The notes under the pieces were generated by a model, which did not search any database, was not told the origin of the DNA, and was given only the letters and a program-made list of their open reading frames with translations. From NCBI GenBank assembly GCA_012026925.1, contig VEPJ01000150.1:1-62156 (forward strand): a stretch of DNA of 62,156 nt. Reading direction: 5' to 3'. This DNA comes from Gammaproteobacteria bacterium (GTDB taxonomy: Bacteria; Pseudomonadota; Gammaproteobacteria; Steroidobacterales; Steroidobacteraceae). A program made the translations under genes and the position numbers. This document shows, in pieces, positions 1-62,156 of this stretch; positions within the stretch are counted from its first letter, which is position 1; the number at the start of each line of letters is the position of its first letter.

Positions 1-639
1 ACCTACGCCGACGTGAAGGCCGAGTGCGACATCTGCTGCACGTCGAGCAACGCGGCGGCGGTCGTCGAGTCCCTCAAGTCGGACACGGTGATCTTCCTGC
101 CGGACGAGTTCCTGGCGCGCAACGTGGCCCGCGAGACAGGCCGCCACGTGATCTTGCCGAGCGTGATGCGAAAGCCCGGACAAGCCGCCGATACCACCGT
201 CGAGCATGTGATGGTCGCCTGGAAGGGCCGCTGCGAGGTGCACGAGCTCTTCACGCCGTCGGACGTGGACGACGTCCGCAAGCAGTTTCCCGACGTGATG
301 ATCCTGGCGCACCCCGAGTGCAGCCCCGACGTCGTGGCCAGGGCCGACTTCTCCGGCAGCACGACGGCGATGATCAAGGCGGTCGAGAAATCGAAGGCGA
401 AGCGCTACCTGCTGCTCACGGAGTGCTCCATGGGCGACAATATCGTCGCCGCGCACCCGGAGAAGGAGATGCTGCGACTCTGCAGCCACCGCTGCCCGCA
501 CATGAACGAGATCACGCTCGAGCACACGCGCGACTCGCTGCAGCACATGCGCTGGGTGATCGACGTGCCGGAGGACATCCGGGTGCGCGCGCTGCGGGCG
601 GTCGAGCGGATGCTCGCCATCGGGCCGAAGGTCGATTGA
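1..639 (+). CDS. nadA: Quinolinate synthase NadA, C-terminal part (truncated by window start)
   Basis: Open frame from base 1 (TYADVKAECDICCTSSNAAAVVESL...); NadA-like motifs HPECSPDVV, TECSMGDNI and CSHRCPHMNEITLE. Confidence 0.93.
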   Translation, partial: TYADVKAECDICCTSSNAAAVVESLKSDTVIFLPDEFLARNVARETGRHVILPSVMRKPGQAADTTVEHVMVAWKGRCEVHELFTPSDVDDVRKQFPDVMILAHPECSPDVVARADFSGSTTAMIKAVEKSKAKRYLLLTECSMGDNIVAAHPEKEMLRLCSHRCPHMNEITLEHTRDSLQHMRWVIDVPEDIRVRALRAVERMLAIGPKVD

Positions 640-2204
640 AGCCGCCGATTCACACCGACATCCTGGTCATCGGCTGCGGCATCGCCGGCGGCACGGCCGC
701 GCTCGAGCTCGCGGAGGCCGGGCTCGACGTCGTGATCGTCACGCGTGCCGACGATGCCGCGGAGTCGAACACCTACTGGGCGCAGGGCGGCATCATCTTC
801 ACGGGCGAGGGAGATTCGCCGGAGCTGCTCGTGCAGGACGTGCTGCACGCCGGTGCGGGCATCTGCCGCGAGCAGGCGGTACAGATCCTCGCGCGGACCG
901 GCCCGCAGCTCGTGCAGTCCGTGCTCATCGACCGCCTCAAGGTGCCGTTCGACCGCCGGCCGGACGGCTCGCTCGCGCTCGGCCGCGAGGGTGGGCATTC
1001 GCTGCCGCGCATCGTGCACTCGGCGGACGCCACGGGGCGCGCCATCGAGAACGCACTCATCGCCGAGCTCAGGCGCCATCCGCACGTACGCTTCCTGACG
1101 CAGCACACGGCCGTCGACCTGCTGACGCCCGCGCACCACGGGCGCGACCGTCGCGCCATCTACGATCCGGTGTCCTGCGTGGGCGCCTACGTGCTCGACC
1201 AGGCGACGGGAGAGGTGGTGCGGTGCTTCGCGCGCGCGACGATCCTCGCGACCGGCGGCCTCGGCCAGATCTACCTGCGCACGACGAATCCGGCCGGGTC
1301 CCGCGGCGACGGGCTGGCCATGGCGTATCGCGCCGGCGCGCGCGTGATCAATACCGAGTACGTCCAGTTCCACCCGACCGCCTTCTATCACCGCAGCGCA
1401 CCGTGCTTCCTGATCACGGAGGCGGTGCGCGGTGCGGGCGCGAGGTTGGTGGACGAGCATCGCCGCACGTTCATGGAGCGTTACGACCCGGAGTGGAAGG
1501 ACCTCGCGCCGCGCGACGTCGTGGCGCGCGGCATCCACTCCGAGATGCTGCGGCGTGGGGTCAGGAACGTGTACCTCGACCTGGCCTCCTACATCCCGGC
1601 CGAGCGGATCCGCGCCGAGTTCCCGGAGATGCACCGCAGCTGCCTCGAGTACGGCATCGACATCACCCGGGACCTGCTGCCAGTCGTGCCGGCTGCGCAT
1701 TACTCGTGCGGCGGCGTCTGGGTGGACGAGCACGGGCAGAGCACCCTGCAGCGGCTGTACGCCGTGGGCGAGGTCTCCTGCACCGGCGTTCACGGCGCGA
1801 ACCGGCTCGCGAGCACGTCGCTGCTCGAGGGCCTCGTCTGGGGCCACCGTTCGGCGCAGCACCTCGTCGACAGCCTGGAGCCGCGCGGCGCCGCGCTCTA
1901 CGACGACATCCCGCCCTGGAAGCCCACGGGCGGCCAGGAGCCCGACCCGGCCCTGGTCGCGCAGGACGTGAGCTCGATCAAGAACATCATGTGGAACTAC
2001 GTCGGGCTCGTGCGCACGTCGCCACGCCTCGCGCGCGCGATCCGCGACCTGCGCAACCTCGAAGTGGAGATCGAGCGCTTCTACCGCGCGGCGGTGCTTT
2101 CCGACGAGCTGATCGGGTTGCGCAACTCGATCCGCGTGGCGCTCATCGTCACGCTCGCCGCCTGGGAGAACCGCGAGAGCCGGGGCTGCCACTACCGCGA
2201 GTAG
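636..2204 (+). CDS. nadB: L-aspartate oxidase NadB
   Basis: FAD Rossmann motif DILVIGCGIAGGTAALELAEAGLDVVIVTR, SNTYWAQGGI, GLGQIYLRTTNPAGSRGDGLAMAYRAGA; probable TTG start overlapping the nadA stop. Confidence 0.93.
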   Translation: MKPPIHTDILVIGCGIAGGTAALELAEAGLDVVIVTRADDAAESNTYWAQGGIIFTGEGDSPELLVQDVLHAGAGICREQAVQILARTGPQLVQSVLIDRLKVPFDRRPDGSLALGREGGHSLPRIVHSADATGRAIENALIAELRRHPHVRFLTQHTAVDLLTPAHHGRDRRAIYDPVSCVGAYVLDQATGEVVRCFARATILATGGLGQIYLRTTNPAGSRGDGLAMAYRAGARVINTEYVQFHPTAFYHRSAPCFLITEAVRGAGARLVDEHRRTFMERYDPEWKDLAPRDVVARGIHSEMLRRGVRNVYLDLASYIPAERIRAEFPEMHRSCLEYGIDITRDLLPVVPAAHYSCGGVWVDEHGQSTLQRLYAVGEVSCTGVHGANRLASTSLLEGLVWGHRSAQHLVDSLEPRGAALYDDIPPWKPTGGQEPDPALVAQDVSSIKNIMWNYVGLVRTSPRLARAIRDLRNLEVEIERFYRAAVLSDELIGLRNSIRVALIVTLAAWENRESRGCHYRE

Positions 2205-2220
2205 CGCGCCCCGTGCGCCG

Positions 2221-2646
2221 CTAGAAGGCGCGTGCGAGCTCGCGGACCGTGAAGACCATCAGCACGATCGAGCCGAGCGCGAAGATCGAGAAGCGCACGA
2301 CCACCCGGTTGAAGGTGGCCTGCACCAGCGAATGCACGACGCGCAGCGCGACGTACGCCCACCCGAGCTGCATTGCGAATGCGTCCCCGCCGCCGGTGAG
2401 CGCGGCGAAGAACATCAGGGCGTAGAAGATCGTCGGCTGCTCGTGCAGGTGGTTGTAGTTGTCCGCCACCGAACGCACGCCGGGACGCAGGCGGTGCACC
2501 CAGGTGCCGGGATAGGCCGCCTCCTGGGGATCGAGGCCCGCCTGCTTCATCGCGGGAATGCGCGTCGCGTACATCCAGATCCACATCACGAGCGTCCACG
2601 CGACGAGCGCGAGCACGGGTGAGAGGAATTCGGTGCTGGTCGGCAT
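2221..2646 (-). CDS. MAPEG family membrane protein
   Basis: About 141 aa with several TM segments; motif NYNHLHEQPTIFYALMF typical of MAPEG proteins. Confidence 0.8.
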   Translation of the reverse strand: MPTSTEFLSPVLALVAWTLVMWIWMYATRIPAMKQAGLDPQEAAYPGTWVHRLRPGVRSVADNYNHLHEQPTIFYALMFFAALTGGGDAFAMQLGWAYVALRVVHSLVQATFNRVVVRFSIFALGSIVLMVFTVRELARAF

Positions 2647-2722
2647 CGGGGTCTCCCTGTCTTCGGGTCGAGGCGCCAAGCCTAGCAGGGCGCCGGCGCA
2701 TCGGTAACAATTGACCCGCGCC

Positions 2723-3781
2723 ATGATCGTCTCGACCACACTCACGGGCAGCAACGCCGACATCATCCGCGACGCCCTCGCGTCCGTGGTGCGGCAGGTG
2801 GATCGCTGCCTCGTGATCGACACCGGAGCGAAGGACGATACGCTGGCCGTCGCCCGGGAGGTGGCCGGCGACAAGCTCATCGTGCGCGAATTCCCCTGGC
2901 GGAACGACTTCTCGGCGGCGCGCAACTTTGCGCTGCAGGCCGCCGTCGAGGCGGGCGCGAAGTGGGCCGTCACCGTGGACACGGACGAGCGGCTGGTGTT
3001 CGACGAGGGCGTGGACCTGCACAGGCTGCTCGCGAGGACCCGCTCGAACGTGCTGCTCATCGGGCACGTGGACGGCTCGTACTCCAAGGAGCGCATCATC
3101 CGGGTGCCCACGAAAATGCACTGGAGCGGCCCGACGCACGAGGCGCTGGACGGCCAGCGCGCGGGGGAGTCGGAGATCCTGCAGGGCGTGCGCTTCGAGG
3201 AACTCGCCAAGGACGCCGCGGCCCTGCGTGCGAAGTTCGAGCGTGATGCGGCCGTCCTCAGGGACTACGTGCGCGAGAACCCGGGCGTGCCGCGTTGGCA
3301 CTACTACCTCGGGGCGTCGCTGCACGACCTGCGCCGCTACGAGGAGGCGATCGAGGCGTTCAAGGCCTGCGCTGCGCTGCGCGGCTGGAACGAGGAGGGC
3401 GCCTGGGCCTGCTATCGGGCGGCCGACTGCTACTGCTCGCTCAAGCGCTGGAACGAGGCGATCGACATGTGCGCGCAGGGCCTGGCGCTCCGGCCGGCCA
3501 CGGCGGAACTCGCCTGGCTCGCGGGCTTCGCGGCCTTCAACGCGCGGCGCTACGAGGACGCGATCGCCTGGTCGAACATGGCCGTGGTGAACGGCTACTA
3601 CGACGGCGCGGGCCCGGGCTACACGCGAATCTCGTTCCGCTATCCGTACGCCCTGTTCGAAGGGCCTTACGAGGTGCTGCGCTGGACATTCGACCGCCTC
3701 GGCAACGCCGAGGCCGCGAAGGAGGCCGGCCGGGAAGCGGCGGCTGCCAAGAAGACGCGCCAGACCGGCGTCCGCGAGTGA
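2723..3781 (+). CDS. Glycosyltransferase family 2-like protein with C-terminal TPR-like repeats
   Basis: N-terminal GT2-like DIIRDALASVVRQVDRCLVIDTGAKDDT and DTDERL; C-terminal TPR-like YLGASLHDLRRYEEAIEAFKACAAL. Confidence 0.75.
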   Translation: MIVSTTLTGSNADIIRDALASVVRQVDRCLVIDTGAKDDTLAVAREVAGDKLIVREFPWRNDFSAARNFALQAAVEAGAKWAVTVDTDERLVFDEGVDLHRLLARTRSNVLLIGHVDGSYSKERIIRVPTKMHWSGPTHEALDGQRAGESEILQGVRFEELAKDAAALRAKFERDAAVLRDYVRENPGVPRWHYYLGASLHDLRRYEEAIEAFKACAALRGWNEEGAWACYRAADCYCSLKRWNEAIDMCAQGLALRPATAELAWLAGFAAFNARRYEDAIAWSNMAVVNGYYDGAGPGYTRISFRYPYALFEGPYEVLRWTFDRLGNAEAAKEAGREAAAAKKTRQTGVRE

Positions 3782-3784
3782 GGG

Positions 3785-4762
3785 TCAGGCCTCCGGCAGC
3801 ACGACGACCTTGCCCACCACCTGACGCTGCAGCATCCGGCCCATCGCGGCCACGGCACCTCCGAGCGGCACGCGCTCGCTGATCATCGGCCGGACCTTCC
3901 CGGCGGCGAACCACTCGAGCAGCTGTTTCACGTTGCGCACGTGGCCGGCGGGGTCGCGCACCAGGGACTCGCCCCAGTACACGCCGACGATCGAGCGCTC
4001 GTTCAGCAGCGCGAGGTTGAGCGGGATCTTCGGGATGGTGCCCGCGGCGAAGCCGACCACGAGGTAGCGGCCGCGCCAGCCCGTCGAGCGCAACGCGGGC
4101 TCGGAATAGTCGCCACCGACCGGGTCGTACACGACGTCCACGCCCTTGCCGCCGGTGAAGTCCTTCACCGCGTCGCGCAGGTTCTGCCTCGTGTAGTCCA
4201 CCGTCGCGTCGGCGCCGGCCTTGCGGCAGGCCTCGAGCTTCGCTTCGCTCGAGGCAGCCGCCAGCACCCTGCCGCCCATCGCCTTGGCGATCTCGATGGC
4301 CGCGATGCCGACGCCGCCGGAGGCGCCGAGCACCAGGACCGACTCGCCGGGCTGCAGGTGGCCGCAGTCCTTGAGCGCCCTGAGGGAGGTGCAGTACGTC
4401 AGGAACGTCGCGGCGCCCGTCTCGAAGTCCATGCCGGGCGGCAGCGGCATCACGCGCATCTCGTCGACCACCGCTTCTTCCGCGAATCCGCCGAGCCCGA
4501 GCGCGACCACGCGATCGCCAAGCTTGCAGCGCGTGACCTCGGGTCCCACGGCGGAAACTACGCCGGCGAACTCGCTGCCCGGGGCGAACGGCAGGGGCGG
4601 CTTCACCTGGTAGAGGCCCTGCACCATCAATGCGTCGGGGTAGTTGAGCGCCGCCGCCTTGACGTCGATGCGGATCTGCCTCGGGCCCGGGTCGGGCGTG
4701 GGAACGTCCTGGATCGAGAGCCGGTCGAGTGGTCCGATCTCGGTGCAGAGCAGGCTTTTCAT
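3785..4762 (-). CDS. NADPH:quinone oxidoreductase family (zinc-independent MDR)
   Basis: ALNYPDALMVQGLYQVKPPLPFAPGSEFAGVV and VLGASGGVGIAAIEIAKAMGGRVLAAASS. Confidence 0.9.
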   Translation of the reverse strand: MKSLLCTEIGPLDRLSIQDVPTPDPGPRQIRIDVKAAALNYPDALMVQGLYQVKPPLPFAPGSEFAGVVSAVGPEVTRCKLGDRVVALGLGGFAEEAVVDEMRVMPLPPGMDFETGAATFLTYCTSLRALKDCGHLQPGESVLVLGASGGVGIAAIEIAKAMGGRVLAAASSEAKLEACRKAGADATVDYTRQNLRDAVKDFTGGKGVDVVYDPVGGDYSEPALRSTGWRGRYLVVGFAAGTIPKIPLNLALLNERSIVGVYWGESLVRDPAGHVRNVKQLLEWFAAGKVRPMISERVPLGGAVAAMGRMLQRQVVGKVVVLPEA

Positions 4763-4802
4763 GCGGATCCTCGCGCAGAGCGTCGTTGTCTGGAGGCCGG
4801 CA

Positions 4803-5576
4803 TCAGACGGCGGACGCGCCGCCGTCCACGGCGATGTACTGTCCGGTGATGTATGCGCCGGCGTCGGAGGCGAGCAGCAGCACGGTTCCCTTGAGGTCCT
4901 CGTCGCCACCGAGCCGCCCGAGGGGCGCCATCGCCACGACCTGCTTCTCGATGACGGACAGCAGTCCCTGCGACATCTTCGTCGGGAAGAAGCCCGGGCA
5001 GATCGCGTTCACGTTGATGCCGTACTTGCCCCACTCCGAGGCGAGCGCGCGCGCGAGGTTGATGTCCGCCGCCTTGCTCGCGTAGTACGCGATGGTGTTC
5101 ATTCCCGAGAAGCCGCCGCTCAGCCCCGCGACGGAGGAGATGACGATGATCTTCCCCGAGCGCTTCGGGATCATCACTCGCTTGGCCACCTCGCGGGACA
5201 GGTAGAAGAGCGCGTCAACGTTCAGGTTCATCACCTTGCGCCAGGCCTCGTCCGGGTAATCCTCGGCCGGGGCGCCCCAGGTCGCGCCGGCGTTGTTGAC
5301 CAGGACGTCGATCGTGCCGTAGCGCTCGAGCACGGCGTCCACGAGGCTCTTCGGTGCGCCCGGCTTGCCGAGGTCGTTCGTCACCGTCAGGACCTCGATG
5401 CCCTGGGCCTCGAGGTGCTTGCGAGCTTCCTCGAGCTCGTCGGCCTTGCGCGCCGAGATCGCCAGCTTCGCGCCCATCTCGCCGAGCGCCTCGGCCATCT
5501 GCAGGCCGAGCCCGCGTGAGCCTCCCGTGATGACCGCGATCTTGCCCGTCAGGTCGAACAGTTTCTTGACGCTCAT
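4803..5576 (-). CDS. SDR family oxidoreductase
   Basis: TGGSRGLG cofactor motif, NNAGATWG, YYASKAA (YxxxK), ISSVAGL. Confidence 0.92.
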   Translation of the reverse strand: MSVKKLFDLTGKIAVITGGSRGLGLQMAEALGEMGAKLAISARKADELEEARKHLEAQGIEVLTVTNDLGKPGAPKSLVDAVLERYGTIDVLVNNAGATWGAPAEDYPDEAWRKVMNLNVDALFYLSREVAKRVMIPKRSGKIIVISSVAGLSGGFSGMNTIAYYASKAADINLARALASEWGKYGINVNAICPGFFPTKMSQGLLSVIEKQVVAMAPLGRLGGDEDLKGTVLLLASDAGAYITGQYIAVDGGASAV

Positions 5577-5634
5577 GCGTGTCTCCAGCGATGAATCCTG
5601 ATGATGGTATGCCAGTGCGCGGCCCGGGGCCGTG

Positions 5635-8334
<2,700 letters not shown>

Positions 8335-8464
8335 GGGCGGGTCTGCAGGCTGGTGGGAAGCCCTATCTTATCGGCAACGGCTCGTCGCGGGACTGGTCGC
8401 AGCCGGCTTGCCCGGCCCCCGCCGCACGGCTAGCCTCCGCGACCAGTTCCTGGCGGAGACTCGC

Positions 8465-10303
8465 ATGAAGAAGTTCCTCAAGGTCCTGGGCTGGACGGCG
8501 CTCGTGCTGGCCCTGGTCGGCGCCTACGCGGGTTACCGGATCATCCGGGGGCACCCCTTCACGATCAACGAGCTCGCGAACCGCCAGGCGTTCTTCTTCC
8601 TCGTCCGCAATCCGGAACTGTTCACGCAGGTCGGCATCGCCGACGGGACGATCTTCGACCGGCACTCCGGCCGGCTCGCGGCGGTGGGCGTCGAGAAGCG
8701 CGACTCGGACTACGACTTCGCGGACAGGTCGCTGGCCGAGGTCAAGGAGTTCGACCGGTCCAGGCTCGGCGTGCAGGACCAGATCACCTACGACATCCTG
8801 GTCGACTTCTACGGCTCGCAGGCCGGGTTCCGGAAGTTCCCGTGGCTGTCCTCCGAGGGGCTCTACCCGATCGCGCCGATGTGGGGCACGCAGGTGCAGC
8901 TCGCGAGCTTCATGGAAACCCAGCACGTCGTGAAGAACGAGAAGACGGCGCGCAACTACGTCTCGCGCCTCGAGGCCATGGGTGGCAAGCTCGACGCGCT
9001 CACCGCCGAAATGCAGCGCCAGTCTTCCATGGGCGTCGTGCTGCCGCCGTCGCTGCTCGAGAAGTCGATCGTCGTCATCGACGACACCATCCGCCCGCAG
9101 CCGGCCGAGAGTCCCCTCGTGACGACCTTCGTGGAGCGCATGCAGAAGGCGAAGGGCATCGACGCAAAGCTGCAGGCCGACCTGCGCGACCGGGCCGTGG
9201 CCGCCGTCACGAACGGCGTGTACCCGGCTTACCAGCGCATGCGCGAGGCGCTGGTGGCCGAGCGGCCGAAGTCGGCCGGCGTGGCCGCCGGGGTCGGGCG
9301 GCTGCCGGACGGCGCCGCCTACTACCAGGCGATGCTCAGGCAGTTCACGACCACCGACTACACGCCCGAGCAGGTCCACCAGCTCGGCCTCGCGGAGGTG
9401 GCGCGCATCGAGGGCGAGCTGGCCGCGCTGCTCAGGAGCCAGGGACTGACGGAAGGCACCGTCGCCCAGCGCATGAAGGCGCTCGGCGAGGACCCGCGGT
9501 TCCTGCTGCCGAACACGGACGAGGGCCGGGCGCAGCTGCTCGCGAAGTATCGCGCGATCCTGGAGGACATCGCGGCCCGCATGCCCGAGTACTTCCGGAC
9601 CATTCCACCGGGCAAGCTTGCCGTCGAGCGCGTGCCCGTCTCGGCCGAGAAGGGATCCGCCGGTGCGTACTACAACCCGGCAGCGATGGACGGCTCGCGC
9701 CCGGGCACGTTCTTCGCCAACCTGCGCGACACGGCGGAGACGCCGACCTGGGGCATGAAGACACTCGCCGTGCACGAGGGCATTCCCGGCCATCACTTCC
9801 AGATCGCCACGGCGATGGGACTGAAGGGGCTGCCGCTCATCCGCCAGCAGACGATCTACTCCGCCTATGCAGAGGGCTGGGCGCTGTACGCCGAGCGTCT
9901 CGCGGCGGAGATCGGCTTCTACAAGGACGATCCGTTCGGTGACCTGGGACGACTCCAGGCCGAGCTCTTCCGCGCCGCCCGGCTCGTCGTGGACACGGGC
10001 CTGCATGCGAAGGGCTGGACGCGCGAGCAGGCCATCGCCTACATGGTCGATACGACCGGCACCGCGGAAAGCGACGCGACGTCCGAGGTCGAGCGCTACA
10101 TGGGGTTGCCGGGCCAGGCCTGCGCGTACAAGGTCGGCCAGCTCAAGATACTGGAGCTGCGGGAGAAGGCCCGGGCCGAACTCGGCCCGAAGTTCAACCT
10201 GAGGGACTTCCACGCGGTGGTGCTGGAGAACGGCGCCGTGCCGCTCGGCGTGCTCGAGCGCCTCGTGGACGAGTGGATCGCGAAGGTCAAGTCGCAGGCT
10301 TAG
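8465..10303 (+). CDS. DUF885 family protein (putative peptidase)
   Basis: TLAVHEGIPGHHFQIA (HExxxHH-like) and YAEGWALYAERLA motifs; N-terminal hydrophobic segment. Confidence 0.85.
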   Translation: MKKFLKVLGWTALVLALVGAYAGYRIIRGHPFTINELANRQAFFFLVRNPELFTQVGIADGTIFDRHSGRLAAVGVEKRDSDYDFADRSLAEVKEFDRSRLGVQDQITYDILVDFYGSQAGFRKFPWLSSEGLYPIAPMWGTQVQLASFMETQHVVKNEKTARNYVSRLEAMGGKLDALTAEMQRQSSMGVVLPPSLLEKSIVVIDDTIRPQPAESPLVTTFVERMQKAKGIDAKLQADLRDRAVAAVTNGVYPAYQRMREALVAERPKSAGVAAGVGRLPDGAAYYQAMLRQFTTTDYTPEQVHQLGLAEVARIEGELAALLRSQGLTEGTVAQRMKALGEDPRFLLPNTDEGRAQLLAKYRAILEDIAARMPEYFRTIPPGKLAVERVPVSAEKGSAGAYYNPAAMDGSRPGTFFANLRDTAETPTWGMKTLAVHEGIPGHHFQIATAMGLKGLPLIRQQTIYSAYAEGWALYAERLAAEIGFYKDDPFGDLGRLQAELFRAARLVVDTGLHAKGWTREQAIAYMVDTTGTAESDATSEVERYMGLPGQACAYKVGQLKILELREKARAELGPKFNLRDFHAVVLENGAVPLGVLERLVDEWIAKVKSQA

Positions 10304-10823
10304 CGGACGCGGAGGCCGCGTAACGCGCGAACGCGCCGAACTGCTCGCCGAGCGCCCGGTCCACCGCGGGCGCGATGGCGTCGAGCTTCTGCGACGCGTC
10401 GCCACTCATGCGGTAGGTCACGACGGCTTCGGTGCCGCCGTCCTTCGCGGCGAGCGACACCTTGAGCACCGCCGTCACGGCCATGTCCTGCAGCGGGCCG
10501 AGCGATCCGAGGATGCGGATCTGCTTCCCCGGCAGGGCCATGATGACCCGGCCGTGCTCGACGCTGTTCTCGCCCCAGGACTCGCAGTAGCAGCCGCCGG
10601 CGTGCGCGATCAGCTGCAGGTTTGCGTGGCTGCCCGACCACGTGTGCTGGTCGGGCCACCACAGCTCGGGATGCACGAGCGCCGCCCAGGTTGCCTCGGC
10701 CGTCGCGGCGACCTGGAAGCGGTGTTCGACGATCGCACCGTCGGGCGCGGCCAGCCGGACCTCGGCCAGGGAGATCGCGGGCACTGAGAGCGCCAGGCTG
10801 GCGGCAACGATCCGGAAACTCAT
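10287..10823 (-). CDS. Exported SRPBCC-like protein
   Basis: N-terminal signal [40 protein letters not shown] resembles START/SRPBCC folds. Confidence 0.55.
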
Positions 10824-10935
10824 CGCTCGATCCTCCGCTCGGGGACCCGCCCGGGCGCGGCCCGGGATGTCATGTGGCGCGGCCGCGTGCCGAGCTAGAC
10901 TGCGCGTTGCGCCGCCGCGCATTGGAACCTTGAAC

Positions 10936-12570
10936 ATGACGACGATGCAATCCGTGACGGCCCACCCGGCCTGGCGGGCGCTCCAGGCCCATTACGAGGA
11001 CGTTCGCGACCAGCACCTGCGAGCCCTGTTCGCACAGGACCCGAAGCGTGGCGAGCGGCTCGCCCTCGAGGCCGTGGGCATCTACCTCGACTACTCCAAG
11101 AACAGGATCACGGACGAGACGATCCGGCTGCTCGTCGAACTGGCGGGCCAGGCGGGCCTGCGCGAACGCATCGACGCCATGTTCCGCGGCGAGCGGATCA
11201 ACGTGACGGAGCAGCGCGCCGTGCTGCACGTGGCGCTGCGCGCACCGCGTGGAGCCTCGATACTCCTGGATGGGGAGAACGTCGTGCCCCGGGTGCACGA
11301 GGTACTCGACCGAATGGCGGAGTTCGCCGACCGGATCCGGAGCGGGGCATGGCTCGGCCACACCGGCAGGCGCATCCGCAACGTCGTGAACATAGGGATC
11401 GGCGGGTCCGACCTCGGGCCCGTCATGGCGTACGAAGCGCTCCGCCACTACAGCGCGCGCGACATGACGTTTCGATTCGTCTCGAACGTGGACGGTACCG
11501 ACTTCGCCGAGGCGGTGCAGGACCTCGATGCCGCGGAGACGCTGTTCGTGGTCGCGTCGAAGACGTTCACGACGCTCGAGACGATGACGAACGCGCACAC
11601 GGCGCGGGACTGGTGCGTCGAGCGGCTCGGCGGCGACGAGCACGCGGTCGCCCGGCATTTCGTCGCGGTGTCCACGAACGCGCAGGCCGTGGCGAAGTTC
11701 GGCATCGACACCGCGAACATGTTCGGCTTCTGGGACTGGGTCGGCGGCCGCTACTCGATGGATTCGGCGATCGGGCTCGCCACGATGCTCGCGATCGGCC
11801 CGGAGAACTTCCGGGCCATGCTCGCCGGGTTTCACGCGATGGACGAGCACTTCCGCGAGGCGCCATTCGAAAGGAACCTGCCGGTGCTGATGGGCCTGCT
11901 CACCGTCTGGTACGCGAACTTCTTCCGCGCGCCGACGGTGGCGGTGCTGCCGTACGAGCAGTACCTGAAGCGTTTCCCGGCGTACCTGCAGCAACTGACG
12001 ATGGAGAGCAACGGCAAGAGCGTGCGGCTCGACGGCGGGCCGGTCGGCTGCGACACGGGTCCGGTGTACTGGGGCGAGCCCGGCACGAACGGGCAGCATT
12101 CGTTCTACCAGCTCATCCACCAGGGCACGCACCTGGTCCCCTGCGACTTCATAGCGTTCGGCCAGCCCCTGAACCCGATCGGGCCGCACCACGACCTGCT
12201 GCTCGCGAACGTGTTCGCGCAGGGCGAGGCGCTCGCCTTCGGCAAGACGCCCGCCGAACTGCGCGCGGAAGGCACGGCCGAGTGGCTGGTGCCGCACCGG
12301 ACGTTCGAGGGCAACCGGCCTTCCAACACGCTGCTGCTCGAACGGCTGACGCCAGCCGCGCTCGGCAAGCTCGTCGCGCTCTACGAGCACAGCGTGTTCA
12401 CGCAAGGCGCGCTCTGGCAGATCAACTGCTTCGACCAGTGGGGCGTCGAGCTCGGCAAGGTGCTCGCGAGCCGCATCGTCCCCGAGCTCGCCGGCGGCGG
12501 CGCGGAACTCGGGCACGACAGCTCCACCAACGCGCTCATCCGGCGCTATCGCCGGTTGCGGGGCCGCTGA
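10936..12570 (+). CDS. pgi: Glucose-6-phosphate isomerase
   Basis: [51 protein letters not shown] signatures. Confidence 0.97.
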
Positions 12571-12576
12571 CGCGCC

Positions 12577-13377
12577 ATGATGCCGCGGATTTCCGCCATG
12601 CCGAACCTTCGCGACGTCGGCGGGCGCCCGACCGCGGATGGTCGGCGCGTGCGGACCGGAGTGGTCTTCCGCTCGGACCAGATCGACCAGCTCACCGACG
12701 ATGACCGGCGGGCGCTGGCCGCGCTCGAGCTGCGCGCCGTATTCGATCTCCGCACCGATGCCGAGCGTGAGCTGCGGCCAGGGCAGCGAATTCCAGGTGC
12801 GAACCACGTCGTCCTCGACGTGATGGCCGACGACAGGAAGTCTGCGCCGGCCCAGCTCGTCCGCTTGCTGACCCAGCCTGGCGACGCGGACGCGCTGCTC
12901 GGCAACGGCAAGGGTGCAGCGATGTTCCTCGACAGTTACCGGGAATTCGTCCGGTTGCCGAGCGCGCGGACCGCGTTCGGCAGGCTCTACGCCGGGCTGG
13001 CCGATCCCGGGCGGTTGCCTGCGCTGCTCCACTGCACCACGGGCAAGGACCGCACCGGATGGGCCTGCGCAGCGCTGCAGACGCTGCTCGGCGTGTCGAG
13101 CGAGCACGTGCTGGAGGACTTCCTGGCGAGCAACGACTTCGTGCTCCCCAAGTATCGGCCGTACCTGGACGCCTTTGCGGCGCACGGCGGTGATCCGGAG
13201 CTGCTCGTGCCCGTGCTGAGCGTGCGGCCGGAGTACCTCGCGGCATCCTTCGACGAGGTCCGCCGTGGATTCGGATCGATCGAAGGCTACTTTTCGTACG
13301 GGCTCGGGCTCGGCGCGGCGTCGATCGAGTCCCTGCGCAATCAGCTGCTCGTCAACGTGCAGGATTCCACGCGATGA
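12577..13377 (+). CDS. Tyrosine-protein phosphatase
   Basis: NLRDVGGRPTADGRRVRTGVVFRSDQ and active-site loop LHCTTGKDRTGWA (HCxxxKDRTG). Confidence 0.88.
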   Translation: MMPRISAMPNLRDVGGRPTADGRRVRTGVVFRSDQIDQLTDDDRRALAALELRAVFDLRTDAERELRPGQRIPGANHVVLDVMADDRKSAPAQLVRLLTQPGDADALLGNGKGAAMFLDSYREFVRLPSARTAFGRLYAGLADPGRLPALLHCTTGKDRTGWACAALQTLLGVSSEHVLEDFLASNDFVLPKYRPYLDAFAAHGGDPELLVPVLSVRPEYLAASFDEVRRGFGSIEGYFSYGLGLGAASIESLRNQLLVNVQDSTR

Positions 13378-14666
13378 AGATCATGACCCGGCGGTCCCTG
13401 CTCATCCTTGCCGGCGTGGGCATCGCCGCTGCGATGTTGTGGATGGCGGTCGCCGCGTTGCGTCCCCTTCCGGAGCGGAGCCTGACGCTGGCAACGGGGC
13501 CGGACGGCAGCGCCTATGCGGTCTTCGGCAAGCGGTATCGAGACTTGCTGGCGAGGCAGGGCGTGGAGGTGCGGCTGGTTGCGACAGATGGATCCATCGA
13601 CAACGCGAAGCGCCTGCAGGATCCCGGCTCGGGCATCGATGCGGCATTCGTGCAGGCGGGTACGACGCCGGCCGTGGACGAGTCCGACCTCCTGTCCCTC
13701 GGGACGCTTTTCTATGAACCGTTGTGGGTCTTCTGCCGATGCGAGCCGCGCGGCATCGCTTTGCACGAAACGCTGGGGACCCATGTCGCCATCGGCCCCG
13801 AGGGCAGCGCGTCGCGCGCGCTCGCGCTCAGGCTGATGCAGCTCAACAGGGTGGGTCTCGACCCCCTGCGACTGGAGGGATACTCGCCCGACCCGGCGGC
13901 CGAAGCGTTGCTGGCAGGCCGCATCGACACGGCAATCATCGACACGGCCTGGGAATCACCCGCGGTGCAGCGCCTGCTTGCGGACCCGTCGATCAACCTG
14001 GTGAGCTTCCCGCGCGCCGAAGCCTACGTTGCGCTGCTCCCGTTCCTCAGCAAGGTCGTGCTGCCGATGGGCGTGGCCAACCTGGCGGGCAACCGGCCGC
14101 CGACGGACATCGTGCTGATCGCGCCGAAGGCAAGCCTCGTCGTTCGCCGCGACCTGCATCCCGCGCTGCAGTACCTGTTGATCGACGCGGCGACGAGGAT
14201 CCACGGCGGCCCCGGGATCTTCAACGGCCCGGGCGCGTTTCCGGCGCCGGAAATGATCGACATCCCGCTCAGCGACGAGGCGCAGCACATGTACCGCAGC
14301 GGGCCGAGCTTCCTGCGCCGTCACCTGCCGTTCTGGCTGGCGGAGCTCGCGCAGAGGCTGCTGCTGCTCATCGTGCCGCTGTTGGGCGTGATCTACCCCG
14401 TCGTCCGGTTCGCGCCGGATGCCTGGCGATGGCGACAGGAGCGGCGACTCCGCGGCATGTACCGCGAACTGCGCCGCATCGAGCGGGGGCTGAGGGAGGC
14501 CCGCGACGGGACACGCCGGGCCGAGTGGCTCGCGCGGCTCGACGACCTCGAGGCGCGCGCCGCGCTTACCAGGCTGTCCGACGCATTTGCCGCGCCTTTC
14601 TACGAGCTGAAGCAGAACATCCGCTTCGTGCAGGAACGCTACGGTCAGTACATGCCCGCTGCGTAG
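13374..14666 (+). CDS. TAXI family TRAP-type solute-binding protein with C-terminal membrane segment
   Basis: LTLATGPDGSAYAVFGKRYRDLLARQGVEVRLVATDGSIDNAKRL; C-terminal TM segment and coiled tail; 4-bp ATGA overlap with the upstream gene. Confidence 0.75.
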   Translation: MKIMTRRSLLILAGVGIAAAMLWMAVAALRPLPERSLTLATGPDGSAYAVFGKRYRDLLARQGVEVRLVATDGSIDNAKRLQDPGSGIDAAFVQAGTTPAVDESDLLSLGTLFYEPLWVFCRCEPRGIALHETLGTHVAIGPEGSASRALALRLMQLNRVGLDPLRLEGYSPDPAAEALLAGRIDTAIIDTAWESPAVQRLLADPSINLVSFPRAEAYVALLPFLSKVVLPMGVANLAGNRPPTDIVLIAPKASLVVRRDLHPALQYLLIDAATRIHGGPGIFNGPGAFPAPEMIDIPLSDEAQHMYRSGPSFLRRHLPFWLAELAQRLLLLIVPLLGVIYPVVRFAPDAWRWRQERRLRGMYRELRRIERGLREARDGTRRAEWLARLDDLEARAALTRLSDAFAAPFYELKQNIRFVQERYGQYMPAA

Positions 14667-15973
14667 AGCAGTTCGTCCTGTTCCTCGTCCGCCAGCTTCG
14701 GGCAGTGCCGCGAGATGCTGCAGAGGAATCCGACCAGGTACGGTGCGTGCAGTCCGACGAGCAGCTTGCCGGTCGTGAGCAGCGCGACGGACGTCGCACG
14801 CTCGGGATCGGCCCACACGAAGTTGTTGGCGAACCCGAGGTGCCCGTACGCCTTCGAGGTGTCCGGGCCGTACATGCCGAAGGGGCTTGCGCCCAGCATC
14901 ATGCCCGCCGAGTAACGCAGCGGGATCATCAGCGAGCGGTCGATCTCGGGCTTGCCCACCTCGGCGATCGCTTTTCGGACCGTCAGTGGCTGGAGGACGC
15001 GCTTGCCATCGAGTTCGCCGCCGTTCAGCAGGCACTGGAAGAAACGCGAGCACTCGTCCGCCGTGCCGACGCCGTTGCCGGCGGGGATGACGGCGCGGTA
15101 ATAGCGCGGATCGTTCGAGATCGTCACCGCGTGCTCCAGCGTCGTGCCGATCGCGCGGCTGAGGTACATGTCCACGGGCGCGTCGATCCTGAAGCCCGTC
15201 GCGTAGTTGCGGGCGATGCGCGAGAGCGCCGCGCCGCGCGCGCCGAAATCGAGCGAGGGCAGGTCCAGCGGCCGGCTGAAGTTCTGGCGGAAGAAGTTGC
15301 GGAAGCCCTGCTTCGCGACCTTCTCGACGAGGTCGGCGACGACGAAGCCCGCCGTGAGCGCGTGATAGGCATGATGCTGGCCCGGCTTCTCCGGCGCCGA
15401 GCGGTAGATGAGGCGCAGGATCTCCTTGTGGTCGAGCAGGAGCTCCGCGACGTCCACGCCGTGCGTCGGGATCGTCGGGATGCCTGCCTTGTGGCAGAGC
15501 AGCTGGTAGATCGTGATGTCGCGCTTGCCGTTCTGCCCGAACTCCGGGATGTAGTGGCTCACGGGGTCGAGGAGGCTCAGCAACTTGCGCTCGGAGAGCA
15601 GGTGCACGGCCATCGCAGCCATTGCCTTGCTCGCGGAGAAGATGCAGACCGGCGTGTCGGGCGTCATCGGCACCGGCTTCCCTACGCGGTCGTCGGGGCC
15701 GTTGCCCCGGGCGTGGCCGATGGCCCGCTTCAGAACGACCTCGCCGTGCCTGCGCACCACGAGCGAGATGCCCGGGTGCATGCCCGTCGCGTACATCTTC
15801 TCGATGGCGCCCCAGATCGCGTCCACGCCTTCGCGCGTCATGCCGACTCGCCCGGGCTCGCGCTCCTCGTCGGCCGCGATCGTCGTGACGCTGGCGAGGT
15901 CGCGCGGCACATTGGCTCCGTCCACCACGAGACGGCGGAGCGGGGCGGGCACGTATCGGACTGCACTCAGCAT
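14645..15973 (-). CDS. Serine hydrolase (beta-lactamase class C-like)
   Basis: [17 protein letters not shown] (SxxK) and [18 protein letters not shown] (HxG) motifs. Confidence 0.88.
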
Positions 15974-16596
15974 CGCGTTTCCTCCCTGTTTCCCAACTTT
16001 CTGCGCAGCACCGCCTCCCGCACGAGGGCGAGGCGGTCGTTGCCGAAATACATGTCGTCGCCGCCCACGTAGATGGTCGGGGAGCCGAAGCCACCGCGGG
16101 CGATGACCTCGTCGGTGTTGGCCTTGAGCCGCGCCTTGATCTCCGGCCGCGCGATCCCCTCGTGGAACCGCTGCGGGTCGACGCCCACGCGCCTGCACAG
16201 GTCGGCGAGCACGTCGTCCTGCGAGATGTCCCGGTCGTGTGCCCAGTACGCCTCGAAGACGGCCGAGGCGAACGGCACCAGCTTGCCTTCCGGCTCGAGC
16301 AGGATGCACCCGCGCATCGCCTTCACGCTGTTCACCGGGAAGACGGTCGGGGGAAAGACGATCTCCAGGCCCGCCAGGCGGGCCCAGTCCTGCAGGTCCT
16401 TCAGCTGGTAGGCCTTCTTGGCCGGAGCCCCGCGTTCACGGAATTCGTAGACGCCGGGGTTCACGGCGTTGAAAATCCCGCCCACCAGCACCGGGCGCCA
16501 CTGGACATCGACGCCGAGCTCGCGCGCCAGGGGCTGGATGTTGTGAAACGCCAGCCAGGTCCACGGGCTCGAGCAGTCGAAGAAGAATTCGATCAT
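15967..16596 (-). CDS. 2-hydroxychromene-2-carboxylate isomerase / DsbA-like
   Basis: [43 protein letters not shown] and C-terminal [22 protein letters not shown]. Confidence 0.87.
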
Positions 16597-16635
16597 GCTC
16601 GGATGCTCTCAGAACCTTCGAAGACCGTCACTACG

Positions 16636-17331
16636 ATGATTGACCTATACACCGCAGCGACCCCGAACGGCCACAAGGTATCCATCGCGCTCGAGGAACT
16701 CGGTCTGTCCTACGCGGTTCACGTGGTGAACCTGGCCGGGCTCGAGCAGAAACGCCCCGAGTTCCTGAAGATCAGCCCGAACGGCCGCATTCCGGCCATC
16801 GTGGATCGCGAGCTCGACGACTTCGCCGTGTTCGAGTCCGGCGCGATTCTCGTCTACCTCGCCGAGAAGACGGGGCGCCTGATGCCCTCGGACGTGAAGG
16901 GCCGCTCCCGCGTCATGCAGTGGCTGATGTTCCAGATGGCCGGGGTCGGCCCGATGATGGGGCAGGCCAACGTATTCTTCCGTTACCTGCCCGAGAAGGT
17001 CCCGCTGGCCATCGACCGTTACCAGGCTGAGGTGCGGCGGCTGTTCGAGGTGCTCGATGGCCAGCTGGCGGACCACGAATACCTCGCGGGCGACTACTCG
17101 ATCGCCGACATCGCCAACTGGGCCTGGGTCCGGACGCACAAGTGGTCCGGCGTGACCATCGAAGGCCTCGGGCATCTCGGCCGATGGATGGGCGTGCTCT
17201 CCGCCCGGCCCGCCTGTCAGCGTGGCATCAACATTCCGCCCCGCCCCGTGCGGCCCGAGGACGGCAAGGGCACGGAGAAGTTCATCGAGGAAGCCCGGAA
17301 GATGGTGGAGACCGGCCGGCGTCCGGCCTGA
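16636..17331 (+). CDS. Glutathione S-transferase family protein (YghU/Ure2-like)
   Basis: [69 protein letters not shown]. Confidence 0.9.
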
Positions 17332-17776
17332 GCCAGGTTTCGTCCAGCGACCAGCGCCCCGCACCGAACACGGCGACGACCAGCAGCAGGCTGCCCCAGA
17401 GGTAGTGCTGCCCGAGCGCAGCCTCGAAGCCTTCGCTCAGGAGCACGTCCGCGTAGGACACCACGGCGATCACGTTGACGGCCGAGAGCCCGACTGCCGC
17501 GTAGCGCGTCGCGAGACCCGCGATCAGGAGCGACGGGAACACGATCTCGCCGGCCGCACCGGCAACCGCCGCGATGTCGGGCGGCAGCAGCGGAACGTGG
17601 TATTCGTCGCGGAACAGGTCGAGCGTGTTGCTCCAGTTGGAGACCTTGAGCCAGCCCGACTTGAGGAACTGCCACGACACGTAGCATCGAATCGCCAGGA
17701 GCAGGGGCGATGCGAGCCACGCGGCAACGCGCGCCGCGAAAGCGTTCGCGTGGTCGAGGGCGGCAGCGATGCTCAT
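17282..17776 (-). CDS. DoxX family membrane protein of bufferin operon (BufD-like)
   Basis: [44 protein letters not shown]-type overlap with the DUF2063 gene. Confidence 0.85.
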
Positions 17777-18591
17777 GCGACGTCGTCCTCTGCGGGAGCG
17801 TCGAGTCCGGTCACGAGGCCCTCGCCGAACAGCCAGGCGAGCACGCCCGGCAGTCGCTCGATCTCGAGGCCCGAATCTTCGATCGCGACGGCGAGTGACG
17901 CGCCACCCGCCAGGGCCGAGACGAACGCGAACTGGTCCGCTGGAACCGAGTGCAGGACGAGCCCCGCGTCGTTGCATGCCACGACCACGTACTGCGCGCC
18001 GAGCGCCGGATCGACCGGGGCACCCGGCGCGTCGGGCTGGTTGGCCTGCCAGACGGACCAGACCGGGAACGTCGAGTCCACGAGTCGCAGGCCCGGCTGC
18101 AGCGTGAGTGAGATGTCCGCGAGCTGCTCCGGCCCGACATCCGCAAGGACCGCGGCGTCGAGCGGCACCGCCCTGGCGGCGAGCAGTGCTTCCTCGCCGG
18201 CCCACTCCAGCCGGGCGAGATCCGCGAGCCACTCGTAGTCCCCGCCCGTCACCCGCGCGCCGAGCCACGCCGGAAACGCCGCGCCGACCCAGTGCAGGTC
18301 GCCGCTACGCGAGGGGTGCTCCGCCCGGTACTCCCGTGCGAGCCGGCGAAAATGCGCCTCGCCGACGCGCCGCCGGAGGACCGGGAAGGTCCGCTCGAGA
18401 GCGCCCTCGAACATCGCGCGCACGTTGTTGCGGTAGACCTGCACCCGCGACTCGGGTGGGATGCCGTCGTCCACGACGCAGCGGGCGAACTCGTCGAGCG
18501 ATGCGTCGCCGTCCTGCCCACGGGCGCAAATGACCGCGGCAAAGCCTGCCTGCAGCGCGGCAAGCGAGCCGTGGTCAGGCGGCGAGTCCAC
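17773..18591 (-). CDS. DUF2063 family protein, putative partner of the MNIO enzyme (BufC/HvfC-like)
   Basis: LQAGFAAVICARG...SRVQVYRNNVRAMFEGALERTFPVLRRRVGEAHFRRLAREYRAEHPSRSGDLHWVGAAFPAWL is characteristic of DUF2063. Confidence 0.88.
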   Translation of the reverse strand: MDSPPDHGSLAALQAGFAAVICARGQDGDASLDEFARCVVDDGIPPESRVQVYRNNVRAMFEGALERTFPVLRRRVGEAHFRRLAREYRAEHPSRSGDLHWVGAAFPAWLGARVTGGDYEWLADLARLEWAGEEALLAARAVPLDAAVLADVGPEQLADISLTLQPGLRLVDSTFPVWSVWQANQPDAPGAPVDPALGAQYVVVACNDAGLVLHSVPADQFAFVSALAGGASLAVAIEDSGLEIERLPGVLAWLFGEGLVTGLDAPAEDDVA

Positions 18592-19447
18592 GTTTTCTCT
18601 CCAGGCGGGCGTCGGCCTTGTGCGCTTCGGCGACCAGCACCTCGAGCGCCGGCACGTCGGTGTCCCATTCGACCAGCGTCGGCACCGGGCCGAGGCGTTC
18701 GATCGCGCGCTCGTACAGCGTCCAGACCTCGGCGCAAACGGCGGAGCCGTGATCGTCGATCGCGAGGTCGCGGCTGCCGACCCGGTTGCGGCGGTGGCCG
18801 GCGAGATGAATCTCCTGCACTGCCCCCCGCGGCACGCTGGCGATGAATTTCCCGGCGTCGAGGCCGAGGTTGACCGAGTTGACGTAGACGTTGTTCACGT
18901 CGAGCAGCAGGCCGCAGCCCGAGCGCTCGACCACGGCGGCCAGGAAGTCCCACTCCGTCAGTCGCGACGCGGAGTAGGCGAAATACGAACTCAGGTTTTC
19001 CACGAGGATCTGGCGCCCGAGGAAGTCCTGGACCTCGCGAACCCGGGACGCGAGGTGGTTGACCGCTTCTTCGGTGTACGGCAGGGGCAGCAGGTCGTTG
19101 AAGTGCTCGCCTGCGGCGTGGCCCCAGCAAGCGTGCTCGCTGACGAGCGCGGGTTCGAAGCGCTGAATGGCGCGCTTCACCCGCTCGAGGTGGCCGCGAT
19201 CGAGCGGCGCCACCGAGCCCAGCCCGAGCCCGACGCCGTGCATGCTGATCGGGTAATGCCCGCGTGCCCTCTCGAGGGCCCGCAACGATGGGCCGCCGTC
19301 GTGGAAGTAGTTCTCCGTGTGCACCTCGAGCCACGCGACGGGCGGTCGTCCGTTTGCCGCGTCCTCGTGGTGCGCGGAGCGGAGGCCGATCCCGGCCCGT
19401 GCCGGGATCGGTCCGTCCGGGAGCGTCTCGTGTACCGCGTCCCCCAT
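18575..19447 (-). CDS. DUF692 / multinuclear non-heme iron oxidase (MNIO, BufB/HvfB-like)
   Basis: AGIGLRSAHHEDAANGRPPVAWLEVHTENYFHDGG, HGVGLGLGS, SEHACWGHAAGEHFNDLLPLPYTEEAVNH, LLDVNNVYVNSVNLGLDA, HLAGHRRN. Confidence 0.92.
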   Translation of the reverse strand: MGDAVHETLPDGPIPARAGIGLRSAHHEDAANGRPPVAWLEVHTENYFHDGGPSLRALERARGHYPISMHGVGLGLGSVAPLDRGHLERVKRAIQRFEPALVSEHACWGHAAGEHFNDLLPLPYTEEAVNHLASRVREVQDFLGRQILVENLSSYFAYSASRLTEWDFLAAVVERSGCGLLLDVNNVYVNSVNLGLDAGKFIASVPRGAVQEIHLAGHRRNRVGSRDLAIDDHGSAVCAEVWTLYERAIERLGPVPTLVEWDTDVPALEVLVAEAHKADARLERKRGLAA

Positions 19448-19454
19448 CGCAGAT

Positions 19455-19712
19455 TTACTTCTTGGGCGCCTCGGTCTTGCCGCCCATCTTTTCGCAGTCG
19501 GCCTTCGGCATGTGGACCCACTCGTTCGGGTCGTTGTCCTTCTTCGCCTGGCCGGCGCAGGAATGGCCGTTGCCGGCGCAGTCGTTCTTGCCGGCCTTGG
19601 CCACGCCGTAGCACTTGTCCTTCGAAGGGGCGTCCCCGGCAGTGGCGCTCATCGAGCCCGCTGCCAGGAAGCTGCCCACGGCCGTCGCGATCGCAAGCTT
19701 CTTCAGGTTCAT
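19455..19712 (-). CDS. DUF2282 family bufferin-type precursor peptide (BufA1-like)
   Basis: 85 aa: signal peptide MNLKKLAIATAVGSFLAAGSMSATA, then KDKCYGVAKAGKNDCAGNGHSCAGQAKKDNDPNEWVHMPKADCEKMGG with four Cys. Confidence 0.88.
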   Translation of the reverse strand: MNLKKLAIATAVGSFLAAGSMSATAGDAPSKDKCYGVAKAGKNDCAGNGHSCAGQAKKDNDPNEWVHMPKADCEKMGGKTEAPKK

Positions 19713-19980
19713 CGGAATCACTCCTCGCATGGTTGATGTCGGTCCGGACCGCATCGGCGCCGGTTCGGGAGCCCCGGATCGCGACGCGTCGACCAGTAGA
19801 CCCGTTCGCCGGGCGGATTGTTTCAGATGACGCCGGTCGCCCGGGGGCCACCCGCCGGTGCGAGCCAATTGCTCCTCCATGGCATCGCGGAAGCCGACGT
19901 TGCGCCTCTGGCACGTCCTGTGACTCGGAGACGTCGAACAGAAGCGTCCAGCCGCGCTTCGCCGTGCCCGGGGCCGGTTG

Positions 19981-21270
19981 TCAGTTGCGTGTCGGCGCGG
20001 CGACGTTTGGCCGATAACGGTCACGGAGTTCCGTCTGTCTCGACCGCATGGATTGCGGCCGTCCGCCGATCCACACCTGCTCCGCCACGGACGTCACGTC
20101 GAGCGGGTCACCCGACCACAGCACGAGATCCGCGGAATAGCCGGGCGCGATCCTGCCGAGCTCGGCACCGAGACCGAAGACTTCCGCCGGCGTGAGCGTC
20201 AGTGCCCTGAGCGCAGCGTCCCACGGCAAACCGTGAGCAACTGCGACGCCGGCAGCCTGGCGCACCTTGTGCGCATTGTGCGTGGGGTCGGTGAACTGGG
20301 TGAACGCGATCGGCACGCCCGCGCGATCGAGGCGCGCCGCGTTCTCGAGCGTTGCTCCGAGCTGGTCGAAGGTCCCCGGCAGGTCCACGAGCGGGTCGAG
20401 CACGACCGGCACGCGAGCCTTCGCGAGCAGTGGCGCGACCTGCCAGGCCTGCGCACCACCGACGATCACCGGGTGGACCTTGTTGCGCTCGGCGTAGGCG
20501 AGCACCTGGCGGATGTCTGCCGCGCGATCGACGCTGAACGCGATGCGCCCGCCGCCGAGATAACGGGCGAGTACCTCGCGCCCCGCGGGCGTGAGCAGCC
20601 GCAGGTCCCCGGCCGCGAGCGGCTTCGCCGGTTGCGACTCGCGCGTAGCCTGTTCGAGCAGCATGTATTGGGCGGCACGGCTCTTCCCGGAACTCGCCGT
20701 GGCGTTGGCGCCGAGATCGACGAAGAGCGTGCGGCTCGCGGGCGCGAAGGCTTCCACGCGGCCGTCGAGGCGCGCGATCGCGCCCTGCCCGGCAAACATC
20801 GTCCCGTCCGGCAGCGCCGTCGGCGCGACCATCGCAAAAGTGATGCCCTCGACGCGATTGACGCCGATGGCTGCGGAATCCGGATTGAAGGCGAGTGTGA
20901 CGTCGAACTCCGGCCGCGGTTCGAAGGAGGGTCCGCCCTTGCCCTCGCCGTAGGCCGTCGAGCTGTCGACCGTCGACGGCTCGAGCGAGATCTCCTCGAC
21001 GCCGAGCGCGGTGATGCCGCCGAACAGGCCGGGCGTGAGCGGGCGTCCCCGCGCGTCGATCACGTCCGCGCTGGGCGTGGCGGCGATGCCGCTGCCGACC
21101 TGCGCGACGCGTCCGTTCTGGACGAGCACGTCGGCGCGCTCGAGCGTGCCGCTCCCGGACTGCGTGTAAACCTTCGCGTTTCGGATCAGCACGTCCTGCG
21201 CGTGTGCGATGCCCGCGAGACCGAGCACGCCGAGCGCGGCGAATAGCAGGGGACCGATCTTGCCGCTCAT
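19981..21270 (-). CDS. Amidohydrolase-fold protein lacking the HxH metal-binding motif
   Basis: Signal peptide, amidohydrolase-like N- and C-termini (IAPGYSADLVLWSGDPLDVTSVAEQVWIGG), but PLTPGLFGGITALGVEEI where active members have PGLIDxHxH. Confidence 0.8.
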   Translation of the reverse strand: MSGKIGPLLFAALGVLGLAGIAHAQDVLIRNAKVYTQSGSGTLERADVLVQNGRVAQVGSGIAATPSADVIDARGRPLTPGLFGGITALGVEEISLEPSTVDSSTAYGEGKGGPSFEPRPEFDVTLAFNPDSAAIGVNRVEGITFAMVAPTALPDGTMFAGQGAIARLDGRVEAFAPASRTLFVDLGANATASSGKSRAAQYMLLEQATRESQPAKPLAAGDLRLLTPAGREVLARYLGGGRIAFSVDRAADIRQVLAYAERNKVHPVIVGGAQAWQVAPLLAKARVPVVLDPLVDLPGTFDQLGATLENAARLDRAGVPIAFTQFTDPTHNAHKVRQAAGVAVAHGLPWDAALRALTLTPAEVFGLGAELGRIAPGYSADLVLWSGDPLDVTSVAEQVWIGGRPQSMRSRQTELRDRYRPNVAAPTRN

Positions 21271-22658
21271 CGCGCACCTCCCGTGGGCTGGCCGAGCAGG
21301 AAGTCCGAGGCCGGCGTCGCCGGCGGCGCCTTGCGGTCGAGCACCACTGCACCGTCGATGTAGATGAGGTCGGGCAGCGCGTAGACGCTGAACGGATCCT
21401 GGTTCCAGACGACGACGTCGGCCAGCTCGCCGGGCTCGAGGGTGCCGACGCGATCGGCGATGCCGAGCGCCTTCGCCGGGTTCGACGTGATCCCGCGCAC
21501 CGCGCGCTCGGGCGGGATGTCGAGGCCCGCGCGTTGCCCGCGCGTCATCGCCTTGGCGGCTTCCTGGTTGAGACGCTGAATGCCTTCCTCGGAGTCCGAG
21601 TGCACGATTGCGCAGCCGTTCTTCGGTGCGTCCACGAACGCGAGGTTCTCCCAGATGCCGTCGTAGGCCTCGAGCTTGAAACCCCACCAGTCGGCCCACA
21701 ACGCGCCGCACACGCCTTCCTCCGCGAGGCGGTCCGCGATCTTGTATGCCTCCACGCCATGGTGGAACGCGGCGATCCTGAAGTTGAACTCGTGCGCGAG
21801 GTCGAGCATCGTGGCCATCTCGTCGGCGCGATAACAGTGGATGTGCACGCGCACCTCGCCCCTGATCGCGGCGGCGAGCGTCTCGAGCCTCAGGTCGCGC
21901 TTCGGCGGCAGCGGCGGCTGCGCGTCCTTGTCCTTGTCCTTCTTCTTCCCGTAGGCGGCGAGTTCGCGCTGGTATTTCTCCTGCTGGCGCAGGTAGTCCT
22001 GCGCGTCGGCGAAGGCCTGGCGGTAGCCGGCCACGTTGCCCATGCGGGTCGAGGGGGCCCGATCGTGACTGCCATAGACGCGCTTCGGGTTCTCGCCGCA
22101 GGCCATCTTCAGTCCCTGCGGAGCGTCGGGAAACTTCATGGCCTGGTAGGTCGTCGTGTGGACGTTCCGCAGCGTCACGCCGCGACCGCCGATCAGGTTG
22201 GCGGAGCCGGGCAGCACCTGCAGCGTCGTCACGCCGCCGGCGAGCGCCGTGGCGAAGCCCGGGTCCTGCGGCCACACGGAGTGCTCCGCCCACACACCTG
22301 CCGTGACGGGATCGGTCGCCTCGTTGCCGTCCTGGGTCGCGTTCACCCCGGGGCTCGCGTACACGCCGAGGTGCGAGTGCACGTCGATCAGCCCCGGCGT
22401 CACCCAGCGTCCGCGCGCGTCCACCACGGTCGCGCCGGCCGCATCGAGCCCGGGCCCGACGGCGACGATCTTGCCGTCGCGCATGAGCACGTCGGCGCCG
22501 TCCAGCCGGCGGCCGGTTCCGTCGAGCACGATCGCGTTACGGATGAGGGTCGGCGGACCGGGATGGGACTGGTACGTCGAAGGGTAGGGCTCGTCGGCCG
22601 CCAGCGCGGGGCCGGCGCAGGCGGCGAGCGCCGCGCCAAGGAAGAGTTTCCAGCCCAA
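21267..22658 (-). CDS. Exported amidohydrolase with intact HxH
   Basis: LIRNAIVLDGTGRRLDGADVLMRDGKIVAVGPGL, WVTPGLIDVHSHLGVYASPG; TTG start inferred after GGGAGA; ORF track extends to 22688. Confidence 0.82.
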   Translation of the reverse strand: MGWKLFLGAALAACAGPALAADEPYPSTYQSHPGPPTLIRNAIVLDGTGRRLDGADVLMRDGKIVAVGPGLDAAGATVVDARGRWVTPGLIDVHSHLGVYASPGVNATQDGNEATDPVTAGVWAEHSVWPQDPGFATALAGGVTTLQVLPGSANLIGGRGVTLRNVHTTTYQAMKFPDAPQGLKMACGENPKRVYGSHDRAPSTRMGNVAGYRQAFADAQDYLRQQEKYQRELAAYGKKKDKDKDAQPPLPPKRDLRLETLAAAIRGEVRVHIHCYRADEMATMLDLAHEFNFRIAAFHHGVEAYKIADRLAEEGVCGALWADWWGFKLEAYDGIWENLAFVDAPKNGCAIVHSDSEEGIQRLNQEAAKAMTRGQRAGLDIPPERAVRGITSNPAKALGIADRVGTLEPGELADVVVWNQDPFSVYALPDLIYIDGAVVLDRKAPPATPASDFLLGQPTGGAR

Positions 22659-22804
22659 GAGAGGTCTCCCGCTGCGAAAAGCGGCCAAGGATGTCGCTGC
22701 AACCGTGGGATGTCCAGACCCCTCTCGCGAAGAGCGATGCCGACGTGCGTCGCCCGATCGGCTACGATCGCGCCGTCCGGACCGTCACTGAGGAGGTTCT
22801 CCGC

Positions 22805-23740
22805 ATGTGTCGCTCGACTGTCTCCCGCCTGGTGGCACTGCTCGTGCCGATCGTCGCGCTCGCACTGTCCGCCTGCGGGCAGAAGGAAGGCCCGGCGCCG
22901 GCAGCATCCGCTCCGGCCATGCCCGCGCCCACCCCGACGCTCGACCAGCTCAAGGGTGCGACGGTGTCCGGGATATTCGACCAGGCCGTGACTCTCACCG
23001 GCGGCAAGTACGACGGGCCGCCCGCCGAGCCCGGCGCTGCCTCGCATCCGACGGCCATGCTCTGGGAACCGGCGGTCGTGTTCGGCGACATGGACGGCAC
23101 CCCGGGCGACGAAGCGGTCGCGATGCTGAGCTCGAACAGCGGCGGCAGTGGCGAGCTCGTGTACATCGCCATTTTCGGAGTGCGCGACGGCAAGCTCGTC
23201 AACCTCGGCACGGCCGAGGTCGGCGACCGCGTCAAGCTGCAGAGCCTCTGGCTCCAGCAGGGCAAGGCGATCATGGACGTCGTCGAGGCCGGCCCGAACG
23301 ACGCGGCGTGTTGCCCGACGCAACTTGCGCGCAAGACCTATGCATTCGAGGGCGGTGCGCTGAAGCAGACGAAGAGCGAGGTGCTGGGCACCCTGACGAT
23401 CGGCACGCTCGCCGCGAACGAGTGGCAGCTCGTCTCGATCGACGGGCAGCCCCTGCCGGCCGGCGCGAAGCCGCCGGTGATCCACATCGAGGTTTCGGCC
23501 GTGCGGGGCTTCGCCGGATGCAATCGATTCACGGCACCCATCAAGGAGACGGCCCCGGGCGAGATCGACGTCGGGCCGGCGGCGGCGACGAGGATGGCCT
23601 GCGACGCCGCGGCGATGGACCTCGAGCAGAAGTTCCTCGCACACCTCGACAAGGTGAATCGCTACACGTTCCTGGCTGGCCAGCTCGCCCTGTCGTGGAC
23701 CGGCAAGGACGGCAGCGGCACGCTGCTCTTCAGCAAGTAG
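22805..23740 (+). CDS. META/HslJ-domain lipoprotein
   Basis: Lipobox LALSAC; NEWQLVSIDGQPLPAGAKPPVIHIEVSAVRGFAGCNRFTAP typical of META domains. Confidence 0.75.
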   Translation: MCRSTVSRLVALLVPIVALALSACGQKEGPAPAASAPAMPAPTPTLDQLKGATVSGIFDQAVTLTGGKYDGPPAEPGAASHPTAMLWEPAVVFGDMDGTPGDEAVAMLSSNSGGSGELVYIAIFGVRDGKLVNLGTAEVGDRVKLQSLWLQQGKAIMDVVEAGPNDAACCPTQLARKTYAFEGGALKQTKSEVLGTLTIGTLAANEWQLVSIDGQPLPAGAKPPVIHIEVSAVRGFAGCNRFTAPIKETAPGEIDVGPAAATRMACDAAAMDLEQKFLAHLDKVNRYTFLAGQLALSWTGKDGSGTLLFSK

Positions 23741-23752
23741 CCCGATCCGGGT

Positions 23753-23774
23753 GCGGCGGCGGGAGCGCCGCCGC
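23753..23774. terminator. Possible bidirectional intrinsic terminator between convergent genes
   Basis: GCGGCGGC-gggagc-GCCGCCGC perfect 8-bp stem, 6-nt loop, between stops at 23740 (+) and 23780 (-); only a weak T tract. Confidence 0.4.
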
Positions 23775-23779
23775 GCCTT

Positions 23780-25210
23780 TCAGTGCGCGCTGCGCCCCGG
23801 CCGTGCGGTCCTGCGCCGCCGCGCCTTGCGTTGCACGGTCGCCTTCTCGAGTGCGGCGAAAGCGTCCTGCGTGTATCGCGCCAGGCTCTCGACCTCGGGC
23901 AGGGCGGAGCCGTTCGCCGTATACCCCAGGATGACCAGCCCGTCGTACGACATGAGCGTGACGTTGAGCCCGACGCCGACGATCAGCGTCGAGACGGGGA
24001 AAAATGCCTCGAGCTTCGCGCCGTCCAGGTACAGCGTCTCGTCGGGGCCGCGCACGTTCGATACCAGGACGTTGGCTGCCAGCATCCCGAGTCCGAGCCG
24101 CTCCGGTTGCGCGATGACCAGCGTCTCCGTCATTGCAAATGCCAGGACGGCGTAGACGTAGGCCGCGCGCTTTCCGAGGCCCTTGAGCTGCTCCTTGGCC
24201 GTACGCATGCTCGCCATCACCTGCCGCAGCCGCTCGTCGATGGGCGCGGTCACGGCGCCCAACGGCGGGAAGACGGCCGAGACGTTCGTGGTCGCTTTCT
24301 TCACGTCCGGGTCGTGCAGCGAGACGGGGCAGAGCGCGACGAGCGGATGGCCAGGCGGGCGGCCCGCTTCCTTCAGGTATCGGTTGATGCCGGCGTCGAG
24401 GATGGTGAGCGCGACGTCGTTCAGGGTCGCGTCCCATGCGCGGGCGACCGCCTTCATGCGGGCGAGCGGCAGCACCGCGTGCGTGATCGAGCGGGCGTTG
24501 TAGATCGGGTCGTTCATCGGCGTGTGCGGCGCCGTGAACGCGCGCGTTCCCTTCGGCGAGAAGCCGCGCAGCCCCTCGACCGCCTGTTCGAGCACCCTGA
24601 AGGATCCCCGGCCCAGCGAGATCGTCCGCTTCGCGAGCGCCCGCGCCTCGCGCTCGAGCGCGTCGCGCAGGCCCTCGGGCGCGGGTCGCGGCCGATGCCT
24701 GTGCGGCAGCTGCACCGTCGTCCGGATACGGCGGTCGCGCGGGGAGGTGGCGAGCGAATTGCGCAGCATCGCCATGCCGGACTCGCCGTCCACGAGCGAG
24801 TGGTGGACCTTGTGGTAGATCGCGAAACGATCGCCCTCGAGGCCGTCGATCACGTACATCTTCCAGCCCGGGCGATGACGCTCGAGCATCGGCGCGTGGA
24901 GGTCGGCGACCAGCTCGTGCAGCTGCTCGTTCGATCCCGGTGCCGGCAGTGCGAGGTGCAGCACGTGATGGCTCGGGTCGATCGAGTCCACCTCGCGCCA
25001 CTCGGGCAGGCCGACGGCCTTGAAGACGGGGACACGGTTGAACGGCGCTACCGGCTTCGCGCGCCGGTACGCCCCGACGATCTCGCCCGTGATGCGCTCG
25101 CCGCCGCGCTTCGGCTTCTGGAAGATCAGCACGGATCCGACGTGCCGCGGGTTGTCCTGAGTTTCCGTGAGGAAGAACATCAGGTCCAGCATCGGGATCG
25201 TGTTGGGCAT
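23780..25210 (-). CDS. Wax ester synthase / diacylglycerol O-acyltransferase (WS/DGAT)
   Basis: HHxxxDG motif in FAIYHKVHHSLVDGESGMAML; C-terminal NVLVSNVRGPDETLYLDGAKLEAFFPVS. Confidence 0.92.
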   Translation of the reverse strand: MPNTIPMLDLMFFLTETQDNPRHVGSVLIFQKPKRGGERITGEIVGAYRRAKPVAPFNRVPVFKAVGLPEWREVDSIDPSHHVLHLALPAPGSNEQLHELVADLHAPMLERHRPGWKMYVIDGLEGDRFAIYHKVHHSLVDGESGMAMLRNSLATSPRDRRIRTTVQLPHRHRPRPAPEGLRDALEREARALAKRTISLGRGSFRVLEQAVEGLRGFSPKGTRAFTAPHTPMNDPIYNARSITHAVLPLARMKAVARAWDATLNDVALTILDAGINRYLKEAGRPPGHPLVALCPVSLHDPDVKKATTNVSAVFPPLGAVTAPIDERLRQVMASMRTAKEQLKGLGKRAAYVYAVLAFAMTETLVIAQPERLGLGMLAANVLVSNVRGPDETLYLDGAKLEAFFPVSTLIVGVGLNVTLMSYDGLVILGYTANGSALPEVESLARYTQDAFAALEKATVQRKARRRRTARPGRSAH

Positions 25211-25243
25211 GGCCACTTCCCCGGGGATCGCCGTCCCCTTGCA

Positions 25244-26413
<1,170 letters not shown>

Positions 26414-26449
26414 GGGTTCTACCCCTGTGATGTCGGGTTGGATTCGGTA

Positions 26450-27571
26450 TCAGTGGTGGTCGATGGTGACGTCGCTGTCCGCGTAGCTGCAGCATGCGAG
26501 GACGTAGCCTTCCTCGCGCTCACGGTCGCTCAGGCAGTTCGGCTCGCTCGTCACGACGGTGCCGGCGACCTTCTTCACCTTGCACGCCCCGCAGCCGCCC
26601 ATCGTGCAGCTGTAGGGCAGGTCGATGCCGGCCTCGAGGCCGGCCTGCAGGATCGTCTGTCCCGCCCGGGCGGTGACTCGCTTGCCGCTAGCCGCGAACG
26701 TGACCTCGGCCGTGTGATCCGGAATCCTCGTGGTGTTCGCCGTCGCGTAGGCGAAGCGCTCGGTGTGGACGCACTCCCGGCCAATCCCGGCGCCCGCCAG
26801 CGCCGCACACACGCTCTCCATCATCGGCTCGGGGCCGCAGACGTAGCAGGCGTCGGCGCGGGTGTCGCCCAGCGTCTCCAGTACCCGCGTGCCGTCGAGC
26901 GGGCCCGCGAGTCCGGGCCAGCCGGGCGACGCGACATCAACTGCATGGCGCACGACGAGCCGCGGCGCGAACTCGGCCTCGAGCCGGGCGAGGCGCTGGC
27001 GGAAGATGATCTCGGCCTCCGAGCGATTGCCGCACAGGAGCACGACCTGGCTCTGCGGCTCCTCCCGCAGCACGGTCTCGGCCAGGCTTATGAGCGGCGT
27101 GATGCCGACACCGCCCGCGACCATGACCACCTTGCGGGCAGCCGCGGGGTCGGTCGCGATCGTGAAGTGCCCCGTCGCGTCCGTCGCGACCAGCGTGTCG
27201 CCCGTGCGGACGTGGTCGTGCAGGTGGCGCGAGACCACGCCATCCGGCATGCGCTTCACGGTGATCGCCGGGCGCTGGCCCGCGGCCGGAGACGAGGAGA
27301 ACGAGTAGCAGCGGCGATGGGTCGTGCCGCCGGCATCCACGAGCACCGTCAGGTGCTGCCCCGCGCGATAGGTGAGGGGCGCGGTGCCGGCCACGGGCTC
27401 GAGCACGAACGTGCGGGTGTTCGGCGTCTCCTGGACGACCTCGACCACGCGCAACTGGCGCCGCGACTGGTGCGGCTGCGGCGTGCCCCAGCGCGCGCTG
27501 GGCTTGCGGATTTCAAACGTTGGCGCGGGTTCCGAGAACCAGCCCCGGATGAAGGCGGTGGCCGAAGGCAT
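26450..27571 (-). CDS. Ferredoxin reductase with C-terminal 2Fe-2S domain (PaaE/Hcr-like)
   Basis: FAD/NAD-binding YRAGQHLTVL, MVAGGVGITPLISL and plant-type ferredoxin CTMGGCGACKVKK...C. Confidence 0.92.
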   Translation of the reverse strand: MPSATAFIRGWFSEPAPTFEIRKPSARWGTPQPHQSRRQLRVVEVVQETPNTRTFVLEPVAGTAPLTYRAGQHLTVLVDAGGTTHRRCYSFSSSPAAGQRPAITVKRMPDGVVSRHLHDHVRTGDTLVATDATGHFTIATDPAAARKVVMVAGGVGITPLISLAETVLREEPQSQVVLLCGNRSEAEIIFRQRLARLEAEFAPRLVVRHAVDVASPGWPGLAGPLDGTRVLETLGDTRADACYVCGPEPMMESVCAALAGAGIGRECVHTERFAYATANTTRIPDHTAEVTFAASGKRVTARAGQTILQAGLEAGIDLPYSCTMGGCGACKVKKVAGTVVTSEPNCLSDREREEGYVLACCSYADSDVTIDHH

Positions 27572-27589
27572 GGGAGACCATCAGTGATT

Positions 27590-27614
27590 AAGTGTATATA
27601 AACACTATACACTT
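27590..27614. promoter_or_regulatory. Candidate MerR operator/promoter upstream of the ferredoxin reductase
   Basis: Perfect inverted repeat AAGTGTAT-ataaacact-ATACACTT; on the minus strand it contains TATAGT (-10-like). Confidence 0.6.
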
Positions 27615-27650
27615 TCCGCGTGGGCGCGCAAGTCCTGCGGCGGGCGATGC

Positions 27651-28460
27651 TCAGCGCGCAGGATGCTCGGCGCCGTTCCCACCGACTTCGGCCAGGAACT
27701 GCCGGAGCTTCTTGCGGTGCATTGCACTCAGCAGCCGGCCGATGATCGGGGCGGCCTGCTCGACGACGGCGGAGATCTCTTCGACCGGCGCTCCTTCATA
27801 GGCCCGCAGGGCGAGCCGCGCCTCCTTGCGGACGAGTTGCTCCATGGCTGCGTCGTACAGGCGGAATTCCGACGGCGCCACGCCCTTGTCGGGGCCGAGG
27901 CCGGCCTCCTTGAACTGCGCCCAGCACTCGAGGATCACGGCGTCGTCTTCCGAAAGCCTGCCGTGGTCCGCGCGCCCGTGGACGCTGATCAGCCCGGCTT
28001 CCGTGAGATCGCGAAGCTCGTGCCGTGGCACGCGCGACGGGACGAAGTCCGAGACCGCGACCGAAGGACTCTGCTGCGCATGGACCCATCCGCCGAGCGA
28101 ACCGCGCACGCGGCGCACCAGGTCTTCCTGCTCGGGCGTGAAATGCTCGTCGGCCGTGTCGTCGAGCACGGCCCGGATCGCCTTCAACGGCAGGAACTGG
28201 CGTTCCTGGAGCTCCCGGATGCGCCTCAGGCGCTCGAGGTGCTCGAGCGTGTAGAGGGCCGTGTTGCGGCCGGTCTTGACGGCCTTCGGCAGCAGCCCCT
28301 GGTGGATGTAGAAGTGGATCGTCTCGCGGGGCAGTCCGCTTTCACGGACGAGGTCTCGCATCCGCAGCGTCGCCTCCGCCGCGATCGCAGGCGACGGCGG
28401 CGGCTGCGTTTCGCCGGCACGGGCCCGGCTCGAGCGGCGTCTGGCGGCGGTGGCTTTCAT
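27651..28460 (-). CDS. MerR family transcriptional regulator
   Basis: RMRDLVRESGLPRETIHFYIHQGLLPKAVKTGRNTALYTLEHLERLRRIRELQ MerR winged-helix N-terminus; start could also be GTG at 28472. Confidence 0.9.
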   Translation of the reverse strand: MKATAARRRSSRARAGETQPPPSPAIAAEATLRMRDLVRESGLPRETIHFYIHQGLLPKAVKTGRNTALYTLEHLERLRRIRELQERQFLPLKAIRAVLDDTADEHFTPEQEDLVRRVRGSLGGWVHAQQSPSVAVSDFVPSRVPRHELRDLTEAGLISVHGRADHGRLSEDDAVILECWAQFKEAGLGPDKGVAPSEFRLYDAAMEQLVRKEARLALRAYEGAPVEEISAVVEQAAPIIGRLLSAMHRKKLRQFLAEVGGNGAEHPAR

Positions 28461-28484
28461 GTCAAGTGACACTATACACTTGAC
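28461..28484. promoter_or_regulatory. Candidate autoregulatory operator/promoter of the MerR gene
   Basis: Perfect inverted repeat GTCAAGTG-acactata-CACTTGAC abutting the ATG; shares 13-bp AAGTGTATAGTGT (minus strand) with the site at 27590-27614. Confidence 0.6.
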
Positions 28485-28507
28485 GCCAGCGCGCCGCGAT
28501 CCGACGG

Positions 28508-29287
28508 TCAGCCGCTCTGCTCCTTGCCGCGCGACATCACGGCCTCGCGCGTGGCGGCAAAGCCCGCTCGATCCATGCGGCGGGTGGCGGCCTGGCTCAG
28601 CCAGCCCTCGATCGCGAGACCTTCCGCGAGTGTCGTCTGCAGGCCGTCCGTGATGGCCTGGCGGACGTCCTTGAGCGTCGCCCGGTCGCAGCCCGCGATT
28701 TCCGCGGCGAGCTTCTGGCAGTACGGCACGAGTTCGGCCGGCGGCAGGACGTCGAGCACGAGCCCCCAGGACTTCGCGGTCGCGGCGTCGATGAAGTTGC
28801 CCGTGTAGCTCATGTACCGGGCCCGGAGCGGGCCGATCAGCCGCGGCAGGAGCTGCGACATGCCCCAGCCCGGCACGATGCCCACGCGCGCGTGGGTATC
28901 GGCGAACTTCGCGTTCGTCGACGCGACGAGAATGTCGCAGTTGATCGCGAGTTCCATGCCGCCCGTGATCGCGAACCCGTTCACCGCCGCGATCGTGGGC
29001 TTGCCGATCTCGCGGATCGCGCGGTGCATCGGAGCGTTCGGCCCCAGTTCGTCGACGGTGAGCGGGGCCGTCTCGAGCTCCTTGAGGTCCACGCCGGCGG
29101 TGAAGGCCTTCTCGCCCGCCCCGGTCACGATGACGACCGCCACTGCGTCGTCCGCGGCCAGTTCGTCCAGCGTGGCGACCAGTCGTCGCCGCAGTTCCGC
29201 GGACAGCGCGTTCATCTGGCGCGGGCGGTTCAGGGTCAGGGTCGCGACGCCGTCGCGGATGTCCTTCAGGAGGATGTCTTCGGTCAT
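28508..29287 (-). CDS. Enoyl-CoA hydratase/isomerase family protein
   Basis: VATLTLNRPRQMNALSAELR, KAFTAGVDLKEL, KPTIAAVNGFAITGGMELAINCDILVAS. Confidence 0.93.
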   Translation of the reverse strand: MTEDILLKDIRDGVATLTLNRPRQMNALSAELRRRLVATLDELAADDAVAVVIVTGAGEKAFTAGVDLKELETAPLTVDELGPNAPMHRAIREIGKPTIAAVNGFAITGGMELAINCDILVASTNAKFADTHARVGIVPGWGMSQLLPRLIGPLRARYMSYTGNFIDAATAKSWGLVLDVLPPAELVPYCQKLAAEIAGCDRATLKDVRQAITDGLQTTLAEGLAIEGWLSQAATRRMDRAGFAATREAVMSRGKEQSG

Positions 29288-29378
29288 GTCACGGGTCTCC
29301 GGCTCGACAAGCCCGGGCGACGGATTCATGCTTGGCCGGGCTCGCCAGCATGGATCCAGCGACCAGGGGGATTGAGAG

Positions 29379-30425
29379 ATGTCGAGCTTGAACCGTTACA
29401 CGTCGCCCGTCGAGCCGGTCGAGTGGCAGGTGCCGCAATCGTTCTCGACCACCTTCCGCTGGGAGTACGACGACGGCCGCGAGAAGCTGCTCAGTCTCTA
29501 CGAGAAGGGCAAGAAGCTGCAGTGGAACGCGTCTGACCGCATCGACTGGTCGCAGGACCTCGATCCGGAGAATCCGTCCGGGCTGCCCGACGAGATGATC
29601 GCGATCTACGGATCCGACGTCTGGAACCGCCTCAACGACAAGGAACGCACCCGGCTGCGTCACCACATGCAGGCGTGGCAGCTCTCGCAGTTCCTGCACG
29701 GCGAGCAGGGGGCGCTCGTCTGCACGGCGAAGATCGTCCAGCAGGTGCCGGGCGTGGATGCCAAGTTCTACGCGGCCACGCAGGTCGTGGACGAGGCGCG
29801 GCACGTCGAGGCGTATTCGCGCCTGCTGCACGAGAAGTTCGAGCTGCTGTACCCGGTCAACCCGTACCTCAAGACGCTGCTCGACGACACGCTGCGCGAC
29901 TCGCGCTGGGACTTCACCTACCTCGGCATGCAGGTGCTGATCGAGGGCCTGGCGCTCGCCGCGTTCGGCGTCATCCGTGACTACGCGCGCAATCCGCTGG
30001 CGCGGTCGGTCACCGCCTACGTGATGCAGGACGAGGCCCGGCACGTCGCGTTCGGCCGCCTCGCGCTGCGCGATTACTACCCGCACCTGACCGACAAGGA
30101 ACGGGACGAGCGCGAGGAGTTCGTGGTCGAGGGCTGCTACCTCATGCGCGACCGCTTCCTCGGCGACGAGGTGTGGGAAACGCTCGGCCTGCCGGTCGCC
30201 GAGTGCAAGGCGTGGGTGGACAACTCGGAGCTGATGAAGATCTACCGCGCCGCCCTGTTCAGCCGCATCGTGCCCACCATCAAGGACATCGGCCTGTGGG
30301 GGCCGCGCGTGCGCAAGGCCTACGCCGACATGGGCATCCTCGGCTTCGCCGATGCGGATCTCGACGTGCTGTCCAGCAACGACGAGCGCATCGCGGTAGA
30401 GCTCGACGGCCGGCTCTCCCCGTAG
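29379..30425 (+). CDS. Ferritin-like diiron protein (putative diiron oxygenase), paralogue 2
   Basis: LHGEQGALVCT, ATQVVDEARHVEAY, QVLIEGLALAAF, YVMQDEARHVAFG: clear paralogue of 25244-26413. Confidence 0.82.
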   Translation: MSSLNRYTSPVEPVEWQVPQSFSTTFRWEYDDGREKLLSLYEKGKKLQWNASDRIDWSQDLDPENPSGLPDEMIAIYGSDVWNRLNDKERTRLRHHMQAWQLSQFLHGEQGALVCTAKIVQQVPGVDAKFYAATQVVDEARHVEAYSRLLHEKFELLYPVNPYLKTLLDDTLRDSRWDFTYLGMQVLIEGLALAAFGVIRDYARNPLARSVTAYVMQDEARHVAFGRLALRDYYPHLTDKERDEREEFVVEGCYLMRDRFLGDEVWETLGLPVAECKAWVDNSELMKIYRAALFSRIVPTIKDIGLWGPRVRKAYADMGILGFADADLDVLSSNDERIAVELDGRLSP

Positions 30426-30485
30426 GCGGGCGAGAGGAATAGACTGCGAGTATCGCGCCGATCTCCGGCGCCTGGAGTGACACGA

Positions 30486-30953
30486 ATGCGCATCGAGAAG
30501 GGTTCGCTGTTCGGCTTCGGACTGGCCGCCGTCGTTCTCTCCTCCGGCATCGCGCTGGCCCAGGTCCAGCCCGCGGCCGCGGGAGACAAGTGGTATTCGG
30601 TTGCCCTGTCCGACAACGTGGAAGCGTTCGTCAACACGAACTCGATCAGGCTCGTCGGGACGACGGTCGAACTCCGCGCCAAGGAGAACTTCATGGCGCC
30701 GAAGCCGGCCGCGAGCAAGGGGAAGACCTTCCTGTCCACGCGCACCGTCTATCGCCTGAACTGCGCCGAGCGCAAGATCGCCATGTCGGAGACCAGGGCC
30801 TACTCGGGCAAGGATCTCCAGGGCGAGGAAGTGCAGAAGGCGTCGCGCAACGAAAGGAACCTCGTCTGGATGGACGCGCCGCGCGCGACGGTGTTCGGCG
30901 AGATCCTCGACTACGGTTGCAAGCACGCGCCCGCGGCCGCGCCGGGAGGCTGA
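30486..30953 (+). CDS. Exported protein, surface-adhesin-E-like domain
   Basis: Signal peptide GSLFGFGLAAVVLSSGIALAQ; WYSVALSDNVEAFVNTNSIRLVGTTVELRAKENFM...YRLNCAERKIAMSETRAYS. Confidence 0.5.
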   Translation: MRIEKGSLFGFGLAAVVLSSGIALAQVQPAAAGDKWYSVALSDNVEAFVNTNSIRLVGTTVELRAKENFMAPKPAASKGKTFLSTRTVYRLNCAERKIAMSETRAYSGKDLQGEEVQKASRNERNLVWMDAPRATVFGEILDYGCKHAPAAAPGG

Positions 30954-31045
30954 GCATCCCGGGCGGGCAGGGCCGGTGCCGGTGTCGAAGGAGGCGAAGG
31001 GCCGAATCGCCAGTTCCTGAACAACAAGCCGAAGGGGGACGACAC

Positions 31046-31489
31046 ATGGACGACTCGAGGAACCGCAACATGAAGGTAGCCGTCGTGGTGGCAGCCGCGT
31101 GCATGGCCCTGACCAGCTGTGCGAATGGCCCGGGCCGGGCGGACGCGGCCTGTGCCGACCGGAAGAACGAGCAGCACAAGCTCACGATCGTGCTCAAGGA
31201 TGGCAAGCCGGAAAAGGTGGAGAAGCAGGACGGGAAGTCGGACGAACTTCACGCGTGCCCGGGTGACGACATCCGCTGGAAGCTGAAGGACGATGGGTTC
31301 GAGATCCAGTTCGTGGGCAGGGACCCGTTCGATTGGGGAAGCGCAAGCCACAAGGCGAAACCGATCGACAAGGGGGTGTGGGCGCTCAGCGACGTCGTCA
31401 GCTCCAACGCTCCCCGGGGCGTGCCGCTGAAATACTCCGTGACGGTCCGAGGCAACACGCTCGACCCGAAGATCATCGTCGACAACTGA
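31046..31489 (+). CDS. Hypothetical lipoprotein
   Basis: Lipobox CMALTSC; conserved-looking C-terminal beta-rich segment; no family recognised. Confidence 0.6.
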   Translation: MDDSRNRNMKVAVVVAAACMALTSCANGPGRADAACADRKNEQHKLTIVLKDGKPEKVEKQDGKSDELHACPGDDIRWKLKDDGFEIQFVGRDPFDWGSASHKAKPIDKGVWALSDVVSSNAPRGVPLKYSVTVRGNTLDPKIIVDN

Positions 31490-31512
31490 CGGCCAGTCGT
31501 CGCCGGGACTGG

Positions 31513-32724
31513 CTACTGGACGGCCCTTTCGGCGGCGAGCGAGTCGATCTCCTCGCTGCCGAGGCCGAGCCTCGCCAGAACGTCGCGAGTGTGCTCGCCG
31601 ATCGCGGGCAGTGACCCGCCCTGGTTCGGCCTTGCGCCGTCGAGTTCGACGGGCAACAGCGGCAGGCGGGTCCGGGTGCCGTCGGTGAGCGTGACGTCCC
31701 CGAGTCCGCCGCTTGCGAGCAGGTGCGGATCGTCGAACATGTCCTCGGGCCTGCCGATCGGCGCGAACGGCAGACCGGTGCGCTCGAGCTTCGCGACGAG
31801 GTCGGACTTCGTGTATGCCTTGAAGAGCGCGCGTACCTGCGGCAGCAGCGCATCCCGCGCGAGCACCCGCTGCGAGTTGGTCTTGTAGTCGGGGTTCGCG
31901 CCGAGCTCGTGCAGCTCGAACGCGGCGCAGAACTTTTCCCACAGCGAATCGGACACCACGCCGACGAACACCTGCTCGCCGTCCTGCGTTTCGAAAACGT
32001 CGTAGATCGCCCAGGCGGAAATGCGCACCGGCATCGGCTTCGCGGCCTGTCCAGTGACGGCCTTCTGTGCCATGTGCTGGCCGACGAGGTAGACGGTCGT
32101 CTCGAAGAGCGAGCTCGCGACCTTGCGGCCGTGCCCCGTGCGATGCCGCTCCTCGAGCGCCGCGAGGACGCCGATCACGCCGAACATCCCGCCGGTGACG
32201 TCGATGACGGAGCTGCCCGCGCGCAACGGCCGGCCCGGCGGCCCCGTCATGTACGCGAGGCCTCCCATCATCTGCGCGACCTCGTCGAGTGCCGTGCGGT
32301 GCTCGTACGGGCCGGAGAGGAAGCCCTTCTCCGAGCAATAGATCAGCCTCGGGTTCCGCGCGGCCAGCGTCTCGTACCCCAGGCCGAGCTTGTCCATGGT
32401 GCCGGCGCGGAAGTTCTCGACGACGACGTCGGCGCTCGCGGCCAGCTTCCGGGCGATCTCGAGGCCGCGCGGATCCTTGAGGTTGAGGCACACGCTCTTC
32501 TTGTTGCGGTTGTACATCGAGAAGTAGCCCGCGCCGGACCCGAGCAGCTGCCGCGTCGCGTCGCCGCCGACCGGCTCGACCTTGATCACCTCGGCGCCGA
32601 GCTCGACGAGGATCGCGCCGACCGCGGGTCCCATCACCATGTGCGTGAACTCGACAACCCGCAGCCCGTGCAGGGGCGCCGGCGACGAATCGGCTGCGGA
32701 TCCTGTCTCGACTCGATCGCTCAT
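31513..32724 (-). CDS. CaiB/BaiF family CoA-transferase
   Basis: GLRVVEFTHMVMGPAVGAILVELGAEVIKVEPVGGDATR, NRNKKSVCLNLKDPRG, ADVVVENFRAGTMDKLGLGYE. Confidence 0.93.
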   Translation of the reverse strand: MSDRVETGSAADSSPAPLHGLRVVEFTHMVMGPAVGAILVELGAEVIKVEPVGGDATRQLLGSGAGYFSMYNRNKKSVCLNLKDPRGLEIARKLAASADVVVENFRAGTMDKLGLGYETLAARNPRLIYCSEKGFLSGPYEHRTALDEVAQMMGGLAYMTGPPGRPLRAGSSVIDVTGGMFGVIGVLAALEERHRTGHGRKVASSLFETTVYLVGQHMAQKAVTGQAAKPMPVRISAWAIYDVFETQDGEQVFVGVVSDSLWEKFCAAFELHELGANPDYKTNSQRVLARDALLPQVRALFKAYTKSDLVAKLERTGLPFAPIGRPEDMFDDPHLLASGGLGDVTLTDGTRTRLPLLPVELDGARPNQGGSLPAIGEHTRDVLARLGLGSEEIDSLAAERAVQ

Positions 32725-33668
32725 GCACTCGCTCCGGGGGAAGTCGCCGGCCGGAACCCCAGTGGCAAGCCAGCCGCCGGCGTAAAACCGTGGATTTCCT
32801 CGCCCGGCACCGCGGACCGCAGGATCTCGCGGACCGCCAGCAACCGGGGCAGGTCGATGCCGGTCCGGATGCCCATGGCCTCGAGCATGAAGACGAGGTC
32901 CTCGGTGACGATGTTGCCCGACGCCCCCGGGGCGAACGGGCATCCGCCGAGACCGCCGAGCGAGCTGTCGAACGTCGTGATGCCGACCTCGAGGCCCGCA
33001 AGCACGTTGGCGAGGCCGAGGCCGCGCGTATTGTGCAGGTGCAGGCCCGAGAGCGCGTGATCGCCCACGGCGCCCCGCACGCGCCTCACGAGATCCTTGA
33101 CCTGCGCCGGATTCGCGTAGCCCGTCGTGTCGGACAGCCCGACCTCGTCGCAACCCGCTTCCATGAGCGACTCCGCGAGGCGGACGACCCTGTCCGCGGG
33201 GACGTCGCCCTCCAGCGTGCAGCCGAATGCCGTCGAGAGGCCGCCTTCGAATCTTGGCCGCTGCCCCGCAGGCAGCGAGCGGAGCAGCGCGACGATGCCC
33301 CGTACCTCGTCGAGCATCTGCGCGTGCGTGCGACGTACGTTCTTCAGGCTGTGGGTCTCCGATGCGGAAAGCGGGATCGTGATCTTGTGTGCGCCCGCCT
33401 GCACCGCGGCCTCGGCTCCCTTGAGGTTCGGCACCAGCACGGCGACGGCAAGGCCCGGGATCGTCCGCGCGTGGGCGACGACTTCCGCGGTGTCCGCGAG
33501 CTGGGGCAGCAGTTTCGCCGGCACGAAGCTCCCGACCTCGATTTCCCGCACGCCCGCGGCCGCTTCGGCGTCGATCCAGGCCTTCTTCGACTCGAGCGGC
33601 ATGATGGACCGGATGCTCTGCAGCCCGTCGCGCGGACCCACTTCGCTCACGAGGATTTCACCGGTCAT
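32721..33668 (-). CDS. Hydroxymethylglutaryl-CoA lyase family protein
   Basis: VSEVGPRDGLQ, SFVPAKLLPQLADTAEV, GLHLHNTRGLGLANVLAGLEVGITTFDSSLGGLGGCPFAPGASGNIVTEDLVFML. Confidence 0.93.
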   Translation of the reverse strand: MTGEILVSEVGPRDGLQSIRSIMPLESKKAWIDAEAAAGVREIEVGSFVPAKLLPQLADTAEVVAHARTIPGLAVAVLVPNLKGAEAAVQAGAHKITIPLSASETHSLKNVRRTHAQMLDEVRGIVALLRSLPAGQRPRFEGGLSTAFGCTLEGDVPADRVVRLAESLMEAGCDEVGLSDTTGYANPAQVKDLVRRVRGAVGDHALSGLHLHNTRGLGLANVLAGLEVGITTFDSSLGGLGGCPFAPGASGNIVTEDLVFMLEAMGIRTGIDLPRLLAVREILRSAVPGEEIHGFTPAAGLPLGFRPATSPGASA

Positions 33669-33689
33669 GTCGATGCTCCGCCCGCGGGA

Positions 33690-34316
33690 TCACGATTGCA
33701 GGTAGATCCACGGTCGCGCTGCCCGGTCGGACTCGACGAAGGCGTCGATCGCGCCGCGCTGCCTGAGCGTGAGATCGATGGCATCGAGCCCCTCGAGCAG
33801 CATCTCGCGCGACTCGGGCTCGATCTCGAAGCCGGATTCCACGCCGTCGGGAGCGACGACGACCTGCCGGACCAGGTCCACGGTGAGGCGGCGGGACTGC
33901 GGATCTGCGCCGACGGACTCGGCCAGCGCCGCGACGGTCGCCGCCGGCAGCCGCACCGGCAGGATGCCGTTGCGGACGCAGTTCATATGGAAAATCGGCG
34001 CAAAACTGGGCGCGACGATCGCGCGGATTCCGAACTCGAGAAGTGCCCAGACCGCGTGCTCGCGGCTCGATCCGCAGCCGAAGTTCTCGCCCGCGAGCAG
34101 GATCTGCGTCCCCGCGTAAGCGGGCCGATTCAGCACGAACGCGGGATCGGGTTCGCGACCGCCGATCCGGGTGTATCGCCAGCCGGCAAACAGTCCTGCG
34201 GCCAGGCCGCTCTTCGATACGCTCTTCATCTCGCGCGACGGGATGATCGCATCCGTGTCCACGTTGGCGCGTAGCAGGGGGGCGGCGACTCCCTCGAGTA
34301 TGTCGAACTTGAGCAT
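33690..34316 (-). CDS. leuD: 3-isopropylmalate dehydratase small subunit family (LeuD-like)
   Basis: NVDTDAIIPSREMKSVSKSGL, GENFGCGSSREHAVWALLEFGIRAIVAPSFAPIFHMNCVRNGILPV. Confidence 0.88.
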   Translation of the reverse strand: MLKFDILEGVAAPLLRANVDTDAIIPSREMKSVSKSGLAAGLFAGWRYTRIGGREPDPAFVLNRPAYAGTQILLAGENFGCGSSREHAVWALLEFGIRAIVAPSFAPIFHMNCVRNGILPVRLPAATVAALAESVGADPQSRRLTVDLVRQVVVAPDGVESGFEIEPESREMLLEGLDAIDLTLRQRGAIDAFVESDRAARPWIYLQS

Positions 34317-34436
34317 GCGAATCGGTCGGCGACGTGTCCTGGCCGGGTCGAACGGTCATTGTACTGCGGCGTGCATCTCGGCGATCCCCAACGACGAGCC
34401 GTGCCCCGCTGCGGTAACGTATGCGCCGGCCACGCC

Positions 34437-35348
34437 ATGAAACCACCGTCGCTCACCCGGTTCGCCTGGCTGTCGATCGCGGCCGCCATCGCCACGATGG
34501 CGCTGAAGGCGGCGGCATACCTGCTGACGGGGTCAGTCGGCCTGCTTTCCGACGCCCTGGAATCGCTGGTCAACCTGGCGGGGGCTCTCATGGCCCTCGC
34601 CATGCTGAGCGTCGCGGCCCGTCCCCCGGACGAGGACCACGCCTACGGGCATGGCAAGGCGGAGTACTTCTCGGCGGGGGTCGAGGGAACGCTGATCATC
34701 GTCGCGGCTGCGAGCATCGCCGTGGCCGCGGTCGACCGCCTGATGCGCCCGAGGGCGCTCGAACAGATCGGGCTCGGCCTGGCAGTCTCCGTGGTGGCAT
34801 CGCTCGTCAATCTCGGTGTCGCCCTGGTCCTGCTCCGTGCCGCGAAGGCGCACCGGTCGGCAACGCTTCAGGCCAACGCGCACCACCTGCTCACGGACGT
34901 CTGGACGTCGGCGGGCGTGCTCGTTGGCGTCGGCGCGGTCGCAGTCACGGGCTGGCAGCGGCTCGACCCGATCGTCGCATTGGCCGTCGCCGCGAACATC
35001 GTCTTCACGGGCGGTCGCATCGTGCTCGACTCGGTGGCCGGACTGATGGACGCCGCCCTGCCGGCCAGTGAGATCACCTTGCTGCGGAAGCTCCTGGACG
35101 GCTACGCATCGGACGGCATCGAGTACCACGCGCTGCGGACGCGCCAGTCGGGCGCGCGACGCTTCGTGTCCGTGCACGTGCTCGTGCCGCCCGACTGGAC
35201 GGTGCAGCAGGGGCACGGGTTGCTCGAGCGCATCGAGGCGGACATCCGGCGGGCACTGCCGCCAGTCACGGTATTCACGCATCTCGAGCCGCTCGGCGAC
35301 CCGGCGGCGATGAACGACCAGGACCTGCATCGCGAGGACGCGCCCTGA
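34437..35348 (+). CDS. Cation diffusion facilitator family transporter
   Basis: GSVGLLSDALESLVNLAGALMALAML, PPDEDHAYGHGKAEYFSAGVEG, LQANAHHLLTDVWTSAGVLVG. Confidence 0.93.
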   Translation: MKPPSLTRFAWLSIAAAIATMALKAAAYLLTGSVGLLSDALESLVNLAGALMALAMLSVAARPPDEDHAYGHGKAEYFSAGVEGTLIIVAAASIAVAAVDRLMRPRALEQIGLGLAVSVVASLVNLGVALVLLRAAKAHRSATLQANAHHLLTDVWTSAGVLVGVGAVAVTGWQRLDPIVALAVAANIVFTGGRIVLDSVAGLMDAALPASEITLLRKLLDGYASDGIEYHALRTRQSGARRFVSVHVLVPPDWTVQQGHGLLERIEADIRRALPPVTVFTHLEPLGDPAAMNDQDLHREDAP

Positions 35349-35373
35349 GGCGCAGCCGCGCTCGAGCGGACGC

Positions 35374-36798
35374 TCAGGCGGCGAACGCGCGCGGATCCGC
35401 GAGATGCCCCGCGACCGCGCTCGCGGCGACGGTTTCGGGGCTTGCGATGTGCGTGCGTGTCTCGGGCCCCTGGCGGCTCTCGAAGTTGCGGTTGGTCGAG
35501 GAGACGACCCGCTCGCGCGCGCCGAAGCTCTCGCCGCCCGCGAAGAAGCACATCGAGCAGCCCGACTCGCGCCACTCGAACCCGGCCTCGACGAACACTC
35601 GATCGAGGCCCTCTGCCTCGGCCTGGCGCTTGACCGTCATCGAGCCCGGCACGCAGATCGCGCGCACGCCGGGTGCCACGCGACGGCCGCGCAGCAGGGC
35701 GGCGGCGCGGCGCAGGTCCGAGATGCGGCTATTCGTGCACGAGCCGATGAAGGCGGCGCCGATCGCCAGGGAACGCAGTTCAGTGCCGGCCCGCAGGTCC
35801 ATGTACGCCAGCGCACGGTCGTAGGCTTCGCGGCTGGTGCCGCTGTCGGCGAAGTCCGGCACGCGGCCGGTGACGCCGACTGCATGCTGCGGGCTGGTGC
35901 CCCAGGTGACCATGGGTTCGAGCCGGCTGGCGTCGATTTCGATCTCACGGTCGAATCGTGCCGCCGGGTCCGATGCAAGCGACCGCCAGTGCTCGACCGC
36001 GCGGCGCCACGTGTCACCCGTCGGCGCGAACCGGCGCCCCTCGAGATACGCGAACGTCTTGTCATCCGCCGCGATCAGCCCGGTCATCGCCGAGAATTCC
36101 GTCGCCATGTTGCAGAGCGTGAGACGCGCCTCGACGTCGAGCGACTCCACGGCACCGCCCGCGTACTCGACTGCGTAACCGTTGCCGCCCGCCGCGCCGT
36201 GACGGCTGATGACCGCCAGGCTCATGTCCTTGGCGGTCACTCCCTCGGGCAGGCGACCTTCGAAGCGGATGCGCATCGTCCTCGGGCGCGTGACGCGCAG
36301 CGTCCCCGTCGCGAGCGCGTGCTCCGCCTCGGTCGAGCCGATGCCCCAGGCGAGCGCGCCCACGGCGCCCTGCGTGCACGTGTGGCTGTCCGGGCAGACG
36401 ACCGTGGCGCCGGGCAGCACGATTCCGAGTTCGGGCGAGATGACGTGAACGATGCCCTGGTCGGGATCGCGCACGTCGAAGAGGTGGATGCCGGCCTCGC
36501 GTGCCGCTTCCCGCGTCTCGACGATGAACGCGCGGCCACCGGGCATGCGCGTCTCGTCGCCCCGGCCCGGGAACGTGTCCACGATGTGGTCCATCGTGCA
36601 GAACACGCGCGAAGGATCCCGCACCGGACGGCCCGAACCGCGCAGGCTCTTGAGCGCGATGGAGCCCGTGCGCTCGTGCAGGAAGATGCGGTCGATCGCC
36701 ACGAGCGAAACGCCGTTGCCGAGGTCGCGCACGACGTGCTCGGTCCAGACCTTGTCGAAGAGCGAGCGAGGGTGCGAATGCTTGCCGGGAGTGCGCAT
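35374..36798 (-). CDS. leuC: 3-isopropylmalate dehydratase large subunit family (LeuC-like)
   Basis: VVCPDSHTCTQGAVGALAWGIGSTEAEHALATGTL, GAAFIGSCTNSRISDLR, SGCSMCFF. Confidence 0.9.
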   Translation of the reverse strand: MRTPGKHSHPRSLFDKVWTEHVVRDLGNGVSLVAIDRIFLHERTGSIALKSLRGSGRPVRDPSRVFCTMDHIVDTFPGRGDETRMPGGRAFIVETREAAREAGIHLFDVRDPDQGIVHVISPELGIVLPGATVVCPDSHTCTQGAVGALAWGIGSTEAEHALATGTLRVTRPRTMRIRFEGRLPEGVTAKDMSLAVISRHGAAGGNGYAVEYAGGAVESLDVEARLTLCNMATEFSAMTGLIAADDKTFAYLEGRRFAPTGDTWRRAVEHWRSLASDPAARFDREIEIDASRLEPMVTWGTSPQHAVGVTGRVPDFADSGTSREAYDRALAYMDLRAGTELRSLAIGAAFIGSCTNSRISDLRRAAALLRGRRVAPGVRAICVPGSMTVKRQAEAEGLDRVFVEAGFEWRESGCSMCFFAGGESFGARERVVSSTNRNFESRQGPETRTHIASPETVAASAVAGHLADPRAFAA

Positions 36799-36860
36799 CC
36801 GCGTATTCTACTTTTGGCCGCGAGCGTGGCGGACGATTCGAGCAACATCAGGAGCACGCG

Positions 36861-37775
36861 ATGCACACCGCGATCGAAGCCTTGCGAACGCCGGACGAGC
36901 GATTCGCCGGCCTGCCCGGGTTCCCGTACTCGCCGCACTACGTGGAGGGCCTCCGGGGTTACGAGGGGATGCGCGTCCACTACCTCGACGAACGTCCAGG
37001 CCAGGACAGCGACCGCACGGTGCTGTGCCTGCACGGCCAGCCGACCTGGTGCTACCTCTATCGGAAGATGGTCCCGGCGTTCACGGCGGCCGGCCATCGG
37101 GTCGTCGCGCCGGACTTCTTCGGTTTCGGACGCTCGGACAAGCCGGTCGAGGACGCGGCCTACACTTTCGGTTTTCACCGCGGCATGTTGCTGCGCTTCA
37201 TCGAGACGCTCGACCTGAAGCGGGTGACGCTCGTCGTGCAGGACTGGGGCGGACTGCTCGGGCTTACCTTGCCGATGGCGTTCCCGGAACGGATCGACCG
37301 GCTGATCGTGATGAACACGGGGCTCGGCATCGGCAAGTCGCCGGGCCCGGGCTTCGATGCCTGGAAGGCATTCGTCGCTTCCAGGCCGGATTTCGACATT
37401 GCCGCGATGATGAAGCGCTCCGTGCCCACGATGTCGGATGCGGAGGCCCGGGCGTACGACGCGCCCTTCCCGGATCGCCGTTACAGGGCCGGCGTGCGGC
37501 GATTTCCCGCGCTGGTGCCGGTGTCGCCCGACATGGATGGCGCGGACCTTTCGCTGCAGGCGGCACAGTTCTTCCGCGAGCGCTGGACCGGTGCCACCTT
37601 CATGGCAATCGGAATGCAGGACCCGGTGCTGGGGCCGCCCGTCATGCAGGCGTTGGCGAGAACCATTCGCGGCTGCAACACGCCGCTCGAGCTTCCGGAG
37701 GCGGGGCACTTCGTCCAGGAGCATGGGCACATCGTCGCGGAGAAGGCCCTGGAATATTTCAGCTCCACGTCCTGA
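36861..37775 (+). CDS. Haloalkane dehalogenase family (alpha/beta hydrolase)
   Basis: LCLHGQPTWCYLYRKMVPAF, APDFFGFGRSDKP, nucleophile VVQDWGGLLGLTLPM, ELPEAGHFVQEHG. Confidence 0.85.
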   Translation: MHTAIEALRTPDERFAGLPGFPYSPHYVEGLRGYEGMRVHYLDERPGQDSDRTVLCLHGQPTWCYLYRKMVPAFTAAGHRVVAPDFFGFGRSDKPVEDAAYTFGFHRGMLLRFIETLDLKRVTLVVQDWGGLLGLTLPMAFPERIDRLIVMNTGLGIGKSPGPGFDAWKAFVASRPDFDIAAMMKRSVPTMSDAEARAYDAPFPDRRYRAGVRRFPALVPVSPDMDGADLSLQAAQFFRERWTGATFMAIGMQDPVLGPPVMQALARTIRGCNTPLELPEAGHFVQEHGHIVAEKALEYFSSTS

Positions 37776-37899
37776 ACTCGGTCCAGCCCAGTCGGTCTGA
37801 CCACGAAGCCTGTTGCTGGCAAACGTCCGCATGCTGCGGCGCAGCAGCTGGCGCAGACTATTGGCACCTCGAGTTTCCTCAATTCATTCGGGAGATCCC

Positions 37900-39276
37900 A
37901 TGTTTACAGGATTGCGCTTCCCCGGGCTGGTGGCCCGCGGAGCGGGATTGCTGCTGCCCGCCGGTTTCGTCGCGTCACTGATGTTCGCAGCGCCCGCGTG
38001 GTCGCTGCCGAGTTTCGCGCAGCAGACCGGAGTCGGATGCGCCCAGTGCCACACGACCTCGTTCGGTCCCGCGCTGACGCAGTTCGGTCGAGAGTTCAAG
38101 CTGAACGGTTACACGCTGGGCGGCCAGCCGTCGATCCCGCTGGCGGCGATGGTCAACGCGAACTTCACCAGCACCAGCAAGGGCGTCCCGGATGGTGCGG
38201 CCGATCACTTCCGCGACAACAACAACTTTGCATTCAGCGAGATCAGCGGCTTCTTCGCCGGACGGATCTCCGACCACTTCGGTGGTCTCGCGCAGGTCAC
38301 CTACAGCGGCGTGGACCGGACCTCGTCCTGGGACAACCTCGACATGCGTTTCGTCGACAACTTGAAGGTCGGCGGCTCGAGCGTGCTGTGGGGCCTCACA
38401 CTCAACAACAACCCGACCATCCAGGACCTCTGGAACACCACGCCGGGCTGGGGCTTCCCCTACACCAGTTCCGACCTCGCCCCGACGCCCGCGGCGGCGC
38501 CGCTCATCGACGGCGGCATCGCACAGCAGGTGCTCGGGCTCACGGCCTACACGGAGATCGACGACTGGCTGTACCTCGAATTCGGTGGTTACCAGAACCT
38601 TTCGAACAGCCTGCTCGAGAACATCGGTCTGCCGGATGCGGCTACCATGGATCACGTGAAGGGATTCGCGCCGTACTGGCGCATCGGGTTGCAGCACGAG
38701 TTCGCGCCGCACTATGTCGCCGGCGGAATCTTCGGCATGTCGACGGATCTCTATCCGGGCAATGACCGGAGCGAGGGCACCAACCGGTACACGGACTTCG
38801 GCTATGACGCGACCTACCAGTTCGTGGACGGCGGACCGCACACGTGGACCGCACAGTTCACCTACATCCACGAAGACCAGAACCTCGATGCGAGCTACAA
38901 GCTCGGCGACTCGTCGGGCCGCAACAAGACGCTGAACGAGGTCAAGTTCAACGTGCACTACGCCTACGAGCAGACCTACGCGTTCGCGGCCGGCCTGTTC
39001 GGCGTTGGCGGCTCGCGCAATGCGCTGATGTACGCGCCCGATCCGGTGGACGGCAGTGCGAACGGGCGTCCAACCAGCCAGGGATACGTCCTGGAGGCCG
39101 ACTGGATTCCGTGGGGCAAGGTGACCTCACCGAACCAGCCCTGGATGAATGCGCGCATCGGGCTGCAGTACACGGGCTACGGCAAGTTCAACGGCAGCAG
39201 CAACAATTACGACGGCTTCGGCCGTTCCGCCAGCGACAACAACACGGTCTTCCTGTACCTCTGGCTCGCCATCTAG
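37900..39276 (+). CDS. Fused monoheme cytochrome c - outer membrane porin (Cyc2-like architecture)
   Basis: Signal peptide, then LPSFAQQTGVGCAQCHTTSFGPALTQFGREFKLNGYT (single CxxCH) followed by about 400 aa of beta-barrel-like alternating sequence; RBS GGGAG upstream of ATG 37900. Confidence 0.7.
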   Translation: MFTGLRFPGLVARGAGLLLPAGFVASLMFAAPAWSLPSFAQQTGVGCAQCHTTSFGPALTQFGREFKLNGYTLGGQPSIPLAAMVNANFTSTSKGVPDGAADHFRDNNNFAFSEISGFFAGRISDHFGGLAQVTYSGVDRTSSWDNLDMRFVDNLKVGGSSVLWGLTLNNNPTIQDLWNTTPGWGFPYTSSDLAPTPAAAPLIDGGIAQQVLGLTAYTEIDDWLYLEFGGYQNLSNSLLENIGLPDAATMDHVKGFAPYWRIGLQHEFAPHYVAGGIFGMSTDLYPGNDRSEGTNRYTDFGYDATYQFVDGGPHTWTAQFTYIHEDQNLDASYKLGDSSGRNKTLNEVKFNVHYAYEQTYAFAAGLFGVGGSRNALMYAPDPVDGSANGRPTSQGYVLEADWIPWGKVTSPNQPWMNARIGLQYTGYGKFNGSSNNYDGFGRSASDNNTVFLYLWLAI

Positions 39277-39307
39277 CGGCCGGCAGCCAGGATCCATGAG
39301 GCGCCGA

Positions 39308-39330
39308 CCGGCAGGATCGCACCCTGCCGG
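39308..39330. terminator. Possible bidirectional hairpin terminator between convergent genes
   Basis: CCGGCAGG-atcgcac-CCTGCCGG, 8-bp stem, between stops at 39276 (+) and 39349 (-); no strong T tract. Confidence 0.35.
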
Positions 39331-39348
39331 CCGGCGTCCCTGCGCCGT

Positions 39349-40893
39349 TCAGAATTCGTACTCGAGCATGAAACGCATGGTCGTGTCGGGCGTCGCGTCC
39401 GTCAGCCCGAACAGCAGGCCGAGTTCGTACTTGAACGCGCCATTTGCAGTGCGAAATTTGCCGTACATCGCCGGGCCGAGCTGCTGCTCGTGGTCGTTGA
39501 ACGACCCGAACTCGCCCCAGTCCCCGAGGCCGCCGTACATCTCGATGCCGGGCTCGAAGCGCTCCTCGAGGCGATAACGGTACTGCCAGCGGTACTCCAT
39601 CTCGAGGTCGGCGCCGCTCTCGAGTGCCTGTTCGAACAGCAGGTTGAGGCGGACCTCGTTGCGACCGAAATCCTTCTGGCCCAGGAGCCCGATCTCGATC
39701 GCGTCCGCGCCGTCGTCCTCGAGTGAATAGGCGTACTCCGCGAGCAACCCGAAGTCCGCCCAGTACTGGCCCTGTTCCGTGAGCTGGAAGATGTTCTCGG
39801 TCGCGACCTCGGTGGCCTCGAGGCTCTCGCCCGGCTCGCGCTCGTACTCGACGAGCAACTCGGTGAGCCAGCGCGAAGTGGGCGCGTACTCGAATTCGAG
39901 CTTGTAGGCCTGGCCGCCGTCGAGGGAACTCCGGCCATCGAAGTCGTAGTGGCCGCGCAGCTCGATGGCCTTCTCGCCCTGCTCGACGAGCGGCGAGTAC
40001 ACGACGTGATCGGCACGCGCCGGCGGCGCATGGCCTGCCACCGCGATTGCCAGGACGGCGGCCGGGACCGCCGCGGCTCGCCGGAGCCTCACCGGTCGGC
40101 CATTGACCACGCGCGACAGCGCGACGATGCCGACCAGCGTCGCGGCGAATGCCAGGAGCTGCATGGCGCTCGGACGGTCGTCGTAACCGACGAGGACGTG
40201 CAGGAGCTGGCCGACGATGCCGTGCTCGGGAAGGACGGACGACGCGTCCCAGACCGGATCGACCAGCGCCGGAAGGATCCCGGCCTGGACGAGATAGCGG
40301 GTCCCCTGTGCCGCCATCCCAGCGGCCAGCAGCACGATGAGCCAGTTCGTGACGGAGAAGAGGTGCCGGGTTGGTATGCGCACGAGACCGAAGTACATCA
40401 GTGCCCCGGCGGCAACCCCTGCAGCCAGCCCGAGCGCCGAACCGCCGAGCAGCGCACCCGAGCCCGCTCCGCCCGCGGCGATGCCGTAAAGGAACAGCAC
40501 GACCTCCGATCCCTCGCGCAGCACGGCGAGCCCGACGACGAGTGCCAGCACGTGCAGGGGGCGCGTCCCGGCGCTCACGTCGTGGCCGACCGCGCGCATC
40601 TCGCGAGCGATGTCCGCGCCGTGCTTCTGCATCCACACGCTGTGCCACGCCAGCATGAGGACCGCGCCGAACAGGATCGACGCATTCATCACTTCCTGGC
40701 CGACGCCCTCGAGCGCCGCTGCGATCGATTCGGCCCCGAGCGCGACGAGGAGGGCGCCCGCGATGCCCGCAAGCAGGCCGGCGAGCACCCAGCGGCGACT
40801 CGAGGCGATCCCGCGCGACGCGGCGAGCACGATGCCGATCACGAGTGCGGCTTCGAGGACTTCACGAAAGACGATGACGGCCGAGCCGAGCAT
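39349..40893 (-). CDS. FTR1 family iron permease with C-terminal beta-barrel-like extension
   Basis: Residues ~1-267 FTR1 with REVLEA and REGSE (RExxE); then RLRRAAAVPAAVLAIAVAGHAPPARA|DHV signal-like segment and ~240 aa beta-rich domain ending MRFMLEYEF. Confidence 0.82.
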   Translation of the reverse strand: MLGSAVIVFREVLEAALVIGIVLAASRGIASSRRWVLAGLLAGIAGALLVALGAESIAAALEGVGQEVMNASILFGAVLMLAWHSVWMQKHGADIAREMRAVGHDVSAGTRPLHVLALVVGLAVLREGSEVVLFLYGIAAGGAGSGALLGGSALGLAAGVAAGALMYFGLVRIPTRHLFSVTNWLIVLLAAGMAAQGTRYLVQAGILPALVDPVWDASSVLPEHGIVGQLLHVLVGYDDRPSAMQLLAFAATLVGIVALSRVVNGRPVRLRRAAAVPAAVLAIAVAGHAPPARADHVVYSPLVEQGEKAIELRGHYDFDGRSSLDGGQAYKLEFEYAPTSRWLTELLVEYEREPGESLEATEVATENIFQLTEQGQYWADFGLLAEYAYSLEDDGADAIEIGLLGQKDFGRNEVRLNLLFEQALESGADLEMEYRWQYRYRLEERFEPGIEMYGGLGDWGEFGSFNDHEQQLGPAMYGKFRTANGAFKYELGLLFGLTDATPDTTMRFMLEYEF

Positions 40894-40896
40894 GGC

Positions 40897-41241
40897 TCAC
40901 TCCGCGATCAGCCAGCCGCGGGCGGTGGCCATGTTGAATTCGCCGAAGAACTCGTATTTGCCGGGCTTCAGGGGCCCGACGAAGACGACGATGCGGCCGT
41001 TGCCGGGGACGACCTTCTCCCGGTTGAGCTGGTAGCTCTCGAACTCTTCCGGGGTCGGATCCTTGTTCTCGATGACCAGGCGGATCTTCTGGCCGGCAGG
41101 CACCCTGAGTTCCGCCGGCGTGAAGCGGTGATCCTGGATCACCAGTGAGAATTCCGGCTCGCCGGCCTGGGCAGGGGCTGCGAGGAGGCACCACAAGGTC
41201 GTGGCTGCCGTAAGAGCGGTGCAGGGCTTGGGCAGTTGCAT
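40897..41241 (-). CDS. Exported cupredoxin-domain protein
   Basis: Signal peptide; PEFSLVIQDHRFTPAELRVPAGQKIRLVIENKDPTPEEFESYQLNREKVVPGNGRIVVFVGPLKPGKYEFFGEF typical of FTR1-associated cupredoxins; 3 bp upstream of FTR1. GTG 41253 is an alternative start. Confidence 0.85.
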   Translation of the reverse strand: MQLPKPCTALTAATTLWCLLAAPAQAGEPEFSLVIQDHRFTPAELRVPAGQKIRLVIENKDPTPEEFESYQLNREKVVPGNGRIVVFVGPLKPGKYEFFGEFNMATARGWLIAE

Positions 41242-41281
41242 GGGCTCGTCCACCTGTTAAGGTGGTCCGAATATATACGAA

Positions 41282-41296
41282 TGAGAACTATTCGCA
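41282..41296. promoter_or_regulatory. Candidate Fur box within the promoter of the cupredoxin-FTR1 operon
   Basis: TGAGAACTATTCGCA matches 7-1-7 consensus TGATAATnATTATCA at 11 of 14 positions; minus strand reads TTGCGA-N16-TATATT (-35/-10-like) across it. Confidence 0.5.
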
Positions 41297-41354
41297 ACTA
41301 GGCAGACGCCACCTCTTCGCCTCGGCCCGAGCCAAATTCATGTAAAAGGCCGGC

Positions 41355-42185
41355 ATGAAGCATCGTGAACTGCAATTCCCCGGTTGCCAGGAGGCGAGCC
41401 TCTTCGCGCAGGCCTGGCTGCCGGAAAGAGCGCCACGGGCAATCGTCGTGATCTCGCATGGACTTGGCGAGCACGGCGGACGTTATGCGCCGCTGGCGAG
41501 CCGGCTCGTCGAAAAGGGCTACGCCGTCTATGCGCTCGATCATCGCGGCCACGGTCGGTCGAGCGGGCCCCGGGCCAACATCGAGCGCTTCGACTACCTC
41601 GTCTCGGACCTCGGTGTGTGCATCGGGCGCGCGCAGCGCGAGCATCTCGACACGCCGGTCATCCTGCTCGGCCACAGCATGGGCGGAGCCGTCGCGCTCG
41701 CGTGTGCACTCAAGTACGAGAAGGTGCTGCGTGCGCTCGTGCTGTCGGCACCCGCGCTAGCGCCGGGCGATGCGGTGCCTGCATTCAAGCTGCTGGTCGT
41801 GAAGGCCCTGTCGGCGCTGTCGCCCAACACTGGCGCTCTCACGCTGCCTGCGACCGCGGTGAGCCGCGACCCGGCCGTGGTGCGCGCCTACGAATCGGAT
41901 CCGCTTGTGTTTCACGGCGCCATCCCGGCCCGCACGCTCGCGGAACTGCTGCAGGCCATGCAGCGGTTGCAGGCGAAGGTGCACGAGTTGCGACTGCCCG
42001 TGCTCATCCAGCACGGCACGGCGGATTCACTCGTCCCGCTCGCCGCCGCGCATCCCATCTACCAGCACCTCGGCCAGTCGAAGCGCCGGACGCTCATGGT
42101 CTACGAAGGCCTGTACCACGAGGTCTACAACGAGCCGGAGCGCGACCGGGTGATCGGCGACCTCGAGGCCTGGCTCGCGAGCTAG
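41355..42185 (+). CDS. Alpha/beta hydrolase, monoacylglycerol lipase-like
   Basis: VVISHGLGEHGGRYAPLASRLVEKGYAVYALDHRGHGRSSGPRANIERFDYLVSDL; GHSMGGAVAL nucleophile elbow. Confidence 0.9.
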   Translation: MKHRELQFPGCQEASLFAQAWLPERAPRAIVVISHGLGEHGGRYAPLASRLVEKGYAVYALDHRGHGRSSGPRANIERFDYLVSDLGVCIGRAQREHLDTPVILLGHSMGGAVALACALKYEKVLRALVLSAPALAPGDAVPAFKLLVVKALSALSPNTGALTLPATAVSRDPAVVRAYESDPLVFHGAIPARTLAELLQAMQRLQAKVHELRLPVLIQHGTADSLVPLAAAHPIYQHLGQSKRRTLMVYEGLYHEVYNEPERDRVIGDLEAWLAS

Positions 42186-43147
42186 GGGCCGGACAGGAGC
42201 GCCTGCGTCTCCGCCTCGACCTTGCGGGCTCCGTCGTTCAGCAGGTAGTCCCGGAACGCAGCCGCCGCAGGCGGCAGCCAGCGCTCGGAGTGATGCACGA
42301 CGTACCAGGTGCGGATGATCGGCGTGTGGTCCACGTCGAGCCTCACCAGCGCGCCCGTCTTGAGTTCCAGGAACAGCGTGTGTGCGGAGGTCAGGCTGAT
42401 GCCGAGCTGGCACATCACGGCGTGCTTCGCCATCTCGTTGCCGCTGACCGTGACGTGCTCGCGCGGCACGATGCGGTGCATCGTGAGAAACGTGTCGAGC
42501 ATCGCCCGCGTGCCGGATCCAGGCTCACGCTGCACGACGCTCTCGTGGCGCAGCTCGATGGGCGCAATGCCGCGCTCGCCGACGAGCGGGTGTCCCGGCC
42601 ACGCAATGATCACGTGCGGGTTGGTCGCGAAGGGTTCACGCGTCAGCGGATCGTCCTGGGCGGCGGCCCGTCCCACGGCCGATTCCGGTCCACGACCCAT
42701 CAGCGCGAGATCCACCTCGCCGTCTAGCACGCGTCGTGCGAGTTCGGCCCGCGTCGAGACCGCCATGTGCACGGCGATGCCTGGCGCGAGCCTGCGGAAT
42801 TCGGCGAGCAGCGGAGGGAGGATGTGGGTGCCCGTCGCGAGGATGCCGAGGTGCAGCGTGCCGTCGTCGCGCTTGCGGAGCGCGTCCATCTCCTTCGCGA
42901 GTACGCCGAGGCGCGTGTGTACGTCGATCGCCGCGGCAAGTGCGCGCTCGCCGGCCGCGGTCAGCCGCAGTCGCCGTCCGATCCGATCGAAGGCCGGGGC
43001 CCCGAGTACCTTCTCAAGTTGTTGAATCTGCTGTGTTATTGCGGGCCCCGTCATGAACAGCCGCTGCGAGGCGCGGGCCATCGTGCCGGTCTCTGCAACA
43101 GCCTTCAGGACCTCGAGCTGTCGCAGGCTCAGGTGTCTCGGATCCAT
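42182..43147 (-). CDS. cbbR: LysR family transcriptional regulator, probable CbbR
   Basis: LSLRQLEVLKAVAETGTMARASQRLFMTGPAITQQIQQLEKVLGAPAFDRIGRRLRLT; divergent to cbbL. Confidence 0.87.
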   Translation of the reverse strand: MDPRHLSLRQLEVLKAVAETGTMARASQRLFMTGPAITQQIQQLEKVLGAPAFDRIGRRLRLTAAGERALAAAIDVHTRLGVLAKEMDALRKRDDGTLHLGILATGTHILPPLLAEFRRLAPGIAVHMAVSTRAELARRVLDGEVDLALMGRGPESAVGRAAAQDDPLTREPFATNPHVIIAWPGHPLVGERGIAPIELRHESVVQREPGSGTRAMLDTFLTMHRIVPREHVTVSGNEMAKHAVMCQLGISLTSAHTLFLELKTGALVRLDVDHTPIIRTWYVVHHSERWLPPAAAAFRDYLLNDGARKVEAETQALLSGP

Positions 43148-43213
43148 AAGCGGAGCTTAGCAGGCAGGCAACAAATACTAAGTGTCAATTATCGATCGGG
43201 CCGCCTAAAGTGA

Positions 43214-44731
<1,518 letters not shown>

Positions 44732-44742
44732 GGAGAGCCGCA

Positions 44743-45129
44743 ATGCGCATCACACAGGGAACATTTTCCTACCTGCCCGACCTGACCGACGAGCAGATCG
44801 CGAAGCAGGTCGATTACGCGCTCTCGCAGGACTGGGCCGTGTCGCTCGAGTACACCGACGACCCGCATCCCCGCAACGTCTACTGGGAGATGTGGGGCCT
44901 GCCGATGTTCGACCTGAAGGACGCGGCGGGAGTGCTGGCCGAGCTGCGCGAGGCCCGCAAGGCGCACCCCGACTGCTACATCAAGCTGAACGCGTTCGAC
45001 TCGACGCGCGGCTTCGAGACGATGCGCCTCTCCTTCATCGTGCACCGTCCGAAGGAGGAGGCGCGCTACAAGCTGCGGCGCGAGGAGAGCGCCGGGCGGC
45101 TCGTCCGCTACACGCTCGAGCGCGCGTAG
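44743..45129 (+). CDS. cbbS: RuBisCO small subunit (red-type)
   Basis: [58 protein letters not shown]. Confidence 0.96.
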
Positions 45130-45173
45130 TCCGGCGCGGAAACACCTGCTCCGAATCACCGGGGACACGCGGG

Positions 45174-46070
45174 ATGGCTGGTTCCATCGACCTCAAGGCG
45201 CTGCTCGCCGAGTCGGGTGTCGCGGAAGTGCTCGACGAGCTCGATCGCGAGCTCGTCGGCCTCAAGCCCGTCAAGACGCGGATCCGCGAGATCGCCTCGC
45301 TGCTCGTGGTGGACAAGGCGCGGGCCGCGCTCGGCGTCGAGGGTGCGAAGCCGTCGCTGCACATGTGCTTCACCGGCAATCCGGGCACCGGCAAGACCAC
45401 GGTCGCCATGCGCATGGCGACGATCCTGCACCGGCTCGGCCACGTGCGTAAGGGACACCTCGTGGCCGTCACGCGCGACGACCTCGTCGGGCAGTACATC
45501 GGTCACACGGCGCCGAAGACCAAGGAAGTGCTGAAGCGCGCGATGGGCGGCGTGCTGTTCATCGACGAGGCGTACTACCTCTATCGCCCCGAGAACGAGC
45601 GCGACTACGGCCAGGAGGCCATCGAGATCCTGATGCAGGTGATGGAGAACCAGCGCGAGGACCTCGTCGTGATATTCGCGGGCTACAAGAGCCGCATGGA
45701 CACCTTCTTCCAGTCGAACCCCGGGCTCGGCTCGCGCGTCGCGCACCACATCGACTTCCCGGACTACACGGTGGACGAGCTCGAGGCGATCGCCGGGAAG
45801 ATGGTCGCCGCACTCGGGCTCACGCTGTCCGAGCCCGCCAGTCGCGCGCTGGCCGAATACCTGCGGCTCCGGCGCGAGCAGCCCAATTTTGCCAACGCCC
45901 GTTCGCTGCGCAACGCGCTCGCCCGCGCCAGGCTGCGGCAGGCGCGCCGCCTGCTCGAGGCCGGCACCGTCGATGCGGCCATGCTGACCACGATCGAGGC
46001 GGAGGACATCCGCGCGAGCCGCGTGTTCGACGCGGCCCGGGCGGCGGCCACAGAGGAGAATCCATGCTGA
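45174..46070 (+). CDS. cbbX: RuBisCO activase CbbX (AAA+)
   Basis: [73 protein letters not shown]. Confidence 0.96.
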
Positions 46071-47125
46071 ATCCAGGCTACACCACGATCTCCAAGTTCC
46101 TGATCCAGCAGGTGCCCGAGGGCCCGCACGGCCGCGAACTCGCGGCGCTGCTCGTGGACGTCGCCGCCGTCGTCAAGGCGGTCTCGGCGGCCGTGGGCAA
46201 GGGCCCCCTCGTTGGCTTCGCGAGCCTCGCGGGCACCGAGAACGCCCAGGGCGAGTCCCAGAAGAAGCTCGATGTTCTGGCGGACGAGCTCTTCGCGCGC
46301 GGCGTCGAGTGGAGCGGCCTCGTGGGTGCGCTCGCCTCCGAGGAAATGGAGGACGTGCATTTCGTCGAGGGCGGCGGTCGGCTCGCTCTCGTCTTCGATC
46401 CGCTCGACGGCTCGAACAACCTCGACGTGAACCTGCCGGTTGGCTCGATTTTCTCGGTGCTCGCGCTCTCCGAGACGGCGCGTGGCCCGTCCGCGGTGCT
46501 GCAGCCGGGCACGAAGCAGCTCGCGGCAGGCTACGCGATCTACGGCCCGTCGACGCAGGTCGTCATCACCGTCGGTCGCGGCACCCACGGGTTCACGCTC
46601 GATCGCGAGATCGGCAACTTCGTGCTCACGCATCCCGACATCCGCGTGCCGGAAGAGGGCTCCGACTACCTGATCAACGCGTCGAACCGCCGCTTCTGGG
46701 AGCCGCCGATCGCGCGCTATGTGGACGAGTGCAAGGCCGGCCAGGAAGGGCCGCGCGGTCGCGACTTCAACACGCGCTGGGTCGCCTCGATGGTCGCCGA
46801 CGTGCATCGCATACTGCTGCGCGGCGGAATCTACATGTACCCTCGCGACCAGAAGGCGTCGAACCGGGAGGGCCGACTGCGGCTCCTGTACGAGGCGAAC
46901 CCGATGGCCATGATCGTCGAGCAGGCCGGTGGCCTGGCCTCGACCGGCCGAGGCCGCATCCTCGAGATCGTGCCCGAGCGGATCCACCAGCGCGTGCCCG
47001 TGATCCTCGGCTCGAAGGCCGAAGTGCAGCGTGTCGAGCGCTACCACGCGGAGTACGACCGCGGCGAGGACAAGCCCTACAGCTCGCCGCTCTTCGGCGA
47101 GCGCTCACTCTTCAGGAACGGCTGA
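46064..47125 (+). CDS. fbp: Fructose-1,6-bisphosphatase class I
   Basis: [70 protein letters not shown]. Confidence 0.96.
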
Positions 47126-47147
47126 CCGTCCATTTCGGAGCACAAGC

Positions 47148-48023
47148 ATGTCGGCGAGGCATCCCATCATCGCGGTGACCGGCTCCTCTGGCGCGGGCAC
47201 CAGCACCGTCAAGACCACCTTCGAGTGGATCTTCCGCCGCGAAAACATCGACGCGGCCGTCGTCGAAGGCGACGCGTTCCATCGCTACGACCGCATGGAG
47301 ATGCGGCAGAAGATGAAGGAGGCGGAGGCCGAGGGAAACAAGAACTTCAGCCACTTCGGACCGGAGTCGAACCTGTTCGGCGAGCTCGAGGAGCTCTTCA
47401 GGAGCTATGCGCTCTCGGGCAAGGGCCGCTCGCGCACTTATGTCCACGACGCCGAGGAGGGCGCGAAGTACGGTGCCGACCCCGGCACGTTCACGCCGTG
47501 GCAGGTGATCGGCGAGGGATCGGACCTGCTGTTCTACGAAGGCCTGCACGGAGCCGTGAAGACCGACGAGCACGACGTCGCGAAGTACCCGGATCTCCTG
47601 ATCGGCGTGGCGCCGAGCATCAACCTCGAGTGGATCCAGAAGCTGCACCGCGACCGCCGGACCCGCGGCTACTCCACCGAGGCGGTCGTCGACACGATCC
47701 TGCGCCGCATGCCGGACTACGTGAACTACATCGTCCCGCAGTTCTCGCGCACGCACATCAATTTCCAGCGCGTGCCGACGGTGGACACCTCGAACCCGTT
47801 CATCGCGAAGGACATCCCGACCGCGGACGAGAGCTTCCTGATCATCCGTTTCGCGAACCCGAAGGGCATCGATTTTCCCTACCTGCTTTCGATGGTGCAC
47901 GACTCGTTCATGTCGCGGCCCAATACCCTCGTCGTGCCCGGCGGCAAGCTGCCGCTGGCGATGCAGATCATCCTGACGCCGCTCATCCTGCGGCTCATGG
48001 ACACGAAGAAGCGCGCCTACTGA
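47148..48023 (+). CDS. prkB: Phosphoribulokinase
   Basis: IIAVTGSSGAGTSTVKTTFEWIFRRENIDAAVVEGDAFHRYDR; DLLFYEGLHGAVKTDEHDVAKYPDLLIGVAPSINLEWIQKLHRD. Confidence 0.95.
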   Translation: MSARHPIIAVTGSSGAGTSTVKTTFEWIFRRENIDAAVVEGDAFHRYDRMEMRQKMKEAEAEGNKNFSHFGPESNLFGELEELFRSYALSGKGRSRTYVHDAEEGAKYGADPGTFTPWQVIGEGSDLLFYEGLHGAVKTDEHDVAKYPDLLIGVAPSINLEWIQKLHRDRRTRGYSTEAVVDTILRRMPDYVNYIVPQFSRTHINFQRVPTVDTSNPFIAKDIPTADESFLIIRFANPKGIDFPYLLSMVHDSFMSRPNTLVVPGGKLPLAMQIILTPLILRLMDTKKRAY

Positions 48024-48065
48024 ACGGCGGAAGCAGGGGGCAATCCCCGGTTGGGGACAGTCCGC

Positions 48066-48092
48066 GGAAATAGGTGAATGTCCCCTATTTCC
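48066..48092. repeat. Short inverted repeat (REP-like) downstream of prkB
   Basis: GGAAATAGG-tgaatgtcc-CCTATTTCC flanked by ggggacagtccgc; lies between prkB and the ATPase coding region. Confidence 0.55.
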
Positions 48093-48122
48093 GACGTCCC
48101 GCCGGCGGCCTCTAATGGCCGC

Positions 48123-50759
48123 GTGAACGACGCACGGCGCGGGCTCACCACGGCGGAAGCGCGCGAGCGACTCGCGCGCTACGGACCGAACGTGCTCCCC
48201 TCGGAGCCCGCCCCGTCCGCGCTCGCGATATTCGTGCGGCAGCTGAAGAGCCCGCTCATCTACGTGCTGCTGGCCGCCGCGGCCGTCGCGCTCCTGATGG
48301 GAGATTTCACCGACGCCGCGTTCATCGGCGTCGTCCTGCTCGTCAACTCCGCGCTCGGCGGCTGGCAGGAGTGGCGCGCGGAGCGGCAGAGCCGAAGCCT
48401 GCAGGAGCTGCTGCGCATCCGCGCGACGGTGCTGCGCGACGGCGTCACCGTGGAGATCGATGCCGAGCAACTCGTGCCCGGCGACATCGTGTCGCTCGAG
48501 AGCGGTCAGCGCGTGCCGGCCGACCTGCGGCTGCTGGACGCACACGCGCTCGAGGTGGACGAGGCACTGCTCACGGGCGAGTCGGTGCCGGTCGAGAAGG
48601 ACCCGGGCTGGACCGGAAGCCCCGAGCTGCCACCGAGCGAACGACGCGACATGCTGTTCGCCGGCACGACCGTCGTGCGCGGCCGTGCCGACGCCGAGGT
48701 GGTCGCGACCGGCGCGACGACCGTGGTCGGCGGCCTCGCGCTCACGATGTCCGCGACCGAAGGCGGCCAGCCGCCCCTCGTGGCGCGCATGGAACGATTC
48801 GCCCGGGTCGTCGCGGTCGTGGTCCTCGTCGCGGCCGTCGTCATCGGCGTGGTGGGTGTGGTCGTGCGCGGCGAAAGCATCGGCGCGATGTTCCTGTTCG
48901 GCGTCGCGCTGGCAGTGTCGGCGATTCCGGAAGGCCTGCCGGTCGCGCTCACGGTCACGCTTGCGATCGCGGCGCGGCGCATGGCGAGCCGGGGCGCGAT
49001 CGTGCGCAGCCTGCCCGCCGTCGAGGGGCTCGGCAGCTGCACACTCATCGCGAGCGACAAGACCGGCACGCTCACCTGCAACGAACTCACGGTCCGCGAG
49101 CTGCGCTTCCCCGACGGCACGGCCTGCGAGGTGACGGGTGCCGGCTACGTGCCGGTCGGCGAGATCCTTCCGCGTGGCCCGGCCGCGGGCGAGAAGGCCG
49201 GTCCGGCCCTGCGCCGGCTGCTCGAGGTGGCCGTGGCCTGCAACGAGGCGGATCTCGTGCGCCAGGACGGGCGATGGTCGAGCCGCGGCGACCCGACCGA
49301 CATCGCGCTGCTCGCGCTCGCGGGCAAGGGCGGCGTCGACCGCCACGCGGTGCTGCTCGAATGGCCCGAAGTCGGCGGCGTCCCGTTCGAGCCCGAGCAG
49401 CGATTTGCGGCGAGCCTGCACGCTCGCGACGGCGGAACGTGGCTGGCGGTCAAGGGTGCGCCGGAACGGGTGCTCGCGATGTGCCGTCTCTCGGGCGACG
49501 AGGCGATCAGGCTGCTGCACGCCGCCGAAGAGATGGGCGGCCGCGGGCTGCGGGTGTTGGCGCTGGCCTGTGGCCGCAGGCCGGGCGTGTTCCGCAAGGG
49601 AGACCCGCCGCCGGAGCTGTCGGGCCTCGAGTTCGCGGGACTCGCCGGGCTCATCGATCCGCTGCGGCCCGGCGCGCGCGATGCCGTGGAGCGCTGCGGC
49701 GGAGCCGGGATACGCGTCATCATGGTCACCGGCGACCACCCGGTGACGGCGCTCGCGATCGCGCGCGACCTCGGCATTGCGTCCCGGCCCGACGAAGTCG
49801 TGGCCGGCAGTGCGCTCGCGACCGGTCGCCCCGATCGGCTCCGTGATGCGATCCGTCGTGCGCGAGTCTTTGCGCGGGTGACGCCCGGCCAGAAGCTGGC
49901 GATCGTCGAGGCGGCCCAGGCGGACGGCCAGTTCGTCGCGGTGACCGGCGACGGCGTGAACGACGCGCCCGCGCTGCGGCGCGGCAACATCGGCGTCGCG
50001 ATGGGCAAGGGCGGCACCGACGTCGCGCGGGAGGCCGCGGACCTCGTGCTGAGCGACGACAACTTCGCGACGATCGTGAACGGCATCGAGGAAGGCCGGA
50101 TCGCCTACCAGAACATCCGCAACGTGGTGTACCTGCTCATCGCCGCGGGTGTCGCGGAGGTGCTCACCGTCGGGCTCGCCGTCGTCGCGGGCCTGCCGCT
50201 CCCGCTGCTTCCCGTCCAGCTCCTGTGGCTCAACCTGGTCACCAACGGCATCCAGGATGTCGGCCTCGCGTTCGAGCGCGGCCACGGCGACGAACTCGAC
50301 GCGCCGCCGCGCCGCCCGGGCGAGCCTCTGATCGACCGACTGATGATCGAACGCGGGCTCACCGCAGGGCTCTGGATGTCCGCGCTCGGCATTGGCTGGT
50401 TCGCGGCGCTGGTGCAGGCGGGCGTACCGCTCGCGCACGCGCGCAACGAGTTGCTGCTGCTGATGGTCCTGATGCAGAACGTGGATGCGTTCAACGCCCG
50501 CTCCGAGACCCGCTCCATCTTCCGCATTCCGGCCGGCAACAATCCCCTGCTGGTCGTCGGCGTACTGGCCGCGCTGCTGCTGCACGTCGCCGCCATGTAC
50601 TTCCCGCCGCTGCAGTCGGTGCTGAGCGTGGCGCCCCTCACTGCCAGGGAATGGCTGGTGATGCCGCTCATGGCGCTGTCGCTGCTCGCGTTGATGGAGC
50701 TGCACAAAGTAAGCTGGGCGCTTCGCCATCGGCGCGCGTCCTCGAGCGGGCGCGGTTGA
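48123..50759 (+). CDS. P-type cation-transporting ATPase (Ca2+/Mg2+-type P2)
   Basis: LLTGESVPVEKD, SDKTGTLTCNELTV, TGDGVNDAPALRRGNIGVAMGKGGTDVAREAADLVLSDDNFATIV; GTG 48123 inferred start, ORF track starts at ATG 48078. Confidence 0.92.
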   Translation: MNDARRGLTTAEARERLARYGPNVLPSEPAPSALAIFVRQLKSPLIYVLLAAAAVALLMGDFTDAAFIGVVLLVNSALGGWQEWRAERQSRSLQELLRIRATVLRDGVTVEIDAEQLVPGDIVSLESGQRVPADLRLLDAHALEVDEALLTGESVPVEKDPGWTGSPELPPSERRDMLFAGTTVVRGRADAEVVATGATTVVGGLALTMSATEGGQPPLVARMERFARVVAVVVLVAAVVIGVVGVVVRGESIGAMFLFGVALAVSAIPEGLPVALTVTLAIAARRMASRGAIVRSLPAVEGLGSCTLIASDKTGTLTCNELTVRELRFPDGTACEVTGAGYVPVGEILPRGPAAGEKAGPALRRLLEVAVACNEADLVRQDGRWSSRGDPTDIALLALAGKGGVDRHAVLLEWPEVGGVPFEPEQRFAASLHARDGGTWLAVKGAPERVLAMCRLSGDEAIRLLHAAEEMGGRGLRVLALACGRRPGVFRKGDPPPELSGLEFAGLAGLIDPLRPGARDAVERCGGAGIRVIMVTGDHPVTALAIARDLGIASRPDEVVAGSALATGRPDRLRDAIRRARVFARVTPGQKLAIVEAAQADGQFVAVTGDGVNDAPALRRGNIGVAMGKGGTDVAREAADLVLSDDNFATIVNGIEEGRIAYQNIRNVVYLLIAAGVAEVLTVGLAVVAGLPLPLLPVQLLWLNLVTNGIQDVGLAFERGHGDELDAPPRRPGEPLIDRLMIERGLTAGLWMSALGIGWFAALVQAGVPLAHARNELLLLMVLMQNVDAFNARSETRSIFRIPAGNNPLLVVGVLAALLLHVAAMYFPPLQSVLSVAPLTAREWLVMPLMALSLLALMELHKVSWALRHRRASSSGRG

Positions 50760-50776
50760 ATCGACGAGGTCCGACC

Positions 50777-51661
50777 ATGAAGACGACGCAGCCCGGAATC
50801 CTGGCGCCCATCCCTGCCGTTGCGCGTTACCTGACGTTCGCCCTCGAGCCCGAGGCTGGCCCGGCTCCCGCGCTGCGCCGTTTCGCGAAGTCCGTCGACA
50901 CGCTCCAGACGGTGGTCGGACTCGGCCGCTCCTCCGTGCTGGCGCTGAAGCGCGAGGTGCGCGGCCTGCACGACTTCCCGGCCGGCACGGCGCGGGGACT
51001 GGAGATTCCCGCGACCCATGGTGGACTGTGGTGCTGGCTCCGCGGCGAGGACCGAGGCGAACTCGTGCACCGCACGCGCGCGCTCGAGGCGCTGCTCGCG
51101 CCGGCCTACCGGCTGCAGTCCGTGATCGAGGCATTCCGTCACGGCGACGGACGCGATCTCACGGGTTACGAGGACGGTACGGAGAACCCGACGGGGGCAC
51201 GGGCCGTGGCCGTGGCGACCGTCGCCAGCGTGGGGCCCGGCCTCGACGGCTCGAGCTTCGTCGCGGTCCAGCAATGGCTGCACGACTTCGCGCGCTTCGA
51301 CGGCATGACGCGCGAAGAACAGGACCTGAGCGTCGGCCGGCGGCGCGACGACAACGAGGAACTCGACGACGCGCCGGCGTCGGCGCACGTGAAGCGCACG
51401 GCCCAGGAGAGCTTCGCCCCGGAAGCCTTCGTGCTGCGGCGTTCGATGCCCTGGGCCGAGGGTTCGAGTGCGGGCCTCGTGTTCGTCGCGTTCGGCCGGT
51501 CGTTCGAAGCGTTCGAGGCGCAGCTCAACCGGATGACGGGGCTCGACGACGGCGTGATCGACGCACTGTTCCGCTTCACGAGGCCCGTGACGGGCGGGTA
51601 TTTCTGGTGCCCACCGGTGAGCGGCACCCAGCTCGACCTGCGCGTGCTCGGGCTGCGCTGA
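50777..51661 (+). CDS. Dyp-type peroxidase
   Basis: LTGYEDGTENPTGARAV (GxxDG), DLSVGRRRDDNEELDDAPASAHVKRTAQESF, RRSMPWAEGSSAGLVFVAFGRSFEAFEAQLNRM. Confidence 0.92.
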   Translation: MKTTQPGILAPIPAVARYLTFALEPEAGPAPALRRFAKSVDTLQTVVGLGRSSVLALKREVRGLHDFPAGTARGLEIPATHGGLWCWLRGEDRGELVHRTRALEALLAPAYRLQSVIEAFRHGDGRDLTGYEDGTENPTGARAVAVATVASVGPGLDGSSFVAVQQWLHDFARFDGMTREEQDLSVGRRRDDNEELDDAPASAHVKRTAQESFAPEAFVLRRSMPWAEGSSAGLVFVAFGRSFEAFEAQLNRMTGLDDGVIDALFRFTRPVTGGYFWCPPVSGTQLDLRVLGLR

Positions 51662-51676
51662 TCGGCCGCGGGTCCC

Positions 51677-53317
51677 TCAGCCGAAGATCCCCTTGAGCAC
51701 GGGGCTCATCTTCCGCGTGCCGGCGATCGCCACCGCGGAGGCAAGGCCGCCCATCATCGCGCCCGAGACACCGCACGACATCACGTCCTGGCCCGTCAGC
51801 CAGAGTCCCGGCACGCGCGTCCGCGGCCTGAGCCAGCCCTGCCGGAGCCGCTGCGGATCGTGGTCGAGACCGTACAGCTCGCCGCGTCCGTACCCGCAGA
51901 ACCATTGCATCGAGAGCGGCGTCGACACTTCCCAGTAGTCGATGCGGCCGCGTAGCTGCGGCAATCTCGAATAGAGGTACTCGAGCAATCGCTCTCCGTA
52001 CGACTGCTTCAGCGCCTCGTAGTCGTCGCCCCGCTTGCCCCACGTCGTGTCGGCCCAGGGCGCGAAGATCTCATACGGGGCGGGGGCGACGATCTCGATC
52101 GTCGAACGCCCCGGGTGGCGACGTTCGAAATCCGGGTCCTTGGCCGAAGGGAAGGAGATGTACACGGCGGGGAAGGGGCCGCGCGGATCGGCGAGAAAGC
52201 GGTCGAGCGCCGCGTCGTAGTCGTTGCCCGGATACACCCAGAAATTGGTCTTCGGCAGGCCGAGTTCCGCCGCCGTGCCCTCGAGGCCGATGTACACGCC
52301 GAGGTGCCCGATGCTCGGCTTCACGGTCGCGAGCAACTCGTCGTACCCGGTCTCGTGCCGCACGGCCTCGGGCAGCAGGTGAGTGAAGGTGTTGATCACG
52401 CCAGCGTCCGAGATCACGCGGTCGCACTCGATCTCGCTGCCGTCGGCCATGCGCACGCCCCGCACCGTCCGCACGCGACCCTTGCGCAGCAGCACTTCCT
52501 CGACACGCGCATACGTGAACACGTCGCCGCCCGCGGCCCGGATGCGCGGCAGTATGGTCTCGGCCATGCGCCACGCGCCGCCGGTCGGGTAGAAGCCGCC
52601 GTGCAGGTAGTGCTTCGCCACGAGTGCCTGGACGACCCACGAGGAACGCTTCGGCGGCAGGCCCAGGTCGCCCCACTGGCCGGTCAGCACCGCGATCAGC
52701 TCCGGGTCGCGCGTGATCTCCGAAAGCACCTCCCACGTCGTGCGGCCGAAGCTGCGCGGCAGCCGCCGGCGCAGCAACGGCCCCGCGACGGCGGCGGCCC
52801 ACGGCGGCAGCGTGCGGTCGAGCGCGAACGTGCGCATTCCGCGCGACACCTCGCCGAGGAGCTCGAGGTAGCGGTCGATGGCGGCCGCCTCGCGCGGGAA
52901 GTGGCCGACGAGGTTCTCGCGGAAGGCCTCGCGTCCGGCCACGGCGTCGTACACGCGGTCGCCGATGAAGAACCGGTCGTAGTGGCTGTCCATCGGCGCC
53001 CATTGCAGGTTGCCCTGGGTGAGAAAGTCCATCAGCCGGCGCGTCGTGGTCCGCGCCCCCATGTCGCCGATGTAGTGGACGCCGACGTCCCACTCGTAGC
53101 CGTTGCGCTCGTAGCTGTGCGTGCAGCCGCCCGCGGTGTAGTGCTGCTCGAGCACTGCGACGCGCCAGCCGATTTCTGCGAGCAGGCTCGCGGTCGTGAG
53201 GCCGCCGATGCCGGAGCCGATGACGAGTGCGTCGTAGGGACCGTTCAGCCGCGACGGGCGGTAACGCTGGCCGATGCGGAGGGTGCTGGGTGTGAGGTTG
53301 CGGCGCGTTGTCTGCAT
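51677..53317 (-). CDS. FAD-dependent oxidoreductase, phytoene desaturase/retinol saturase-like
   Basis: YDALVIGSGIGGLTTASLLAEIGWRVAVLEQHYTAGGCTHSYERNGYEWDVGVHYIG; C-terminal GLWLTGQDVMSCGVSGAMMGGLASA. Confidence 0.92.
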   Translation of the reverse strand: MQTTRRNLTPSTLRIGQRYRPSRLNGPYDALVIGSGIGGLTTASLLAEIGWRVAVLEQHYTAGGCTHSYERNGYEWDVGVHYIGDMGARTTTRRLMDFLTQGNLQWAPMDSHYDRFFIGDRVYDAVAGREAFRENLVGHFPREAAAIDRYLELLGEVSRGMRTFALDRTLPPWAAAVAGPLLRRRLPRSFGRTTWEVLSEITRDPELIAVLTGQWGDLGLPPKRSSWVVQALVAKHYLHGGFYPTGGAWRMAETILPRIRAAGGDVFTYARVEEVLLRKGRVRTVRGVRMADGSEIECDRVISDAGVINTFTHLLPEAVRHETGYDELLATVKPSIGHLGVYIGLEGTAAELGLPKTNFWVYPGNDYDAALDRFLADPRGPFPAVYISFPSAKDPDFERRHPGRSTIEIVAPAPYEIFAPWADTTWGKRGDDYEALKQSYGERLLEYLYSRLPQLRGRIDYWEVSTPLSMQWFCGYGRGELYGLDHDPQRLRQGWLRPRTRVPGLWLTGQDVMSCGVSGAMMGGLASAVAIAGTRKMSPVLKGIFG

Positions 53318-53356
53318 CGCCGCATTATGACCCGGCTGTCGCCGGGCGGCGTGCGG

Positions 53357-55672
53357 TCATCGCGTCCAGCGCGTGACGCGCAACCGGCCGCCGTCCAGCG
53401 TACCGGGCGCGGTGCTCGACACCCGTACCGTTCCGCTGCCGCGTCGCAAGTCGAAGTCGCCGAGCTTGATCCAGCGCGCGCCCCACACCCGCTGGTCGAT
53501 CTGGATGCGGAGTCCCTCGTCCGCGTCGTCCACTTCGTAGAGTGCGGCGGGGGTGCGCTCTGGATTGGAGGAATACCACACCGCGATCTCGTACTTGCCG
53601 TCAGCCGGCACGCCTAGGGTCCAGGTGAAGGCGCCATCCGGCGACCGCGCGGGCTCCATGTACTGGGGCGCCGGCAGTGCGCGGTCGAGACCGAGGCGCG
53701 CCACGATCCGTTCCGCCAGGCCGCCGAGGCGCACGATGTCCCACGGCTGCGGCTCCTCGGGGTTCCAGGCGTTCGACAGTGCGGCGACGATAAGCCGTCG
53801 GCCGTTCGGCAGCTCCGCGTACATGATGTCTTCGAGCGTGTCGAATGCGGCGCCAACCTTGTTTTCCTGCAGTGACCCCGGCGGCAGGCCGCCGCCGAGG
53901 CTGCCCTGGTCCGAGAACGTCGGCCGCCGGAGCAGACCGCGCATGTACGCCGTCGCCTGCGGCTCGATCGCGCCGCTCACGACCGCCAGCATCAGGCTCG
54001 CGGCGCCGTTCGACGACATCATGTTGCGGCCCATCTGCTTCCACGCGAGTTCCTCGAGTCCCGACGGCTCGCTGCCCGAGTTCGTCGGATAGGTCTTGGT
54101 GAAGATTCGCTGCTTGCCGAGCAGGTCCGCCTGCTCGAGCACGCGTTCCGTGAACCGCCGCTTCTCGATGAATGCACCGAGGTCGGCACCCTCCGCGGGT
54201 CCATTTGGCGCCCCGCTGATCGTATCCACGACCCAGCCGGTGGCGACGTTGCTCGAGCGCAGGATCATCGGGCGCGTCCACTCATCGAGACAGTCCGGGC
54301 CCTTGCCCTGGGCGGCGCACCAGTGGACCGCGCCCACCAGGAACGGCAGCTTCACGCAGCTCGCCGGGTACGCGAGCTCGTCGCCGCCGATGCTGCCGCG
54401 CAGCCAGCGGCCGTCCTTCTCCTCGACGAGCACGGTCACCTGCAGGCGGTCGAAATCCTGCGTCGCGAGGAATTCGGAGCGTGCGATTGCGACGGCCTGC
54501 TGCACGGCCGCGTCGTCCGTCACGGCTGGCATCGACACGGCAGCGGCGCGGGCCGGGACGGCGCCGAAGACCAGTGCGAGCACCGCGGCCTCGATCGCGA
54601 GCGCAGGCGGGATGCGCATTCGCCCCTGCATCACGGCGCCAGTGAGCCAGAGCACCGCGAGCACGGCTGCCGACCAGGCGAAAACCTGCACGAACGGCAG
54701 CGACGACGAGTACCAGAGCAGCAGGGTGGTCGCGACCAGGACGCCGGCGAAGTGCAGCCCGACGAACCAGCTCGTCGCAAGCGTCATCGGCGGGTCGTAA
54801 CGCTTGACCCGGGACGGGTCGAAGTGCGGCTTCTCCCAGTGACCGCCACTCGCGGGCGCGGGCTGCCAGCCCGGCGGCATGATCCAGACGAGCAGCTTGT
54901 CTCTCCATCGCTCCGCGTGCCATGACTTGCGTGCGAGGTCCGCGTACACCTCGACGTTCGCCCAGACTGGATCCCACGAATCGAGCGGGGCGCGCGTGCC
55001 GTAGACGCAGCGCTCGGTCTCCTCGACGAACGTGCCGAAGATCCGGTCCCAGGCCATGAAGATGCCGCCGTAGTTGCGGTCGATGTAGCGGTCGTTCACC
55101 GCGTGGTGGACGCGGTGGTTGGACGGGGAGGCGAACCAGCGGTCGAACCAGCCGAGCTTCCCCACCTGCTCGGTGTGGATCCAGTACTGGTACAGCAGGT
55201 CGATGATCGCCGCCACGACGAACACTTCGGGCGGAACCCCGACGATCGCCATCGGCAGGTAGAACACCCAGCCGAGGAACGCGCTCGAGCTCGTCTGGCG
55301 CAGCGCGGTGGAGAGGTTGTACTCCTGGCTCTGGTGGTGCACGACGTGCGACGCCCAGAACACTGCGCTCTCGTGACCTATGCGGTGGAACCAGTAGTAG
55401 CAGAAGTCGTAGAAGACCACGCCCAGGACCCACACCCACCACTGGTCGGCAGGCAGCTGCCAGATCGAGAACGCGTCGTAGGCGACCGTGTAGATCCCGA
55501 CCGTCAACAGCTTGGTGAAGAGGCCCACGACCTGGCTCATCACGCCGAGGCTCAGGCTGTTCACCGCGTCGTTCAGGCGGTAGTTGCTGCGGCCGCGCGC
55601 GCGGCCGACGAAGTACTCGATGGCGATCAGCGCGAAGAAGACCGGCGTCGCGAGCGCGATGGTCCTGCCCAT
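53357..55672 (-). CDS. Fusion: fatty acid hydroxylase/sterol desaturase domain + exported serine hydrolase (class A beta-lactamase-like) + C-terminal beta-sandwich-like domain
   Basis: N-terminal HRIGHESAVFWASHVVHHQSQEYN and HRVHH His boxes; C-terminal YPASCVKLPFLVGAVHW (SxxK) and RSSNVATGW (SxN); internal signal-like MRIPPALAIEAAVLALVFGAVPARA. Confidence 0.8.
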   Translation of the reverse strand: MGRTIALATPVFFALIAIEYFVGRARGRSNYRLNDAVNSLSLGVMSQVVGLFTKLLTVGIYTVAYDAFSIWQLPADQWWVWVLGVVFYDFCYYWFHRIGHESAVFWASHVVHHQSQEYNLSTALRQTSSSAFLGWVFYLPMAIVGVPPEVFVVAAIIDLLYQYWIHTEQVGKLGWFDRWFASPSNHRVHHAVNDRYIDRNYGGIFMAWDRIFGTFVEETERCVYGTRAPLDSWDPVWANVEVYADLARKSWHAERWRDKLLVWIMPPGWQPAPASGGHWEKPHFDPSRVKRYDPPMTLATSWFVGLHFAGVLVATTLLLWYSSSLPFVQVFAWSAAVLAVLWLTGAVMQGRMRIPPALAIEAAVLALVFGAVPARAAAVSMPAVTDDAAVQQAVAIARSEFLATQDFDRLQVTVLVEEKDGRWLRGSIGGDELAYPASCVKLPFLVGAVHWCAAQGKGPDCLDEWTRPMILRSSNVATGWVVDTISGAPNGPAEGADLGAFIEKRRFTERVLEQADLLGKQRIFTKTYPTNSGSEPSGLEELAWKQMGRNMMSSNGAASLMLAVVSGAIEPQATAYMRGLLRRPTFSDQGSLGGGLPPGSLQENKVGAAFDTLEDIMYAELPNGRRLIVAALSNAWNPEEPQPWDIVRLGGLAERIVARLGLDRALPAPQYMEPARSPDGAFTWTLGVPADGKYEIAVWYSSNPERTPAALYEVDDADEGLRIQIDQRVWGARWIKLGDFDLRRGSGTVRVSSTAPGTLDGGRLRVTRWTR

Positions 55673-55682
55673 GTGGCGATCC

Positions 55683-57176
55683 TCAGTCCTCGACGTGCCA
55701 CTCGCGCGCCCGCTCGACCGCGCGCGACCACTGCCGCATGCGGGCCTCCGCTTCCTCGCGCGACATGGCCGGCTCGAAGCGACGGTCCACCTTCCAGTTC
55801 GCGGCGACTTCGTCCGTCGACTCCCAGAAACCCACGGAGAGTCCGGCGAGGTACGCCGCGCCGAGCGCCGTGGTTTCCGTGACCCGCGGCCGGATCACGG
55901 GCACGCCGAGGAGGTCGGCCTGGAACTGCATCATCAGGTCGTTCGCGGTCGCGCCGCCGTCCACGCGCAGCTCGACGAGCGGCTGGCCCGCATCCTTCTG
56001 CATCGCGATCAGCACTTCAGCGCTCTGGAACGCGATCGCCTCGAGCGCGGCGCGGGCGATGTGCGCGCGTGTCGTCCCGCGCGACAGCCCGACCATGGTG
56101 CCGCGGGCGTAGGCGTCCCAGTGCGGGCTGCCGAGGCCGGTGAACGCCGGCACGAGGTAGACGCCGCCGGTGTCCGGCACGCTAGCGGCGAGCGCCTCGA
56201 CGTCCGAGGACTTCTCGATCAACCCGAGCCCATCGCGCAACCACTGCACGACGGCGCCGCCGACGAACACGGAACCCTCGAGCGCGTAATGCGACTCTTC
56301 GAGCCGCCACGCGACGGTGGTGAGGAGGCGGTTCGCGGACGGCAGGGGCTCGCGCCCCGTGTTCATGAGCATGAAGCAGCCGGTGCCGTAGGTATTCTTC
56401 GCCATGCCGGGGGAGAAACAGGCCTGCCCGAACAGCGCCGCCTGCTGGTCCCCGGCGATGCCGCCGAGCGGGACCTGGTGGCCGCCGAGGATCGCGCAGG
56501 CCGCGCCGCGCGGGAGCATCGAGGGTACGACCTTCGGCAGCACGGCTCGCGGGATGCGCAGCAGGTCGAGCGCGTAGTCGTCCCAGTCGCCCGTGCTGAT
56601 GTTGAGCAGCAGCGTACGGCTCGCGTTCGAAGCATCGGTGATGTGCTCGGCGCCGTGGGAGAGTTTCCATGCGAGCCAGCTGTCGATCGTGCCGAACGCG
56701 AGTTCGCCGCGCTCGGCGCGTGCCCGCAGGCCTGGGTCGCTGTCGAGCAGCCACGCGAGCTTGGTGCCCGAGAAGTAGGGGTCGAGCAGCAGCCCGGTGC
56801 GCCGCGCAATCTCGGGTTCGTGCCCGTCCGCCTTGAGCCGCGCACAGACGTCCGCCGTGCGACGGTCCTGCCACACGATCGCGGGGGCGACGGCCCGGCC
56901 GCTCGCGCGGTCCCAGAGCACCGTCGTTTCGCGCTGATTGGTGATGCCGACGGCGGCGAGGTCCGCAGGCGTGGCGTGAGCACGGACGAGCGCTTCCGTG
57001 ATCGTCGCGGCCTGCGTGGCCCAGATCTCCTCGGCGTCGTGCTCGACCCAGCCCGAGCGTGGGAAGTGCTGAGTGAATTCGCGCTGGGCCGTTGCAACGA
57101 CGTTGCCGTCGTGGTCGAAGAGGATCGAGCGGGAACTGGTCGTGCCCTGGTCGAGGGCGAGCACGAATTGCGGCAT
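55683..57176 (-). CDS. glpK: Glycerol kinase
   Basis: [80 protein letters not shown]. Confidence 0.97.
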
Positions 57177-57208
57177 GGGGCGGACCTCCCGGGTGTCCGC
57201 CAAGCCTA

Positions 57209-58732
57209 CTACACGGCGGTGGCGGCGGACTCCGCAAGCGGGTGGCTGGCCAGCCACGCGTCGAGCCGGTCCTCGCTGCCCGGGGGGACGTGCAGGGCCA
57301 GCTTGCTGCGCCGGTAGAGGATGTCCTCGGCCGTCACCGCCCATTCCTCGCGGCGCAGGTAATCGATCTCGCTGCGGTACAGGCCGGGCAGGATCTCCTC
57401 ACCGAGGTCCCCGGGCGAGCGCGCACCGCCCAGGATCCGCTCGGCCCGCGTGCCATAGGCCCGGGCGTAGCGCCGCAGGAGCGGTTCCGGCGCCCAGCCA
57501 TACGTCCTGCGCAGGCGGGCGAGAAACGCGGCGAAGTCGGCGTTGGGCATGTCCCCACCGGGCAGCGGGGCGCCGGCCGTCCAGTGCCGCAGCGGCCAAC
57601 CGAGCGCGGGCGCCAGCTCGTCGAGCACGTCCTCGGCCAGCTTGCGGTACGTCGTGAGCTTGCCGCCGTAGATGGAGAGCAGCGGCGGCCCCTGGCCATC
57701 GAGGTCGAGCACGTAGTCGCGGGTCACGCTGGTGGCGCGGTCCCTGGGGTCCGCCAGCAGCGGCCGCAGCCCGGCGAACGTCCACACCACGTCCTTGCGC
57801 TCCAGGCCGCCCGCGAAGTACTGGTTGGCCATCGCGACGAGGTAGTCGATCTCGCGCTCCGCGATCTGCGGCGTCGAGAGGTCGCCGGTGTAGTCCATCT
57901 CGGTCGTGCCGATCAGCGTGAAGTCACCCTCGTAGGGAATCGCGAAGACGATGCGGCCGTCCGCGCCCTGGAAGATGTAGGCGTAGTCGTGCTCGAAGAG
58001 CTTCGGCACGACGATGTGGCTGCCCTTCACCTGGCGCGGGTGCGCACGGGCCGGAACGGGCGTCGCCTCGTCGAGGAAGCGATCGACCCATGGCCCCGTC
58101 GCGTTCACCACCGCGCGCGCCGCCACGCGCGTCTTTTCGCCGCCGGCGTGCGCGAGGGTCGCGAGCCAGCGGTCGGCGCCGCGTTCGAGTCGCACGCAGC
58201 GCGCACGAGTGAGGACGGTCGCACCGTGCTCGCGAGCGTCCATCGCGTTGATGACGACCAGCCGCGCGTCGTCCACCCAGGCGTCGGAGTACACGAAACC
58301 CTTCGTATAGCGCGCCTCGAGTGGCTGGCCGGCCACGTGCTTGCGCAGGTTCACGCCTTCCGAGCCCTCGAGCAGCCTGCGACGCGCGAGGTGGTCGTAG
58401 AGCAGGAGCCCCGCGCGGATCATCCACGCCGGGCGCAGGTGCGCATCGTGCGGCAGCACGAAGCGCAGCGGCCAGCAGATGTGTGGCGCCGAGGCGAGCA
58501 CCACCTCGCGCTCGCGCAGCGACTTGCGCACCAGCTTGAAGTCGTAGAACTCGAGGTAGCGCAAGCCGCCGTGGATCAGCTTCGTGCTCGCGGACGAGGT
58601 GTGCGCCGCCAGGTCGTGCTGCTCGCAGAGCAGCGTCGCGAGGCCGCGTCCTGCCGCGTCGCGCGCGATGCCGACGCCGGTGATGCCGCCGCCGACGACC
58701 AGCAGGTCGACTTCGCGCGCGGTACCGGTCAT
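57209..58732 (-). CDS. glpD: Glycerol-3-phosphate dehydrogenase
   Basis: [71 protein letters not shown]. Confidence 0.95.
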
Positions 58733-59655
58733 GCCTGCAGGTGCCGGAGCACCGCCTGCGCGGTCACCGAGCTCACGCGGACGTTGGATTCGTCGGTCAC
58801 CCCGGCGACGTGCGGCGTAAGGATCAGGTTCGGCACGCCGGCGAAGCGCGCGCCGTACGCCGCGTCCACGGGCTCGCGCTCGAACACGTCGAGTGCGGCT
58901 CCGCCGAGCCGCCCGGCCTTGAGCGCCTCGACCAGCGCGATCTCGTCCACGACACCGCCCCGGGCCGCGTTGACGAGGATCGCGTCGCGCTTCATGCGCG
59001 CGAGCGCCGCGGCGTCGATCATGTTGCGCGTGTCGCTGGTGAGCGGTACGTGGAGGCTCACCACGTCGCTGCCGGCGAGGATTTCCTCGAGCGTCTGTCG
59101 GGCGGCGCCGCTCCACGCCGCGTTGTCGGCAGGCAGCAGCGGGTCGTACGCGGCGACGGTCATGCCCAGGTCGCGCGCCATCCGGGCGGTGACCCGGGCG
59201 ATCGCGCCGAACCCGACCAGACCGAGACGCTTGCCCGCGAGTTCACGGCCCATGAGTTCGGTGCGCGGCCACTCGCCGGCCGCCACGCGGGCCGTCGCGA
59301 GCCAGGCGCGGCGCAGCAGCATCAACGCGGCGGTGATGACGTATTCGGCGACCGACAGGTCGTTGGCGCCCGTCGCGGGATGGACCGCGATCCCGCGGGC
59401 CTTGCAGGCCTCGACGTCGATGTTGTCGAGGCCGACGCCGAGCCGCCCGACGACGCGCAGCTGGCCGGCCGCCTCGAGAAGCGCGCCGCGCACCTGCGTT
59501 CGATTGCGCACGATGAGCGCACGGGCCTCGCGCGCTTCCGCGAGCAGCCGCGCCGGGTCGTCGACCAGCCTTGGATCGTAAAGGACACTCCGGCCGGCGA
59601 ATGTTTCGCGGATGGCCGCCTCGTCCATGAATTCCGTGATGACGATTTCGGCCAT
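58729..59655 (-). CDS. slcC: 2-hydroxyacid dehydrogenase, possible (S)-sulfolactate dehydrogenase (SlcC-like)
   Basis: D-2-hydroxyacid dehydrogenase motifs GKRLGLVGFGAIARVTARMARDLGM, NAARGGVVDEIALVEALKAGRLGGAALDVFEREP; context next to comC/suyAB-like genes. Confidence 0.65.
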   Translation of the reverse strand: MAEIVITEFMDEAAIRETFAGRSVLYDPRLVDDPARLLAEAREARALIVRNRTQVRGALLEAAGQLRVVGRLGVGLDNIDVEACKARGIAVHPATGANDLSVAEYVITAALMLLRRAWLATARVAAGEWPRTELMGRELAGKRLGLVGFGAIARVTARMARDLGMTVAAYDPLLPADNAAWSGAARQTLEEILAGSDVVSLHVPLTSDTRNMIDAAALARMKRDAILVNAARGGVVDEIALVEALKAGRLGGAALDVFEREPVDAAYGARFAGVPNLILTPHVAGVTDESNVRVSSVTAQAVLRHLQA

Positions 59656-59671
59656 GCGTGTCTCCGTCGGG

Positions 59672-60691
59672 TCAGGCCGGGTGGTCGATGAGCGCGCGGA
59701 TCTCGGCGTAAAGCGGCGCGGGGATGGCGAGGCCATCGGCCGCGGCCCTGGCGCGGTTCCCGAGGCGCTTCGTGCCCGGCAGACGCGCGCCCGGTTCGGC
59801 GCCGATCGCCTCGAGGATGGCGGTCATGCGGGAGTCGTATGCGCCGGCGGACAGGCGGGCAGGATCGAGGGCGATGAACACGTGCCCCATGTTCGGCGGT
59901 CCGCCCTTGTCGTCGAAAAACGAGCTCGCTTCCCAGCCGTAGGCGCTGCCGGTGACGGCCGCCGCGAGGATCTCGATCATGAGGGCGAGCGCGCCGCCCT
60001 TGGCACCGCCGATCGGAAGCAGAGTGCCCGCGAGCGCCGCCTTCGCGTCCGTCGTTGGCTGTCCGTTCGCGTCCACGGCCCAGTCGCCGGGAATCGGTTT
60101 CCCTGCCTTCTCGGCTGCAACGATCTTGCCGCGTGCCGCCACGGACATCGCGAGGTCGATGACGAGCGGCGGTTGCCCCCCGGGCAATGGTGCGCCGAAC
60201 GCGAGCGGGTTCGTTCCGAGCATCGCCTTGCGTCCACCCCAGAAGGCCATCGCCTTCGGGGAGTTCGCAAGCACCAGCGCGACGAGCCCGCGCTCCGCCA
60301 GGCGCTCGGCGTGCGCCCCGGCCTGTCCGAAATGGTGCGAGCGATGGATCGCCGCCACGGCGACGCCATTCTCGCGCGCCAGCGGCGCGAGCGCCTCGAT
60401 CGCGGCGTCGATGGCGGGGTAGGCGAACCCGAAGCCGCCATCCACGCGCAGCGCCGAGCCGGCCACTTTCTCGACGGTGGGCCGTGCGTACCCGTCCACC
60501 TTCCCGGCGCGCGACTGCATTGCATAGGACGGAACGCGCGACAGGCCGTGGCCCGCCTGTCCGTCGGCTTCGGCGGCGGCGAGCGCCCGTGCCGTCGGTC
60601 CGGCGTTCCCGGGGCTCGTCCGGCTCGCGGCCAGCGCATCACGCGCGAGAGCTTCGGCCTCCGCGAGGCTCAGTCGTACCGGCTCCGACAT
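59672..60691 (-). CDS. comC: Ldh family oxidoreductase (malate/L-lactate dehydrogenase type), possible (R)-sulfolactate dehydrogenase (ComC-like)
   Basis: ADGQAGHGLSRVPSYAMQSRAGKVDG, IHRSHHFGQAGAHAERLAERGLVALVLANSPKAMAFWGG, LPIGGAKGGALALMIEIL. Confidence 0.7.
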   Translation of the reverse strand: MSEPVRLSLAEAEALARDALAASRTSPGNAGPTARALAAAEADGQAGHGLSRVPSYAMQSRAGKVDGYARPTVEKVAGSALRVDGGFGFAYPAIDAAIEALAPLARENGVAVAAIHRSHHFGQAGAHAERLAERGLVALVLANSPKAMAFWGGRKAMLGTNPLAFGAPLPGGQPPLVIDLAMSVAARGKIVAAEKAGKPIPGDWAVDANGQPTTDAKAALAGTLLPIGGAKGGALALMIEILAAAVTGSAYGWEASSFFDDKGGPPNMGHVFIALDPARLSAGAYDSRMTAILEAIGAEPGARLPGTKRLGNRARAAADGLAIPAPLYAEIRALIDHPA

Positions 60692-60697
60692 GCGGTC

Positions 60698-61870
60698 TCA
60701 CGCGCTCCGGTACAGCTTGGTCATCACGAATTCCTGGTGACCGAGCGCCTCGGCGGCCGTGTAGCGGCCATTGGCCGTGCGCACGATCATGTCGATCAGC
60801 GCGTCGCCGGCCTGGTCGATCGTGATCTCGCGACGGACGATGCCGGAGACGTCCACGTCCACGTGCTCCGACATGAGCCGCACGGTGCGCGGATTACCGG
60901 TGACCTTGATCACCGGCATGATCGGGTTGCCGATCACGTTGCCCTGGCCGGTCGGGAAGATGTGCAGCACGTAGCCGGCGGCGGCCTGCAGCGTGCAGCA
61001 CTCGGCGGCGGCGGACGACGTGTCCATGAAGTACAGGCCCGGGCCGCGGGCCGGCGCCTCGGCCGGCTCGAGCACGTCGATGAACTTCACCTTCTTGCCG
61101 ATCTTCTCGAGGTTGCCGAGCGCCTTCTCCTCGATCGTGGTGAGGCCGCCGGCGATGTTGCCCTTGGTCGGCTGGCTGTCGGAGAGGTCGGAGGTCTTGT
61201 GCGCCTCGATCACCTCGTCCTGGTAGGCCTGCCAGGTCTTCATGAACTTCTCGCGCACCTCGGGCGTGGCGGCGCGGGCCGCGGCGAGGTGCTCGGCGCC
61301 GGTCAGCTCCGACGTCTCGCCGAAGCAGCCGTAGAGGCCGGCGGGGACCAGCTTGTCGTACATGTTGCCGACGGTGGGGCAGGAGGCGAGGCCGGTGGTG
61401 GTGTCGGACTCGCCGCACTTCGCGGCGATCCACAGTTCCTCGAGGTCGCACGGCACGCGCACCTGCTCGCTCGCGAAGTGCACGAACTCCTTGGCCTTGC
61501 GCGACGCGGCGGCGATGGTGGCGATGTCGCCGTTGCCCTCGATCCAGAAGCCGGCGACCGGCTTGCCGGTGGCGGCGATGCCCTCGACGATCTTCTGCGT
61601 CCAGCCCGGCTCGATGCCGATCACGATGCAGGCCGCCACGTTCGGGTTGGCGCCCGTGCCGATCATGGTGCGGAAGTGCAGGTCGAGGTCGGCGCCGAAC
61701 TGCAGGCGCCCGTAGGCGTGCGGCAGCGCGAGCGTGCCCTGGATGTTGTTCGCCACCGAGACGCAGGCGGCGTTCGAGATGTCGTCCACGGGAAGGATGG
61801 CGACGTGGTTGCGGATGCCGACGCGGCCGTTCTCGCGGCGGTAGGCCCAGATCTTCTTGCCAGTGCTCAT
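60698..61870 (-). CDS. suyB: UxaA-family sulfo-lyase/dehydratase large subunit (SuyB-like)
   Basis: [70 protein letters not shown]. Confidence 0.7.
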
Positions 61871-61883
61871 GGTGGGCCTCCGC

Positions 61884-62156
61884 TTACCAGCGCTTGGTCT
61901 TGAGGTTGTGGACGTGGACGTGCTCGCCCTGGCGGACGTCGGCGACGATGCGGCCGATGTCCTGGCCGTACTTGATCACCGTGTCGCCGGGCTTCAGGTC
62001 CTTGAGCGCCACCTTGTGGCCGATCGGCACGTCCATCTTCGCCGTGAGGCGGAAGTCGGAGTTGTCGTGCGTCACGACGCACAGCATCTCGGTGCCGGCC
62101 TTGAGGCCTTCGACGACCACGACGCCGACGTTGTCCTTCGGGTCGTGCACGAGCAG
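61884..62156 (-). CDS. suyA: SAF-domain sulfo-lyase/dehydratase small subunit (SuyA-like), truncated by window end
   Basis: [90 protein letters not shown]; frame open at the window edge. Confidence 0.7.

Follow-up and report, generated by a model that had tools for sequence, protein, structure and literature searches.

What does a gene make when one uninterrupted frame runs from an FTR1-type iron permease into a sequence resembling an outer-membrane barrel? This question was raised by a locus in a 62,156-nucleotide stretch of gammaproteobacterial DNA (contig VEPJ01000150.1; hereafter, the window). A first-pass annotation, made from the letters alone, had offered two answers: a polyprotein cut by signal peptidase, or overlapping translation units. 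The analysis described here suggests that the gene probably yields one translation product that is then divided, supplying both membranes with matching iron-uptake parts.

One frame for a permease and a predicted barrel

Translation of the minus strand from 40893 to 39349 recovered the same single 514-amino-acid frame that the first-pass annotation had reported, with no interruption and no stop before the signal-like segment. The assignment of its first part to FTR1, with both RExxE motifs, also stood. Residues 1 to 258 matched Pfam FTR1 with an E value of 8e-29 (101.3 bits against a gathering cut-off of 25.3), and the Arg and Glu residues of both motifs, REVLE and REGSE, were invariant in an alignment of 18 fused proteins. 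A Pfam match above the gathering score, two RExxE motifs and seven modelled transmembrane helices place this part among the FTR1/OFeT iron permeases. By loop-charge count, the loops after TM1, TM3, TM5 and TM7 were net positive, which places the C terminus of the FTR1 domain in the cytoplasm. The signal-like segment would thus run from inside to outside, as signal peptides must. Coordinates of these features are given in Table 1.

Table 1. Positions, strand and basis of the features of the fused gene and its operon in the window
Feature	Positions	Strand	Basis
Fused gene: FTR1 permease, internal signal-peptide-like segment and predicted 12-stranded barrel (514 aa, stop included)	39349..40893	-	ORF, Pfam, AlphaFold models
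FTR1 domain, residues 1-258, predicted N-out/C-in	40120..40893	-	Pfam; model with seven membrane helices; loop charges
First RExxE motif, REVLE, residues 10-14	40852..40866	-	Sequence; invariant in fused-protein alignment
Second RExxE motif, REGSE, residues 126-130	40504..40518	-	Sequence; invariant in fused-protein alignment
Internal signal-peptide-like segment, residues 268-294	40012..40092	-	Arg-rich n-region, hydrophobic core, A-R-A motif
Predicted mature 12-stranded barrel, residues 295-514, Phe-ended, pI 4.2	39352..40011	-	AlphaFold model, PDB fold matches
FtrB-like cupredoxin gene, directly upstream of fused gene	40897..41253	-	Pfam PF13473; PDB 8VUK, E 8.5e-14
Fur-box-like site GCGAATAGTTCTCATTCGT, upstream of operon	41277..41295	-	Weak alone (11/19); position matches better sites in relatives

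The C-terminal domain of about 240 residues had been described as resembling an outer-membrane barrel, and structure prediction bore this out. An AlphaFold model of residues 295 to 514, built from an alignment of 68 relatives, consisted of twelve strands and almost nothing besides (mean pLDDT, 97.7; pTM, 0.91). Its best fold matches in the PDB were FapF, NanC, KdgM and OmpG, all of which are outer-membrane channels, and the matches comprised both 12- and 14-stranded outer-membrane barrels. Most strands had one hydrophobic face and an opposite face rich in Glu and Arg. Across the family, net charge averaged -13 and Phe was the last residue in about 90% of members, as it is in the terminal FMLEYEF that the first pass had picked out in the window. 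By model and sequence, the domain has the closed form, even strand number, polar/nonpolar alternation and C-terminal aromatic residue of an outer-membrane beta-barrel. In the full-length AlphaFold model, the seven helices and the barrel were confidently predicted, and the linker was disordered, with pLDDT below 50 for residues 285 to 293.

The fold of this domain is shared with 12-stranded FapF, NanC and KdgM, but sequence identity to them was only 8 to 15%. No family or chain was matched when the barrel sequence was compared with Pfam, NCBIfam and PDB sequences, and a profile of the barrel family, unlike the fold comparison, gave no match to any PDB chain. The C-terminal domain belongs to a previously unnamed family of predicted outer-membrane barrels.

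The linker and its candidate cleavage site

The junction noted in the first pass, VRLRRAAAVPAAVLAIAVAGHAPPARA followed by DHV, was present as described. It combines n-, h- and c-regions with a conserved -3/-1 site, the pattern of an internal signal peptide, and the predicted cut lies between residues 294 and 295 (bases 40012 and 40011). The linkers of 20 fused loci were aligned without gaps, right-anchored at a conserved VYSP, with one row shifted by one residue. Ala occupied the predicted -1 position in all 20 loci and was the only invariant linker residue; position -3 was Ala in 17, and Ser, Gly or Leu in the remaining three. Identity was at most 50% in every other linker column. An Arg-rich stretch and a hydrophobic core lay upstream of this site. 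The core was 70 to 95% hydrophobic, and Lys and Arg were absent from positions -22 to -11, counted from VYSP. Thirteen additional fused loci, read by eye, carried A/T/S-x-A at the equivalent position.

Linker identity was 35 to 46% in six of seven pairs of loci and 73% in the closest pair (L065/L066), with flanking domains at 59 to 83%. On these figures, linker sequence has diverged quickly, in the manner of signal peptides, around a preserved cut site. A home-made weight matrix, built on 11 E. coli signals, gave the segments higher average scores than controls but was poor at locating the cut; the cleavage-site argument was therefore based on the ungapped, right-anchored column counts.

The singular invariance of the -1 Ala and the lack of a usable internal start in many fused loci (see below) strongly favor the polyprotein that the first-pass annotation had offered as one of its two options. 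We consider it likely that signal peptidase I divides this polyprotein, giving a permease and a channel of the outer membrane that would together serve iron uptake regulated by Fur. The gene would yield one precursor, whose first seven helices would form an iron permease of the FTR1/EfeU type in the inner membrane and finish in the cytoplasm. An Arg-rich stretch comes next and, together with the hydrophobic segment after it, would serve as an internal Sec signal peptide, exporting the remainder, and signal peptidase I would cleave after Ala294, freeing a 25-kDa barrel for delivery to the outer membrane. Permease, outer-membrane channel and periplasmic iron-binding cupredoxin would then form a three-layer iron-uptake system under Fur. 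The unbroken frame, the predicted folds, the conserved cleavage site and the operon are what the analysis shows directly; from these we infer actual cleavage, insertion of the barrel into the outer membrane, transport of iron in particular, and production of the two parts at 1:1.

The closest precedent in kind appears to be FbcH of Bradyrhizobium japonicum, described by Thony-Meyer and colleagues (1991, PNAS 88:5001; cited in PMC6976685), in which one gene is reported to encode a cytochrome b/c1 precursor that is cut into two products. A multi-helix inner-membrane protein is reportedly followed there by an internal signal sequence and then by an exported protein. The proteins encoded by FbcH and by the fused gene are unrelated. 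Further, the downstream product of FbcH is an inner-membrane-anchored periplasmic cytochrome, whereas that of the fused gene is a predicted outer-membrane barrel, such that one precursor would serve both membranes. If this is true, the fusion is a natural polyprotein feeding two membranes, in which the signal peptidase site is kept while the linker drifts, and it opens to direct testing both internal signal sequences and the way a barrel is sorted from the precursor of a membrane protein. No description of the fusion, or of a barrel partner for FTR1, was found in the open-licence literature, a scope that makes this weak evidence.

The cupredoxin operon and its candidate cargo

The first-pass annotation had overlooked the cupredoxin gene upstream of the fused gene and a second fused copy in the genome, and had not recognized the C-terminal domain as a widespread family that is normally encoded by a separate gene. 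The cupredoxin gene stops 3 bases ahead of the FTR1 ATG and encodes its own signal peptide; of its two candidate starts, the ATG at 41241, closely preceded by AGGTGG, is more probable than the GTG at 41253. Among census rows, a cupredoxin was immediately upstream in 21 of 21 fused and 73 of 74 split loci.

The cupredoxin of the window is homologous to Brucella FtrB (8VUK). In the FtrB structure, E84, E86, E93 and residue 119 bind an Fe2+ mimic; D118 was needed for copper binding, and D118 and H121 mutants both lost Fe2+ oxidation (PMC11966278). The iron ligands E84, E86 and E93 were kept in all 21 fused operons, and position 119 is Glu or Asp. At the copper positions, D118 was replaced by Gly in nearly all fused operons and H121 by Asn in most, the window having Gly and Asn. 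Because the iron-site residues are kept and D118 and H121 are replaced, an iron-binding role of the cupredoxin is supported, and copper-based Fe2+ oxidation is not.

A looser comparative scan placed a Fur-like 19-mer ahead of the cupredoxin gene in 14 of the 20 fused operons (shuffle p ≤ 0.05); remote split clades mostly had none. A strict Fur consensus with three mismatches allowed gave no match in the window. Given the FtrB-like iron residues and the Fur-like sites, the operon is read as a system for iron uptake induced by iron starvation, which would proceed through an outer-membrane barrel, a periplasmic cupredoxin and inner-membrane FTR1, its cargo and direction both being presumed.

A variant of the cleaved-polyprotein reading, whose probability overlaps that of the iron version, is that the outer-membrane barrel carries copper or another small solute. 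Its 12-stranded PDB relatives FapF, NanC and KdgM carry diverse cargo, and in three loci (L125, L126 and L127) a barrel gene lies directly after the cupredoxin with no FTR1 nearby, an arrangement in which the two products may cooperate without the permease. However, the retention of the FtrB iron ligands with loss of the copper ligand D118, the Fur-like sites and the tight linkage to FTR1 all point toward iron, and we regard a different cargo as rather unlikely. The converse arrangement, a cupredoxin and FTR1 lacking an adjacent barrel gene, was observed in L128 and L129, as well as in L108, L112 and L114.

The operon resembles FtrABCD of Bordetella and Brucella in containing an FTR1 permease (as FtrC) and a Cup-II cupredoxin (as FtrB), but differs in the added barrel and in the replacement of the FtrB copper ligands. 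Among neighbors in the window and those of 15 longer loci, part of which were searched against Pfam, neither FtrA nor FtrD was recognized. With these two genes unrecognized in its surroundings and no copper ligands in its cupredoxin, the operon falls outside FtrABCD as defined. With EfeUOB it shares a seven-helix permease of the EfeU type, but the NCBIfam EfeU model aligned to residues 6 to 258 at 140.1 bits, below the curated cut-off of 255 bits, and no EfeO or EfeB was recognized near the operon.

FTR1-type bacterial iron systems have been described with inner-membrane and periplasmic parts, and no assignment of the step by which their iron crosses the outer membrane was found in the open-licence literature. 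The operon offers a candidate for this step, namely, a conserved unnamed barrel of twelve predicted strands that travels with cupredoxin and FTR1. The broadest form of the proposal is that a natural polyprotein, found in two classes and having switched between the fused and separate states more than once, is split by signal peptidase into a permease and its own outer-membrane channel, and that this new-family barrel is the dedicated ferrous iron entry for FTR1/cupredoxin systems; we hold the odds on that statement to be even.

Two neighbors of the operon were also recorded. The convergent gene at 37903-39276 on the plus strand encodes a protein of about 457 residues that carries one CAQCH heme-c motif close to the N terminus, followed by barrel-like sequence. 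This protein matched no Pfam family, its gene is absent from the equivalent place in the relative L014, and its layout is reminiscent of cytochrome-porin fusions such as Cyc2. On the other side of the iron operon, and near it, is a carbon-fixation cluster (42182-46070) containing a LysR regulator, a RuBisCO large subunit identified by Pfam, a small-subunit-like frame and a CbbX/CbbQ-like AAA ATPase.

Fused and split forms across genomes

Both the fusion and its split counterparts, for which the first pass had proposed a search, were found in other genomes. Distinct fused loci numbered 33 in two classes of the phylum, 20 from searches up to class level and 13 from a further search; the first census comprised 21 rows because one row was a second record of the same gene. 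Fusion was seen not only in the family of the window but also in several further families of that class and in families of a second class. Genomes with the split form include Alteromonas, Colwellia, Halothiobacillus and Guyparkeria; there the barrel gene directly follows FTR1 and has its own start, often an ATGA overlapping the FTR1 stop, as well as a signal peptide. The barrel is thus usually a separate gene, in an operon of cupredoxin, FTR1 and barrel.

Separate initiation in these split relatives raises the second option of the first-pass annotation, that an internal start (the GTG at 40092 or similar) makes the barrel precursor separately and the continuity of the frame is incidental. That GTG is indeed in frame, beginning codon V268, and in-frame GTGs of the window would leave signal peptides of 27 or 33 residues. 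An in-frame ATG able to start a separate barrel is also retained in L003, L004, L005, L063, L097, L102 and L107. However, the window's candidate starts have no Shine-Dalgarno match, as had been noted for base 40092, and 9 of the 20 aligned fused loci (L002, L064, L065, L066, L067, L098, L099, L100 and L104) were read as having no in-frame ATG, GTG or TTG outside TM7 that leaves a charged n-region. In L064 and L100, such codons are wholly absent from the linker. Termination-reinitiation coupling is excluded because no stop is present. With usable internal starts missing from many fused loci, overlapping translation units are disfavored and appear unlikely to explain the fusion, although dual production may occur in fused species that retain an in-frame ATG.

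A continuous frame, together with the frequent cooperation of fused domains, would also fit an uncleaved two-domain protein with the barrel tied to the permease via an eighth helix. The distance from inner to outer membrane usually exceeds about 77 Å. In the model, however, the hydrophobic helix ends at residue 286 and strand 1 begins at residue 308, leaving about 22 residues that span at most ~77 Å when extended; the linker is thus too short to tether an outer-membrane barrel to an inner-membrane permease. The restriction of linker invariance to the cleavage-site Ala likewise argues against this arrangement, which we consider very improbable. Finally, although the host genome is a fragmented draft that is 72% complete, an assembly or sequencing artefact in which a missed stop or frameshift joined two genes can be dismissed because the 33 distinct fused loci lie in two classes and come from many independent assemblies, and the host genome itself holds a second copy.

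This second fused copy (L002; G000:C219:2935-4185) is 72% identical to the first and truncated by the end of its contig. It has its own cupredoxin and lacks a usable internal start. It may be either a paralogue or sequence from a contaminating relative, the contamination estimate being 3.6%.

In a concatenated tree, the fused rows did not form one clade, and the hypothesis that all fusions share one origin was rejected (AU p 8e-6). Well-supported branches force at least two changes between forms, each of which may have been a gain or a loss, and in one family a fused row and a split row were sisters. Three candidates for additional fusions (L113, L115 and L121) were found on ORF check to have stops between the two parts and were counted as split. 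An in-frame stop was also observed within the barrel gene itself in both L121 (G547) copies, as TAG, and in L085 (G343), as TGA, which may reflect a pseudogene or recoding.
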